A stretch of 49,827 nucleotides of DNA from assembly GCA_012840485.1 (NCBI GenBank), contig DULG01000053.1, positions 1 through 49,827 of the forward strand. The letters run 5' to 3'. Shown here piece after piece: positions 1 to 49,827 of this stretch; within the stretch, counting starts at the first letter, position 1, and the number at the start of each line of letters is the position of its first letter. The notes under the pieces were generated by a model. It was not told the origin of the DNA and did no database searches. It worked only from the letters and a program-made list of their open reading frames with translations. This DNA is from Clostridia bacterium. GTDB taxonomy: Bacteria; Bacillota; Thermoanaerobacteria; Thermoanaerobacterales; Thermoanaerobacteraceae. A program made the translations under genes and the position numbers.

Positions 1-134
1 AAGGCATGGATGCCGATTGTGCCCGGTACCCTGCCGGAACCTGAAGGTCGAGCTTTAGTTTTGTCGCTTTGGAACATCGGAGCGACGATGCAAAATATCT
101 CCTTTGAAAATTTTTTAATTTTGTCAACAAACTG
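1..134 (-). repeat. Dispersed palindromic repeat, copy A (cut by window edge)
   Basis: The reverse complement of this stretch matches 27953-28070 almost base for base over about 80 bp, including the GATATTTTGCAT arm (88-99 here) and the GC-rich core with GGTTCCGGCAGGGTACCGGG. The inner boundary motif CAGTTTGTTGAC (reverse complement at 123-134) also occurs at 27953 and 46217. Only one side of the element is inside the window. It is GC-rich in an AT-rich genome, has no ORF, and sits next to a terminator, as copy B does. Confidence 0.85.
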
Positions 135-166
135 GCACTCCATCTTTTTAAGGTGGAGTGCTTTTT
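135..166 (+). terminator. Rho-independent terminator of the gene left of the window
   Basis: A stem of GCACTCCATC pairs with GGTGGAGTGC (one G-T pair) around a short T-rich loop and is followed by a T run. It directly abuts repeat copy A. Confidence 0.8.
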
Positions 167-239
167 ATATAGAGGATTTTTAAGATTTTTGTAGAAATAA
201 TAACCTATATAATAAATCATAGTTTTAGGGGGATTAGAG

Positions 240-1406
240 ATGAACTTTGAAGACAGAGTGGCAAAAAGAGCGAAGTCCATAGAAATATCTACCATAAGAT
301 ATTTCTTTAACATGGCACGAGAGGTGCCGGGAGCAATATCCCTTGCTATTGGAGAGCCAGATTTTGTAACGCCAGCGCACATAAGAGAGGCAGCAAAAAA
401 AGCCCTCGATGAAGGCAAAACAGGATATACTGTAAATCCTGGACTTATTGAATTGAGGCAAGAAATTTCGAATTATCTTAAGAGAAGGTATAACCTTTCT
501 TACAATCCGGAAACTGAAATTTTAGTTACCATTGGGGCTACAGAAGCTATATACGTCGCTTTAAACACTTTGGTAGAAGAAGGAGATGAAGTATTAATTC
601 CAGAACCTTCATTTGTGGCATACCATCCTTGTACAATTCTTGCAGGTGCTAAATCTGTTTTTGTGCCAACATATGAGGAGGATGATTTTGTATTAAGGGC
701 AGATGTTTTAGAGAAGTACATTACGAACAAATCAAAAGTGTTAATTCTTCCTTATCCTAATAATCCAACTGGCGCGGTAATGCCAAAAGAAGCGATGGAA
801 AAGATAGCTGGAGTAGTCAAAAAACATGACCTTATTGTGGTTACTGATGAAATTTACTCCGAATTAATATATAGTGGGTTTGAGCACATAAGCTTTGCAT
901 CTTTGCCGGGCATGTGGGAAAGGACAATTACTATAAACGGTTTTTCTAAATCCTATGCGATGACAGGATGGCGTCTCGGATATATAGCGGCACCAGAGTA
1001 TTTTGTAAAACATATGACAAAAATACACCAATATGCTGTTACAGCAGCAGCTACAATGTGCCAGTATGCCGGAGTTGAGGCTATAAAAAATGGGGATGAA
1101 GATATTTTAAGAATGAGAGATGAATACGATAGGAGAAGAAAGTATTTACTTCAAAGTGTGAGAGAAATGGGACTTGATTGTTTTGAACCCAAAGGTGCTT
1201 TTTACATATTCCCTTCAATAAAAAAGACAGGCCTTACGTCGACAGAATTTGCTAAAAGACTCCTTTACGAAGCAAAAGTTGCAGTTGTGCCTGGAAATGC
1301 CTTTGGAGAAAATGGTGAAGGATATGTTCGCATGGCTTATGCAACCTCTATGGAAAACCTAGAAGAAGCAGTAAAAAGAATGAAAGAATTTATGTCAAAA
1401 CTATAA
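240..1406 (+). CDS. Class I/II pyridoxal-phosphate aminotransferase
   Basis: Fold-type I aminotransferase of 388 aa, full length for the family. It should transfer an amino group between an amino acid and a 2-oxoacid in the cytoplasm. The PLP lysine is K237 in the segment GFSKSYAMTGWR; NNPTG at 174-178 and TDEIY at 202-206 carry the cofactor-contact Asn, Asp and Tyr; a C-terminal GYVRMAY holds the substrate carboxylate arginine. It most resembles the aspartate/PatA group, but the substrate cannot be fixed from sequence alone. The ATG follows an AGGGGG ribosome site about 8 bases upstream. The gene is flanked by its own spacers and appears monocistronic. A weak promoter with TATAAT near 210-220 is possible. 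Confidence 0.9.
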   Translation: MNFEDRVAKRAKSIEISTIRYFFNMAREVPGAISLAIGEPDFVTPAHIREAAKKALDEGKTGYTVNPGLIELRQEISNYLKRRYNLSYNPETEILVTIGATEAIYVALNTLVEEGDEVLIPEPSFVAYHPCTILAGAKSVFVPTYEEDDFVLRADVLEKYITNKSKVLILPYPNNPTGAVMPKEAMEKIAGVVKKHDLIVVTDEIYSELIYSGFEHISFASLPGMWERTITINGFSKSYAMTGWRLGYIAAPEYFVKHMTKIHQYAVTAAATMCQYAGVEAIKNGDEDILRMRDEYDRRRKYLLQSVREMGLDCFEPKGAFYIFPSIKKTGLTSTEFAKRLLYEAKVAVVPGNAFGENGEGYVRMAYATSMENLEEAVKRMKEFMSKL

Positions 1407-1553
1407 AATAGCTATATTTTTAGTTTAGTTAAGCTATAATTTCTAAGTATTAGTATAAGGGTTAATTTTTTAATCTTATCTAGTATCTTAAAAAGGGGAA
1501 ACCCTTTTATTTTTTTGGCAATAATATAATAGTTTACTTTTGCCACATTTACA

Positions 1554-1582
1554 TTGAAAAATGTTAAGCTTTTCATTATAGT
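1554..1582 (+). promoter_or_regulatory. Promoter of the PRD regulator/PTS operon
   Basis: TTGAAA (1554-1559), a 17-base spacer and TATAGT (1577-1582). A second overlapping candidate is TTTTCA-17-TATAAT (1570-1598). If the second is used, transcription would begin at about 1605, too late for the 1604 ATG. Confidence 0.5.
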
Positions 1583-1603
1583 ATAAATAGAATATAATTT
1601 AAA

Positions 1604-3736
1604 ATGAAAGAGGTGATAATTATCACTCTCAATGAAAGAAGTAAACAAATTCTTATGAAACTTATTAATTCTAATGAGCCTGTAAAAATCTCTGACCTTG
1701 CAAAAATATTCAATGTAAGCAGCAGAACCATAAGGTACGACCTTGATGCAATTGATGAATTTTTAAAGTACAATAGTTTGCCACAATTGATACGCAAACC
1801 GAATGTAGGTGTGAAATTTTCTGAACTATTGGAACACAAAAACAAGGTTTTATCTCTCTTTGACAGTCTTACACCCTATTACTACAACTTATCGCAACAA
1901 GAAAGGGTAAACATAATACTCAGTGAACTTATACAACAAAGAGATTATATAACTATAAATAACTTGGCAGATAAATTGATGGTTTCAAGAAGTACCGTTA
2001 TAAATGACCTAAAAAGCGTAAGAAAATGGCTTATAGAACATGGACTTCAGTTAAAATCTACACCAAAGTATGGAATAAAAGTTATAGGGGATGAAAAACA
2101 ATTAAGAAGAGCTGCTGTAGAACTTTTAACAGAAACGCTTGACATTGATAGGGCTTTAGATATTGTAAAATCTCCGATGCATGGCCGAAATATTGGCGTT
2201 GATAAGCAAATTACAAAACTCTTCGAAGATATAGACATACCTTATATAGAACAATGCGTACAAATAGCAGAGAAAGAATTAGAAACTGTTTTTTCTGATG
2301 CGGCATTTTCTGGTCTTGTAGTACACATAGCAATAGCGATTAAGAGGATTCAACTAGGGAAAGACATAATTATGCCAAAAGAAGAATTAAAAGCTTTGGA
2401 AATTACAAAAGAATTTGCTGTCGCATCAAATATTGCAAAAATGTTGGAGGACCATTTTAAAGTTTCTATTCCTATTGATGAAATTGGCTATATCACTGTT
2501 CATTTACTTGGAAGCAATGTTACAAAAACACATCCTTATCCTAATGAAAACTGGGTTGAGTACCAACTTATTACAGAGAAAATTATACGAAATGTGAGTG
2601 ATAAAATAAATAAAGATTTATCAAGAGATAGGCAGCTTTTTGAAGGACTTTTAGATCACTTAAGACCCACGGTATATCGGTTAAAGCATGGACTCAAATT
2701 AAAAAACCCTATTTTAGATGAGATTAAGACAAACTATAGAGAACTTTTTGAAATAGTTAAAGAAAGTTTGAAACCTATAGAGGATTATACAGGAAAACTG
2801 CTAAATGAGGAAGAGGTAGGCTATTTCGCGATACATTTTGGTGCTGCAATTGAAAGATTAAAAGTAACTTCAGCCTCTAAACCAAATATTTTAGTTGTAT
2901 GTGGCACAGGTATAGGTACAGCAAAACTTCTTTCTTCCAGGTTACAATCAGTTTTTGATGTAAATATAGTTGATGCTGTTGCATATCATCAGGTGAAAGA
3001 TATATTAAAAGAAAAAAATGTAGATTTAATAGTATCTACTGTGCCAATTCAATTGGAGGGAATTAAAACCATTGAAGTAAATCCCCTTCTTACAGAAAAA
3101 GACATAGAATTATTAAAAGACTTTGTTATTAAACCTAAGGTGCAAGGGACAGTTATTGATGATTTAATAAAAATAATAGAAAAGCATTGTGTGATAGGCA
3201 ATCGTGAAAAATTAATAGAAGATTTATCAAAATTTTTAAATGTAGCATCATATGAAAATACGAGAGGAGTTGTACAACCAGTGTTAAAAGACCTTTTGAC
3301 GAAGGAGACTATAAAACTGAATGTTGAAGCAAAAGACTGGGAAGAAGCAGTGAGGATAGGAGGTGAGCTATTAGTTAAAAAAGGTTTTGCTGAACCTCAG
3401 TATGTTGAGGCGATGATAAACACTGTAAAAGAAATGGGGCCTTACATTGTAATTGCGCCAGGTATAGCAATGCCACATGCAAGGCCAGAAGCAGGTGCAA
3501 AAAAAATAGGCATGAGTTTAATCACACTAAAAAATCCTGTTAACTTTGGAAACAAAGAAAACGATCCAGTAAAAATTGTAGTTTCCCTCTGTGCAATAGA
3601 CCACTCATCACACCTTAAAGCCCTCACGGAATTGGTAGAACTTTTGGGGGATGAAGAGAAGGTAGAGATTATAAAAAATGCAAGAAATACTAAACAAGTT
3701 ATTTATTTAGTGAAGAGGAGGGATTCACTTGTATAA
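1604..3736 (+). CDS. PRD-containing PTS-regulated transcriptional activator (MtlR/BglG type) with EIIB and EIIA domains
   Basis: Multidomain regulator of up to 710 aa. Two helix-turn-helix domains lie at about 10-65 and 85-145 (motifs SSRTIRYDLD and SRSTVINDLK). Two PTS regulation domains follow (about 190-300 and 310-415), then an EIIB-like domain with CGTGIGTAK (C433) and an EIIA-fru/mtl domain with MPHARP (H625). In this family, phosphorylation of these sites couples activity to sugar transport. The gene heads and overlaps a PTS operon that has no separate EIIA gene. The start is uncertain: the 1604 ATG has no ribosome site, while a good one (AGAGGTG, 1609-1615) lies just inside and would serve ATT/ATC at 1619-1624. 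Either start keeps all domains. Confidence 0.9.
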   Translation: MKEVIIITLNERSKQILMKLINSNEPVKISDLAKIFNVSSRTIRYDLDAIDEFLKYNSLPQLIRKPNVGVKFSELLEHKNKVLSLFDSLTPYYYNLSQQERVNIILSELIQQRDYITINNLADKLMVSRSTVINDLKSVRKWLIEHGLQLKSTPKYGIKVIGDEKQLRRAAVELLTETLDIDRALDIVKSPMHGRNIGVDKQITKLFEDIDIPYIEQCVQIAEKELETVFSDAAFSGLVVHIAIAIKRIQLGKDIIMPKEELKALEITKEFAVASNIAKMLEDHFKVSIPIDEIGYITVHLLGSNVTKTHPYPNENWVEYQLITEKIIRNVSDKINKDLSRDRQLFEGLLDHLRPTVYRLKHGLKLKNPILDEIKTNYRELFEIVKESLKPIEDYTGKLLNEEEVGYFAIHFGAAIERLKVTSASKPNILVVCGTGIGTAKLLSSRLQSVFDVNIVDAVAYHQVKDILKEKNVDLIVSTVPIQLEGIKTIEVNPLLTEKDIELLKDFVIKPKVQGTVIDDLIKIIEKHCVIGNREKLIEDLSKFLNVASYENTRGVVQPVLKDLLTKETIKLNVEAKDWEEAVRIGGELLVKKGFAEPQYVEAMINTVKEMGPYIVIAPGIAMPHARPEAGAKKIGMSLITLKNPVNFGNKENDPVKIVVSLCAIDHSSHLKALTELVELLGDEEKVEIIKNARNTKQVIYLVKRRDSLV
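1613..1626. promoter_or_regulatory. Perfect 14-bp palindrome at the start of the regulator gene
   Basis: GTGATAATTATCAC is a perfect palindrome overlapping the ribosome-binding site and first codons. It could be an autoregulatory operator. The core resembles Fur-type boxes, but no regulator can be assigned. Confidence 0.4.
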
Positions 3737-4034
3737 AGCGTTAGTAGCATGTCGAGCAGGTATGGGATCAAGTCTTTTATTAAAAATTAAGGTCGAGCAA
3801 GTTATCAAGGAAAATGGTTATCCCATTAAGACAGAGCATGGAAACTTAGATTCATTGATTGGATTTACAGGGGATTTACTAATTACAATGGAAGACTTAG
3901 CAGAGAAATTGAAGGATAAAGTTCCGTATGTTATAGGGATTCGAAACATTATTGATAAAGATGAAATCAAAGAAAAAATTGAAGAGAATCTAGAATTTGA
4001 AAATAATAAACAATTAAGGAGGAGAGACAAATGA
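3729..4034 (+). CDS. PTS EIIB component, UlaB/SgaB type
   Basis: A small cytoplasmic EIIB of 101 aa. The phospho-acceptor is C8 in ACRAGMGSS, the P-loop typical of the ascorbate/galactitol EIIB group. It would receive phosphate from an EIIA and pass it to sugar bound by the EIIC encoded next. The start is TTG at 3729 behind GAGGAGGG, overlapping the regulator end by 8 bases. The end overlaps the EIIC start by 4 bases, so translation is probably coupled. The C-terminal tail (LRRRDK) is charged and variable. The substrate is not determined. Confidence 0.85.
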   Translation: MYKALVACRAGMGSSLLLKIKVEQVIKENGYPIKTEHGNLDSLIGFTGDLLITMEDLAEKLKDKVPYVIGIRNIIDKDEIKEKIEENLEFENNKQLRRRDK

Positions 4035-5308
4035 TAGAAGCACTATTAGGTCAGGTAAGAAATACTGCTTTAATTGTAGGTTTAGTTGCATTCATCGGCT
4101 TGGTATTGCAAAAGAAATCTACAACTGAAGTGATTACTGGAACCACTAAAACAATTTTAGGTTTTATGATCTTTAATATTGGTACTGCCGCCTTATCTAG
4201 AGTAGTTAATAATTTTGCAGAATTATTTAATGCTGGATTTGGTATTGAAGGGGTTACTACACAAGTTGAGGTAGCAACAAGTCTAGCGATGAATAAGTAT
4301 GGTAGTGAAGTTGCCTTAGTCTTTGTTTTAGGATTTATATTTAATTTAATTATTGCGAAATATACAAGGTTTAAAGCAATATTCTTAACAGGACAGCACT
4401 TCTTATATTTTGCAGCTGTTCTTACATTAATATTTATTGCACTAGGATTTTCTCCGGCAGTTGTGGTTATTGCTGGTGGTTTAGTTTTAGGTTTCTGTGC
4501 AGCAGCTTTACCAATGTTAGCTCAACCATATATGGAGAAAATTACTGGAAGCAAAGACTTTGCGATGGGACATTTCAACCTTATTGGTTATACTTTCGCA
4601 GGTTGGGTTGGTAAATTTTTTGCGAAATCTAAAGAAAAAGAAGGCAAAAAAGAAATTAAAATGCCAGAATTCTTTGAATTATTTAGAGATTTCGTATTCT
4701 CTGTAGCGTTATTTATGGTTGTTTTATTCTACGTTGCAGTGATTGCCTGTGCAGTGAAGGGTCAATTAGATCTTGTTAAAAAAATGGCTGGTAATGACAT
4801 TTGGTTTATTTATCCATTCTTACAAGGCTTACAATTTGCAGCAGGTATGAGTGTATTAATTTATGGTGTTCGTCAATTTATTGCTGAAATTACTGCAGCA
4901 TTCGTTGCGATTTCAGAAAAATATATTCCTAATTCAATTCCAGCAGTTGACTGCCCAGCGGTTTTTCCATACGCTCCAAATGCTGTAGTTATTGGATTTG
5001 TTGGTTCACTATTGGGTGGATTGTTCGGGATGTTCTTGATGGTTATGTTTAAGAGTCCAGTTATCATGATTCCAGCTGCAGGTATTTGTTTCTTCTCAGG
5101 AGGAACAAGTGGAGTCTTTGGATATGCTTATGGTGGATGGAAAGGTGCTTTAGTTGGGTCATTCTTAGTCGGTATTGCACTGGTAGGACTACCATTAATT
5201 CTTTATCCAGCATTTGCTAAACTAGGAATTGCTACCGCTTCATTCCCTAACATTGACTATAATATTGTCGGAGCATTAATTTATAAGATCTTAAGTTTAT
5301 TTAAATAA
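4031..5308 (+). CDS. PTS EIIC permease, UlaA/SgaT (ascorbate-like) family
   Basis: Polytopic membrane protein of 425 aa with about ten or more hydrophobic segments, and family signatures such as TGQHFLYFAAVLT and the conserved stretch around VDCPAVFPYAPNA. It imports a sugar or sugar acid through the membrane with phosphorylation by the EIIB encoded at 3729. UlaA takes ascorbate in enteric bacteria, but this family includes other substrates, and the aldolase-containing operon points to a sugar acid or modified hexose. The ATG follows GGAGGAGAG. A strong hairpin, not a gene, separates it from the next ORF. Confidence 0.87.
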   Translation: MIEALLGQVRNTALIVGLVAFIGLVLQKKSTTEVITGTTKTILGFMIFNIGTAALSRVVNNFAELFNAGFGIEGVTTQVEVATSLAMNKYGSEVALVFVLGFIFNLIIAKYTRFKAIFLTGQHFLYFAAVLTLIFIALGFSPAVVVIAGGLVLGFCAAALPMLAQPYMEKITGSKDFAMGHFNLIGYTFAGWVGKFFAKSKEKEGKKEIKMPEFFELFRDFVFSVALFMVVLFYVAVIACAVKGQLDLVKKMAGNDIWFIYPFLQGLQFAAGMSVLIYGVRQFIAEITAAFVAISEKYIPNSIPAVDCPAVFPYAPNAVVIGFVGSLLGGLFGMFLMVMFKSPVIMIPAAGICFFSGGTSGVFGYAYGGWKGALVGSFLVGIALVGLPLILYPAFAKLGIATASFPNIDYNIVGALIYKILSLFK

Positions 5309-5309
5309 T

Positions 5310-5347
5310 AAGGTAAAAGAACAAGGAGATCTCCTTGTTCTTACCTT
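5310..5347 (+). terminator. Long intra-operon hairpin after EIIC
   Basis: AAGGTAA and AGAACAAGGAGA pair with TCTCCTTGTTCTTACCTT around almost no loop. There is no long T run afterwards, so it may be an mRNA-stabilising or attenuating stem between the transport and enzyme genes rather than a full terminator. Confidence 0.6.
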
Positions 5348-5450
5348 TAGGAGGTTAGTGTGAAAGTGAAATAGTGAAATTTGGGCACACCAAAAAAGGC
5401 ACCAAACAAAGCTGCCCAAAGCCAAATAAAAGCGAAAGGATGTGAGTAAG

Positions 5451-6221
5451 ATGAAAGACATGAAAGACACTAATAAAAAATATGTAGGTTTATTTACAAA
5501 ATTAATTACTAATCCCGCACTATATCTAATGAGTAAAAATGCAAATATGGATTTCATCTTCTATGATTGTGAACACGGTGTCATTGGCAAAGAGAAATTA
5601 CATGATTTAATTTTATTTGGTAATAATGTAGGTGTACCAACTTTTGTAAGAGTGGCAGAACTTTCACGAAAAGAAGTATCACAGGTTTTAGATTGTGGGG
5701 CTACTGGAATTATGGTACCGATGATTGAGTTAAAAGAAGAAGCAGAAAAACTTGTTTCATGGAGTAAATATCCACCAATTGGACAACGAAGCTATTCAAG
5801 TGGTGCGAATACAAACTATGGACCAAGTGGTGGGCATAAGGAAAACATGGAAAGATTGAACCAGCAAACAGTTACGATCGCTCAAATTGAGACCTTAAAA
5901 GGTGTTGAGCATTGTGAAGAAATTGCTTCCATCCCAGGATTAGATGCGATTATTGTAGGGCCTGTTGATTTGAGCATTTCCTTAGGTAATGTTGGAAACA
6001 TTATGGATCCGAATGAGTTAGAAGCAATAGAGCGAGTAATACAAGCATGTAAGCAGAATGATTTGATGTTTGGAATTATTGGCAGCGAAAAAATCCTAGA
6101 ACACTTTAAGGAAGATGTAAATTATTGGATTTCTGCCACAGATTATAACATTATTCGAGATGGTATTGTGAATGCTGTAAATCGTTTTAAAGACGTATAT
6201 GGGGGTGATTCAAATGAGTAA
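5451..6221 (+). CDS. HpcH/HpaI-family class II aldolase
   Basis: A 256-aa protein of the HpcH/HpaI (2-keto-3-deoxy sugar-acid/4-hydroxy-2-oxoheptanedioate) metal-dependent aldolase family, expected to cleave a 2-keto-3-deoxy acid to pyruvate and an aldehyde. Supporting motifs are DCEHG near the N terminus, the GATGIMVPMI strand, IETLKGVE (metal-binding Glu) and VGPVDLSISLG. ATG 5451 was chosen because AAAGGA lies 10 bases before it; GTG 5442 in the same frame is too close to that site. Five of seven arginines visible in the gene are CGN, unlike most genes here. The operon context fits catabolism of a PTS-imported acid sugar. Confidence 0.82.
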   Translation: MKDMKDTNKKYVGLFTKLITNPALYLMSKNANMDFIFYDCEHGVIGKEKLHDLILFGNNVGVPTFVRVAELSRKEVSQVLDCGATGIMVPMIELKEEAEKLVSWSKYPPIGQRSYSSGANTNYGPSGGHKENMERLNQQTVTIAQIETLKGVEHCEEIASIPGLDAIIVGPVDLSISLGNVGNIMDPNELEAIERVIQACKQNDLMFGIIGSEKILEHFKEDVNYWISATDYNIIRDGIVNAVNRFKDVYGGDSNE

Positions 6222-6816
6222 GCAATCCTTAGAAAACTTCTGGGAGAATTTTCTAATCTCTGTCTGCAACATAATTGATGATCTTTCTACTCAAAATCTA
6301 GAGAAAATAGCCGATTTTATCTTCAATTTTATTTCCAAAGGACATCGACTACATTTTACGGGAGTCGGTAAATCAAGTTATGTTGCACGGTATATGAGTG
6401 CACTTTATTCTTCAATTGGAATTCCTTCATATTTTTTAGATTGTACAGAAGCGGTCCATGGGAGTTCTGGTCAAGTAGTAGAAGGAGATATCGTAATTGC
6501 AGTTTCCAATAGTGGAGAAACTGAAGAACTTAAATACACAGTAAAGACTTTACGAGACAATAAAGCTTATGTTATAGGAATTAGTAAAAGTGAAAAATCC
6601 TGGCTGGCTAAGAATTCGGATTATCATTTAGTTTCGAAGGTTCATAGTGAAGGTGATTATTTAAATAAACCACCAAGAGCATCAGTTGTAGGTCAAATTT
6701 TAGTTTTACAGTCGCTATCAATACTTCTTCAAGATAGAAGAAATCTAAGTTTAGAGGAATATGTTAAATGGCATCCAGCAGGAAAAATCGGAGAGAGTAT
6801 AAAAACTAAAACATAG
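6214..6816 (+). CDS. SIS-domain phosphosugar isomerase-like protein
   Basis: A 200-aa single SIS domain. The phosphosugar-binding pieces are FTGVGKSSYVARYM near residue 50, SGETEE (near 105) and a C-terminal KWHPAGKIGES that recalls KpsF/GutQ arabinose-5-phosphate isomerases; no CBS domains follow. It would isomerise or bind a ketose/aldose phosphate made by the upstream PTS. ATG 6214 follows a GGGGGTG ribosome site and overlaps the aldolase by 8 bases. Half of its arginine codons are CGN (CGA, CGG), like the upstream aldolase. The precise substrate is unknown; 6-phospho-3-hexuloisomerase-like activity is another option. Confidence 0.8.
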   Translation: MSKQSLENFWENFLISVCNIIDDLSTQNLEKIADFIFNFISKGHRLHFTGVGKSSYVARYMSALYSSIGIPSYFLDCTEAVHGSSGQVVEGDIVIAVSNSGETEELKYTVKTLRDNKAYVIGISKSEKSWLAKNSDYHLVSKVHSEGDYLNKPPRASVVGQILVLQSLSILLQDRRNLSLEEYVKWHPAGKIGESIKTKT

Positions 6817-6838
6817 ATATGATATGATTTATTAAAGG

Positions 6839-7048
6839 GGAAATGTGTGTAGATAATGAATTATTAGTTTTAACGCGCATATTGCTTAAAAGATCTATTA
6901 TTCGCTTAGAATTAGTAAATCCGGGGTATTTGGGGATGCAACATTAGCTACTAGAGAGAAGGTCGAATATTTACTGGATTCAATGGTAGATTTTATAATA
7001 GATAAAATAACGAAAATTATTGATGAAATAGATAGGAAAATTGAATGA
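6839..7048 (+). pseudogene. Decayed creatininase-family amidohydrolase (C-terminal remnant)
   Basis: From about 6890 one frame reads KIYYSLRISKSGVFGDATL and continues ATREKVEYLLDSMVDF before a stop at 7046-7048. The SGVFGD.TLAT.EKG pattern is the C-terminal end of creatininase-family proteins, some of which act as lactonases or amidases on sugar-like substrates. A TAA precedes the segment and the N-terminal two thirds are missing. It sits in operon order after the SIS gene and overlaps the next remnant by ATGA. Confidence 0.65.
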
Positions 7049-7420
7049 TTCATTCGTTAAATATTGATGTAATCAAGACTGCCAGCAGGTAGGATAAACT
7101 AGCCATACCCGCAGCTATGACGCCGACAGAGATATTGACTGCATATGAAAATGGTGCAGAGATAGTAATGGTATTTTCTGCTGGCTTATTAGGTCCGTCG
7201 TATTTTAAAGAGGTGTTGGGACCATTATTTCATATACCACTGATGGTCACAGCAGGGATAACAATAAATAATGTCTTTGAGTTTAAAAAGTAGGTATTAA
7301 ATTGTTTAGCATCGGTTCTGCACTTTTAGATAGTGAAGCTATTAAGGCTGTGATTTTGATAAGATAAAGGATATAGCAAGAAAATTTGTAATTGCTCTAG
7401 CGAATGATATTTCCAGTTGA
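7045..7420 (+). pseudogene. Decayed KDPG/KHG aldolase (eda-like)
   Basis: Translation in three successive frames restores the C-terminal half of a 2-keto-3-deoxy-6-phosphogluconate aldolase. Frame 1 gives DVIKTASR, a TAG (7090-7092), then IPAAMTPTEILTAYENGAE and GPLFHIPLMVTAGITINNV, ending at a TAG (7291). A second frame from 7290 gives SIGSALLDSEAIKA, and a third from 7355 gives FDKIKDIARKFVIALA. One nonsense codon and two frameshifts make it inactive. The Schiff-base lysine of the family (in the VKVFPA motif) reads as VMVFSA, so even the active site has changed. Confidence 0.85.
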
Positions 7421-7458
7421 TTGATTAGTTAATGTTAATAATAAAGATAAAATTGAGT

Positions 7459-7482
7459 GAGACCGTTTTCGGTCTCTTTTTA
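7459..7482 (+). terminator. Terminator closing the PTS island
   Basis: GAGACCG-tttt-CGGTCTC followed by a T run. It marks the original 3' end of the operon, after the aldolase remnant. Confidence 0.85.
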
Positions 7483-7581
7483 TAGTTTAATTGTGGAAAT
7501 TTCTAGTTTTTGGTGAAAAGGTCGGGATGGTTATCTTTCTGAATGCCTGCTATAAAAACTAATTTTCTTTTTCTGCCCCAT

Positions 7582-7611
7582 TTCCTTATTCTCTCCCCCA
7601 TGTGTTATAAT
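7582..7611 (+). promoter_or_regulatory. Extended -10 promoter of the alcohol dehydrogenase
   Basis: TGT-TATAAT at 7603-7611 is an extended -10; the -35 region (around TTCCTT, 7582-7587) is weak. This puts the 5' leader at about 70 bases before the ATG at 7690. No Rex-type inverted repeat was seen. Confidence 0.5.
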
Positions 7612-7689
7612 TTTTTAAGAGCCATTTTTATTCATCTTGATAACTTCACATATGGCAACACGATAAAAGACTTTTGGGGGAGTGATTTT

Positions 7690-8859
7690 ATGGAAAACTT
7701 TGTTTTTTCAAGCCCTACAAAAATTATTTTTGGTAAGGGAACAGAACATCAAGTGGGTGAAGAGGTAAAAAAGTATAGCAACAAAGTGCTGTTCTGTTAT
7801 GGTGGAGGAAGTATAAAAAAGTCTGGCCTATATGATAAAGTTGTAAATTCTTTAAAAGAAGCTGGAGTTGAGTTTATAGAGCTATCAGGTGTAAAGCCTA
7901 ATCCAAGGCTTAGCCTTGTGCAGGAAGGAATAAAATTATGCCGAGAAAATAATATCGAGTTTATTTTAGCTGTTGGCGGAGGAAGCGTTATTGACACTGC
8001 AAAGGCTATTGCAATGGGTGTGCCTTATGAGGGAAATGTGTGGGACTTTTTTGCAGGAAAAGCGCAGCTTGAAGAGGCTTTACCTGTAGGTGTCATCTTA
8101 ACTATCCCTGCAACAGGAAGTGAGGCAAGCGATGCTACAGTTATTACAAATGAAGACGGATGGTTTAAAAAAGGGTTTCATCATGACTTGATAAGGCCTA
8201 AGTTTGCAATTATGAATCCAGAGCTTACATATACATTACCCAATTATCAAACGGCCTGTGGTGTTGCAGATATTATGGCCCACGTCATGGAAAGATATTT
8301 TACAAATGTCAAAAATGTTGATTTGACTGATAGGCTTTGTGAAGCTACTTTAAAAACTGTTATAAATAATGTGCGTATTGTGCTAAAAGACCCAACAAAT
8401 TACAATGCAAGGGCAGAAATTATGTGGGCGGGTACCATCGCACACAATGATTTATTAAGCACAGGAAGGATAGGAGATTGGGCTTCCCATAGAATTGAAC
8501 ATGAACTAAGCGCTATTTACGATATTGCTCATGGAGCAGGACTTGCAATTATCTTTCCAGCCTGGATGAAATATGTATACAAGCATGATATAAATCGCTT
8601 TGTACAATTTGCTGTAAGAGTATGGGATGTGGACCTACCTTATGAAAACCTCGAAGACATAGCATTAGAGGGTATAAGACGAATGACAGAATTTTTTAAA
8701 GAGATTGGATTACCTATTACGCTAAAAGAAGCGGGTATTTCCGATGACAGATTTGAAGAAATGGCTAATAAATGTACGAAAGATGGTACCAAAAAGATAG
8801 GTAATTTTGTGAAATTAGCAAAAGAAGATGTCATAAAAATTTACGAATTAGCAAAGTAA
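7690..8859 (+). CDS. Iron-containing alcohol dehydrogenase, NAD(P)H-dependent butanol dehydrogenase type
   Basis: Group III (iron) alcohol dehydrogenase of 389 aa, full length for the BdhA/YugJ branch, reducing aldehydes to alcohols in fermentation. The dinucleotide motif GGGSVID lies at 96-102, and the metal ligands fit D194, H198, H267 and H281 in the segments GVADIMAH, WASHRIEHE and IAHGAGLA. The ATG at 7690 is chosen over an upstream in-frame start at 7543 because GGGGGAG lies 8 bases before it and the family begins at MENFVF. A terminator follows, so the gene is monocistronic. The cofactor (NADH or NADPH) is not decided by what is visible. Confidence 0.93.
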   Translation: MENFVFSSPTKIIFGKGTEHQVGEEVKKYSNKVLFCYGGGSIKKSGLYDKVVNSLKEAGVEFIELSGVKPNPRLSLVQEGIKLCRENNIEFILAVGGGSVIDTAKAIAMGVPYEGNVWDFFAGKAQLEEALPVGVILTIPATGSEASDATVITNEDGWFKKGFHHDLIRPKFAIMNPELTYTLPNYQTACGVADIMAHVMERYFTNVKNVDLTDRLCEATLKTVINNVRIVLKDPTNYNARAEIMWAGTIAHNDLLSTGRIGDWASHRIEHELSAIYDIAHGAGLAIIFPAWMKYVYKHDINRFVQFAVRVWDVDLPYENLEDIALEGIRRMTEFFKEIGLPITLKEAGISDDRFEEMANKCTKDGTKKIGNFVKLAKEDVIKIYELAK

Positions 8860-8868
8860 GATTTATAA

Positions 8869-8897
8869 AAGTCAGTCATTTGTTGGCTGACTTTTTT
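8869..8897 (+). terminator. Terminator of the alcohol dehydrogenase gene
   Basis: AAGTCAGTCA pairs with TGGCTGACTT and is followed by a T run. Confidence 0.85.
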
Positions 8898-8970
8898 GTT
8901 CGACTTTATATTTTTTTAATAATTAATTAATAATTTGTCACAATTTAGACACAAAAAAAGGTGAAATTTA

Positions 8971-8979
8971 TGATATAAT
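8971..8979 (+). promoter_or_regulatory. Extended -10 of the penicillin-binding protein gene
   Basis: TGA-TATAAT, about 58 bases before the ATG; no good -35 is visible. Confidence 0.5.
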
Positions 8980-9036
8980 TTATATTAACTGTTATAGGCA
9001 TAAAAAGAGAAGTATTTTTTATATGGGGGATTAAAT

Positions 9037-11499
9037 ATGGATAAAGATACAAACTTGAGAAGAAGTGACAAGAAAAAATATAAAGATAAAATCAAGAAAA
9101 AAAGTATGACAATAAATATAATAAAATTTGTTTTATCTATTACTTTAATTTTGATGTTTGCAGCAATAGGAGCAATAGGAGGTAAAGTCTGGGCAATAAT
9201 AAAAAACACACCTCAATTGTCTGAAGAAGCTTTGACAAAACAAAGTCAATCTTCTACTATTTATGCAGATAATGGTGAGGAAATAGCTACATTATTTGGG
9301 GCTAATAATAGAATATGGGTATCTTTAGATAAAATACCTAAAGATTTACAAAATGCTTTTATTGCAATAGAAGATCAGAGGTTTTATCGAAATAAATTAG
9401 GTATTGATCCTAAAAGAATCATTGGAGCTCTTATTGCAAATATTAAGGCAGGGGGGAAACCTGTAGAAGGGGCAAGTACTATAACTCAACAGCTTGTGAA
9501 AAACACCATGCTTTCTGATGAAAAGACTCTTACGAGAAAAATTCAAGAAGCAGTGTTGGCATGGCGATTAGAGCAAAAATATTCAAAGCAACAGATATTA
9601 GAGGCGTATTTGAACACTATATATTTGGGAGGACCTAATGTAAATGCCTATGGAGTGGAGGCTGCAGCGAGAGCTTATTTTAATAAACATGTTGAAGATT
9701 TAGATTTGGCAGAATGTGCCTTAATTGCTGGTATCACTAATAATCCTTCCCTGTATTCACCTACAGCTAATAGGGAAGCTTCCATAGAAAGACAACATTT
9801 GGTTTTAAAAGAAATGCTTAAACAAGGTTATATTACACAAGAACAATACGATAAAGCTATTAACGAAGGATTAGTATTTGATATACAACCTACAAATACC
9901 TACGAACACACATATTTTGTAGATCAAGTTATTAATGATGTGGCAGAAGCTCTTTCACAAAAGCTTAATATATCTCATGAAGAAGCTACAAAAAAGATAT
10001 ACAATGGTGGCCTTAAAATTTACACTACAATGAATGTAAAAATTCAAAACATTATGGAAGAAGCTTTTAAAAATCCAAAGCTCTTTCCGCCTGATTTGAA
10101 GGATAAAAAAGGCAATGTTTATAAAATCCAAGGCGCAATGGTTGTAATAGATTGGAGGACAGGAGAAGTTAAGGGTATAGTTGGTGGCCGTGATAAGCAA
10201 GACATCCAAAGAGGATTTAATAGAGCGACTCAAGGATATAGACCTCCCGGTTCTGCTATAAAGCCTCTTACAGTTTATGGACCTGCTTTGGAGAGAGGAT
10301 ATACTGCTGCTACAGTTGTAGATGACGTTCCCACTGCTTTTGGAAAATGGGCCCCTCAGAATTATGACCATACGTATGATGGTTTATTGACCTTTAGAAT
10401 GGCCTTAGCAAGATCCAGGAATATACCGGCTGCCAAAATAGTTAACGACATGATAGGTCTTAAGACTGCTGCTGAATATGGAAAAAAGTTTGGGCTTGAA
10501 ATAAAAAAAGAGGATGAGTCATCTCCTGCTGCTCTTTCTCTTGGTGCTCTTACTAAAGGAGTTACTCCTCTTCAAATGGCATCAGCTTTTGCTACCATTG
10601 CTAGTGAGGGAGTTTATACTTCTCCTATAACTTTTACAAAAATTATTGATTCAACAGGGAATGTGATTATAGAAAACAAGCCTTTTCAGCATATGGTTTT
10701 AACTCCTCAAAATGCCTATATACTAACAAGTATGATGCAGGATGTTGTAAAATATGGGACGGGTACAAACGCTAGACTTCCTAATATGCCTGTAGCAGGG
10801 AAAACAGGTACTTCATCTGATTATTTTGATGCATGGTTTGTAGGCTTTACTCCTTATTATTCTGCTTCTGTATGGATGGGAACTGGTGAAAATATCGAAA
10901 TGAGGTACGGTAGCGGAGGTATTACAGGAGGGTCTTATCCTGCTATATTGTGGAAGACAGTTATGGAACAAATTCACAAAGATTTACCTTATAAAGATTT
11001 TGTAAAGCCACCAGGAATTGTTACTGTTACAGTTTGTAAAGACTCAGGAGAACTTCCAACGGATCTTTGTCATTTAGATCCACGGGGTGATCAAACTTAT
11101 CCAGAACTTTTTGCGGAGGGGACTCAACCTACAACTTACTGTACTGTTCATGTTACAGCTTCGATAAATTCCCAAAATGGAAAGTTGGCAACAGAATTTA
11201 CTCCTACTGACCTTGTAAAAGAGGCTGTATTTATAGATCCGCCTGGTAGGACTCCAGAGCAAAACGCTGTTGCGAAAGATAAGGAATATGTAGTACCAAA
11301 AGAATATGACGATACTCATCCTGTTATAGAAAATCAAAATAATGGCATACCAGCAAATGGAAACCAATTACCTCCTAATAATAATGAAAAAGGCAATAAG
11401 CCTCCAGGTGAGATTCCTACAAATCCACCTTCCAACAATAATACCCAAAACAATTCGAATAATCTTTTGCCTTCTATTCCGGCTGTTCCAAAGCCATAA
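9037..11499 (+). CDS. Class A penicillin-binding protein (PBP1A family)
   Basis: Bifunctional peptidoglycan synthase of 820 aa. A basic cytoplasmic N terminus precedes one membrane span (about 28-55). The glycosyltransferase (GT51) domain has EDQRF (112-116) and GASTITQQLVKN. The transpeptidase domain has S406-A-I-K409, SRN (460-462) and KTGTS (589-593). A Pro/Asn-rich tail after about 760 is low complexity and probably a flexible extracellular extension. The protein polymerises and cross-links glycan outside the membrane. The gene starts at an ATG behind GGGGGA and is closed by a strong terminator, so it is a single-gene unit. Confidence 0.95.
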   Translation: MDKDTNLRRSDKKKYKDKIKKKSMTINIIKFVLSITLILMFAAIGAIGGKVWAIIKNTPQLSEEALTKQSQSSTIYADNGEEIATLFGANNRIWVSLDKIPKDLQNAFIAIEDQRFYRNKLGIDPKRIIGALIANIKAGGKPVEGASTITQQLVKNTMLSDEKTLTRKIQEAVLAWRLEQKYSKQQILEAYLNTIYLGGPNVNAYGVEAAARAYFNKHVEDLDLAECALIAGITNNPSLYSPTANREASIERQHLVLKEMLKQGYITQEQYDKAINEGLVFDIQPTNTYEHTYFVDQVINDVAEALSQKLNISHEEATKKIYNGGLKIYTTMNVKIQNIMEEAFKNPKLFPPDLKDKKGNVYKIQGAMVVIDWRTGEVKGIVGGRDKQDIQRGFNRATQGYRPPGSAIKPLTVYGPALERGYTAATVVDDVPTAFGKWAPQNYDHTYDGLLTFRMALARSRNIPAAKIVNDMIGLKTAAEYGKKFGLEIKKEDESSPAALSLGALTKGVTPLQMASAFATIASEGVYTSPITFTKIIDSTGNVIIENKPFQHMVLTPQNAYILTSMMQDVVKYGTGTNARLPNMPVAGKTGTSSDYFDAWFVGFTPYYSASVWMGTGENIEMRYGSGGITGGSYPAILWKTVMEQIHKDLPYKDFVKPPGIVTVTVCKDSGELPTDLCHLDPRGDQTYPELFAEGTQPTTYCTVHVTASINSQNGKLATEFTPTDLVKEAVFIDPPGRTPEQNAVAKDKEYVVPKEYDDTHPVIENQNNGIPANGNQLPPNNNEKGNKPPGEIPTNPPSNNNTQNNSNNLLPSIPAVPKP

Positions 11500-11505
11500 A
11501 ATCTT

Positions 11506-11543
11506 AAAGCATACTTGAAAGGTCCTTTCAAGTATGCTTTTTT
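11506..11543 (+). terminator. Terminator of the penicillin-binding protein gene
   Basis: A 15-bp perfect stem (AGCATACTTGAAAGG with its complement) followed by a T run. Confidence 0.92.
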
Positions 11544-11590
11544 ATAAAAATATGGTATTATTAAGGTAAGTAGAATTTGGAGGGGTAATT

Positions 11591-13891
11591 TTGAAAAAAA
11601 TCTCTTTTTTAATATTTATTTTAGTAATTTTAATCTTTTTTTCAGGTTGTAGTAATTTAAAAACGCCAGGAGAAGCTATAAGACCTCCCAAAAATGTAGG
11701 AGAAGTTATTTTACAAGAGGGAAATTCTCCCTTATGGACAATTCAAAGCGAAGGTGAAAGGTTTTTTGATACTGTATTTTTATCAGATAATGATATTGTT
11801 ACTTTAGTATACAAAGAAGGGAATATATATTTAAGAAGTTATAAAAAAGGTCAATTGATAGGGGAAAAAGTTTTGGGCTCAAAGGTAGATTATAAAATAC
11901 TGGCCAAAGCTTCTGATAGATTTGTCATCAAAAGGGGGGAAAGTGAGATATTCCTTTATAATAATAAACTGGAGGAAATTTTAAATTATAAAGTAGAATT
12001 AGAAAAAACTGATTATCAAAACGATATAATAGATTCAATTTTATCTTCTGATGGGAAAAATTTAGTTGTTTCAGTAGTGTACTATGATAACAACCTACCA
12101 AAAGAAGGTGAAGTAATATTATTTAAAGAAGGGGAATTTGTTAAAAGAATAAGCAATGTATTGCCACAACTTGCTACTTTTAGTGATGATAGCAAAAAAT
12201 TTTTATTTGTAGATTTGGGGATAAGAAGTGATACACAGAACAAAGGGAAAATTCAGGAAGGGCATATTTTTGTTTACAACAAAGATGGGAATTTGTTAAA
12301 AAAAATAAATATTCCAATCGATCTTTCCAAAGCGACAAGGATTTCAGCTACTCTATCTAGGGAAGGAAATGCGATTTTGTTTTCTAATTGTTACGGAGAC
12401 AAACTGTATGTGGAGAAAGATGAAAAGAAAATAGAAATTCCAATAAAATCAGAGAGATTTTTTTCAAATAAGGACGCTACCAAAATTGTTACAGGTAATT
12501 ATGGAGTTTCTAAGATTTATGATGGAAATGGAGAACTTTTAGATTATATTGTAATAAATTATGGGATTATAAATGATGTCCATTTTGAAGGGAACAACAC
12601 TTTTTTTGCTATAAATGGTACAACAATTCCTAATTCTAAAAATAAAAATTATGTGGGTGTAATGGACGAGAGTGGAAATGTCATATGGACAGCAAAAGTT
12701 TATGATACTGTGGCGATTCTTAAATTTTCACCCAATGGCAAAAAGATTATGGCACAGTCCTCTAAATTTATAGCTGTATATGATTATAGCAATGGAAAAA
12801 TAGATATATTGCCTCGCCCTATAAATGGCAAATACCCTGAGCTTATTTGGAAAAGGGCTTTGATTGAAGAAACAACAGAAGACAATGCTTTTATAATTGG
12901 AGATAAGTCAGGAAATATTTATGTGGCAAGAGATAAAACTTTAATAAAAGCAACAAAAAATGGAAATCAGTTTTGGGTTGTGAATACAGAAAAGCCGATT
13001 AAATTTTTGGACGTGTCATTAAATGGGGAATTAATTGCTATAGTTATAGAAAATTATGATGGTAGCGAAGTTATAGTGTATGATAAAGCGGGAATGATAG
13101 TTTCCCACAAATATATAATTAAAGGACATCAAGTAACTTCTCTTTCAGTATCTCTAAATGGCAAATATTTTTCCTATGCTGTATCTACCCCTGAAAATGA
13201 AGAGTATGGTTCTTTTATAGATCTTTTCAATGATAAAGGCTATATGATATGGGAACAAAAAATTAAATCTACTTATGTATCTAATTTAAGCATAACACAT
13301 AACACAGTAACAGCTTGCTTTAGTGATGATAGAAGTTCTGGATATATAGCTTTAGATTTTAAAGGTAAAATTTTGTATAACAAGGAAATAAAAAATACAG
13401 TTCCTTTTATAAAAAATTCTATAAATGGAGAAATATTTTTGTTGTCCAATAATGGTAGGAATTTTAGTTTTTATGGTAGAGAGGGAAAAAATGAATTTTC
13501 CCGTGAGAATCAAGTCGTCGAAGGGGTTATTCAACAAGTTTTGATGTCAGAAGATGGAAAAGTAGTAGTAGCAGCATCTTACAATAAAGCTTCTAAAAAT
13601 TACTATATAACTTTTGTTGATAACTTTGAAAAAATAAAAACGGTAGTTTCTGATTGGAAAATTAAAAAAATAATTATGACACTCGATGGTGAATATATAG
13701 TAACTTTGTCCTACGAGTATGATAATCCTCTAAATAATGCTAATAAAATCACTTTATATGATAAAAAGGGGAATACTTTATATACCTATTATCACAAAAG
13801 TGGCATTTATGATATAGCTATTACACAGGATGGTACAGACTTATACTTATATTCTACAGATGGCTACGTATATAAGTATCGCAATAAATAA
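11591..13891 (+). CDS. Secreted lipoprotein with beta-propeller (WD40/PQQ-like) repeats
   Basis: A 766-aa protein with a lipoprotein signal peptide: a hydrophobic stretch to about residue 18, then FFSGC with the lipidated Cys at about 20. The rest shows repeated beta-propeller blades of the pattern SxDGKxxV...YD..G (for example near SLNGKYFSYA and SEDGKVVVAA), roughly two propellers in length. It should be anchored on the outer membrane face as a binding or sensing scaffold; no enzyme motif is visible. The start is TTG 11591 behind GGAGGGG. It lies 24 bases upstream of an M28 peptidase gene, so the two may be co-transcribed and work together at the cell surface. Confidence 0.8.
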   Translation: MKKISFLIFILVILIFFSGCSNLKTPGEAIRPPKNVGEVILQEGNSPLWTIQSEGERFFDTVFLSDNDIVTLVYKEGNIYLRSYKKGQLIGEKVLGSKVDYKILAKASDRFVIKRGESEIFLYNNKLEEILNYKVELEKTDYQNDIIDSILSSDGKNLVVSVVYYDNNLPKEGEVILFKEGEFVKRISNVLPQLATFSDDSKKFLFVDLGIRSDTQNKGKIQEGHIFVYNKDGNLLKKINIPIDLSKATRISATLSREGNAILFSNCYGDKLYVEKDEKKIEIPIKSERFFSNKDATKIVTGNYGVSKIYDGNGELLDYIVINYGIINDVHFEGNNTFFAINGTTIPNSKNKNYVGVMDESGNVIWTAKVYDTVAILKFSPNGKKIMAQSSKFIAVYDYSNGKIDILPRPINGKYPELIWKRALIEETTEDNAFIIGDKSGNIYVARDKTLIKATKNGNQFWVVNTEKPIKFLDVSLNGELIAIVIENYDGSEVIVYDKAGMIVSHKYIIKGHQVTSLSVSLNGKYFSYAVSTPENEEYGSFIDLFNDKGYMIWEQKIKSTYVSNLSITHNTVTACFSDDRSSGYIALDFKGKILYNKEIKNTVPFIKNSINGEIFLLSNNGRNFSFYGREGKNEFSRENQVVEGVIQQVLMSEDGKVVVAASYNKASKNYYITFVDNFEKIKTVVSDWKIKKIIMTLDGEYIVTLSYEYDNPLNNANKITLYDKKGNTLYTYYHKSGIYDIAITQDGTDLYLYSTDGYVYKYRNK

Positions 13892-13915
13892 TTTAACTGA
13901 AAGGAGGTTTTAGAT

Positions 13916-15076
13916 TTGAAAAGCATTGAATATTTAAAAGAATTAACTAAGTTTGAGCACAGGGGCTCTGCGACAAAAAATGAAAGGCAAGCCGCAGAAT
14001 ATATTTTACAACAATTGAAGAGGATGGGGTATAAAGCTGAGAAACGGACTTTTAAAACTACAAGAGACAATCTCTACATGCTTCCTTTACAAGTGGGTGT
14101 TTTGCTATTTATTTGCGGCTTTTTCTCATTGATGTACGGCGGACCTTTAGAAATAGCAGCATTTTTACTCAGTTTATTTGCGATAAGTCTTTTGTTATTA
14201 GAAGTAAGTGGTAAGCCAGTTGAAACAAGTATAATGCCTAGGCATTTATCCCAAAATGTTTTTACAAGTTTTGATGAAAGCCGCAGTAAAAGAATAATTG
14301 TATCAGCTCATTATGACACGCAAAAAGGCAGCATAATGTTTCATCCTAAAATTGTCGACAAACTAAGTGCAATTTACAACATTTCATATATAGGATTTGG
14401 ACTTATTCCAATTGGAATTTTGTTTAATATTTTCAATTTAGTTATAGCTTCTGCAATATTGCGTATTGGACTTATTATTGTTTTTGCAAATATAATTTTT
14501 ATGGCTATATGTGAAGTAACGGGTAGGTATACACAAGGGGCAAATGACAATGGCACAGGGGTAGCTTTAACTTTAGCATTGGCAAATTACTATATAAACC
14601 ATAAAGACAAGTTTCCTGATAATGTTGACATGGTATTTTTATTTACTGGCAGTGAAGAGACAGGGGAAAGAGGAATGAAAAATTTCATAAGGGAATACCG
14701 TAAAAAACTTTCTAAAGAGACCAAATTCATCATACTTGATAATCTTGGAACTGGTAAAGTTACATACCTTGAGGGGGAAGGAATGATATTTTATAAAAGA
14801 GCCGGGAAAATGTTACTTGATATAGCAGAGGAGATGGCAAAAGGTCGTGACGGAAAAGTTCAAAAAATGAAAAATTTGCTCCTTCCTACAGATGCTCTTC
14901 CAGCAATGGATGCTGGATTTGATGCAATAGCGTTTCTTGCAAAAGATGAAAAAGGAAGACTAGGTAACTACCACTGGCATACGGATACTATAGAAAACGT
15001 CGATACCCAACTTTTAAGTTATGAAGAAGAGTTTTTTAAAGAGTATTTAGTTAAAGTAACAGAAAGATTAAATTGA
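13916..15076 (+). CDS. Membrane-anchored M28-family metallopeptidase
   Basis: A 386-aa zinc aminopeptidase-like protein. The catalytic pieces are HYDT (first metal His), GANDNGTG (bridging Asp), GSEETGERG (catalytic Glu pair) and HWHTDT (last His). Two hydrophobic stretches interrupt the fold: one at about 58-103 and one at about 160-200, between the first His and the bridging Asp, so the enzyme is held in the membrane with the insertion carried inside the peptidase domain. The start is TTG 13916 behind AAAGGAGG. It is probably cotranscribed with the lipoprotein gene at 11591. The substrate is unknown. Confidence 0.85.
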   Translation: MKSIEYLKELTKFEHRGSATKNERQAAEYILQQLKRMGYKAEKRTFKTTRDNLYMLPLQVGVLLFICGFFSLMYGGPLEIAAFLLSLFAISLLLLEVSGKPVETSIMPRHLSQNVFTSFDESRSKRIIVSAHYDTQKGSIMFHPKIVDKLSAIYNISYIGFGLIPIGILFNIFNLVIASAILRIGLIIVFANIIFMAICEVTGRYTQGANDNGTGVALTLALANYYINHKDKFPDNVDMVFLFTGSEETGERGMKNFIREYRKKLSKETKFIILDNLGTGKVTYLEGEGMIFYKRAGKMLLDIAEEMAKGRDGKVQKMKNLLLPTDALPAMDAGFDAIAFLAKDEKGRLGNYHWHTDTIENVDTQLLSYEEEFFKEYLVKVTERLN

Positions 15077-15088
15077 CAAAAAATTAAC

Positions 15089-15117
15089 TTGACTATATTT
15101 GAAAAATCGAATATAAT
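15089..15117 (+). promoter_or_regulatory. ArsR-family promoter/operator 1
   Basis: TTGACT (15089-15094), a 17-base spacer and TATAAT (15112-15117). The spacer holds an imperfect ATATTTGA...TCGAATAT inverted repeat (15094-15113), related to the perfect palindrome at 15442. The regulator encoded just downstream probably binds both. Confidence 0.75.
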
Positions 15118-15139
15118 TTATATGAAAGGGTGAAAAGAA

Positions 15140-15427
15140 GTGGAAGCTGACGTATATAATAAAGCTGCTGAATACTTTAAAGCATTATCACATCCTACAA
15201 GAATAAAAATAATAGAGCTTTTAAGCAAAAAAGAAATGTGCGTATGTCAAATGATGGCAGCACTAAATTTAGACCAATCCCATGTATCAAGGCATTTAAT
15301 GGTGTTAAGAGCAAATAAAATGGTAAAAACTAGAAGAGAAGGTACTATAATTTTTTATTCTTTAACAGATGAAAATATCATAAACATTATCGAGGAAGTG
15401 AAAAATATCTTTCTTGTCACAAAATAA
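15140..15427 (+). CDS. ArsR/SmtB-family metal or metalloid-responsive repressor
   Basis: A 95-aa winged-helix repressor. The segment KALSHPTRIKIIELLSK and the recognition region LDQSHVSRHLMVLR are typical. The C34-V-C36 pair sits where ArsR proteins bind arsenite or antimonite (the ELCVC motif of alpha-3), so a thiol-binding inducer is likely. GTG 15140 follows AAAGGGTG. The promoter in front and a second palindrome behind the gene suggest it represses both itself and the ferredoxin/HdrA-like pair. No ars pump or reductase gene is nearby, which is unusual for an arsenic regulator. Confidence 0.9.
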   Translation: MEADVYNKAAEYFKALSHPTRIKIIELLSKKEMCVCQMMAALNLDQSHVSRHLMVLRANKMVKTRREGTIIFYSLTDENIINIIEEVKNIFLVTK

Positions 15428-15437
15428 ATTTTTTTAC

Positions 15438-15465
15438 TTGCTATATTCGAATATTCGAATATAAA
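15438..15465 (+). promoter_or_regulatory. ArsR-family promoter/operator 2 (perfect palindrome)
   Basis: A 22-bp perfect palindrome (15442-15463) built on two TTCGAA units fills the spacer of a promoter TTGCTA-16-TATAAA. It is the typical ArsR/SmtB operator layout and controls the ferredoxin operon. Confidence 0.8.
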
Positions 15466-15530
15466 AATATATAAGGAAGTTAATATAAATGATAATTGCT
15501 TTTTTAAATGCTGGAGAGGAGGTGAAATAT

Positions 15531-15737
15531 GTGGCAAAAAATTGGTATCCTATAATAGATAAGGATAAATGCATTCAGTGCTATCAATGTGTAAACTTTT
15601 GTCCACACGACGTTTATACCATCGGTGACGATGGGTATCCGAATGTTGTAAATCCAGACAACTGCGTGGAATTTTGCCGTGGATGTTCAAAAATTTGTGA
15701 TAATGAAGCTATAACATATTTTGGAGATAGGAGGTAA
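15531..15737 (+). CDS. Ferredoxin-like protein with two 4Fe-4S motifs
   Basis: A 68-aa protein with eight cysteines: C14-x2-C17-x2-C20-x3-C24-P and C45-x3-C49-x2-C52-x3-C56. The first is a standard 4Fe-4S motif; the second has one extra residue in its first gap. It should carry low-potential electrons, presumably to the HdrA-like protein encoded 5 bases downstream. GTG 15531 is the best start because GAGGAGGTG lies 6 bases before it; the in-frame ATG at 15489 has no such site. It is expressed from the ArsR-type operator at 15442. Confidence 0.85.
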   Translation: MAKNWYPIIDKDKCIQCYQCVNFCPHDVYTIGDDGYPNVVNPDNCVEFCRGCSKICDNEAITYFGDRR

Positions 15738-15742
15738 TTTTT

Positions 15743-16108
15743 ATGAGTAAAAAAGGATTACTTTTATGCGTATGCCAAGGCACTTGTCCATCATTTCAAA
15801 ATATGGACACATTTGAAGTTTTAAACACTTTAAGAAGAGAGGGCATTTTTGAATGGGTAGGATTACATCCTCAACTTTGTGCAGATGATGGAGATAGGTA
15901 TTTAAGGGAATTATTAAGAGGAGCTCAAATAGATGAACTTTATGTTGCTGCCTGTGATCCAACAATGCAGAGGAAAATGTACAGAGATGCTTTTGATGAT
16001 GTAGGTTTTCCTAGAGATAAGCATATTGGAATCGAAATAAGAAACATGAATACACAGCAGGTTATTGAGGAAATAAAGAAAGCTGTACACTTAACGGGAA
16101 ATTGTTAG
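15743..16108 (+). CDS. HdrA-like cysteine protein (stand-alone N-terminal domain)
   Basis: A 121-aa protein starting KKGLLLCVCQGTCPSF, with C9, C11 and C15, then AADELYVAACDPTMQ-like sequence (VAACDPTMQRKMYRD) and an end rich in charged helix. The VAAC.P....MYRDAF pattern and the following IRNMNTQQVIEEI recall the N-terminal region of heterodisulfide reductase subunit A, but the FAD domain and further clusters of HdrA are absent. It is probably a small electron-transfer or sulfur-handling partner of the ferredoxin. The ATG follows GGAGG. No defined function is known to me. Confidence 0.6.
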   Translation: MSKKGLLLCVCQGTCPSFQNMDTFEVLNTLRREGIFEWVGLHPQLCADDGDRYLRELLRGAQIDELYVAACDPTMQRKMYRDAFDDVGFPRDKHIGIEIRNMNTQQVIEEIKKAVHLTGNC

Positions 16109-16141
16109 TTCTACCTGTGGAAGTTAAATAAAGTAACTATC

Positions 16142-16164
16142 TGGCCGTATGGCCAATTTTTTTT
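16142..16164 (+). terminator. Terminator of the ferredoxin/HdrA-like operon
   Basis: TGGCC-gtat-GGCCA followed by a run of T. The stem is short but GC-rich. Confidence 0.7.
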
Positions 16165-16225
16165 AATAAAAATCTTTGCTTTTTAAAAGAGCGATTTTGC
16201 TTTTTGTTTTATGACTAAAATATGT

Positions 16226-16261
16226 TATAATATGTATGCAAGCAATTACTTGCATACATAT
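16226..16261 (+). promoter_or_regulatory. TetR promoter with 13-bp inverted-repeat operator
   Basis: An extended -10, TGT-TATAAT (TATAAT at 16226-16231), overlaps a perfect inverted repeat ATATGTATGCAAG (16230-16242) with CTTGCATACATAT (16249-16261). A repressor bound here would cover the start of transcription. The gene encoded directly downstream is a TetR protein. Confidence 0.8.
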
Positions 16262-16275
16262 TGTGAGGTGTTTTA

Positions 16276-16860
16276 ATGGGCGATTCGGTGAAGGAAAAGA
16301 TAGTTATGTCTACTTTAAAACTAATTTCTGAAAAAGGATATAAGTCTACAACTACAAGAAATATTGCAGAAGAGGCAGGAGTAAATGAAGTTACAATTTT
16401 TAGATGTTTTGGAAGCAAAAAAGATATAGTGCTTTATGCATTAAAAGAGCTGGAATTATTAAAGCCTGTAAATGAAAGAATATTAGACAAATGTACATGG
16501 GATTTAAAAGAAGACCTATTCATGTTGGCTCATGAATATCATAAAAATTTTACAGAAGAAAAAGCGAAAATCATGATAGGTTTGAGAAGTCCAGAGATTT
16601 TTGAAGAAGTAAAAGAATATCTGATCAGGATTCCAAAAGGCTTTAAAGAAGTTTTGATAAAATATTTTGAAAAAGTGTACGAGAAGGGATTATTAAATAC
16701 TGATGATTTTGAACTTTTGGCCTTTGCTTTTATATCATTGAATTTCGGTTTTGTTTTAATGAATGCCTCCTATGGTAACAAGCTAATTGGCTTTAGCGAT
16801 AGAGAATTTGTTAAAAAAAGCATAGAAATTTTTGTAAAAGCAATAGAAAAAAGTGATTGA
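16276..16860 (+). CDS. TetR-family repressor
   Basis: A 194-aa regulator with an N-terminal TetR helix-turn-helix (about 5-52; STTTRNIAEEAGVNEVTIFRCFGSK) and a helical ligand domain with no recognisable ligand motif. The 13-bp inverted repeat upstream is the expected autoregulatory operator. It lies 51 bases upstream of the three-gene activase system and is likely to control it, since no other promoter is obvious in that gap. The ATG follows GTGAGGTG. Confidence 0.88.
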   Translation: MGDSVKEKIVMSTLKLISEKGYKSTTTRNIAEEAGVNEVTIFRCFGSKKDIVLYALKELELLKPVNERILDKCTWDLKEDLFMLAHEYHKNFTEEKAKIMIGLRSPEIFEEVKEYLIRIPKGFKEVLIKYFEKVYEKGLLNTDDFELLAFAFISLNFGFVLMNASYGNKLIGFSDREFVKKSIEIFVKAIEKSD

Positions 16861-16911
16861 AGTAGTGTAAAATATGATATATGATGTACTTGGAGGAGAG
16901 GAGAGCAAATA

Positions 16912-17895
16912 ATGAAAATAGGTATTCCAAAAGCTTTAATGTATTATTTTTATTATCCATTCTGGAAAACTCTTTTCGAAAGCCTTGGTTTTGAAGTGGT
17001 CACCTCTGACGATACTTCAAAAAGTATTTTAGACATAGGGGTAAAAGAAGCAGTTGCGGAAATATGTGTACCTATGAAGGTATATACAGGACATGTTTTA
17101 AATTTGCTGGATAAGAGTGTTGATTACATATATATTCCTAGGTTTGTAAGCTTAAGGAAAGGTATATTTATGTGCCCTAAATTTATGGGGTTGCCTGACA
17201 TGATAAAAGGTCTTTTTGATGGCATTGAGAATAAAATTTTGACTCATAACATAGTGTCAAAAAGTACTGACATATCAGAGTTTCACAATTATACAGTTTT
17301 TATCGATAAATTGGGTGTGAGTAGAAAAGATTTAAAAAATGCTTTAAAGAAAGCCCGAGACAAATGGCTTGAGTTTAGAGCTTTGAATAAGCAAGGATAT
17401 GATATAAATGAGCTTTTGACGAGTGATAAACCAAAAAAATATGATGGCGATATTACAATAGGTCTAATTGGTTATGTATATAATGTTTATGATAGATTTG
17501 TCAATATGGACTTGCTTAATGTTTTTCGCAAGCTCAACATAAAAGTTGTGACTTTTGATATGATGGAAGAAAGGATAATACAACGTCAATTGAAAAAATT
17601 TAAAAAAAATATGTTTTGGGAATTTACTAATATGCTCTTAGGTACAGCTTATGAGTTTATGGAAAGAGATGACATTGATGGTATTATTCATATTACTGCC
17701 TTTGGATGCGGTCCTGATTCAATTCTTGAGCCTTTTTTAACTATAGATTCTGAAAAACACAAAAAACCTTTTATGACTTTAAGAATTGATGAGCAAACTG
17801 GTGAAAGCCACGTAATTACACGAGTTGAGGCATTTACGGACCTCATAAGGATTAAAAAATATAAAGCTGAAAAATCTGTGGAAGGCGTGATTTAA
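16912..17895 (+). CDS. Activase-system protein, COG3580/DUF2229-like (2-hydroxyacyl-CoA dehydratase or double-cubane related)
   Basis: A 327-aa protein of the group annotated as CoA-protein activase or DUF2229 family. Conserved pieces are GIPKALMYYFYYPFW at the N terminus, EICVPMK (C52), FMCPKFMGLPD (C88) and FGCGPDS (C266), plus LRIDEQTGESHVITRVEAF. The three Cys could hold an iron-sulfur cluster. In relatives, this part is fused with the ATPase activator and with the protein encoded next; here they are three cistrons. It should form the cluster-bearing partner of the ATPase encoded at 19000. The enzyme substrate is unknown. Confidence 0.72.
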   Translation: MKIGIPKALMYYFYYPFWKTLFESLGFEVVTSDDTSKSILDIGVKEAVAEICVPMKVYTGHVLNLLDKSVDYIYIPRFVSLRKGIFMCPKFMGLPDMIKGLFDGIENKILTHNIVSKSTDISEFHNYTVFIDKLGVSRKDLKNALKKARDKWLEFRALNKQGYDINELLTSDKPKKYDGDITIGLIGYVYNVYDRFVNMDLLNVFRKLNIKVVTFDMMEERIIQRQLKKFKKNMFWEFTNMLLGTAYEFMERDDIDGIIHITAFGCGPDSILEPFLTIDSEKHKKPFMTLRIDEQTGESHVITRVEAFTDLIRIKKYKAEKSVEGVI

Positions 17896-18993
17896 GTGAA
17901 GATAACATTTCCTTATATGGGTTCTCCTTATATGTATGAAAAATTATTTAGTTTGCTTGGTCACGAAGTTATAACGCCACCGCGGCCATCTCAAAGAACG
18001 ATAAATTACGGTGTAAAATATAGTCCTGAATTTGCTTGTTTTCCTTTAAAGGTTATTTTAGGGACTTATCTTGAGGCTTTAGAATTAGGAGCGGATACTA
18101 TAGTGACTTCTGGTGGGAATGGTCCCTGCAGGGCTGGTTACTATGGAGAGGCTCAGAAAAAAATACTTAAAAATATGGGATATGATGTCGAATTTATAAT
18201 ATTTGATGAGCCGAAAAGAGATTTGAAAACTTTTTTGGAAAATGTAAAAAAGATAAAAGTAAATAATTCATGGCGGCAGGTTATTAAAACTGTAAAAACT
18301 GTATATGACATGGCAAAATCGATGGATAAAGTAGAGAAAATCATAGAGACCAAGAGAGCTTATGAGTGTAATAAGGGAGAGTTTACTAAGGCATGGCATG
18401 AGATTACAGAAGAGTACAGGAAAATAGAATCTTCTGAAGATGTAAAGAGGGTAGAAAAAAAGGCGATCGAGAGGTTAAATAGTATAAAGATTTGTGAAGT
18501 ACCGGAAGAAGAAAAAATAAGGATTGGAATAGTAGGAGAAATATATGTTGTGATGGAGCCTTCAATAAATGGTAATATAGAAGAAGTTTTAAATGCTTAT
18601 GGGGCAGAAGTGGAAAGGTCTCATTACATTTCCGAATGGATTGATTTTAATTTAATACCTTTGCCTTCTTACAAAGAGAAAGAACATCAAATATTGAAAA
18701 AAGGTGAGGAATACATAGAGATAATAATTGGTGGGCATGCAAAACAGTCTGTAGGTGCAATAATTGATTTTATGGAAAGAGGATTTGATGGAGTCATTCA
18801 CTTGAAACCTTTTGGATGTTTACCAGAACTTGTTTCTCAAAGTGTGATAGATAAAATAATGAGAGAATATGACTATCCAATTTTGTCACTTTCTGTAGAT
18901 GAACAAATGGCTATTGCCAATGTATTAACGAGAATAGAAGCTTTTTTAGATGTAATAAAACTAAAAAAACACAGAAAAAGGATAGCGAGGTAG
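17896..18993 (+). CDS. Activase-system protein, COG3581-like paralogue
   Basis: A 365-aa protein whose layout repeats the upstream partner: ITFPYMGSPYMYEKLF at the start, FACFPLK (C48), NGPCRAGYYGE (C78), FGCLPE near the end and LSVDEQMAIANVLTRIEAF. The common ending motif D-E-Q...TRIEAF shows the two genes are related and may form a heterodimer around shared clusters. It starts with GTG directly after the previous stop codon, so translation is coupled. No CoA-binding or dehydratase catalytic residue can be named from the sequence. Confidence 0.7.
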   Translation: MKITFPYMGSPYMYEKLFSLLGHEVITPPRPSQRTINYGVKYSPEFACFPLKVILGTYLEALELGADTIVTSGGNGPCRAGYYGEAQKKILKNMGYDVEFIIFDEPKRDLKTFLENVKKIKVNNSWRQVIKTVKTVYDMAKSMDKVEKIIETKRAYECNKGEFTKAWHEITEEYRKIESSEDVKRVEKKAIERLNSIKICEVPEEEKIRIGIVGEIYVVMEPSINGNIEEVLNAYGAEVERSHYISEWIDFNLIPLPSYKEKEHQILKKGEEYIEIIIGGHAKQSVGAIIDFMERGFDGVIHLKPFGCLPELVSQSVIDKIMREYDYPILSLSVDEQMAIANVLTRIEAFLDVIKLKKHRKRIAR

Positions 18994-18999
18994 ACAAAA

Positions 19000-19962
19000 G
19001 TGGAGAAAATATATATTGGTGTTGATGTAGGGTCAGTAAGTATAAAGGTTGTAGCAATTGATGAAAATAATGAGGTATTATTCAATTCGTACGTAAGAAA
19101 TGTTGGGCAACCAATTGATACTGTAAAAGATGAGCTAGCAAAATTACACAATGAATTGCCCGACAAAGAAATAGGCGGGGTTGGCGTAACTGGGAGTGGT
19201 AGACAACTTCTTGGGTACATCCTTGGTGCAGATGTAATAAAAAATGAGATAACTGCCCATGCTACTGCTACATTACACTTTCATCCAGATGCTAGTACTA
19301 TTTTTGAAATTGGCGGACAGGACTCAAAACTTATTATTATAAATGATGGTACGATAGCTGACTTTGCTATGAATACGGTTTGTGCTGCTGGTACAGGGTC
19401 ATTCCTTGACCATCAAGCACAAAGGCTGGGGATAAAGATTGAGGAATTTGGTGAAATTGCATTGACTGCAAAGCGAGATGTGAGAATTGCAGGTAGATGC
19501 ACAGTCTTTGCAGAATCTGATATGATATCGAAACAGCAATACGGGTTTAGTAAAGCTGAAATATTAAAAGGTCTTTCTAAGGCCTTAGTGAGAAATTATA
19601 TGAACAATCTTGTAAGAGGAAGAAAATTAAAACCGGTTTTTGTATTCCAAGGCGGTGTGGCGGCAAATATTGCGATAAAAAAGGCGTTTGAAGAAGAAGT
19701 AGGACATGAGGTAATTGTGCCAAAGTATTATGACATCATGGGAGCAATAGGAATAGCGATGTTGGCAAAGGATGAAATGAAACGGACAGGCAATTCTACT
19801 AAGTTTAAAGGGTTTGAGGTTTCAGAGGAGAAGTTTGAAACGACGAGCTTTATTTGCAAAGCTTGTCCTAACGAATGTGAAATAATACAAATTAAAGCAA
19901 ACGGCAAAGTAATAGCGATGACAGGAGATAGATGTGGAAGGTATTCAAATTCTGTCATATGA
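19000..19962 (+). CDS. BadF/BcrA-type ATPase activator (HgdC-like) with C-terminal Cys motif
   Basis: A 320-aa ASKHA-fold ATPase. The phosphate-binding loop GVDVGSVSIK, the second phosphate region EIGGQDSK, and VCAAGTGSF, whose Cys in homodimeric activators shares one 4Fe-4S cluster, are all present. GRCTVFAESD carries the second cluster Cys, and FQGGVAAN is the adenosine motif. A C-terminal extension CKACPNEC...GDRCGRY adds four Cys that simple HgdC lacks and that is seen in the large fused forms. It would use ATP to drive an electron to very low potential onto its partner proteins. GTG 19000 is 6 bases after the upstream stop. Confidence 0.88.
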   Translation: MEKIYIGVDVGSVSIKVVAIDENNEVLFNSYVRNVGQPIDTVKDELAKLHNELPDKEIGGVGVTGSGRQLLGYILGADVIKNEITAHATATLHFHPDASTIFEIGGQDSKLIIINDGTIADFAMNTVCAAGTGSFLDHQAQRLGIKIEEFGEIALTAKRDVRIAGRCTVFAESDMISKQQYGFSKAEILKGLSKALVRNYMNNLVRGRKLKPVFVFQGGVAANIAIKKAFEEEVGHEVIVPKYYDIMGAIGIAMLAKDEMKRTGNSTKFKGFEVSEEKFETTSFICKACPNECEIIQIKANGKVIAMTGDRCGRYSNSVI

Positions 19963-19984
19963 AAAGTCCGAGGGGATGTAAGAG

Positions 19985-20382
19985 ATGTCAATTAATTTGG
20001 ATGATAAACAAAAAATTGTTATTATGAATATAGCTAGATAATTTGATATAAAACTTTTGATTTTGTTTGGTTCCCATGCTAAAGGGAATTTTAATAAAGA
20101 TAGCGATATTGATTTGGTTTTTTAAGTTACAAGCTATTACCTTTTGAAAGACAATTACAATTAGTCACAAGATTATCTGCATATTTCAAAAGTGATAGAA
20201 TAGATCTAGTAGATTTATCAAAAGCGCAACCACTTTTATTACATCAAGTTGCTAAATATGGTAAATTGTTGTATGGGACGCAGAAGGATTATGAGGATTA
20301 TGCAGATACTCAGTTTTTGAGAGAACAAAGAAAAGAGTACTTACACAACAAAATTCAAAAAAATTTTCTGGTGAGGGATTAA
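19985..20382 (+). pseudogene. Decayed MNT-type nucleotidyltransferase
   Basis: The N-terminal part reads MSINLDDKQKIVIMNIAR, a TAA at 20039-20041, then LLILFGSHAKGNFNKDSDIDL, which holds the GSxAkG...SDIDL nucleotidyltransferase signature, ending at a TAA (20123-20125). A shift restores LPFERQLQLVTRLSAYF and the rest to KNFLVRD before the stop at 20380. One nonsense codon plus a frameshift abolish function. No HEPN partner follows, unlike at 29376. Confidence 0.85.
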
Positions 20383-20412
20383 AAGGAGATAAACAAATTT
20401 ATAGGCATTTAA

Positions 20413-20444
20413 AAAACAAGGGGCAAGTTTCTCCCCTTGTTTTT
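20413..20444. terminator. Bidirectional terminator between the activase region and the membrane protein
   Basis: AACAAGGGG pairs with CCCCTTGTT, with an A run before and a T run after, so it can stop transcripts from both sides. Confidence 0.85.
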
Positions 20445-20445
20445 A

Positions 20446-20934
20446 TTATTGCTCTTTCGCTTTTTTGAAATAATTTTCAAGCAATGCAATTACTATAATT
20501 CCCAGTATACCTCCTATTAAAGCTGTTATAAGCTGAGGTGTTGTAAAAGCCTGTACAATTTTTAAGGGAACTTTTACATTGAACAGCTGCATTATATATT
20601 TTACTGATAGGGCCAGCCATATAAATTTAACTACAGCACCTACTATCATTCCTATTACTTTGTTTTTTTGCGTTGAAAAAAGTATTACATATAATCCATT
20701 GCCTACCATTATAAAAGGAACCATGAGAGGAAATCCCATTATGCCTACTAAAAATGCAATTACCGGTGTTAAAAGTCCTATTGTCACTCCTGACCACATT
20801 CCAACAGTACCAGCGGCAATTAGAAGCATAGCGTTTACGATGGAACCTGTTATAAGTTGAGGCATTTTTAAAAACTGAAATATTAAAGTAATAGCTAATA
20901 GGATAGCTGTTCTCGTTATAAATTTTGTCTTCAC
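20446..20934 (-). CDS. ECF-transporter S-component-like membrane protein
   Basis: A 162-aa hydrophobic protein with about five membrane segments. The start region TRTAILLAITLIFQF and the stretch ITGSIVNAMLLIAAGTVGMWSG resemble vitamin- or metal-specific S components of energy-coupling-factor transporters. No EcfA or EcfT gene is nearby; in such bacteria these are usually shared and encoded elsewhere. GTG at 20934 is chosen because AAGGAGG lies 6 bases before it; a longer in-frame start at 20964 would pull the ribosome site into the coding region. The ligand is unknown. Confidence 0.65.
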   Translation of the reverse strand: MKTKFITRTAILLAITLIFQFLKMPQLITGSIVNAMLLIAAGTVGMWSGVTIGLLTPVIAFLVGIMGFPLMVPFIMVGNGLYVILFSTQKNKVIGMIVGAVVKFIWLALSVKYIMQLFNVKVPLKIVQAFTTPQLITALIGGILGIIVIALLENYFKKAKEQ

Positions 20935-20968
20935 ACAAATCGCCTCCTTTCCTCTTATTGTCAATTAT

Positions 20969-20997
20969 ATTTTATTACTTTAGCAAAAGAATGTCAA
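20969..20997 (-). promoter_or_regulatory. Promoter of the ECF-S-like gene
   Basis: On the minus strand TTGACA, 17 bases, TAAAAT. It faces away from the fetA promoter about 40 bases to its right. Confidence 0.75.
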
Positions 20998-21033
20998 ATA
21001 AATATCAAAGTTGAAAAGAAATTTTTAGCTTTG

Positions 21034-21062
21034 TTGACTTTTGCATAAAGAAAGGATACAAT
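21034..21062 (+). promoter_or_regulatory. Promoter of the FetAB-type exporter operon
   Basis: TTGACT, 17 bases, TACAAT. Confidence 0.75.
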
Positions 21063-21073
21063 TTAAATATAAA

Positions 21074-21089
21074 TGTAACAGTTGTTACA
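21074..21089. promoter_or_regulatory. Inverted repeat in the exporter leader
   Basis: TGTAAC-AGTT-GTTACA, a perfect 6-4-6 inverted repeat about 12 bases after the -10 and just before the ribosome site. This is a plausible repressor operator; the repressor is unknown. Confidence 0.55.
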
Positions 21090-21104
21090 ATAGAGGTGAT
21101 TTAT

Positions 21105-21830
21105 GTGAATGAAATAGAATTTAAAGAGGTAAGTTACAGTAGTTTTGGAAAAGAGATATTAAAAAACATTTCTGTAAAGTTTGAAGGTGGAGCAATACAT
21201 ACTATTGTTGGCCCTTCTGGAGCTGGAAAATCGACTCTGATTAAACTGATAAACCGATTGATAGATCCAACCCATGGCAGTATTTTAATAGACGACGTGG
21301 ATATTAAAACAATAGATGTGATAGACTTAAGAAGAAGGATTGGAATGGTTTTTCAGCAGCCTCATCTTTTTGAAGGAACAGTTAAAGAGAATATTGAGTA
21401 TGGGCCAATGCTTAAAGGCGAAAAAAATGTAAACGTGGAGTATTATTTGAGCATTGTAGGATTGAATAGTGAGTATGCTACAAGGGATGTGAAAAATTTA
21501 TCAGGAGGGGAACAGCAAAGAGTTTCTATAGCTAGAACTCTTGCAAATAATCCTGAAACTCTTTTACTTGATGAACCCACTTCAGCCCTTGACCCTACTT
21601 CTACAGAAATAGTAGAGAAATTGATATTTAACCTAAAAGAAAAAATGAATTTGACGATTATTTGGATAACTCACAACATGGAACAGGCTAAGCGCATTGG
21701 AGATTACACAGCACTGCTTAACAAAGGGCAATTAATAGAATATGATAAAACTTATGATTTTTTTACAAATCCCCAAAATGAAATTACAAAATTGTTTATA
21801 CAAGGTAAGTTAAAGGAGGAAGTTAAATGA
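21105..21830 (+). CDS. fetA: ABC transporter ATPase, FetA/YbbL type
   Basis: A 241-aa nucleotide-binding subunit: Walker [10 protein letters not shown] (36-44), Q-loop at VFQQPHLF, signature LSGGEQQR, Walker [12 protein letters not shown]. The partner encoded next is a UPF0014 permease, so this is the ATPase of a FetAB/STAR1-STAR2-type exporter. GTG 21105 is the likely start because AGAGGTG precedes it by about 6 bases; an earlier in-frame GTG at 21096 lies inside that site. The end overlaps the permease start (ATGA). Confidence 0.85.
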
Positions 21831-22579
21831 GTGTATTGTCTTTGACATTGGCGTCAAGTCTTGTGCTAATATCAATTTTTGTTTCTTATTATCAAAAGCT
21901 GGGGATTGAAAAGGAAATAGTTATAGGTACTATAAGAGCGGTTGTGCAGCTTACAATAGTGGGATACATTTTACACTACATATTTGCTGCAAATAATGTT
22001 TTATTTACCTTGGCAATGGTAACCTTAATGATAGTAGTTGCTGGAAATAATGCTTCAAAGAGAGGGAAGGGAATACCGAATGTTTTTTATTTTATCACTT
22101 TTTCAATTGCCTTAAGTGCCGCAATTACAATTTCTTTGCTCATTTTGTTTGGAAATATACATTTTAGACCTCAGGAAGTTATACCAGTGTCAGGAATGAT
22201 TATAGGAAATTCAATGGTGGCCTCAGGACTTGCTGTTTCAAGGCTAAAAGATGAGATAAAAAATAAGTCAGAGGAAATAGAGGCGTATTTGTCACTTGGT
22301 GCAACTTCAAGGCAAGCAGCTCAAAAAGTGATAAAGACAGCGATAAAGACAGGAATGATTCCTACAGTTGACAGCATGAAAACTCTAGGCATCGTCCAAC
22401 TTCCAGGAATGATGACAGGGCTAATATTGGGTGGAGTAGATCCTATTGATGCAGTTAAGTACCAGATAATGGTTACTTTTATGCTGGCTTCTACAGTAGC
22501 GATTTCATGTTTCACAGTGACTTTTTTGACTTACAGGACATTTTTTACAAAACAACATCAACTAAGGCAGGCTTTTTAG
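21827..22579 (+). CDS. fetB: UPF0014 permease, FetB/YbbM type
   Basis: A 250-aa membrane protein with about seven spans. The family motifs are [22 protein letters not shown]-like [25 protein letters not shown] and [21 protein letters not shown]. FetB with FetA exports iron and limits oxidative stress in enteric bacteria; plant homologues export UDP-glucose or Al-related cargo, so iron export here is inferred from family only. The stop codon lies within the downstream hairpin. Confidence 0.85.
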
Positions 22580-22587
22580 CCTGCCTT
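22564..22587. terminator. Hairpin between convergent genes
   Basis: AAGGCAGGCT pairs with AGCCTGCCTT. It has only a short A/T tail on either side, so it probably ends both transcripts but is not a textbook terminator. Confidence 0.6.
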
Positions 22588-22591
22588 AAAA

Positions 22592-24529
22592 TTATGGTAT
22601 TAAAACCTCATCTTTATAAGGATCATATACGTAGTACAAAACCCCTTCTTTTAGTGAAATTAGGAATATAAGTTTATCTTGCTGCCAGAACTGGGGCGAT
22701 ATTTCCTCTATTTTTGTATCTGCAAATCTTGACCTCAAATCTTCTCTTTTCCCTGTTTTGAGATTGTACACGTAAGCGTTTGATTGTTGTGAGGTATTGG
22801 TGTAAGCGAGTACTGCAAGGTATTTTCCACTGGAATCCACTTTAATATCTGGAATAATTGTATTTTCAAGAGAGTCTATTAGTTTAAATGCTCTTTGGGA
22901 TATATCATAGCTTATTATTTTGCTTTGAGACCTATCATTAGTTTGCATTGTGAAAAATATGGTATTAGTTTTTGGACTATAAATCAAAGTAGTGGAATGA
23001 GTATTGAGATTGTCTGGCAAAATTTCTTTGGGAATTTCTCTTCTGTCAAAAAGCTTTGTTTCAACATTATTTTCTATTTTATAAAAGGTTCCATTTTTTT
23101 CAATAAACTCCACAGTTCCTAAATCTTTTATGCTGTCAATTATATAGCCATTGCTATCAGGAGACAAATAGTACCGTGATTTACTTACAGAGCAATACCC
23201 GTTCATAATATATCCATAGGTTAACGACGCATCTACATAAGGTTTGCCCTCTTCTGTACCTGAACCTAAAATTTCATAGGCTACAGGATGAGGACTTGAT
23301 ACAGTCATTATTGTAGGAGGATTTTTCATCAGTACCCTTGCAAAATCTTCATCTCTTATTATTATCGCTTGCAAGAATTTCTTTACTACTTCTGTGGGTG
23401 TCAATTCTTCTCTACTTAATTCTATTTTCATAAGTTGCATTGTATTTCCTCTTATATCCTCGTTTAGATTTTTCAGGACAAAAATGCTTTTTGAATCACT
23501 ATTCCATACAGGCCAAAAGTAAGTGTATAGACCGCTTGTTACGTAGTTTTGTATCTTTTCTTTAAGTACTTCTAGGGGTATGTCCTTTGGCACATTTAGC
23601 GTCACTTGTTTTTTGGTTGTGAAAGATGCGGCGTCTGCTATCCAAATATTGTTCATATTTACCGTTACGTTTATATCCTCTACTTTTTCTTTTTGAGGTT
23701 CATTTTTTTCATATGCTATATAGTAACCATTTGGAGATACAGAAGGATTTTTGCCTTCATCAATTATTTTTTCGCTGCCCTCTTTTAGGTTTCTATAAAT
23801 TATTTTATTATCCCTTTCAAAGACTATAGCATCTTTAGTTTTTACAAAAGATCCACAGCTTCCATCTGCTAATTTAGTGACTTTTAAGCTTTTTAAATCT
23901 ATTGCATTAATATTACTTTCTTTTACCTCAAAACCATGGGTTTCTCTTGGAACAATTATTTGTTCAGTGTAAATTACTTTATTCCCATCTGGTGAAAAAC
24001 CTGGGTTGCTGTAGTAAGTATCTCTATTTTTGCTTTCGATTATTTTAGTTTCTTTTTGAGTCTTTAAATCTTTAATGTAAATTGCGTTTTTACCATCAGA
24101 TGTACTTGTTATAAATACTAATTTTTTTCCATCTGGTGAGACAGCAACTTCGCCGGCAGGCTTATCAATTATTTTTTCAAAGCCTTTATTGTCGTATTTG
24201 TAAATACCCTTTTCATATAAAGGCACATATAAAGTTTCGTTATATTCTGCAATTTTGCCAGCATTTATTTTTCCTAAACTTATGAAAGAAATTTGATTTA
24301 TGATCTTTAATTCTTCTGCATTTACTTTTGTTATAAGATTGTCTTGCAAGTTTTTGATACTGAAAGAAAACACCATTAAAAGTACTGCTGCAGCTACAGT
24401 GATTGCTATTCCTATTTTTGTCCATCTATTTCTTTTAAATCTTTTTTTGAGAGATTCCTTAAGCTGATAATTTACAGGAATTAGGTCTTTTAGTTTATTG
24501 AGGTTTTCTTCTATTCTCTTTTCGTCCAT
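22592..24529 (-). CDS. Membrane anti-sigma-factor-like protein with extracellular TolB-type propeller
   Basis: A 645-aa protein. A charged cytoplasmic N terminus of about 40 residues comes first, then one membrane span (about 38-60), then a long extracellular part with TolB/PD40 repeats of the type FSPDGNKVIY and VSPDGKKLVF, and a less repetitive middle. It is cotranscribed with an ECF sigma gene whose stop overlaps its translation start region, the usual place for an anti-sigma factor; no zinc-binding anti-sigma motif is visible. The ATG at 24529 follows GGAGGG. The propeller probably senses an envelope signal and the N terminus holds the sigma factor. Confidence 0.7.
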   Translation of the reverse strand: MDEKRIEENLNKLKDLIPVNYQLKESLKKRFKRNRWTKIGIAITVAAAVLLMVFSFSIKNLQDNLITKVNAEELKIINQISFISLGKINAGKIAEYNETLYVPLYEKGIYKYDNKGFEKIIDKPAGEVAVSPDGKKLVFITSTSDGKNAIYIKDLKTQKETKIIESKNRDTYYSNPGFSPDGNKVIYTEQIIVPRETHGFEVKESNINAIDLKSLKVTKLADGSCGSFVKTKDAIVFERDNKIIYRNLKEGSEKIIDEGKNPSVSPNGYYIAYEKNEPQKEKVEDINVTVNMNNIWIADAASFTTKKQVTLNVPKDIPLEVLKEKIQNYVTSGLYTYFWPVWNSDSKSIFVLKNLNEDIRGNTMQLMKIELSREELTPTEVVKKFLQAIIIRDEDFARVLMKNPPTIMTVSSPHPVAYEILGSGTEEGKPYVDASLTYGYIMNGYCSVSKSRYYLSPDSNGYIIDSIKDLGTVEFIEKNGTFYKIENNVETKLFDRREIPKEILPDNLNTHSTTLIYSPKTNTIFFTMQTNDRSQSKIISYDISQRAFKLIDSLENTIIPDIKVDSSGKYLAVLAYTNTSQQSNAYVYNLKTGKREDLRSRFADTKIEEISPQFWQQDKLIFLISLKEGVLYYVYDPYKDEVLIP

Positions 24530-24531
24530 TT

Positions 24532-25020
24532 TCATCCCTCCAAACATTTGATTACAAGATTTTTTAATTTTTGAATTATTCTAAAGGCCTTCATTTTTAC
24601 TGCATCTTCAGTTTTTTCTACTATTTGTGATATTTCTCTATGAGTCATTCCGGCAAAGTATTTTAAATTTATAATTTCAATTTCTTCTTTAGGTAGAGAA
24701 TAAATTGATTTTTTAAGACAATCAATTTCAGCTTCTTTTTCGAATTTATTTTCAAATATGTCAGGATAGGAAAAAGAAGAAAGATCATCCTCTAAAGTAA
24801 CATTTTTATTTTTCCTATAATGATCTGTTATTGTATTTTTTGCTATGGAAAAAAGCCAAGATCTTGGGTTTGATTTTATAGTTTTATATTTTTCATAGGC
24901 TTTTTTAAAAATTTCACTTACTACGTCGTCTGTATCCCATTTATTTCCTATTTTAAAATATACATATCTGTAAACATCATCAAAATTTTTTTCATAAAAT
25001 TCTAAAAAAGATTCTGCCAC
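24532..25020 (-). CDS. ECF-type RNA polymerase sigma factor
   Basis: A 162-aa sigma factor with region 2 (YRYVYFKIGNKWDTDDVVSEIF, RSWLFSIAKN) and region 4 (LPKEEIEIINLKYFAGMTHREI). Regions 1 and 3 are missing, as in all ECF factors. GTG 25020 is the likely start: GGGAGG lies 7 bases before it. The gene precedes and is coupled to the anti-sigma-like gene. A candidate self-recognised promoter lies directly upstream. Confidence 0.92.
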   Translation of the reverse strand: MAESFLEFYEKNFDDVYRYVYFKIGNKWDTDDVVSEIFKKAYEKYKTIKSNPRSWLFSIAKNTITDHYRKNKNVTLEDDLSSFSYPDIFENKFEKEAEIDCLKKSIYSLPKEEIEIINLKYFAGMTHREISQIVEKTEDAVKMKAFRIIQKLKNLVIKCLEG

Positions 25021-25043
25021 TTTACGACCTCCCTTCATATTGA

Positions 25044-25071
25044 AAGACGTATTTATTTGTAAAATGTAACA
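25044..25071 (-). promoter_or_regulatory. Candidate autoregulated ECF promoter
   Basis: On the minus strand TGTTAC, 16 bases, CGTCTT, close to the TGAAAC-N16-CGTATA layout of ECF sigma promoters. A second GTTAC follows a 9-base repeat spacing further upstream. The predicted RNA start lies just before the ribosome site. Confidence 0.45.
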
Positions 25072-25175
25072 TATGTAACTTTATTTTTTGCATCTGTTTA
25101 GTAACTATCTTCACAATTTATAGACGTTTAAAAAATAGATAGTAACACAATTATTATAAAGTTTTTTACTAACTA

Positions 25176-25204
25176 TTGCATTTATTTTGCATTTGTAATA
25201 AAAT
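25176..25204 (+). promoter_or_regulatory. Promoter of leuS
   Basis: TTGCAT, 17 bases, TAAAAT; the RNA would begin about 20 bases before the T-box leader. Confidence 0.7.
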
Positions 25205-25227
25205 AATGTACAAATGAATTTGAAAAT

Positions 25228-25452
25228 GCGATGAAATGGGGTAGTAAGCATTTTAAGCTTTTAGAGAGCCGTTGGGTGGTGCAAAACGGTAGCTTACATG
25301 CTGAAACTCACCATGGAGCAGGTATGCTGAAGATAAGTAGGCATGCACGGTTTCCGCCGTTACAGGTTTGAGTGGGCATTATGCCAAAAAGAGTGGTACC
25401 ACGGAAGTGTAAGTCTTTCGTCTCTTATGAGATGAAGGGCTTTTTTTAATAA
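25228..25452 (+). ncRNA. T-box riboswitch, leucine type
   Basis: The leader carries the T-box sequence (AGAGTGGTACCACGG, around 25390-25405) that pairs with the uncharged tRNA acceptor end, a terminator stem ending in a T run at 25441-25447, and a CTC (Leu) triplet in the segment CTGAAACTCACC as the likely specifier. Uncharged tRNA-Leu should favour the antiterminator and raise leuS expression. The extent is approximate. Confidence 0.88.
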
Positions 25453-25474
25453 AATTAAGTTAGAGGTGAAATAT

Positions 25475-27925
25475 ATGGCGTATTCTTTTGAAGTCGATAG
25501 AAAGTGGCAAAGAAAATGGGAAGAAACAAAGTTATACAAGTTTAATCCTGAAAATGTGGACAAAAAACTTTACTGTTTAGAGATGTTTTCTTATCCATCA
25601 GGTGCGAAACTTCACGTAGGGCATTGGTACAATTATGGTCCTACAGATTCATGGGCAAGACTTAAAAGGATGCAGGGATATGAAGTTTTTCATCCAATGG
25701 GGTTTGATGCTTTTGGTCTTCCTGCAGAAAACTATGCAATAAAGACAGGAATACATCCCTATGATTCGACCATGGAAAATATAAGAACAATGGAAAAACA
25801 GTTAAAAGAGATGGGAGCGACCTTTGACTGGGATTATGAGGTTATTACATGTCTTCCTGATTATTATAAATGGACTCAGTGGATTTTTTTAAAACTCTAT
25901 GAAGCTGGGCTTGCCTACAGGAAAAAGGCACCTGTAAATTGGTGTCCAAGCTGTCAAACTGTTCTTGCAAATGAACAGGTTGTTGATGGTAAATGTGAAA
26001 GATGCGGGACAGAAGTTATTAGGAAGGATTTAACTCAGTGGTTTTTCAAAATAACAGCGTATGCAGAAGAACTATTAGAAAAGTTAGATAAACTTGATTG
26101 GCCTGAGAAAACGAAAATGATGCAAAGAAATTGGATAGGTAAATCAGATGGCGCAGAGATAGAATTTAAGGTAGATGGCAAGGAATTGTCTTTTAGAGTT
26201 TTTACTACAAGGGCAGATACTTTATATGGCGTAACATATGTAGTTCTTGCTCCAGAGCATGAAATAGTTGATTTAATTGCTACAGATGAATATAGGCAAT
26301 CTGTAGAGGAATATGAAGAGTATACCCGCAAACAAAGCGAAATTGAACGTTTATCAACAGAAAAAGAAAAGACAGGAGTATTTACAGGTGCTTATGCTAT
26401 TCATCCTCTAACTGGTGAGAAACTTCCTATTTGGATAGCTGACTATGTACTTGCAACTTATGGCACAGGAGCTGTTATGGCTGTTCCTGCTCATGATGAA
26501 AGAGATTATGAATTTGCAACAAAGTATAATCTTCCAATTAAAAGGGTTATAAAAGGAATAGGATATATTGATGACTCTTTGCCATTTGTTGAATATGGAG
26601 TTCTTGTTGACAGTGCCGAATTTACAGGAATGGATTCAGAAGATGCCAGAATAAAAATTGTAGATAAATTAAAAAATGAGGGAAAGGCACAATTTAAGGT
26701 TAATTACAGATTGAGAGACTGGCTTGTTTCAAGACAAAGATACTGGGGGGCTCCAATACCTGTAATTCACTGCGAACGCTGTGGCATAGTCCCTGTCCCA
26801 GAAGAAGATTTACCAGTATTACTTCCTTATGATGTGGAATTTGCTCCAACAGGGGAGTCTCCACTTAAAAAGCATGAAGGCTTTATGAACGTTACTTGTC
26901 CAAAATGTGGAGGCAAAGCCTTAAGAGACCCCGATACTCTTGACACTTTTGTAGATTCTTCCTGGTACTTTTTGAGATATCCCGACAACAAAAACGATAA
27001 AGAACCTTTCAATAAAGAATGGATAAATAAGATGTTGCCTGTTGACAAGTACGTAGGTGGAGCAGAGCATGCGACAATGCATCTTTTGTACGCAAGGTTT
27101 GTCACAAAAGCTTTGAGAGACTTGGGATATCTTGACTTTGATGAACCTTTTAAATCATTAGTGCATCAAGGTACAATATTGGGCCCTGATGGAAGCAGAA
27201 TGAGTAAATCTAAAGGAAATGTCATTTCGCCTGACGAATACATTAAAGAATACGGTTCTGATGTATTCAGGCTTTACCTTATGTTTGGATTTGCTTATTC
27301 TGAAGGTGGGCCGTGGAATGATGATGGTATTAAGGCTATTGCTCGATTTGTCACCAGAGTGGAAAGATTTATAGAGAAATTTATTGAAATAAGAAATAAT
27401 TCTGGTAAAACTAAAGATGAAATGGGAGAAGAAGAAAAAGAATTAAACTATATAAGACATTATACTATAAAAAGTGTCACAGAAGATGCGGACAAATTTC
27501 AGTTTAATACTGCAATAGCGAGGATAATGGAACTGGTAAATGCCCTTTATAAATACGAGGCAGATGTGGAAGTTAAAAATATTAAATTTTACGAAGAAGT
27601 TGTGGCAGATTTAATAAGGCTTTTGGCGCCATTTGCCCCTCATTTTTCTGAAGAAATGTGGGAAAAGCTTGGATATGAATATTCTGTCTTCAATCAAAAA
27701 TGGCCAAAGTGGGATGAAAAAGCTATACAAAGAGATGTTGTAGAGATAGCTGTCCAGGTAAACGGCAAGGTAAGAGGAAGACTTGAAGTTCCTTCAAATG
27801 CTACTGACGAAGAAATAGAAAAGCTTGCTCTTTCTGATAAAAATCTAAAAGCATATGTGGATGGAAAAGAGATAAAGAAGGTTATAGTCGTCAAAAACAG
27901 GCTTGTAAATATTGTTGTGAAATAA
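25475..27925 (+). CDS. leuS: Leucyl-tRNA synthetase
   Basis: A 816-aa class I synthetase charging tRNA-Leu with leucine. HVGHW (47-51) is the HIGH motif, RMSKS (575-579) the KMSKS motif. A zinc-type CPSCQTVL...CERCGTE insert and the editing (CP1) domain with [19 protein letters not shown] are present. It is full length for bacterial LeuRS. ATG 25475 follows GAGGTG; it sits behind the leucine T-box, which fixes its regulation. A hairpin that is later duplicated follows the gene. Confidence 0.98.
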
Positions 27926-27926
27926 A

Positions 27927-27952
27927 CTAAAGCAGGAGGTATGCTCCTGCTT
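27927..27952 (+). terminator. leuS hairpin, first copy
   Basis: AAGCAGGAG-gtatg-CTCCTGCTT. The 26-bp sequence 27927-27952 is repeated exactly at 28213-28238; this first copy is followed by repeat copy B instead of a T run. Confidence 0.75.
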
Positions 27953-28212
27953 CAGCTTGCTGGCAAAGTCAAAAATTTTTAAAATAGGATATTTTGCATC
28001 GTCACTCCAATGTTCCAAAGCGACAAAACTAAGCTCGACCTTCGGGTTCCGGCAGGGTACCGGGTACATTCGACCTCCTTGTCTTAGTACCCGCCTCCGC
28101 CATCCTTGGCTACGGCCCTGCCTCCACCCTCGGTCTTGCTAAGTTTTGTTGCCGCTTTGTCACAAGTCGTTCCTTATGCAAAATATCCTATTTTCGAAAG
28201 TTTGTATACAGT
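27953..28212 (+). repeat. Dispersed palindromic repeat, copy B (complete)
   Basis: Perfect 19-bp inverted arms at 27981-27999 and 28176-28194 (GGATATTTTGCAT...ATGCAAAATATCC) enclose a GC-rich core. Inside them a second imperfect inverted pair (around CAAAGCGACAAAACT and its complement near 28145-28165) extends the fold. The left boundary CAGCTTGCTGGC is shared with copies A and C. There is no ORF worth keeping. Exact 26-bp copies of the leuS hairpin flank it on both sides. Confidence 0.9.
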
Positions 28213-28242
28213 CTAAAGCAGGAGGTATGCTCCTGCTTTTAA
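28213..28242 (+). terminator. leuS hairpin, second copy with T run
   Basis: Exact repeat of 27927-27952 followed by TTTT. It is the functional-looking terminator of the pair. Confidence 0.75.
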
Positions 28243-28276
28243 ATAAATATTTTTAGTGATGGTGAGGGAGTAAATT

Positions 28277-28978
28277 ATGATAGTAGATAGTGATGTTAAA
28301 AAGAGTATAAATGGAGTTAAAAGTGCACTACCTATTGTGTTAGGATATTTGCCAATAGGCTTTGCTTATGGACTAGTTGGCGTGAAAAGCGGTTTTACTA
28401 TCTCACAAGTGGTGGCATTATCTCTTTTTGTATATGCGGGTTCCGCACAATTTATTGCTATAAGTTTATTAAGTGCAGGAACAAGTATCGTTACATTGGT
28501 ATCTACAATATTTATAGTGAATTTGAGGCACTTTTTATACAGTACATCACTATCGCAGTATATGAAATATATATCGAGGAAACATATACCAATATTATCT
28601 TTTTTTATTACTGATGAGACATATGCTGTTGCGGTTACAGATTTGCAAAGTAACTCTGAATATACTGAAGGTTATTTCTACCAACTATTTTTAACCTCCT
28701 ATACAGCCTGTGTATTTTCTTCATTTTTAGGTGCTGTATCAGGAAGTTTGATAGGAGGTTCTATAAACGTAGGGCTTGATTTTGCACTTCCCGCAATGTA
28801 TATTGTATTGCTACTCATGCAAATATCAGGGTATAAAAAAGTTTTTATAAGTATATTTTCGGGGTTTTTGTCTATAACTTTGATGTTTATATTACCAGGA
28901 AATACAAATGTCATTGTAGCTGCATTAATAGGTGCAGGAATGGGGGTATTGCTTGACAAATGGGTACGAAATTTATAA
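28277..28978 (+). CDS. azlC: AzlC-type branched-chain amino acid exporter, large subunit
   Basis: A 233-aa membrane protein of the AzlC/YgaZ family. FAYGLVGVKSGF and AGSAQFIAISLLSAG near the N terminus and NLRHFLYSTSLS in the middle are family signatures; about six spans. With AzlD it exports valine, leucine or isoleucine. The ATG follows GGGAG. It overlaps azlD by 19 bases. Its position next to T-box-controlled leuS may be coincidence, as a repeat and terminators separate them. Confidence 0.9.
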   Translation: MIVDSDVKKSINGVKSALPIVLGYLPIGFAYGLVGVKSGFTISQVVALSLFVYAGSAQFIAISLLSAGTSIVTLVSTIFIVNLRHFLYSTSLSQYMKYISRKHIPILSFFITDETYAVAVTDLQSNSEYTEGYFYQLFLTSYTACVFSSFLGAVSGSLIGGSINVGLDFALPAMYIVLLLMQISGYKKVFISIFSGFLSITLMFILPGNTNVIVAALIGAGMGVLLDKWVRNL

Positions 28979-29280
28979 TAAGTGTTATTGGGATGTTTTT
29001 GGTTACATATATTCCACGATTTATGCCTGTTTATGGGTTGACTAAAATAGAACTTCCTCAAGCTGTAAAGTCATTTCTTGAATATGTGCCTGTGGCAGTT
29101 CTTTCAGCTCTTTTATTTCCAGTAATTTTTATTAAAGATGAGAAATTATTTTTAGATTTATCAAATGTATATTTACTTTCAGCAATACCGACATTTATAG
29201 CTGCATATTTTACGAGGAAGCTATTTACACCTGTTGTTGTTGGTATTGTTAGCTATGTGATTTTATCAATATATTATTAA
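28960..29280 (+). CDS. azlD: AzlD-type small subunit of the branched-chain amino acid exporter
   Basis: A 106-aa protein with about four spans. TYIPRFMPVYGL near the N terminus and FLEYVPVAVLSALLFPVIF fit the AzlD/YgaH family. The ATG lies within the end of azlC, giving a 19-base overlap and coupled translation. Confidence 0.88.
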   Translation: MGTKFIISVIGMFLVTYIPRFMPVYGLTKIELPQAVKSFLEYVPVAVLSALLFPVIFIKDEKLFLDLSNVYLLSAIPTFIAAYFTRKLFTPVVVGIVSYVILSIYY

Positions 29281-29314
29281 GTAGATTGGTATGCTTTCTG
29301 GATAATACATATTA

Positions 29315-29344
29315 TTGTTAAAAAATTTGGTCGTATGATATAAT
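29315..29344 (+). promoter_or_regulatory. Promoter of the MNT/HEPN pair
   Basis: TTGTTA, 18 bases, TATAAT with a TGA extended -10 (29336-29344). Confidence 0.65.
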
Positions 29345-29375
29345 ATTTACGAAAGATGAGCTAGAGGTGTTTTTT

Positions 29376-29705
29376 ATGAATGAGGCTGAGAACATTATTA
29401 ATGAGATAAAAGAGAAGTTAATTGATACTATCAACCCAAAGGCTATCATTCTTTTCGGTTCCACAGCAAAGAATGATAATGATGAAAATTCTGACATTGA
29501 TTTGCTGATTATATGGGATGGAGTAGAAGATTTAAATAATGTTCAACGACGTATTAAACTAAGAGAGATAATTGGATTTGTTAATAAACCGTTGGATATT
29601 TTGACATATACTAGTGATGAATTAAAGCAGGTAATAAAAGATGATAGGTCTTTTACTGCAACTATAATAAAGGAAGGAAAGATTATATATGGCGGATTCA
29701 ACTGA
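29376..29705 (+). CDS. MNT-type nucleotidyltransferase (MntA-like antitoxin)
   Basis: A 109-aa minimal nucleotidyltransferase. LFGSTAKNDNDENSDIDLL carries the GSxA...SDIDL motif with both catalytic Asp residues. In characterised MNT/HEPN modules the MNT protein adds AMP to and silences the HEPN toxin. ATG 29376 follows AGAGGTG; the in-frame 29367 start does not. It overlaps the HEPN gene by 17 bases. A dead relative lies at 19985. Confidence 0.88.
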   Translation: MNEAENIINEIKEKLIDTINPKAIILFGSTAKNDNDENSDIDLLIIWDGVEDLNNVQRRIKLREIIGFVNKPLDILTYTSDELKQVIKDDRSFTATIIKEGKIIYGGFN

Positions 29706-30081
29706 TTATAAAAAATGGCTGAAAAGAGCAGAACAAGATTATAAAATTGCTGAAACGATAAAAGAAGAAGGAATAGAAGGACTGGAAGATTCTTTTTGTT
29801 ATATTTGTCATCAGACTGCTGAAAAATTACTAAAAGCCTTTTTGTTATATAATTCTGATTTTGTCCCTAAAACGCACGATTTGGTTTTTTTGTTAGGTAA
29901 ATGTAAAACATATGATGCTACATTGGAAAAATTTTTTGATAAAATTAACATATTAAATGAATATGCTGTTTCTGCACGATATCCTATTGATTTTGACACT
30001 TTAAGAACTGTTGAAGAAGCTAAAGAAGCTTTTCAAATAATGAGTAGTTTGAGGGAAGAAATATTAAGAAAATTGAAATGA
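29689..30081 (+). CDS. HEPN-domain protein (type VII toxin-like)
   Basis: A 130-aa, all-helical HEPN protein: DSFCYICHQTAEKLLKAFLL and KTHDLVFLLGKC are the family blocks seen in MNT-paired HEPN proteins. The canonical RNase motif RX4-6H is not obvious here; SARYPID lies where the motif usually sits. It may be an atypical or degenerate toxin. It is encoded with the MNT protein and closed by a terminator. Confidence 0.82.
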   Translation: MADSTDYKKWLKRAEQDYKIAETIKEEGIEGLEDSFCYICHQTAEKLLKAFLLYNSDFVPKTHDLVFLLGKCKTYDATLEKFFDKINILNEYAVSARYPIDFDTLRTVEEAKEAFQIMSSLREEILRKLK

Positions 30082-30110
30082 AACTGCTTTTTAAAATAAG
30101 CAGTTTTTTT
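30081..30110 (+). terminator. Terminator of the MNT/HEPN pair
   Basis: AAACTGCTT pairs with AAGCAGTTT and is followed by a T run that overlaps the psuK control region. Confidence 0.85.
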
Positions 30111-30144
30111 ATTTGCATTTTTGTGATATAATATACTTGCAAAT
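30111..30144 (+). promoter_or_regulatory. psuK promoter with flanking inverted repeat
   Basis: ATTTGCA (30111-30117) and TGCAAAT (30138-30144) flank an extended -10 (TGA-TATAAT around 30124-30132). A bound repressor would cover the promoter. The psuK gene itself encodes an N-terminal DNA-binding domain that could bind here. Confidence 0.55.
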
Positions 30145-30150
30145 GTTGGA

Positions 30151-30168
30151 TAAACAAATAATTGTTTA
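30151..30168. promoter_or_regulatory. Second inverted repeat in the psuK leader
   Basis: TAAACAA-ATAA-TTGTTTA, 7-bp arms, just before the ribosome site. Confidence 0.4.
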
Positions 30169-30181
30169 GGAGTGTATTGAT

Positions 30182-31285
30182 GTGGCATTGACACAGAGGG
30201 AAAAAGAGATATTAAGATTTATAAAGAAAAATCCAATGATTTCTCAAGAAGAATTAGCACAGATTATGGGTATTAGTAGATCTGCAGTTGCAGGGCACAT
30301 AGCAAACCTCATGAAAAAGGGTTTTATATTAGGAAGAGGCTATGTGGTGAGGGACTTTAAAGGTATTACTGTAATTGGAGGAGCAAATATAGATATAAAA
30401 GGTAAACCCTATTCAGAGCTTAAGCAGCATACTTCAAATCCGGGACACATAAACATAGCACCTGGCGGCGTAGGAAGAAATATTGCTCACAACCTTGCAC
30501 AGCTTAGCTTACCTGTTACACTTTTGAGCGTTGTGGGTAATGATGATGAAGGAAGAAGACTTCTTGAGGAGACAAGGCAAGCAGGGGTAAATGTTGAACA
30601 GATTGTAATTTCAAATACAAGGCGTACAGGTATATATCTTGCCATTCTTAATGCAATTGGTGATATGGATGTGGCTCTTTCGGGAATGGACATTTTAGAA
30701 GAGTTAAATATTAAGTATCTTGAGTCCAAGATGGAAGTTATAAAAAATAGTGAGATTGTAGTTTTTGATACAAATATTCCTGAAGACAGCATCAAATATA
30801 TTGTGGAGCTTTGTTACAATAATAATATTCCTGTAGTGGCAGAGCCCGTTTCAATAGATAAGGCGAAAAAACTAAAGAGTGTACTTGACAAAATCGATTA
30901 TGTAACTCCAAATAAAGAAGAACTTGAATCGATAACTTCAGTTAAAATAGCAAATGATGAGGATATGAAAAAAGCAGTTAAATATTTAAGACAAAAAGGT
31001 GTCGAAAATGTCATAGTAACTTTAGGAGAAAGGGGGATATATATTTCTTCAGAAGAAGTTGAAAAATTTATAGAACCATATCAAGCCGAAATTGTTGATG
31101 CTACAGGTGCAGGAGATGCTTTGACGGCTGGCTTGGTCTATGGTATTTTTAATGGCTATCCTCTGGATGTATCGGCAAAACTTGGTCTTGCTGCGGCATC
31201 TCTTACAATATCCTCACCTTATACAGTAAATCCATTTTTAAATGAAAATCAATTGAAAAATATAGTAAAGGAGATTGTAAAATGA
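30182..31285 (+). CDS. psuK: Pseudouridine kinase with N-terminal HTH domain
   Basis: A 367-aa protein: a helix-turn-helix domain at about 1-60 ([23 protein letters not shown]) is fused to a PfkB-family kinase with [21 protein letters not shown] and the catalytic [12 protein letters not shown]. PsuK phosphorylates pseudouridine for splitting by PsuG, encoded next (ATGA overlap). The DNA-binding fusion suggests it also senses substrate and regulates its operon. GTG 30182 follows AGGAGTG. The pair salvages pseudouridine from RNA turnover. Confidence 0.88.
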
Positions 31286-32205
31286 ATAAGTTTATTGATT
31301 TGTCAAAAGAAGTTAAAGAAGCAATGGAAGAGAAAAAACCTGTTGTTGCCCTTGAGTCCACTATAATATCTCACGGAATGCCTTATCCTGAAAATATTGA
31401 GACGGCTAAAACTTTGGAGAATATTGTAAGAGAACATGGAGCTATACCTGCTACAATTGCTATTATAAATGGAAGAATAAAAATTGGATTAAGCGAAGAA
31501 GAACTCGAATTTATGGGAACTTCAAAAGAAATATTAAAAGCTAGCAGAAGAGATTTACCCGTAGTTTTAGCAAAAGGACTTAGTGCAGCCACTACAGTTT
31601 CCGCAACAATGATTTGTGCAAATCTTGCTGGAATAAAAATGTTTGTTACAGGAGGTATAGGAGGCGTCCACAGAGGTGCCGAACAAACATTTGATATATC
31701 AGCTGATTTACAAGAACTTGCAAATACAGACGTAGCAGTTGTATGCGCAGGTGCAAAGGCAATACTTGACCTCCCACGTACTTTAGAGTACCTTGAAACT
31801 TTTGGAGTTCCTGTAGTGGGGTTTAAAACTTCAGAGTTTCCAGCTTTTTATACAAGAGAAAGCGGACTTAAAGTTGATTATAAAGTTGATGACGAAATAG
31901 AGGCTGCAAAAATTATAAAGACAAAATGGGATTTAGGCCTCAAAGGTGGGGTTTTAATTGCAAATCCTATTCCAGAAGAATATGCCTTGGATAAGGCTTA
32001 TATAGATAAAGTCATAGAAGATGCTCTTTATGAGGCAGAAAAACGCAATATAAAAGGTAAAGAAATAACGCCTTTTTTGTTGGATAAAATAAAAGATTTG
32101 ACACAAGGTAAAAGTTTAAAAGCTAATATTGAACTTGTCAAAAATAATGCTCATGTAGGTGCGAAAATTGCTACTTTATTAAATAAATTGTATAAAGAGG
32201 CGTGA
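31282..32205 (+). CDS. psuG: Pseudouridine-5'-phosphate glycosidase
   Basis: A 307-aa enzyme that splits pseudouridine 5'-phosphate to uracil and ribose 5-phosphate. [30 protein letters not shown] and [21 protein letters not shown] are the family blocks. It overlaps psuK by four bases (ATGA), giving coupled translation. A hairpin that shares its stop region terminates the operon. Confidence 0.96.
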
Positions 32206-32220
32206 TATGCCTCTTTATAC
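32190..32220. terminator. Hairpin between psuG and tlp
   Basis: GTATAAAGAGGC pairs with GCCTCTTTATAC; it can serve both convergent genes. Confidence 0.75.
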
Positions 32221-32478
32221 TTACTTTCTGTCGTTGTCGTGTACTTCATCTATTATTTCTTCTCTCATGTTCTGTATACTTGTAAGCCTATTTTTGTTTT
32301 TCTGTTTAATCTTTTCTATTTCTTCGGGAGAAAGCTCTTCTGCATGTAATTTTAGGTAATCTTCTGCTTCTCTATAATTTTCTATAGTATCGTGTATCAT
32401 CTGTTGCAATTTCTCTACATTATCTGAGCGGTCATCCGGCTTTGGAGGTTTTGTGTATTTATCATTTTCCTTTGCCAT
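32221..32478 (-). CDS. tlp: Small acid-soluble spore protein, Tlp family
   Basis: An 85-aa hydrophilic protein. PKPDDRSDNVEKLQQM and ENYREAED-type sequence followed by the charged coiled stretch SPEEIEKIKQKNKNR and MREEIIDE match Tlp spore proteins. Such proteins are made in the forespore late in sporulation, so this organism is expected to sporulate. ATG 32478 follows AGGAG. No promoter was assigned. Confidence 0.88.
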   Translation of the reverse strand: MAKENDKYTKPPKPDDRSDNVEKLQQMIHDTIENYREAEDYLKLHAEELSPEEIEKIKQKNKNRLTSIQNMREEIIDEVHDNDRK

Positions 32479-32634
32479 AAATCTCACTCCTAAATTTAAA
32501 GTGTCTCATATTTATTTTGTTCAGTAACAACATTTATATGTATTGCAAAAAGCATGTTTTTAAGGTTAAGTGTTTTAAAGCGTATTATTTTTTTGTTTTT
32601 TATGATAAAATGTATCATAAAGGGGGCGAAGGAT

Positions 32635-35340
32635 GTGAAAAGAATTGACAAAGTTTATAATTGTCTAAAGGAATTGTGCGATAAGCAATTGGCTGAAAAA
32701 GGAGAAGTGATTGGAGTTTCAGCTATTGAGATTGCATATGCTCTTAATATACAAAGAACAAATGCTTCCAGCGATTTAAATACCCTTTTTAGAGAAGGAA
32801 AAGTCATAAAAGTTGAAGGTAAACCAGTTTTGTATAAGGTTAAAGAACTTGATAGGGTTTCTGACAAAAGTGATATTGCAGCGAAAGACGTATTTGACAG
32901 CATAATAGGAGCTAATTTAAGCCTTAAAAATGCCGTACAGCAAGCAAAAGCTGCTATAATTTATCCTCCTAATAGCCTTCATACACTTTTGCTTGGGGAG
33001 ACGGGTACTGGCAAATCCATGTTTGCAGAAGTCATGTATAGTTTCGCAAAAGAAATTGGAAGAATAAAAAGAAACGCTCCTTTTGTGACTTTTAACTGTG
33101 CTGACTATGCTAATAATCCGCAACTTTTAATGTCACAACTGTTTGGAGTGAAAAAAGGAGCGTATACTGGTGCCGATAAGGATAGAATGGGCCTTGTTGA
33201 AAAAGCAGATGGTGGCATACTTTTCCTTGATGAAGTCCATAGACTTCCACCAGAAGGACAAGAGATGCTTTTTTATCTGATTGATAAGGGACTTTATAGG
33301 CGGCTTGGAGAATCTGAAACACAACATAAAGCAAATGTTTTAATAATATGCGCTACAACAGAGAATATTGAATCTACTCTTCTTAGGACTTTTATAAGGC
33401 GGATACCAATGGTGATTAAATTACCAGCTTTAGCAGATAGAACATATGAAGAAAGATTTGAACTTATTAAAAGTTTCTTTAGAGAAGAAGCAGCTATTAT
33501 TAACACTGATATTATGATCACTTCAAATGCTCTAAAAGCTCTATTGCTTTATGACTGTCCTAATAATATAGGTCAACTGAAAAGTGACATAAAACTTTCA
33601 ATTGCAAAAGCTTACCTCGGATACATGATGAAAAGGGACAAAGGAGTATGCGTGCATACTGAAGATTTACCTGAGTATGTTAGAAGAGGATTGTTTAGGT
33701 ATAAAGAGTCAAAAGATGAGATTGATAAATTTATTACAGGAGATATAATAAAGTTTTCTGCCGATAACGCTACTCCTGTTGTTCAGCAGAATAAGCAGAT
33801 ATTCAATTTTTATGAGGCATTAGAAGAAAAAAGAAAAGCTTTGGAGCAAAAAGGACTTAACGAAAGTGATATAAGACTCATCATGAGTATTGATATAGAG
33901 ACATATTTGAAAAAGTATCTTTTAAATCTTGATAAAAATAATTTGGAGGAATTATATAAAGTAGTAGATAAAAAGATTGTCGATATAGTAAACGATTTTT
34001 TGAATTACGCTAGTAAAAGACTCAATAGACAGTTCAGTGATAAAACCTTATACGGTCTTTCTATGCATGTAGCCAGTTCTGTTGAAAGAATACTAAGTGG
34101 CAAAGACATTGTAAATCATCAACTGGAAAATATAAAGAAGGTGTATGAGAAAGAATTTGAAGTGGCAAATGTTTTGAGAGAAAGGGTCCAAAAAGAGTTT
34201 AACATAAAAGTACCTGATGATGAAGTGGGTTTTGTTACAATGTTTTTGTGTCTTGAGGAGGAAACAAAAGAAAAAGACGAAAGAGTAGGCATTATTGTTG
34301 CAATGCATGGAGAAGCCGCTGCTACTTCAATCGCGGAGGTTTCCAACAGGCTTTTAGGTGAAAATTACGTAATTGGTTACAATATGCCACTTGATCAAAA
34401 ACCAGAAGTTGCGTTAAATAATTTAACTAATATTGTGAAGAGAGCTGACAAAGGAAGAGGCGTATTACTCCTTGTTGACATGGGTTCCCTAGTATTATTT
34501 GGTGACATGATATACGAAAGGACAGGAATACCCGTCAAAACGATTGAAATGGTTTCTACTCCTATGGTTTTAGAGGCAGCAAGAAAGGCTTTACTCAATG
34601 CATCTTTAGAGGAAGTGTATGATGCAGTCGTCAATTTAAGTCCTTATGTAGGCAGAATCTATAAAGACAGTGTTAAATTTGAAGATGCTCTTAAAAAGAA
34701 TGTTATCATAACTGCTTGTATAACCGGCGAAGGTACAGCGGTTAAACTTAAATCAATACTTGAAAAAAACCTTGACTTAAAAGAGCAAGATATAGATATT
34801 ATTCCAATTGAAATTGAAAGCACCAGAGAATTTAGAAGAAAACTACTCAACATCAAAGAAGAAAAAAATATTTTAGCTGTTGTAAGTGCTATAAATCCAC
34901 AGGATGATTCTATATTGTATATTTCTACATCGGATGTGTTTGATAAAAACAAATTTTTTCTCTTACAAAATAAGATTGATGCACTTTTTTATAGTAAGAT
35001 TATTGACAACATGAAGGAGGTTATAAAAGAAAACATTCGAATAAATGTGGATAAATATATAACCGCTTTTAAGAACTTTTACTTTGAATTGATAAAGAAA
35101 AATATAATTTTAAATGAAGATATCACTATAGGATTGATACTACACCTTGCCTGTGCAATCGAGCGTATAGTGGAAGGAAAAGAACTGATACACATGAAAA
35201 ATACACAACAATACATTAAAAGTTATCCAGAGGAATTTAATAAAATAAGAAACGCGATAAAAATTATTGAGCAAGGTTGTAATATAAAAATTTCAGACGA
35301 AGAATGTGTAAATATGATGAAAATAATCTATTCACTTTAA
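32635..35340 (+). CDS. LevR-type sigma-54-dependent activator with PRD and PTS domains
   Basis: A 901-aa regulator: N-terminal helix-turn-helix (about 15-60); AAA+ domain with GETGTGKS (121-128), GAYTGA (175-180, sigma-54 contact) and FLDEVHRL; PRD1 after about 420; an EIIA-Man-like domain with VAMHG (H558); then an EIIB-like segment and PRD2. In LevR, phosphorylation by PTS proteins turns activity on or off. It directs RNA polymerase-sigma-54 at the -24/-12 promoter 109 bases past its end, so it should activate the beta-diglycoside operon. GTG 32635 is chosen because the upstream segment of the longer ORF lacks a ribosome site and AGGGGG precedes 32635. Confidence 0.93.
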   Translation: MKRIDKVYNCLKELCDKQLAEKGEVIGVSAIEIAYALNIQRTNASSDLNTLFREGKVIKVEGKPVLYKVKELDRVSDKSDIAAKDVFDSIIGANLSLKNAVQQAKAAIIYPPNSLHTLLLGETGTGKSMFAEVMYSFAKEIGRIKRNAPFVTFNCADYANNPQLLMSQLFGVKKGAYTGADKDRMGLVEKADGGILFLDEVHRLPPEGQEMLFYLIDKGLYRRLGESETQHKANVLIICATTENIESTLLRTFIRRIPMVIKLPALADRTYEERFELIKSFFREEAAIINTDIMITSNALKALLLYDCPNNIGQLKSDIKLSIAKAYLGYMMKRDKGVCVHTEDLPEYVRRGLFRYKESKDEIDKFITGDIIKFSADNATPVVQQNKQIFNFYEALEEKRKALEQKGLNESDIRLIMSIDIETYLKKYLLNLDKNNLEELYKVVDKKIVDIVNDFLNYASKRLNRQFSDKTLYGLSMHVASSVERILSGKDIVNHQLENIKKVYEKEFEVANVLRERVQKEFNIKVPDDEVGFVTMFLCLEEETKEKDERVGIIVAMHGEAAATSIAEVSNRLLGENYVIGYNMPLDQKPEVALNNLTNIVKRADKGRGVLLLVDMGSLVLFGDMIYERTGIPVKTIEMVSTPMVLEAARKALLNASLEEVYDAVVNLSPYVGRIYKDSVKFEDALKKNVIITACITGEGTAVKLKSILEKNLDLKEQDIDIIPIEIESTREFRRKLLNIKEEKNILAVVSAINPQDDSILYISTSDVFDKNKFFLLQNKIDALFYSKIIDNMKEVIKENIRINVDKYITAFKNFYFELIKKNIILNEDITIGLILHLACAIERIVEGKELIHMKNTQQYIKSYPEEFNKIRNAIKIIEQGCNIKISDEECVNMMKIIYSL

Positions 35341-35347
35341 TACTCAT

Positions 35348-35381
35348 ATGTGTATTGAATACGTTTTTATACGATACACAT
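35348..35381. promoter_or_regulatory. Upstream activating inverted repeat for the LevR-type activator
   Basis: ATGTGTATTGAATA (35348-35361) and TATACGATACACAT (35368-35381) form an inverted repeat matching at 12 of 14 positions, 68 bases before the sigma-54 promoter. It is the expected binding site for the activator encoded upstream. Confidence 0.75.
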
Positions 35382-35448
35382 TGAAACAGTTTCTTTAATA
35401 TGGGATAAAGCGTCGATAAAAAAGGACTTTTTCAAATCCTTATACTAT

Positions 35449-35465
35449 TTGGCATGAGACTTGCG
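35449..35465 (+). promoter_or_regulatory. Sigma-54 (-24/-12) promoter of the beta-diglycoside PTS operon
   Basis: TTGGCATGAGACTTGCG: GG and GC separated by the required 10 bases, matching the TGGCAC-N5-TTGC form closely. It needs an AAA+ activator, and one is encoded directly upstream. Confidence 0.85.
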
Positions 35466-35504
35466 TAATATATATTGCAAAAATTAAAAAAAGGAGTTGG
35501 TCTA

Positions 35505-36794
35505 ATGGAAGCCTTTATTAATTTTCTTGACAGGTATTTTATGCCTGTAGCAGGTAGGCTTGCTGAGCAAAGACATTTAAAATCTATTCGTGACGGAATA
35601 GTTGCTACAATGCCTCTGCTACTTATCGGATCATTCTTCTTAATTATAGCTTTTCCACCGATTGGAGCTTTAGAAGAACTAGTTAAACCTTATGTAAATG
35701 ATTTATTAAAAATAGTCAATGCAACATTTGGGATAATTGCTATGGTTGCATCTTTTACAATAGCTTATTCACTGGCAGGAACATATAAAATAGATCCTGT
35801 AGCTTCTGGAGTATTGAGTTTGTCGACTTTTATGTTGTCAGTACCTTTAACACAAGATGGTAACATTCCTCTAGGTTGGATGGGAAGCCAAGGGTTGTTT
35901 GTTGCAATGATCATAGCAATTTTTACAGTAGAAGTCCAAAGGAAATTTGTAGAGAAAAATTTGATTATTCGCATGCCTGAAGGAGTTCCACCCTCTGTTG
36001 GTAGAGCTTTTGCAGCTTTGATCCCTGGTGCTGTAATTATTACTTCTATTTGGATAATACACATGATACTAATTAAAACAATCCATTTAACAATACCGGA
36101 AGCTATTAATAAATTAATTGCTATACCTCTTATGAAGCTGGGTTCTACACTTCCTGCAGTAATACTTGCCATATTAGCAATTCAATTCTTGTGGAGCGTA
36201 GGTATTCATGGAGCCGCATTAGTAGGAGGAATTTTGGGACCGATATGGCTTACTTTTACTCAACAAAATTCAGCTGCTAAAATTGCTGGAGAAAAAATCT
36301 TGCCTAATATTGTATGTCAGCAATTTTTTGACATATTCGTTTATATAGGTGGTTCTGGAACAACTCTTGCGTTGGCTTTGCTCTTACTATTTGCAACAAA
36401 ATCAGAACAATTAAAAGCAGTGGGTAAGGCTGCTATTGGACCTGGTATATTCAATATAAATGAACCTATAACATTTGGTATGCCAATAGTTATGAATCCA
36501 GTCATGATTGTGCCGTTTATATTAGCTCCTATTTCTGCAGGACTTATCACATACATAGCGATGGCGTTGAATTTAGTGGCAAGACCTTATGCTTTAATTC
36601 CTTGGACGACTCCTGTATTAATTAGTGGTTTCTTAACAACGGGAGATTGGAAAGCTATTATTTTACAGATTATAAATTTTGCTGTAGCTGGAGCAATTTA
36701 TTATCCTTTCTTGAAACTATGGGACAATAAGAAATATGAAGAAGAGCAGCAATTAAAAAAAGAGGAAGAAAAATTAGCTGAGACGAAGGCATAA
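35505..36794 (+). CDS. celB: PTS EIIC permease, lactose/cellobiose family
   Basis: A 429-aa polytopic protein. FINFLDRYFMPVAGRLAEQRHLKSIRDG at the N terminus, PSVGRAFAALIPG, WSVGIHGAALVGG and GPGIFNINEPITFGMPIVMNP are CelB/LicC-family marks. It imports and phosphorylates cellobiose, chitobiose or a related diglycoside. ATG 35505 follows AAGGAG. First gene of the sigma-54 operon; its EIIB and EIIA are encoded downstream after a deacetylase gene. Confidence 0.94.
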   Translation: MEAFINFLDRYFMPVAGRLAEQRHLKSIRDGIVATMPLLLIGSFFLIIAFPPIGALEELVKPYVNDLLKIVNATFGIIAMVASFTIAYSLAGTYKIDPVASGVLSLSTFMLSVPLTQDGNIPLGWMGSQGLFVAMIIAIFTVEVQRKFVEKNLIIRMPEGVPPSVGRAFAALIPGAVIITSIWIIHMILIKTIHLTIPEAINKLIAIPLMKLGSTLPAVILAILAIQFLWSVGIHGAALVGGILGPIWLTFTQQNSAAKIAGEKILPNIVCQQFFDIFVYIGGSGTTLALALLLLFATKSEQLKAVGKAAIGPGIFNINEPITFGMPIVMNPVMIVPFILAPISAGLITYIAMALNLVARPYALIPWTTPVLISGFLTTGDWKAIILQIINFAVAGAIYYPFLKLWDNKKYEEEQQLKKEEEKLAETKA

Positions 36795-36854
36795 TGATAT
36801 ATCCTGAGAGGCATTGCCTCTCAGGATATATATTCCATAGAAAGGGTGGTACAG

Positions 36855-37604
36855 ATGAAATATTTAATTGTAAATGCTGATGATTTTGGACTGACAAAAG
36901 GAGTTAATAAAGGAGTTGTTGAATGCTATAAAAACGGTATTTTAAGAAGTACTTCTATAATGTGTAATATGCCTTATGCTAATGAAGCTTTACAAGTAAA
37001 AAAAATGTGTCCAGATTTGGGTTTTGGAATACACATAACCCTAGATGCTGGTAAACCGTTAAGTAGTGCTGAAAAAGTATATACCTTGATAGATGAAAGA
37101 GGGTATTTTAAAAGAGGCTTTCCACATTCTTTAGATGATGCTGATGTGGATCAAATCAGAACAGAAATAGAAGAGCAGATTAAAAAAGCTTTTTCTTTAG
37201 GGGTTCCTATAACTCATATGGATAGCCATCATCATGTGCAAAGTCATCCCAAGGTAATAGAGGTATTTATAGAAATGGCTCACAAATATAACTTGCCTGT
37301 ACGATCTACTCCATTGGATAGGGAAATAATTATTAAAGCTGGCTTAAAAACAGTTGATAACTTTATTTATAATTTCTATGATGAAGGTGTTAAAAAAGAA
37401 AATTTATTGTCTATATTAGGTAGTATAGAGGAAGGTATAACAGAAATAATGAGCCATCCAGCGTATGTAGACAACGAATTAATGAATATTTCATCTTATA
37501 ATACAAAAAGAGAAATTGAAAGAACAATATTGACTGATAAAGATGTTTTACAATTTATTCTGAATAATAACATTTTATTAGTTAACTATTCAATATTAAA
37601 ATAA
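36855..37604 (+). CDS. chbG: ChbG/YdjC-family carbohydrate deacetylase
   Basis: A 249-aa protein that should remove an acetyl group from N-acetylated sugars such as chitobiose phosphate. NADDFG near residue 7 and [12 protein letters not shown] carry the metal ligands of the family; IMSHPAYVD is a third conserved block. ATG 36855 was chosen over the GTG at 36846. It lies inside a PTS operon for beta-linked disaccharides, which favours N,N'-diacetylchitobiose or N-acetylated chitooligosaccharide use in addition to cellobiose. Confidence 0.92.
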
Positions 37605-37631
37605 GTTTAAACTAAAAGGAGGGTATATACA

Positions 37632-37943
37632 ATGAGGATTTTATTAATCTGTGGTGCAGGAATGTCTACAAGTTTGCTAGTTGAAAAGATGAAAAAAGAG
37701 GGTGAAAAAAGAGGGATAAAAGACTTATACATTTTTGCAGAAGCAGCGGATAATTTAGAAAAAGTAATAGATGATTACGATGTTATATTATTAGGTCCTC
37801 AAATTAGGTATAAAGAAAAGTATGTTTCAGAACTTGCAAAAGAGAAAAACAAAGTATATAGAGTAATTCCACCAAACATATATGGGATGATAGATGGAGC
37901 CAAAACATTGGATTTAGCAATTGAGGCGCTGAAAAACAAATAA
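37632..37943 (+). CDS. celA: PTS EIIB, lactose/cellobiose family
   Basis: A 103-aa EIIB. C7 in LLICGAGMSTS is the phospho-acceptor; VILLGPQIRYK is the next conserved block. It passes phosphate from the EIIA encoded next to the sugar bound by the EIIC encoded at 35505. The ATG follows AGGAGGG. Confidence 0.95.
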   Translation: MRILLICGAGMSTSLLVEKMKKEGEKRGIKDLYIFAEAADNLEKVIDDYDVILLGPQIRYKEKYVSELAKEKNKVYRVIPPNIYGMIDGAKTLDLAIEALKNK

Positions 37944-37961
37944 AGTTTAGGAGGCAGAAAA

Positions 37962-38294
37962 ATGGATCTTGAACAAATTGTTTTCACAATCATATCCCAT
38001 GCAGGGAATGCACGAAGCAATTCTTTTGAAGCATTAAAGCATGCGCGTGAGGGTAATTTTGAAGAGGCCGAAAAGTGGTTAAATAAAGCAAGTGAAGAGC
38101 TTTTAGAAGCTCATCACGTTCAAACGGATATGATACACAAAGAAGCGGCGGGAGAAAAACAGGAAGTTACACTTCTTTTAGTACATGCAGAAGACCATCT
38201 TATGAATGCAATTCTTGCAAAGGAATTGATAACGGAAATGATTGACTTGTATAAAGTTATTTATCAAACAAAGGGGGCAACTTTTAATGTTTAA
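37962..38294 (+). CDS. celC: PTS EIIA, lactose/cellobiose family
   Basis: A 110-aa helical EIIA. The active-site histidine lies in VHAEDHLM (H75 or H79 nearby). It accepts phosphate from HPr and gives it to the EIIB encoded at 37632. The ATG follows TAGGAGG. It overlaps the GH4 gene start by 8 bases. Confidence 0.95.
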   Translation: MDLEQIVFTIISHAGNARSNSFEALKHAREGNFEEAEKWLNKASEELLEAHHVQTDMIHKEAAGEKQEVTLLLVHAEDHLMNAILAKELITEMIDLYKVIYQTKGATFNV

Positions 38295-39597
38295 AAAGGA
38301 TTTGAAAATTGCTGTAATTGGAGGGGGGTCTAGTTATACCCCCGAACTTATTGAAGGATTCATTAAAAGGTATAAGGAATTGCCAGTAAAAGATATCTAC
38401 TTAATGGATATAGAGGAAGGCAAAGAAAAACTTAAAATTGTTGGTGGCCTTGCAAAAAGGATGGTAGAAAAAGCCGGCATAGGGATAAACATTCATCTGA
38501 CTCTGGACAGACGTGAAACCATAAAAGATGCAGATTTTGTTGTTACTCAGTTTAGAGTGGGAGGAATAGATGCCAGAATCCGAGATGAAAAAATTCCTCT
38601 AAAGTATGATGTTGTGGGTCAGGAAACAACTGGACCCGGTGGTTTTGCAAAAGCCCAGAGGACAATACCCGTTATACTGGATATATGCAGAGATATAGAA
38701 GAATTTGCGCCGAAAGCATGGCTTATTAATTTTACGAATCCTTCAGGAGTTATAACAGAAACAGTTTTAAAACATACAAGTGTAAAAGCTATCGGCTTAT
38801 GCAATGTACCGATAGGCATGGTATATGGTGTTGCGCAACTTTTGAATGTTGATCCAACGAGAATTTATATAAATTTTGCTGGTTTGAATCATTTAGTATG
38901 GGGTACTCATGTATATTTAGATGGTATAGAAATAACTGATAAACTAATTGATACTTATGTTACTGCAAAATCTTTAACAATGAAGAATATTCCTGAATTA
39001 CCTTGGGACCCTGAATTTATAAAATCACTTGGTATGTATCCTTGTCCATATCACAGATATTATTATTTGACTGACCAAATGCTTGAGGAACAAAAAAGAG
39101 AAGTTGCCACAGTAGGTACAAGGGGAGAAGTTGTTAAAAAATTAGAGAAAGAATTATTTGAATTATATAAAGATCCAAATTTGAATATAAAACCACCGCA
39201 ATTAGAAAAAAGGGGAGGAGCTCATTATTCTGATGCTGCTTGCTCCCTGATAAGTTCAATATATAATGACAAAAAAGACATACATGTGGTCAATGTGAGA
39301 AACAATGGTACAATCGCAGATTTGCCAGATAATGTGGTGATAGAAACAAATGCAATAATAGATAGAAATGGGGCTCATCCGATAAATATTGGACATGTGC
39401 CAGCGAAAATAAGGGGTTTAATGCAAGCAGTAAAAGCCTATGAAGAACTTACTATAGAAGCAGGGGTAAAAGGGGACTATTATACAGCTTTACAGGCGTT
39501 GACAATTCATCCATTAGTACCTTCTGCGACTGTTGCTAAAAAAATTCTTGATGATATACTTGAGCAAAATAAAGAGTATCTGCCACAGTATAAATAG
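38287..39597 (+). CDS. celF: GH4 family 6-phospho-beta-glucosidase
   Basis: A 436-aa NAD- and metal-dependent glycosidase. KIAVIGGGSSYTPEL is the NAD fold, INFTNPSG and GLCNVPIG hold the GH4 metal/active-site Cys-Asn region. It opens the 6-phospho disaccharide made by the PTS. ATG 38287 is chosen over a longer frame from 38242, since only the short form starts at the family N terminus and follows AGGGGG. Confidence 0.95.
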   Translation: MFKKDLKIAVIGGGSSYTPELIEGFIKRYKELPVKDIYLMDIEEGKEKLKIVGGLAKRMVEKAGIGINIHLTLDRRETIKDADFVVTQFRVGGIDARIRDEKIPLKYDVVGQETTGPGGFAKAQRTIPVILDICRDIEEFAPKAWLINFTNPSGVITETVLKHTSVKAIGLCNVPIGMVYGVAQLLNVDPTRIYINFAGLNHLVWGTHVYLDGIEITDKLIDTYVTAKSLTMKNIPELPWDPEFIKSLGMYPCPYHRYYYLTDQMLEEQKREVATVGTRGEVVKKLEKELFELYKDPNLNIKPPQLEKRGGAHYSDAACSLISSIYNDKKDIHVVNVRNNGTIADLPDNVVIETNAIIDRNGAHPINIGHVPAKIRGLMQAVKAYEELTIEAGVKGDYYTALQALTIHPLVPSATVAKKILDDILEQNKEYLPQYK

Positions 39598-39615
39598 AAA
39601 TATTGCTGATTTTAC

Positions 39616-39650
39616 AAAGTAATTTTTTCCGTTAAATTACTTTTTCCTTT
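39616..39650 (+). terminator. Partial terminator between GH4 and GH1 genes
   Basis: AAAGTAATTT pairs with AAATTACTTT and is followed by a T-rich run. It may reduce read-through to the GH1 gene rather than stop it. Confidence 0.65.
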
Positions 39651-39695
39651 TTTAAATAATATTTTGGATTATCTTGCGCAAGGAGGGAAATAATT

Positions 39696-41090
39696 ATGGC
39701 TAAAGAATATAAATTTCCTGAAGGATTCTGGTGGGGTTCAGCAACATCAGCAGTACAAATAGAGGGGGCTGCAAATGAAGATGGAAAGGGAATGAATGTA
39801 TGGGATTATTGGTATAAAAAAGAGCCAAATCGCTTTTTCGATAGAGTAGGTCCTCAAGTAACATCTGATTTTTACCACAGATATAAAGACGATATAAAAT
39901 TAATGAAAGAACTTGGACATAACTCTTTTAGATTTTCTATTTCATGGTCGCGATTGATACCTGGTGGTGTTGGTGAAGTCAATAAAAAAGCCGTAGAGTT
40001 TTATAACAGTGTCATTGATGAGCTTATAAAAAATGATATAGCACCGTTTGTTACGCTATTTCACTTTGACATGCCTATAGAAATGCAAAACATGGGAGGT
40101 TTTGAGAATAGAAAAGTAGTGGAATATTTTGCCGAATATGCTAAAACATGTTTTGAGTTGTTTGGAGATAGAGTCAAAAGATGGATTACATTTAATGAAC
40201 CAATAGTTCCTGTATTAGGTGGGTATTTGTATAATTTCCATTATCCAGATATAGTAGACTTCAAAAGAGCGTTACAATTTGCATATGGCACAGTATTGGC
40301 AAGTGCGAGGGCAATAGAGGAATTTAAAAAGTTACAAATAGAAGGAGCTAAAATAGGTATTGTTTTAAACTTAAGCCCTGTATATCCCAGGAGTAATCAT
40401 CCGGCTGATTTAAAAGCCGCAGAGATTGCGGATTTATTCCATAACAGAAGTTTTTTGGAACCAACTGTCAAAGGAGAGTATCCTAAAGAAATTGTTGAAC
40501 TTCTAAAAACTTACAATCATCTACCAGAGTATTCGGATAGCGACTTAGAATTAATTAAAAATAACACTGTGGAATATTTAGGAGTAAATTATTATCAGCC
40601 AATTAGAGTTAAAGCTAAAGAAAATATGCCAAATCCATATGGAGTATTTACACCTAATTGGTTTTATGATGAGTATATTATGCCAGGAAGAAGAATGAAT
40701 CCTTATAGAGGATGGGAGATATATGAAAGAGGAGTATATGACATAATGATAAATTTAAGAGATAATTATGGCAATATAGAGTCTTTTATTTCGGAAAATG
40801 GAATAGGAGTTGAAGGGGAAGAGCGTTTTACAAAAGATGGAATTATCCTAGATGATTACAGGATAGAGTTTATAAAAGAACATTTGAAGTGGCTCCATAA
40901 AGCAATTGAAGAGGGATGTAATGTTAAAGGATATCATTTATGGACTTTTATGGACAACTGGTCCTTCTTAAATGCCTATAAAAACCGTTATGGTCTTGTA
41001 TCTGTCGATTTAAAAACTCAAAAAAGAACAATAAAGAAGAGTGGACATTGGTATAAGGAATTATCTAAAAACAACGGATTTATTGATTAA
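39696..41090 (+). CDS. GH1 family 6-phospho-beta-glucosidase (BglH type)
   Basis: A 464-aa GH1 enzyme. E168 in TFNEP is the acid/base and E367 in SENGIG the nucleophile; GFWWGSATSAVQIEG is the family start, and the gene is full length. It cleaves 6-phospho-beta-glucosides in the cytoplasm and complements the GH4 enzyme encoded upstream, so the operon has two cleavage mechanisms for the same PTS. The ATG follows AGGAGGG. The substrate (phospho or free sugar) is inferred from the operon. Confidence 0.93.
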   Translation: MAKEYKFPEGFWWGSATSAVQIEGAANEDGKGMNVWDYWYKKEPNRFFDRVGPQVTSDFYHRYKDDIKLMKELGHNSFRFSISWSRLIPGGVGEVNKKAVEFYNSVIDELIKNDIAPFVTLFHFDMPIEMQNMGGFENRKVVEYFAEYAKTCFELFGDRVKRWITFNEPIVPVLGGYLYNFHYPDIVDFKRALQFAYGTVLASARAIEEFKKLQIEGAKIGIVLNLSPVYPRSNHPADLKAAEIADLFHNRSFLEPTVKGEYPKEIVELLKTYNHLPEYSDSDLELIKNNTVEYLGVNYYQPIRVKAKENMPNPYGVFTPNWFYDEYIMPGRRMNPYRGWEIYERGVYDIMINLRDNYGNIESFISENGIGVEGEERFTKDGIILDDYRIEFIKEHLKWLHKAIEEGCNVKGYHLWTFMDNWSFLNAYKNRYGLVSVDLKTQKRTIKKSGHWYKELSKNNGFID

Positions 41091-41119
41091 ATAACCGGCA
41101 TTTTGCCGGTTATTTTTTT
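41090..41119 (+). terminator. Terminator of the beta-diglycoside operon
   Basis: AATAACCGGC-attt-GCCGGTTATT followed by a T run. Confidence 0.9.
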
Positions 41120-41131
41120 AAAATTTTAAAT

Positions 41132-41151
41132 GTTTACATTTATAAGTAAAC
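41132..41151. promoter_or_regulatory. Inverted repeat in the gap before the nucleotidase
   Basis: GTTTAC (41132-41137) and GTAAAC (41146-41151), followed at 41153 by TATAAA. It could be an operator; no gene starts nearby except a three-codon ORF. The rest of 41155-41284 shows nothing recognisable. Confidence 0.35.
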
Positions 41152-41284
41152 GTATAAAATATAGAGTAAAAAGGAGTAAGATGAAGATGTAATCTATAAA
41201 ATTCTCCTAAATCGATATTGAAGGGATAATTATTATTTTATATAATTATATTAACGGTTGTCTGACATCTGATGTATGATGTAA

Positions 41285-41338
41285 TTTACACAAAATTAAT
41301 AATACTTTAACCTCTATTTAACACTCCTCTGATATACT
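41285..41338 (+). promoter_or_regulatory. PhoP box and promoter of the secreted nucleotidase
   Basis: Four TTNACA-like hexamers lie exactly 11 bases apart: TTTACA (41285), TTAATA (41296), TTAACC (41307) and TTAACA (41318), each followed by a 5-base spacer. TGA-TATACT (41330-41338) is an extended -10 with no good -35. The layout is that of Bacillus-type phosphate-starvation promoters activated by PhoP. Confidence 0.75.
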
Positions 41339-41431
41339 TAAAATGTCGAAGAAATTCCTTAATTTTTGGAGGTGAGTGTTTAAAACTTATCTTATCATCT
41401 AAAACTAATTTATGATAAAAGGAGGATGTAA

Positions 41432-44400
41432 ATGTTTAGGTCAAAGTCAAGGATATTTGCAATATTTGTTGCAGTAATAATGGTATTTAGCATGTTTTTC
41501 TCTGCGATACCGCAGATAGCCTTTGCTGCAACGTCAAAAACCTTTGACTTTATTGAAATCACCGATTTTCACGGTTATTTACAAAATGATGGTAAATTAA
41601 GTGATGGGACAATTTATAAGCAGCAAATAGCAGGTGTTTTGGCAAAACAAATTAAAGACATAAAAGCTCAAAATCCTGACAGAACAGTAATTTTATCGGG
41701 CGGGGATATGTTCCAGGGAACGCCACTTTCCAATGTGCTAAGGGGCAAGCCAGTCATTGAGATGATGAAAAACATCGGATTTGACGCAATGGCTCTTGGC
41801 AACCATGAGTACGACTGGGGCATTGAATCGGTAATTGATACTAATAATGCTACTTTGAAGAATTCCACAATTCCAGTTCTTGCTGCAAACGTGTATGACA
41901 AGACCACAGGCAAGCCAGTGAGCTATGTAAAACCATATGTTGTTATTGAAAGAGATGGAGTAAAGATTGGAATAATAGGAATTGTAGACAACAAGGAATT
42001 TCCCACTATAATAATGCCGACATTTATACAGAATGTGGATTTTAAAAACCCTGTGCCAATTGTAAATGACTTTGCACAGCAGCTAAGACAGCAGGGTGTA
42101 AAGATTGTTGTGGTTTTGGCTCACATGGGAGCATATCAAGATAGCTCTGGCAATGTAAGTGGCAATCTCATAGACTTTGCAAAGCAGGTAAAAGGTGTAG
42201 ATGCTATATTTGGCGGACATACTCATACTATAGTTACTACAAGGGTTAATGGAATTCCAGTTGGAGTTGCTGCAAATTACGGGAAGGGAATTATTGACCT
42301 TAAGATTACAATTAATGAAGATGGAACTGTCACAGCTGGTGACATGCAATATATTGACCTTACAAAGATTTATTCAACACCTAATATAGATCCCAAGTAT
42401 ATTGACCCAGAGGTACAGGCAATAGTTGATAAAGCCAATGAAGACGTAGGACCTATATTTAATGAAGTTATAGGCAAAGCGGCAATAGATTTGACAAGGA
42501 CGCAGAGCGCAAAACCCTATGGAGACTCGCTTCTTGGAAACTGGGCAGCTGAAGTGACGAGAAAAGCTGTCAATGCAGATTTTGGATTTGCCAATAACGG
42601 TGGCCTTAGGATTGACATTCCAAAAGGCGATATAACCGTTGGAATGATGTATCAGTTAATGCCTTTTGATAACACAATAGTTACGATGAAGATGACAGGT
42701 GCTCAGATTAAGACAATTCTTGAACAGGCAGTTCAAGACGGAGGAAAGGGTATACAGGTTGCAGGACTTTCCTTCAAATACGACCCAACCAGGCCTTCAA
42801 TGCACAGAGTATTTGACATGAGAAAATCTGACGGTACACCTATAGACATGAATAAGTCCTACCTTGTTGCTACAAACGAGTTCATGGGTAAAGGTGGAGA
42901 TGGTTTTACAGGATTTACTGACCCTGAGGTAAAGAAGAGCTATGTCGATACTTACAAACTTGTAAGAGATGCTTTCATTGAAGCAGTAAAAGAGCAAGGT
43001 ACAATAACTTCAGTAATAGACGGAAGAATTGCTCCTGCTACAAAAGAGGGTACATTAATCACAGTTCTTGCTACATCTGATATACACGGCAATATATTCC
43101 CATGGGACTACAACACTGCAAAACCTGCGAATAGAGGTCTTGCCAAAGTATCTACTTATGTAAAACAAGTAAGAGAACAATATCCATATGTAGCATTAGT
43201 TGATAATGGAGATACAATTCAAGGAACGCCACTTTCTTACTACTATGACAAAATAGATACTAAAGCAGAGTATCCACTGGTGAAAGTAATGGGAGCAATG
43301 AAATATGATACTTGGACATTGGGCAACCATGAATACAATTATGGACTTGACGTCTTAAATAGGGTCATAAAAGACATGAGAAGTGAAGGTATCCATGTGC
43401 TTTCAGCAAATACTTACAAAGATGATGGAACAAACTTTGTTGACCCTTACTATATTAAGACATTTGATACGCCACAAGGACCTGTAAAAGTGGGTATATT
43501 AGGCCTTACAACCAAAACTATACCATCATGGGAAGATAAAGACCACTATGCAGGATTACACTTCAATGACCTTGTAGAGGAAGCAAATAAGTGGGTGCCT
43601 AAGTTAAGAGCAGCAGGAGCAGACATTGTAGTTGTTACTATGCATACAGGCGAAGAAAAGCCGACAGATGTGATACCAGAAAACCAAGTTATTGCTGTAG
43701 CCACGAAGGTAAATGGCATTGATGCAATAGTTGCAGGACATACACATATTAATATACCAGAACACGATTATAAAAACCCTGCAGGAAATACTGTTATAGT
43801 AACACAACCTGGTAAATGGGGTGAATATGTATCACAGATATACTTTGACATTACCAAGAATGCAGAAGGCAAATGGGTAATTGATGATAAATGGAGTACA
43901 ACCATAAAAATGGACGATTCTATACAGGCAGATCCTGACATCATTAAACTTGCACAGCCATATCAAGATGCAACACTTAAATATATAGGAACAAAAATCG
44001 GTGTTGCAACAGGTGACTTCTTAGGTACTGAACAGACAGTAAAAGAGACAGCTATAATGGACCTTATCAATAAAGTTCAAAAATATTATGCAAAAACTGA
44101 TCTATCAATTGCTGCACCACTTAGCAGTTCAGCAAAGATATTGAAAGGCGATATAACAATTCAGGACATCATGGGTGTATATGTATATGAAAACTACTTG
44201 TATGGAATAAAGATGACAGGAAAACAATTAAAAGACTGGATGGAATGGTCAGCAAGGTATTACAAACAAGTTTCCTCGCCAAATGATCCTGTAACAAAAG
44301 ATCCTACTTTAAATATACCTGATTACAATCTTGATCAACTATACGGCGCAAGCTATGTAATAGATTTAACACAACCAGCAGGGCATAGAATTAAGAATCT

Positions 44401-45121
44401 CAAAGTCAATGACAAACTTGTAAAAGATGACGATGTATTCACAGTAGCAATAAACAACTATAGGTTTAACGGCGGCGGTGGATTTATGCAAGCTGCTGGA
44501 ATAACAAATCCAGAAATCGTATTTGATTCCGCAAAAGCTTATGGCGACGACGGACAGGTAAGGAATTTGATGATCAGATATATTCAGGAGCATGGTACAA
44601 TTACACCAACCGTTGAAAATTACTGGTATGTATCAACTACTCCTGTGGCAGAAGAAACACCAGCACCAGTAACACAACCAACGCCTTCTCCAACTCCGCA
44701 ACCACAACCTGCACCACAACCTGTATACAACTATGGCATTGTAACTGCATCAGCGCTTAATGTGAGGGCAGGCGCAAGCACTTCAAGCAAAATTATAGGA
44801 GTACTTCCTGCCGGAAAAGTTGTGACATTGCTTGAAGAAGTCAACGGCTGGTACAAGATTGACTACAATGGCGAGACAGGATACATCTACGGCAAATACG
44901 TTGCTGCAACGCCAAATCCGTCAAATGTAACTGTTTTGAAAGCTGTAAAAGTCACTGCTAAGAGCGGATTAAATGTAAGAGTAGGGAATTCTATAAATGC
45001 AAAGAAGATAGGAGCAGTACCATATGGTACAGAACTAAAAGTAGTTGGAGAATATAATGGATGGTATCAGATACAGTATAATGGCGGATTTGGATATGTA
45101 TACGCAAAATATACAAAATAG
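41432..45121 (+). CDS. Secreted double 5'-nucleotidase/cyclic phosphodiesterase with two SH3 domains
   Basis: A 1229-aa protein with a signal peptide (cleavage after AFA, about residue 32). Two copies of a metallophosphatase/5'-nucleotidase unit follow: the first has TDFHGY, GGDMFQGTP, LGNHEYDWG and GGHTHT; the second has TSDIHGN, VDNGDTIQGTP, LGNHEYNYG and AGHTHIN. Each has the C-terminal nucleotidase domain (NNGGLR and NNYRFNGGGG). After a Pro-rich linker (about 1075-1100) come two SH3b domains for wall attachment. It should release phosphate from extracellular nucleotides; the phosphate-starvation promoter upstream supports this. The ATG follows AAAGGAGG. Confidence 0.93.
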   Translation: MFRSKSRIFAIFVAVIMVFSMFFSAIPQIAFAATSKTFDFIEITDFHGYLQNDGKLSDGTIYKQQIAGVLAKQIKDIKAQNPDRTVILSGGDMFQGTPLSNVLRGKPVIEMMKNIGFDAMALGNHEYDWGIESVIDTNNATLKNSTIPVLAANVYDKTTGKPVSYVKPYVVIERDGVKIGIIGIVDNKEFPTIIMPTFIQNVDFKNPVPIVNDFAQQLRQQGVKIVVVLAHMGAYQDSSGNVSGNLIDFAKQVKGVDAIFGGHTHTIVTTRVNGIPVGVAANYGKGIIDLKITINEDGTVTAGDMQYIDLTKIYSTPNIDPKYIDPEVQAIVDKANEDVGPIFNEVIGKAAIDLTRTQSAKPYGDSLLGNWAAEVTRKAVNADFGFANNGGLRIDIPKGDITVGMMYQLMPFDNTIVTMKMTGAQIKTILEQAVQDGGKGIQVAGLSFKYDPTRPSMHRVFDMRKSDGTPIDMNKSYLVATNEFMGKGGDGFTGFTDPEVKKSYVDTYKLVRDAFIEAVKEQGTITSVIDGRIAPATKEGTLITVLATSDIHGNIFPWDYNTAKPANRGLAKVSTYVKQVREQYPYVALVDNGDTIQGTPLSYYYDKIDTKAEYPLVKVMGAMKYDTWTLGNHEYNYGLDVLNRVIKDMRSEGIHVLSANTYKDDGTNFVDPYYIKTFDTPQGPVKVGILGLTTKTIPSWEDKDHYAGLHFNDLVEEANKWVPKLRAAGADIVVVTMHTGEEKPTDVIPENQVIAVATKVNGIDAIVAGHTHINIPEHDYKNPAGNTVIVTQPGKWGEYVSQIYFDITKNAEGKWVIDDKWSTTIKMDDSIQADPDIIKLAQPYQDATLKYIGTKIGVATGDFLGTEQTVKETAIMDLINKVQKYYAKTDLSIAAPLSSSAKILKGDITIQDIMGVYVYENYLYGIKMTGKQLKDWMEWSARYYKQVSSPNDPVTKDPTLNIPDYNLDQLYGASYVIDLTQPAGHRIKNLKVNDKLVKDDDVFTVAINNYRFNGGGGFMQAAGITNPEIVFDSAKAYGDDGQVRNLMIRYIQEHGTITPTVENYWYVSTTPVAEETPAPVTQPTPSPTPQPQPAPQPVYNYGIVTASALNVRAGASTSSKIIGVLPAGKVVTLLEEVNGWYKIDYNGETGYIYGKYVAATPNPSNVTVLKAVKVTAKSGLNVRVGNSINAKKIGAVPYGTELKVVGEYNGWYQIQYNGGFGYVYAKYTK

Positions 45122-45131
45122 AAGCTAAAGA

Positions 45132-45168
45132 AGAGAAAAGCTGTGGGAAACCGCAGCTTTTCTCTTTT
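45132..45168 (+). terminator. Terminator of the nucleotidase gene
   Basis: AGAGAAAAGCTG and its complement form a long stem around a GGGAAACC centre, followed by TTTT. Confidence 0.9.
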
Positions 45169-45258
45169 GTAAAGACAGTTAGAGAGAAGAAAATATGATA
45201 AAATATATAGGTAAGTGGATTATATACAGGAGATTTACAGCGAAAGGATGAAATAAGT

Positions 45259-46227
45259 TTGAAAATAGGCGATGTAATTCTTAAAAATAATGTATTTTTA
45301 TCTCCTATGGCAGGGGTTACAGATAAGCCTTTTAGAGTGATTTGCCAAGAAATGGGTTGTGGCCTTGCATACACAGAAATGGTTAGTGCCAAAGGCCTTT
45401 ATTATGGCAGTGAAAATACAAAAGTGTTGACAGATATTGATGAGGAAGAGAAGGTGGCTCTTCAAATATTTGGTTCTGACCCAGATATTATGGGAGAAAT
45501 AGCAAGGAGGCTAAACGACAGTAAAGCTTTAATTCTCGATATAAACATGGGATGTCCTACCCCTAAAATAGTTAAAAATGGTGATGGAGCGGCACTTATG
45601 CTGAAACCAGAATTAGCAGAAAAAGTAATGGAATCTGTTGTGAAAGCATCAAATAAACCTGTGACAGTTAAAATAAGAAAAGGGTGGGATGATAATCACG
45701 TAAATGCAGTAGAGATAGCACAAATTGCTGAAAAGGTTGGTGTTAAAGCAGTAGCAGTACATGGAAGGACGAGAGAACAATTTTATTCTGGAAAAGCTGA
45801 CTGGAGTATAATAAAAAAAGTTAAAGAAAGTGTAAAAATACCTGTTATGGGCAATGGTGATATATTTACACCAGAAGATGCAAAAAGAATGTTTGAGGAA
45901 ACGGGATGCGATGCAATTTTAATAGGACGAGGGGCGCAGGGGAATCCCTGGATATTTAAAAGAACTGTACATTTTTTAAATACCGGAGAATTACTTCCTG
46001 AGCCGACAATACAAGAAAAAATAGAAGTGATTATCAGGCATTTGGAAATGATGATAGAATACAAAGGTGAACGTACAGGTATTCTTGAAATGAGAAAACA
46101 TATCGCTTGGTATTTAAAGGGATTATATGGGAGTGCTAAACTCAGGGAAGCAGTATTTAAAATGGAAAAGTATAAAGAAATAAAAGAATTTTTGTTAAAT
46201 ATAGCGAGGAGCCATACAGTTTATTGA
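45259..46227 (+). CDS. dusB: tRNA-dihydrouridine synthase
   Basis: A 322-aa flavoenzyme reducing uridines in t[15 protein letters not shown] opens the TIM barrel, NMGCPTPK holds the catalytic Cys, and [12 protein letters not shown] and GRGAQGNPW bind FMN. The TTG start at 45259 follows AAAGGATG. Its last codons (Thr-Val-Tyr-stop) lie within the boundary motif of repeat copy C, so the element provides the end of the protein. Confidence 0.95.
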
Positions 46228-46311
46228 CAAAGTTCTATTTTTGTTGGCATTTTGCATCATTTGCTTTAGTGACATCACAGACTAAACCAAAGCATTATGC
46301 AAAATGCCAAC
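46217..46311 (+). repeat. Dispersed palindromic repeat, copy C (short)
   Basis: CAGTTTATTGACAAA is the shared left boundary, then 15-bp perfect arms GTTGGCATTTTGCAT (46243-46257) and its complement (46297-46311). It lacks the GC-rich core of copies A and B, so it looks like a reduced form. Confidence 0.8.
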
Positions 46312-46335
46312 ATCCAAGGATTTCTCTATAACATG

Positions 46336-46360
46336 AGTCCTGCTGAATTGCAGGACTTTT
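46336..46360 (+). terminator. Terminator of dusB
   Basis: AGTCCTGC-tgaatt-GCAGGACT followed by TTT. Confidence 0.85.
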
Positions 46361-46365
46361 AAGAA

Positions 46366-47160
46366 TTATTTTAAATTGTCGGGCAGTGTTTGCCTCATAG
46401 GAATATTTTGACGGTTTAAGAGGTTTTCGACTAATTCAGGAAATTCCTCTGCTGGTATGCCAGCTCCCATTTCTGCAGGGTCATGAAAAGCATGAGCTCT
46501 TGCTCCACCACAAAGGAGTGAAAAGTTCATTTTCCTATTTAATAAAGGAGAGACTGTCATTTCAGAGCATACCCCACATGTGCCAAGCAAATCTATATTT
46601 AATCTTCCGCCTTTTTTCATCAGATATGGTCCTTCAAGAGAAAGAATTTGTGCAGGTAATCCAAAAACAAGGACTACTTGAGGCTCTGCTGGAGCTTTTG
46701 AAAGTTTAAATATAATAACTTCAGAAATACTTCTAGGTTCGAGATGGGGGATCATTTGCCTTGTTATTTTTGACGTTTCAAGGGAGTAAAATCTTCTTAA
46801 AAGAAAATCTCTTTCTCCATTTTTAATTGATTGCGGCAATTCATATAGTCCAAGGTTAGCAGCTCCTGCAGCGCACAAAAAATCTTCAGCTTTCAATCTT
46901 AAGATGTCTGGTGGTTGTGGAAGTCCGGAGTAATTAGTAGAGCCTCTCACTGTTTCTACTGCTTGACAGTAAGTTAATTTTCCAATAGGTCTTGGAATAG
47001 TCTCAAAAAATTTTTTATACCTTTCACTGTGATGGGCAGGAACTAGATATATTCCAACTGGTTCATATTTCAATTTTAACTTCTTTACTATTTTTGAAGT
47101 TAAGTCTTGCCAATTATGTTTTGGTTTTATCAATTGTTCTTCTAACAGTGGACCTGCCAT
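46366..47160 (-). CDS. DUF169-family protein
   Basis: A 264-aa protein of uncharacterised family DUF169. LKLKYEPVGIYLVP near the N terminus, TYCQAVETVRG, LGTCGVCSEM and LCGGARAH are its conserved blocks; three of the four contain Cys. It is transcribed after a 4Fe-4S ferredoxin gene, so it may be a redox or metal-handling partner; no enzyme activity is known to me. ATG 47160 follows AGGAGGTG. Confidence 0.82.
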   Translation of the reverse strand: MAGPLLEEQLIKPKHNWQDLTSKIVKKLKLKYEPVGIYLVPAHHSERYKKFFETIPRPIGKLTYCQAVETVRGSTNYSGLPQPPDILRLKAEDFLCAAGAANLGLYELPQSIKNGERDFLLRRFYSLETSKITRQMIPHLEPRSISEVIIFKLSKAPAEPQVVLVFGLPAQILSLEGPYLMKKGGRLNIDLLGTCGVCSEMTVSPLLNRKMNFSLLCGGARAHAFHDPAEMGAGIPAEEFPELVENLLNRQNIPMRQTLPDNLK

Positions 47161-47172
47161 AATTTTCACCTC

Positions 47173-47418
47173 CTATTGTTTCCCATAGATGTATATTGCA
47201 TTTGTAGGGCATATTTCGATGCCAGAAAGACACAATATGCATCTTTCTGGATAAATTACTGAAGATTTGTATTCTCTATTGGGGTTAGTTTCGTTTTCTC
47301 TTTTTGTCAAATTATATACGTCTTCTGGACATACTTCTACACACCGTCTACAACCAATACATTTTTTGTCATCAATCGTTATTTCAGCGCCAGGTCTAAA
47401 GAGAGAGAAGTTTGACAT
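47173..47418 (-). CDS. Ferredoxin-like protein with one incomplete cluster motif
   Basis: An 81-aa protein. The first motif is complete: CIGCRRCVEVCP. The second reads CILCLSGIEICP, with Gly where the third Cys of CxxCxxCxxxCP is expected, so one cluster may be 3Fe-4S or absent. The protein should carry electrons, probably for the DUF169 protein encoded 12 bases downstream. The ATG follows GAGGTG. Confidence 0.85.
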   Translation of the reverse strand: MSNFSLFRPGAEITIDDKKCIGCRRCVEVCPEDVYNLTKRENETNPNREYKSSVIYPERCILCLSGIEICPTNAIYIYGKQ

Positions 47419-47453
47419 TTTATCACCTCAAATTTTATAAAGCTTACAGCTAA

Positions 47454-47482
47454 ATTTTAAGCTTTTTTAACAGATAATTCAA
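47454..47482 (-). promoter_or_regulatory. Promoter of the ferredoxin/DUF169 operon
   Basis: On the minus strand TTGAAT, 17 bases, TAAAAT. Confidence 0.6.
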
Positions 47483-47646
47483 GCGTGTAATATATCAATT
47501 TTTCTTATATTTAATATAGTGTTTTTAGATACAACAAAATGTTGAAAAATTTTTACCTCTAAATTCCACTAAAGTTATAAGTGACAAAAGATAAAAGTGA
47601 TGATATTATGAAAAAGAGGGGTATTTTTAATGTTGAGGTGGTAACG

Positions 47647-48408
47647 TTGTCAATTGAATATATTATAGCACTTTGCGGTATAGGATTTGCAGCTGCTTTT
47701 ATTGATTCTATAGCGGGTGGGGGCGGTATAATAAGTCTTCCAGGGCTTTTAGTACTTAGAGTACCTCCGGCTTTTGCTCTTGGAACGAATAAATTTGCCG
47801 CTTCTTGTGCTTCTTTTACCAGTTCTTTGACTTTTATAAAGTATAGAGTGTATGATGGGGATTTGTTGAAATATTTGATATTTGGAACTTTGCTGGGGGC
47901 AATTCTTGGTGTTAAAACTGTGCTTCTTTTGGATAGTTCACAATTGAGGATAATTATAATTGCTTTAATGGTTTTTGTAGCAGTATATACATTGTTTATG
48001 AAAAATATAGGCAGTGAAAATAAATTTGAAGGTGTTACTAAGAAAAACTTAGCAATAGGGCTTATAATTTCCCTACTTTTAGGTTTCTATGATGGTTTTT
48101 TTGGACCAGGTGTAGGTTCTTTTTACATATTTTTGTTCATAACTCTTTTAAAATATGATTTTAAAATAAGTGCTGGCAATGCGAAAATACTAAATTTTGT
48201 AAGTAATATAACTTCCTTAGTTATGTTCGCATTAAATGGCAAAATTTTATATTCAATTGCGATCCCCATGGCGTTGGCAATGATACTTGGTGCGAGATTG
48301 GGAACTAAATTGGCTATAAAAAATGGAGCACGGCTTATAAAGCCTATATTGGTGTCAGTAACTTTCCTATATGCAGTGAAAATGATTTTTGATGTAATAA
48401 AACATTAA
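47647..48408 (+). CDS. TSUP (TauE/SafE-type) membrane transporter
   Basis: A 253-aa membrane protein with about eight spans in two halves. FIDSIAGGGGIISLPGLL and YDGFFGPGVGSF are the paired TSUP motifs, each with the conserved Gly-rich loop. It should move small sulfur or organic anions such as sulfite or sulfoacetate. TTG 47647 follows GAGGTGG; the longer in-frame start at 47581 would add a hydrophilic stretch that the family lacks. The substrate is unknown. Confidence 0.82.
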   Translation: MSIEYIIALCGIGFAAAFIDSIAGGGGIISLPGLLVLRVPPAFALGTNKFAASCASFTSSLTFIKYRVYDGDLLKYLIFGTLLGAILGVKTVLLLDSSQLRIIIIALMVFVAVYTLFMKNIGSENKFEGVTKKNLAIGLIISLLLGFYDGFFGPGVGSFYIFLFITLLKYDFKISAGNAKILNFVSNITSLVMFALNGKILYSIAIPMALAMILGARLGTKLAIKNGARLIKPILVSVTFLYAVKMIFDVIKH

Positions 48409-48472
48409 ACTAAGACATGCACAAATGATTTAAAGAAAACACATATATGTATCATAGGGAGATGATGCATAT

Positions 48473-49216
48473 ATGATGGGGGACAAAATAAAAAAATATG
48501 GAGGAATTGATGTTATAGAATTTTATTATAAAGAGAAAATTAAAAAGAAAAAGACAATACCTAAAGAGGCTTTTTATGACAGATTTCTAAAAATTGGAGA
48601 CCTTATAATGATATCAAAACCTTATGAAGAAAAGTTGAAGGCAAAAAAATATAAAATCAGCCCATATGAACTTTTAAAAGACGTAAATTATGAAGAAGTA
48701 TTTGGAATAAACATCCCTATCAAAAGAAAAAAAGAGAGCTATCATAACAATCTCTCTTTTGAGAATTTTACTATAGGCGATATTGTTTTGGCTACAAGTC
48801 TTGGCTTTCACATACAAGGTGCTATTAGACATGCTGCTATATTCGATAGCAGAAGATATCATGGGAGCGTTGATGATGAATGCTTACTCACTGCAGAACC
48901 AAACAAAGGAGTAATATACGAGTCTATTCGATTTTATCATGAAAACTTTGGAGAAGCATGGGGACTTTATGTGCCTAATACGACTTTACAACAAAGAATT
49001 GCAGTTGTCGATGAACTTGCAAAACATATAGGAGAGAGATATTATTGGAGTGCCCATAAAAACAATTCTAAAGTTTGGTATTGTTCATTGGTTCCATGGC
49101 GGGGGTATTATAAGATTATGGGAATCGATATTGATTATAACGATGGTTACTGGGTTTTGCCTATAGATATTTTTATGAGTGAATATACTGAAGTTTTTGA
49201 GTATTCGAGGGGATAG
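48473..49216 (+). CDS. Permuted papain-fold (YiiX-like) amidase-like protein
   Basis: A 247-aa protein without signal peptide. H120 in RHAAIF precedes C204 in VWYCSLVPWRGY, the reversed His-then-Cys order of the permuted NlpC/P60 (YiiX/YaeF) enzymes. TIGDIVLATSL before the His is the strand usually found there. The N-terminal 90 residues are lysine-rich. It may cleave amide or thioester bonds; substrate unknown. Start ATG 48473 follows GGGAG. It has no clear operon partner and precedes an IS element. Confidence 0.7.
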   Translation: MMGDKIKKYGGIDVIEFYYKEKIKKKKTIPKEAFYDRFLKIGDLIMISKPYEEKLKAKKYKISPYELLKDVNYEEVFGINIPIKRKKESYHNNLSFENFTIGDIVLATSLGFHIQGAIRHAAIFDSRRYHGSVDDECLLTAEPNKGVIYESIRFYHENFGEAWGLYVPNTTLQQRIAVVDELAKHIGERYYWSAHKNNSKVWYCSLVPWRGYYKIMGIDIDYNDGYWVLPIDIFMSEYTEVFEYSRG

Positions 49217-49303
49217 TTGTACTATTGGTGTTAGTATATTATTGTAGACACTTTAACTCGAACAAGATAAAATAAAAATATAAAGAGAGGAAGTGTCTAC
49301 AAA

Positions 49304-49579
49304 ATGCAAAGAGGGCAAAGAAAATATAATGATGAATTCAAGAATACTATAGTAGAGTTGTATAATCATGGTAAAAGTCTAGCAGAGCTTTCAATCGAAT
49401 ATGGCATTTCAAAATCCACAATATCAGGTTGGTTGAAAAAAGCAAAACCAATAAATATAGACAACAAAGGCACAACAATTACAGCAGCAGAATATCAGGC
49501 TATGTTAAAGAAGATGGCAAGGCTTGAAGAGGAGAATGAAATATTAAAAAAAGCCATGGCCATATTCGCAAAAGAGTAA
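49304..49579 (+). CDS. IS3-family transposase OrfA
   Basis: A 91-aa OrfA with an HTH domain (YNDEFKNTIVELYNHGKSLAELS, ISKSTISGW) and a leucine-zipper C terminus (MARLEEENEILKKAMAIF). The run A7-G at 49546-49553 in the end of orfA is a usual -1 slip site that would fuse OrfA to OrfB. Confidence 0.92.
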   Translation: MQRGQRKYNDEFKNTIVELYNHGKSLAELSIEYGISKSTISGWLKKAKPINIDNKGTTITAAEYQAMLKKMARLEEENEILKKAMAIFAKE

Positions 49580-49827
49580 GCTCTATATTTGAGTTTATTG
49601 AGGAAAATAAAAAATATCATGATGTTAATTAATGTGTGAAGTTTTAAAGGTTTCAAGGAGCTCCTATTATAAGTATCTTCATAAAACAGAAAGCAAGAGA
49701 AGTAGAGAAAACAGGATGTATGAGGAAGAAATAATGAAGATATATGAAGAAAGCAAAAAGCGTTATGGAGCTCCCAAAATTCACAAAATGCTTGTAAATA
49801 AAGGCTATAATATAAGTCTTAAAAGAG
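49550..49827 (+). pseudogene. IS3-family transposase OrfB (partial, frameshifted)
   Basis: In the -1 frame: HIRKRVSSIFEFIEENKKYHDVN, then a stop at 49630-49632; the next frame reads MCEVLKVSRSSYYKYLHKT and RRYGAPKIHKML-type sequence (KRYGAPKIHKMLVNKG). One missing base near 49629 separates the halves, so the copy is probably inactive, unless the loss is a sequencing error. The DDE catalytic region is beyond the window. Confidence 0.8.

Follow-up and report, generated by a model that had tools for sequence, protein, structure and literature searches.

In PTS transport, the EIIA component takes phosphate from HPr and passes it to EIIB. In the ula system of Escherichia coli, EIIA is a free protein (UlaC) and the repressor is not of the PRD type, and in mannitol systems the transport EIIA is separate (MtlF or an EIIA domain of MtlA); in all these respects they are unlike the operon described here. 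In Streptococcus pneumoniae, UlaR2 activates the ula2 operon (PMC4324149), while the pneumococcal UlaR carries PRDs and an EIIB domain (PMC4324149). For the pneumococcal SP2129-2131 system, Bidossi et al. (2012) put forward the suggestion that the regulator EIIA acts as the transport EIIA (PMC3302838), which is why the dual-role idea is not new; the ascorbate PTS SP2036-7-8 is absent from the EIIA-lacking systems named by these authors. This is the one explicit precedent in the literature searched, mostly outside subscription journals, and no experimental test of a regulator EIIA phosphorylating a transport EIIB was found there.

The window, i.e., the whole analysed stretch of 49,827 nucleotides, corresponds to contig C32 in the draft genome G000 (2.65 Mb, 100% complete), whose gene content suggests a heat-loving bacterium of the Clostridia type. 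Like ula2 (SP2131-SP2127; spd_1961-1957), the operon in the window combines a PRD activator that carries HTH, EIIB, and EIIA domains with co-transcribed genes for EIIB and a UlaA-type EIIC, and the regulator-EIIA gene is located directly before EIIB and EIIC without a free EIIA. The two operons differ in their enzymes, which are transketolase halves in ula2 and an HpcH aldolase with an SIS isomerase in G000, and in origin, since in G000 a native regulator is combined with apparently foreign EIIB/EIIC; the transketolase type was found in G017 and G018 of the same genus. The features of the locus are as follows.

1527..1605, plus strand: putative promoter/operator of the operon (aligned and conserved in eight genus genomes)
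1604..3736, plus strand: PRD transcriptional regulator with C-terminal EIIB-like and EIIA domains (Pfam), native to the genus
2885..3109, plus strand: EIIB-like domain of the regulator (PF02302 match), C433 invariant in 15 aligned regulators
3293..3715, plus strand: EIIA domain of the regulator (PF00359), His625 codon at 3476-3478
3655..3728, plus strand: junction zone (blastn and junction alignment)
3729..4034, plus strand: EIIB (UlaB-like) of the apparently foreign cassette (PF02302), TTG start, C8 phosphorylation site
4031..5308, plus strand: EIIC (UlaA-type) permease of the same cassette (PF03611; NF006919)
5442..6221, plus strand: HpcH/HpaI-type aldolase of the cassette (PF03328), also adjoining EIIC in L065-L067
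6199..6816, plus strand: SIS-domain sugar-phosphate isomerase (KpsF-like) of the cassette (PF01380; TIGR00393 below cut-off)
6890..7284, plus strand: decayed creatininase-like and KDPG-aldolase-like gene fragments (tblastn, 44-49% identity)

The regulator ORF (1604-3736) encodes 710 aa, its start being uncertain because not all relatives keep ATG 1604. The domain order (HTH_11, Mga, two PRDs, PTS_IIB, and PTS_EIIA_2 in Pfam) is that of the MtlR-type activators, and the likeness to MtlR of B. subtilis and Geobacillus extends to the six phospho-sites and their spacing: H230, H289, H342, H399, C419, and H599 in B. subtilis (PMC8560693) correspond to H241, H300, H352, H411, C433, and H625 in G000, which are all invariant in an alignment of 15 regulators. 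C433 belongs to the PTS_IIB domain (residues 428-502), while the PTS_EIIA_2 domain (residues 564-704; E 6e-39; 133.8 bits vs. a cut-off of 27) holds the active-site H625 in the motif IAMPHARPE. That this domain has the EIIA fold is clear from its sequence, the nearest solved chains being 3oxp (IIA component, E 9e-33) and 2oq3 (cryptic mannitol IIA); its best NCBIfam match is the UlaC model, with 142.6 bits under the cut-off of 187.

The transporter genes are of the same type as in UlaABC of E. coli. EIIC matches EIIC-GAT (E 4e-103) and the NF006919 model of PTS ascorbate IIC (414 bits vs. a cut-off of 380), while EIIB, whose TTG start at 3729 overlaps the regulator stop, has PRK09548 (EIIBC ascorbate) as its best NCBIfam match, below cut-off. 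UlaA-type EIIC and UlaB-type EIIB, the components of an L-ascorbate-type PTS (TC 4.A.7), are thus both present; UlaD, UlaE, UlaF, and UlaG, the catabolic part of such a system, were not found beside the operon, which has the HpcH aldolase and SIS genes.

An earlier note on this DNA had claimed that the only EIIA near the EIIB and EIIC genes is located at the C terminus of the regulator. This is confirmed, both H625 and C8 of EIIB being present: no EIIA gene occurs near EIIB/EIIC, which are followed by the aldolase and the isomerase. Our genome-wide statements on G000 are based on profile searches, which for EIIA covered the PTS_EIIA_2 family. Four PTS_EIIA_2 domains were found, including the regulator's own: a free EIIA at C22:22606 belongs to a fructose operon, beside FruK and EIIBC, while a LevR-type regulator EIIA_2 and another free EIIA (C15:28482) lie in the same galactitol-like operon, which encodes an EIIB and an EIIC of its own, the latter being the only other G000 EIIC of the same Pfam family. 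With a UlaC-type profile built from 54 free UlaC-type EIIAs beside UlaA/UlaB genes (G024 left out), the regulator EIIA scores 181 bits, like the free UlaC-type EIIAs, and the other three EIIA_2 domains score 43-61, which means that G000 lacks a dedicated EIIA of the UlaC type in free form. The search proposed by the earlier note for such a gene, made by EIIA_2 profiles and operon context, was likewise negative in the genus relative G025. HPr and enzyme I are present in G000.

To see how this arrangement is distributed, we may compare 80 loci of named genomes found via EIIC, together with the loci of relatives, each neighbourhood having been scored for EIIA. When a regulator-EIIA gene is directly upstream (no more than 900 bp from EIIC), free EIIA is lacking in 32 of 35 loci; otherwise, it is present in 46 of 52. 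The three exceptions are L080 with a neighbouring second PTS, L124 with a frameshifted regulator, and L086, which is a real case. The active-site His is present in all surveyed EIIAs; the HARP motif is kept by 37 of 41 sole regulator EIIAs and 37 of 43 free EIIAs, and by none of the 10 regulators coexisting with a free EIIA (Fisher 8e-8, indicative only as the loci are related). Median scores on the UlaC-type profile are 178 for the sole regulator EIIAs and 141 for the coexisting ones (P 2e-5, kinship ignored); both P-values overstate independence because of the phylogenetic relatedness of the loci. The coexisting regulator EIIAs are spread over several parts of the EIIA tree. This agrees with the expectation that an EIIA relieved of transport will drift, unlike one that transport still requires. 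Gene content, the sole EIIA, the conserved phospho-sites, and this comparative exclusivity are direct observations. A similar locus, L127, has no EIIA whatever nearby, and therefore absence alone does not prove that the regulator donates phosphate. Judging by the surveyed loci, the sole-EIIA regulator layout is common in Bacillota and is not peculiar to G000.

Within the genus, the regulator is present in 8 of 10 genomes, the other seven proteins being 76-88% identical to that of G000, and wherever the contig extends far enough, it is syntenic behind the same aminotransferase gene. The upstream region is also conserved in the eight genomes: blastn homology begins at 1505-1530, and the region 1527..1605, which contains an inverted-repeat-like ACATTT...AAATGT and an AT-rich -10-like stretch, may act as the operator of the operon. 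The transporters vary far more, with only 31-39% identity to G000 for EIIC and 26-31% for EIIB. The accompanying enzymes vary too (labels without an HMM result represent our reading of the sequence): G017, G018, and G021 possess a transketolase set, G024 a creatininase/SIS/KDPG-aldolase set, G020 an SIS set, and G023 an FmdA-like set, while G025 has a complete L-ascorbate set comprising UlaD, UlaE, UlaF, UlaG lactonase, EIIB, and EIIC. Since the free EIIAs of G025 all lie in fru, gat, and mtl operons, this represents a complete ascorbate operon without UlaC. In the sister genus (G026, G028, G029, and G034), the regulators are 93-97% identical while the EIICs share 32-46%, except for one pair with 94%; all free EIIAs in the three regions of G034 examined sit in operons of other systems. 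Between the genera, EIIC identity exceeds that of the regulators in the pairs G018-G028 (85% vs. 70%) and G025-G034 (79% vs. 69%). Some cassettes are thus more alike across genera than the regulators are, which is consistent with cassette exchange.

None of the genus and sister-genus loci examined has a free EIIA, except for the split regulator of G024 (L050). This split puts the EIIA in an ORF of its own, and we considered whether the two parts had separated naturally; since the cause is the loss of 1 bp within an A-run, perhaps through a sequencing error, the case was not counted as evidence. The EIIA of the mtl regulators is weak in G025 and G034 (UlaC-type profile, 18-19 bits), and the mtl regulator of G025 adjoins a free EIIA.

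In G000, DNA homology to the genus relatives stops at 3654-3664, within the last part of EIIA (blastn), and homology to the Erysipelotrichia-type operons L065-L068 (70-73%, EIIB showing the same identity by blastn) starts at 3711-3730, i.e., at the EIIB start. The 11 closest named loci (L065-L075; 66-76% aa identity in EIIC) belong mostly to Erysipelotrichia and relatives of Atopobiaceae/Olsenella. In all 11 of them, a free EIIA gene precedes EIIB, and in several a PRD-EIIA regulator belonging to the locus follows downstream of EIIC; the window contains neither this free EIIA nor this second regulator. The simplest reading of these alignments is that a foreign cassette, from a donor outside the sampled loci, joined the native regulator-EIIA, its own EIIA being left behind or lost. 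Between species, homology ends 178 to 188 bp past His625 in most of the pairs whose cassettes differ. The EIIA C-terminal tail may therefore travel together with the cassette, but tails do not follow the cassette type, which G025 and G034 share without sharing the tail; an origin of the G000 tail from the donor's free EIIA was considered as well, but this tail is unlike those of L065-L068.

We therefore have to ask which protein phosphorylates the EIIB of G000. It is likely, in our opinion, that the operon represents a UlaA/UlaB-type PTS with its transport EIIA fused to its own PRD activator. Cross-talk, in which the free fructose (C22:22606) or galactitol-like (C15:28482) EIIA would feed EIIB and the regulator EIIA would be purely regulatory, is an unlikely alternative. 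It draws on the presence in G000 of both these free EIIAs, which belong to the same Pfam family as the regulator EIIA, and on the feeding of EIIA-deficient PTSs by EIIAs of other systems, documented in B. subtilis for glucose-type EIIAs (PMC6148471) and assumed for clostridia (PMC4706839). However, both candidates represent other subfamilies, as follows from the above scores on the UlaC-type profile. Moreover, cross-talk leaves unexplained why, among regulators, HARP is retained only in those that are the sole EIIA, and why the loci without a free EIIA are just those in which the regulator stands directly before EIIB.

The imported EIIB/EIIC might also be a dead or decaying transporter, which we consider very improbable. 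The genes for EIIB, EIIC, the aldolase, and the isomerase are without exception full-length open frames with conserved sites and about 70% DNA identity to their relatives, so the cassette is not freshly arrived junk, and the same sole-EIIA organisation recurs in many surveyed Bacillota loci; these data outweigh the foreign nature of the cassette, the possession of an own EIIA by its closest relatives, and the debris of other genes downstream. Least probable of all is that EIIB receives its phosphate from an EIIA with another fold, belonging to the EIIA-Glc, Lac, Man, or Gut family. An EIIA-Lac gene does occur in the same window (37962-38294), in a cellobiose-type operon as identified by sequence and context, but in the survey loci the free EIIA beside such EIIB/EIIC belongs to the EIIA_2 family.

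The earlier note had proposed that the EIIA participates in both transport and sensing, making flux a direct regulator signal. The transport part is supported as the best explanation of the exclusion of free EIIAs, the HARP retention, and the UlaC-less ascorbate operon of G025, while the flux signal would follow from the known biochemistry of the PRD regulators. For the fused transport EIIA, we infer the phosphotransfer steps and the direction of control as follows. Phosphate would pass from PEP via EI and HPr to H625 of the regulator EIIA, then to C8 of the separate EIIB, and finally to the sugar in EIIC. H625~P would also phosphorylate the regulator's own C433, keeping the regulator inactive while no substrate is drawn, and the PRD histidines H241, H300, H352, and H411 would be set by HPr. 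Since one EIIA would serve both C8 and C433, uptake would drain both: upon substrate entry, phosphate would leave through EIIB, C433 would be dephosphorylated, and the regulator would activate its own operon.

The dual role of a regulator EIIA is thus well supported comparatively, being of a kind that is known but little examined; new here are the comparison across loci, the ascorbate operon that lacks UlaC, and the exchange of cassettes while the regulator-EIIA in front of them stays fixed. If confirmed, it would make a transcription factor an obligatory enzyme of the transport chain under its control, so that sensing and flux would be inseparable, and it would explain many Bacillota PTS operons seemingly lacking EIIA. 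The cassettes of EIIB, EIIC, and enzymes would be exchangeable because the promoter and the regulator with its EIIA stay together as a single fixed unit. Somewhat more tentatively, we favour the view that this unit is a conserved “dock” for unrelated cassettes, the regulator being a general phosphate donor and sensor; newly acquired transporters could therefore drop their own EIIA and come under flux control at once. The genus, in which one regulator-EIIA faces several EIIBs at only about 25-42% identity, bears on the permissiveness of EIIA-EIIB recognition, as well as on the domestication of PTS cassettes acquired by horizontal transfer. The decayed fragments at 6890..7284 are possibly a fossil of an earlier cassette.

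The gene cassette behind the PRD regulator (EIIB, EIIC and enzyme genes) differs in type among related genomes, and the window itself holds what may be the remnant of an earlier cassette that was replaced, since the two gene families concerned, creatininase-like and KDPG-aldolase-like, are both present in the cassettes of relatives (G024 of the same genus and G035/G036). In the genus genome G018, an ORF lies between the regulator and the cassette.

Window 6890-7284: decayed creatininase-like and KDPG-aldolase-like gene fragments, flanked by the SIS gene and an alcohol dehydrogenase
G018 locus (L047) 6240-7658, opposite strand: 472-aa ORF between regulator and cassette

Judged by its own sequence, the 472-aa ORF is probably an IS transposase; it is missing from the otherwise near-identical locus of G017.

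The regulator also varies at its 3' end. The last 20–25 residues of its EIIA domain differ abruptly between species (window 3654-3711; loci L045-L052), and the regulators with differing tails are ~90% identical elsewhere; this divergence may be due to 3'-end recombination or to a relaxation of selection. In G024, a 1-bp loss in an A-run separates the regulator from its own EIIA (L050 2980-3110), which may be either a real frameshift or a sequencing error. An extra IIA was reported in the ula2 operon of pneumococcal strain G54 (PMC4324149), a situation that may be similar to the G024 split.

At the 5' end, alignment of the upstream regions of eight genomes showed that G021, G023, and G024 lack the regulator ATG at 1604, whereas all eight keep a Shine-Dalgarno-like AAAGAGGTGAT with ATT/ATC after it (window 1604-1622). 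Translation of the regulator may start at a non-AUG codon.

The genome of the window encodes a second PRD regulator on contig C8 (L015 2402-10208), which carries an EIIB-like domain and in which the profile search found no EIIA_2 domain; the gene cluster around it resembles a PTS operon for sugar acids or amino-sugar acids.
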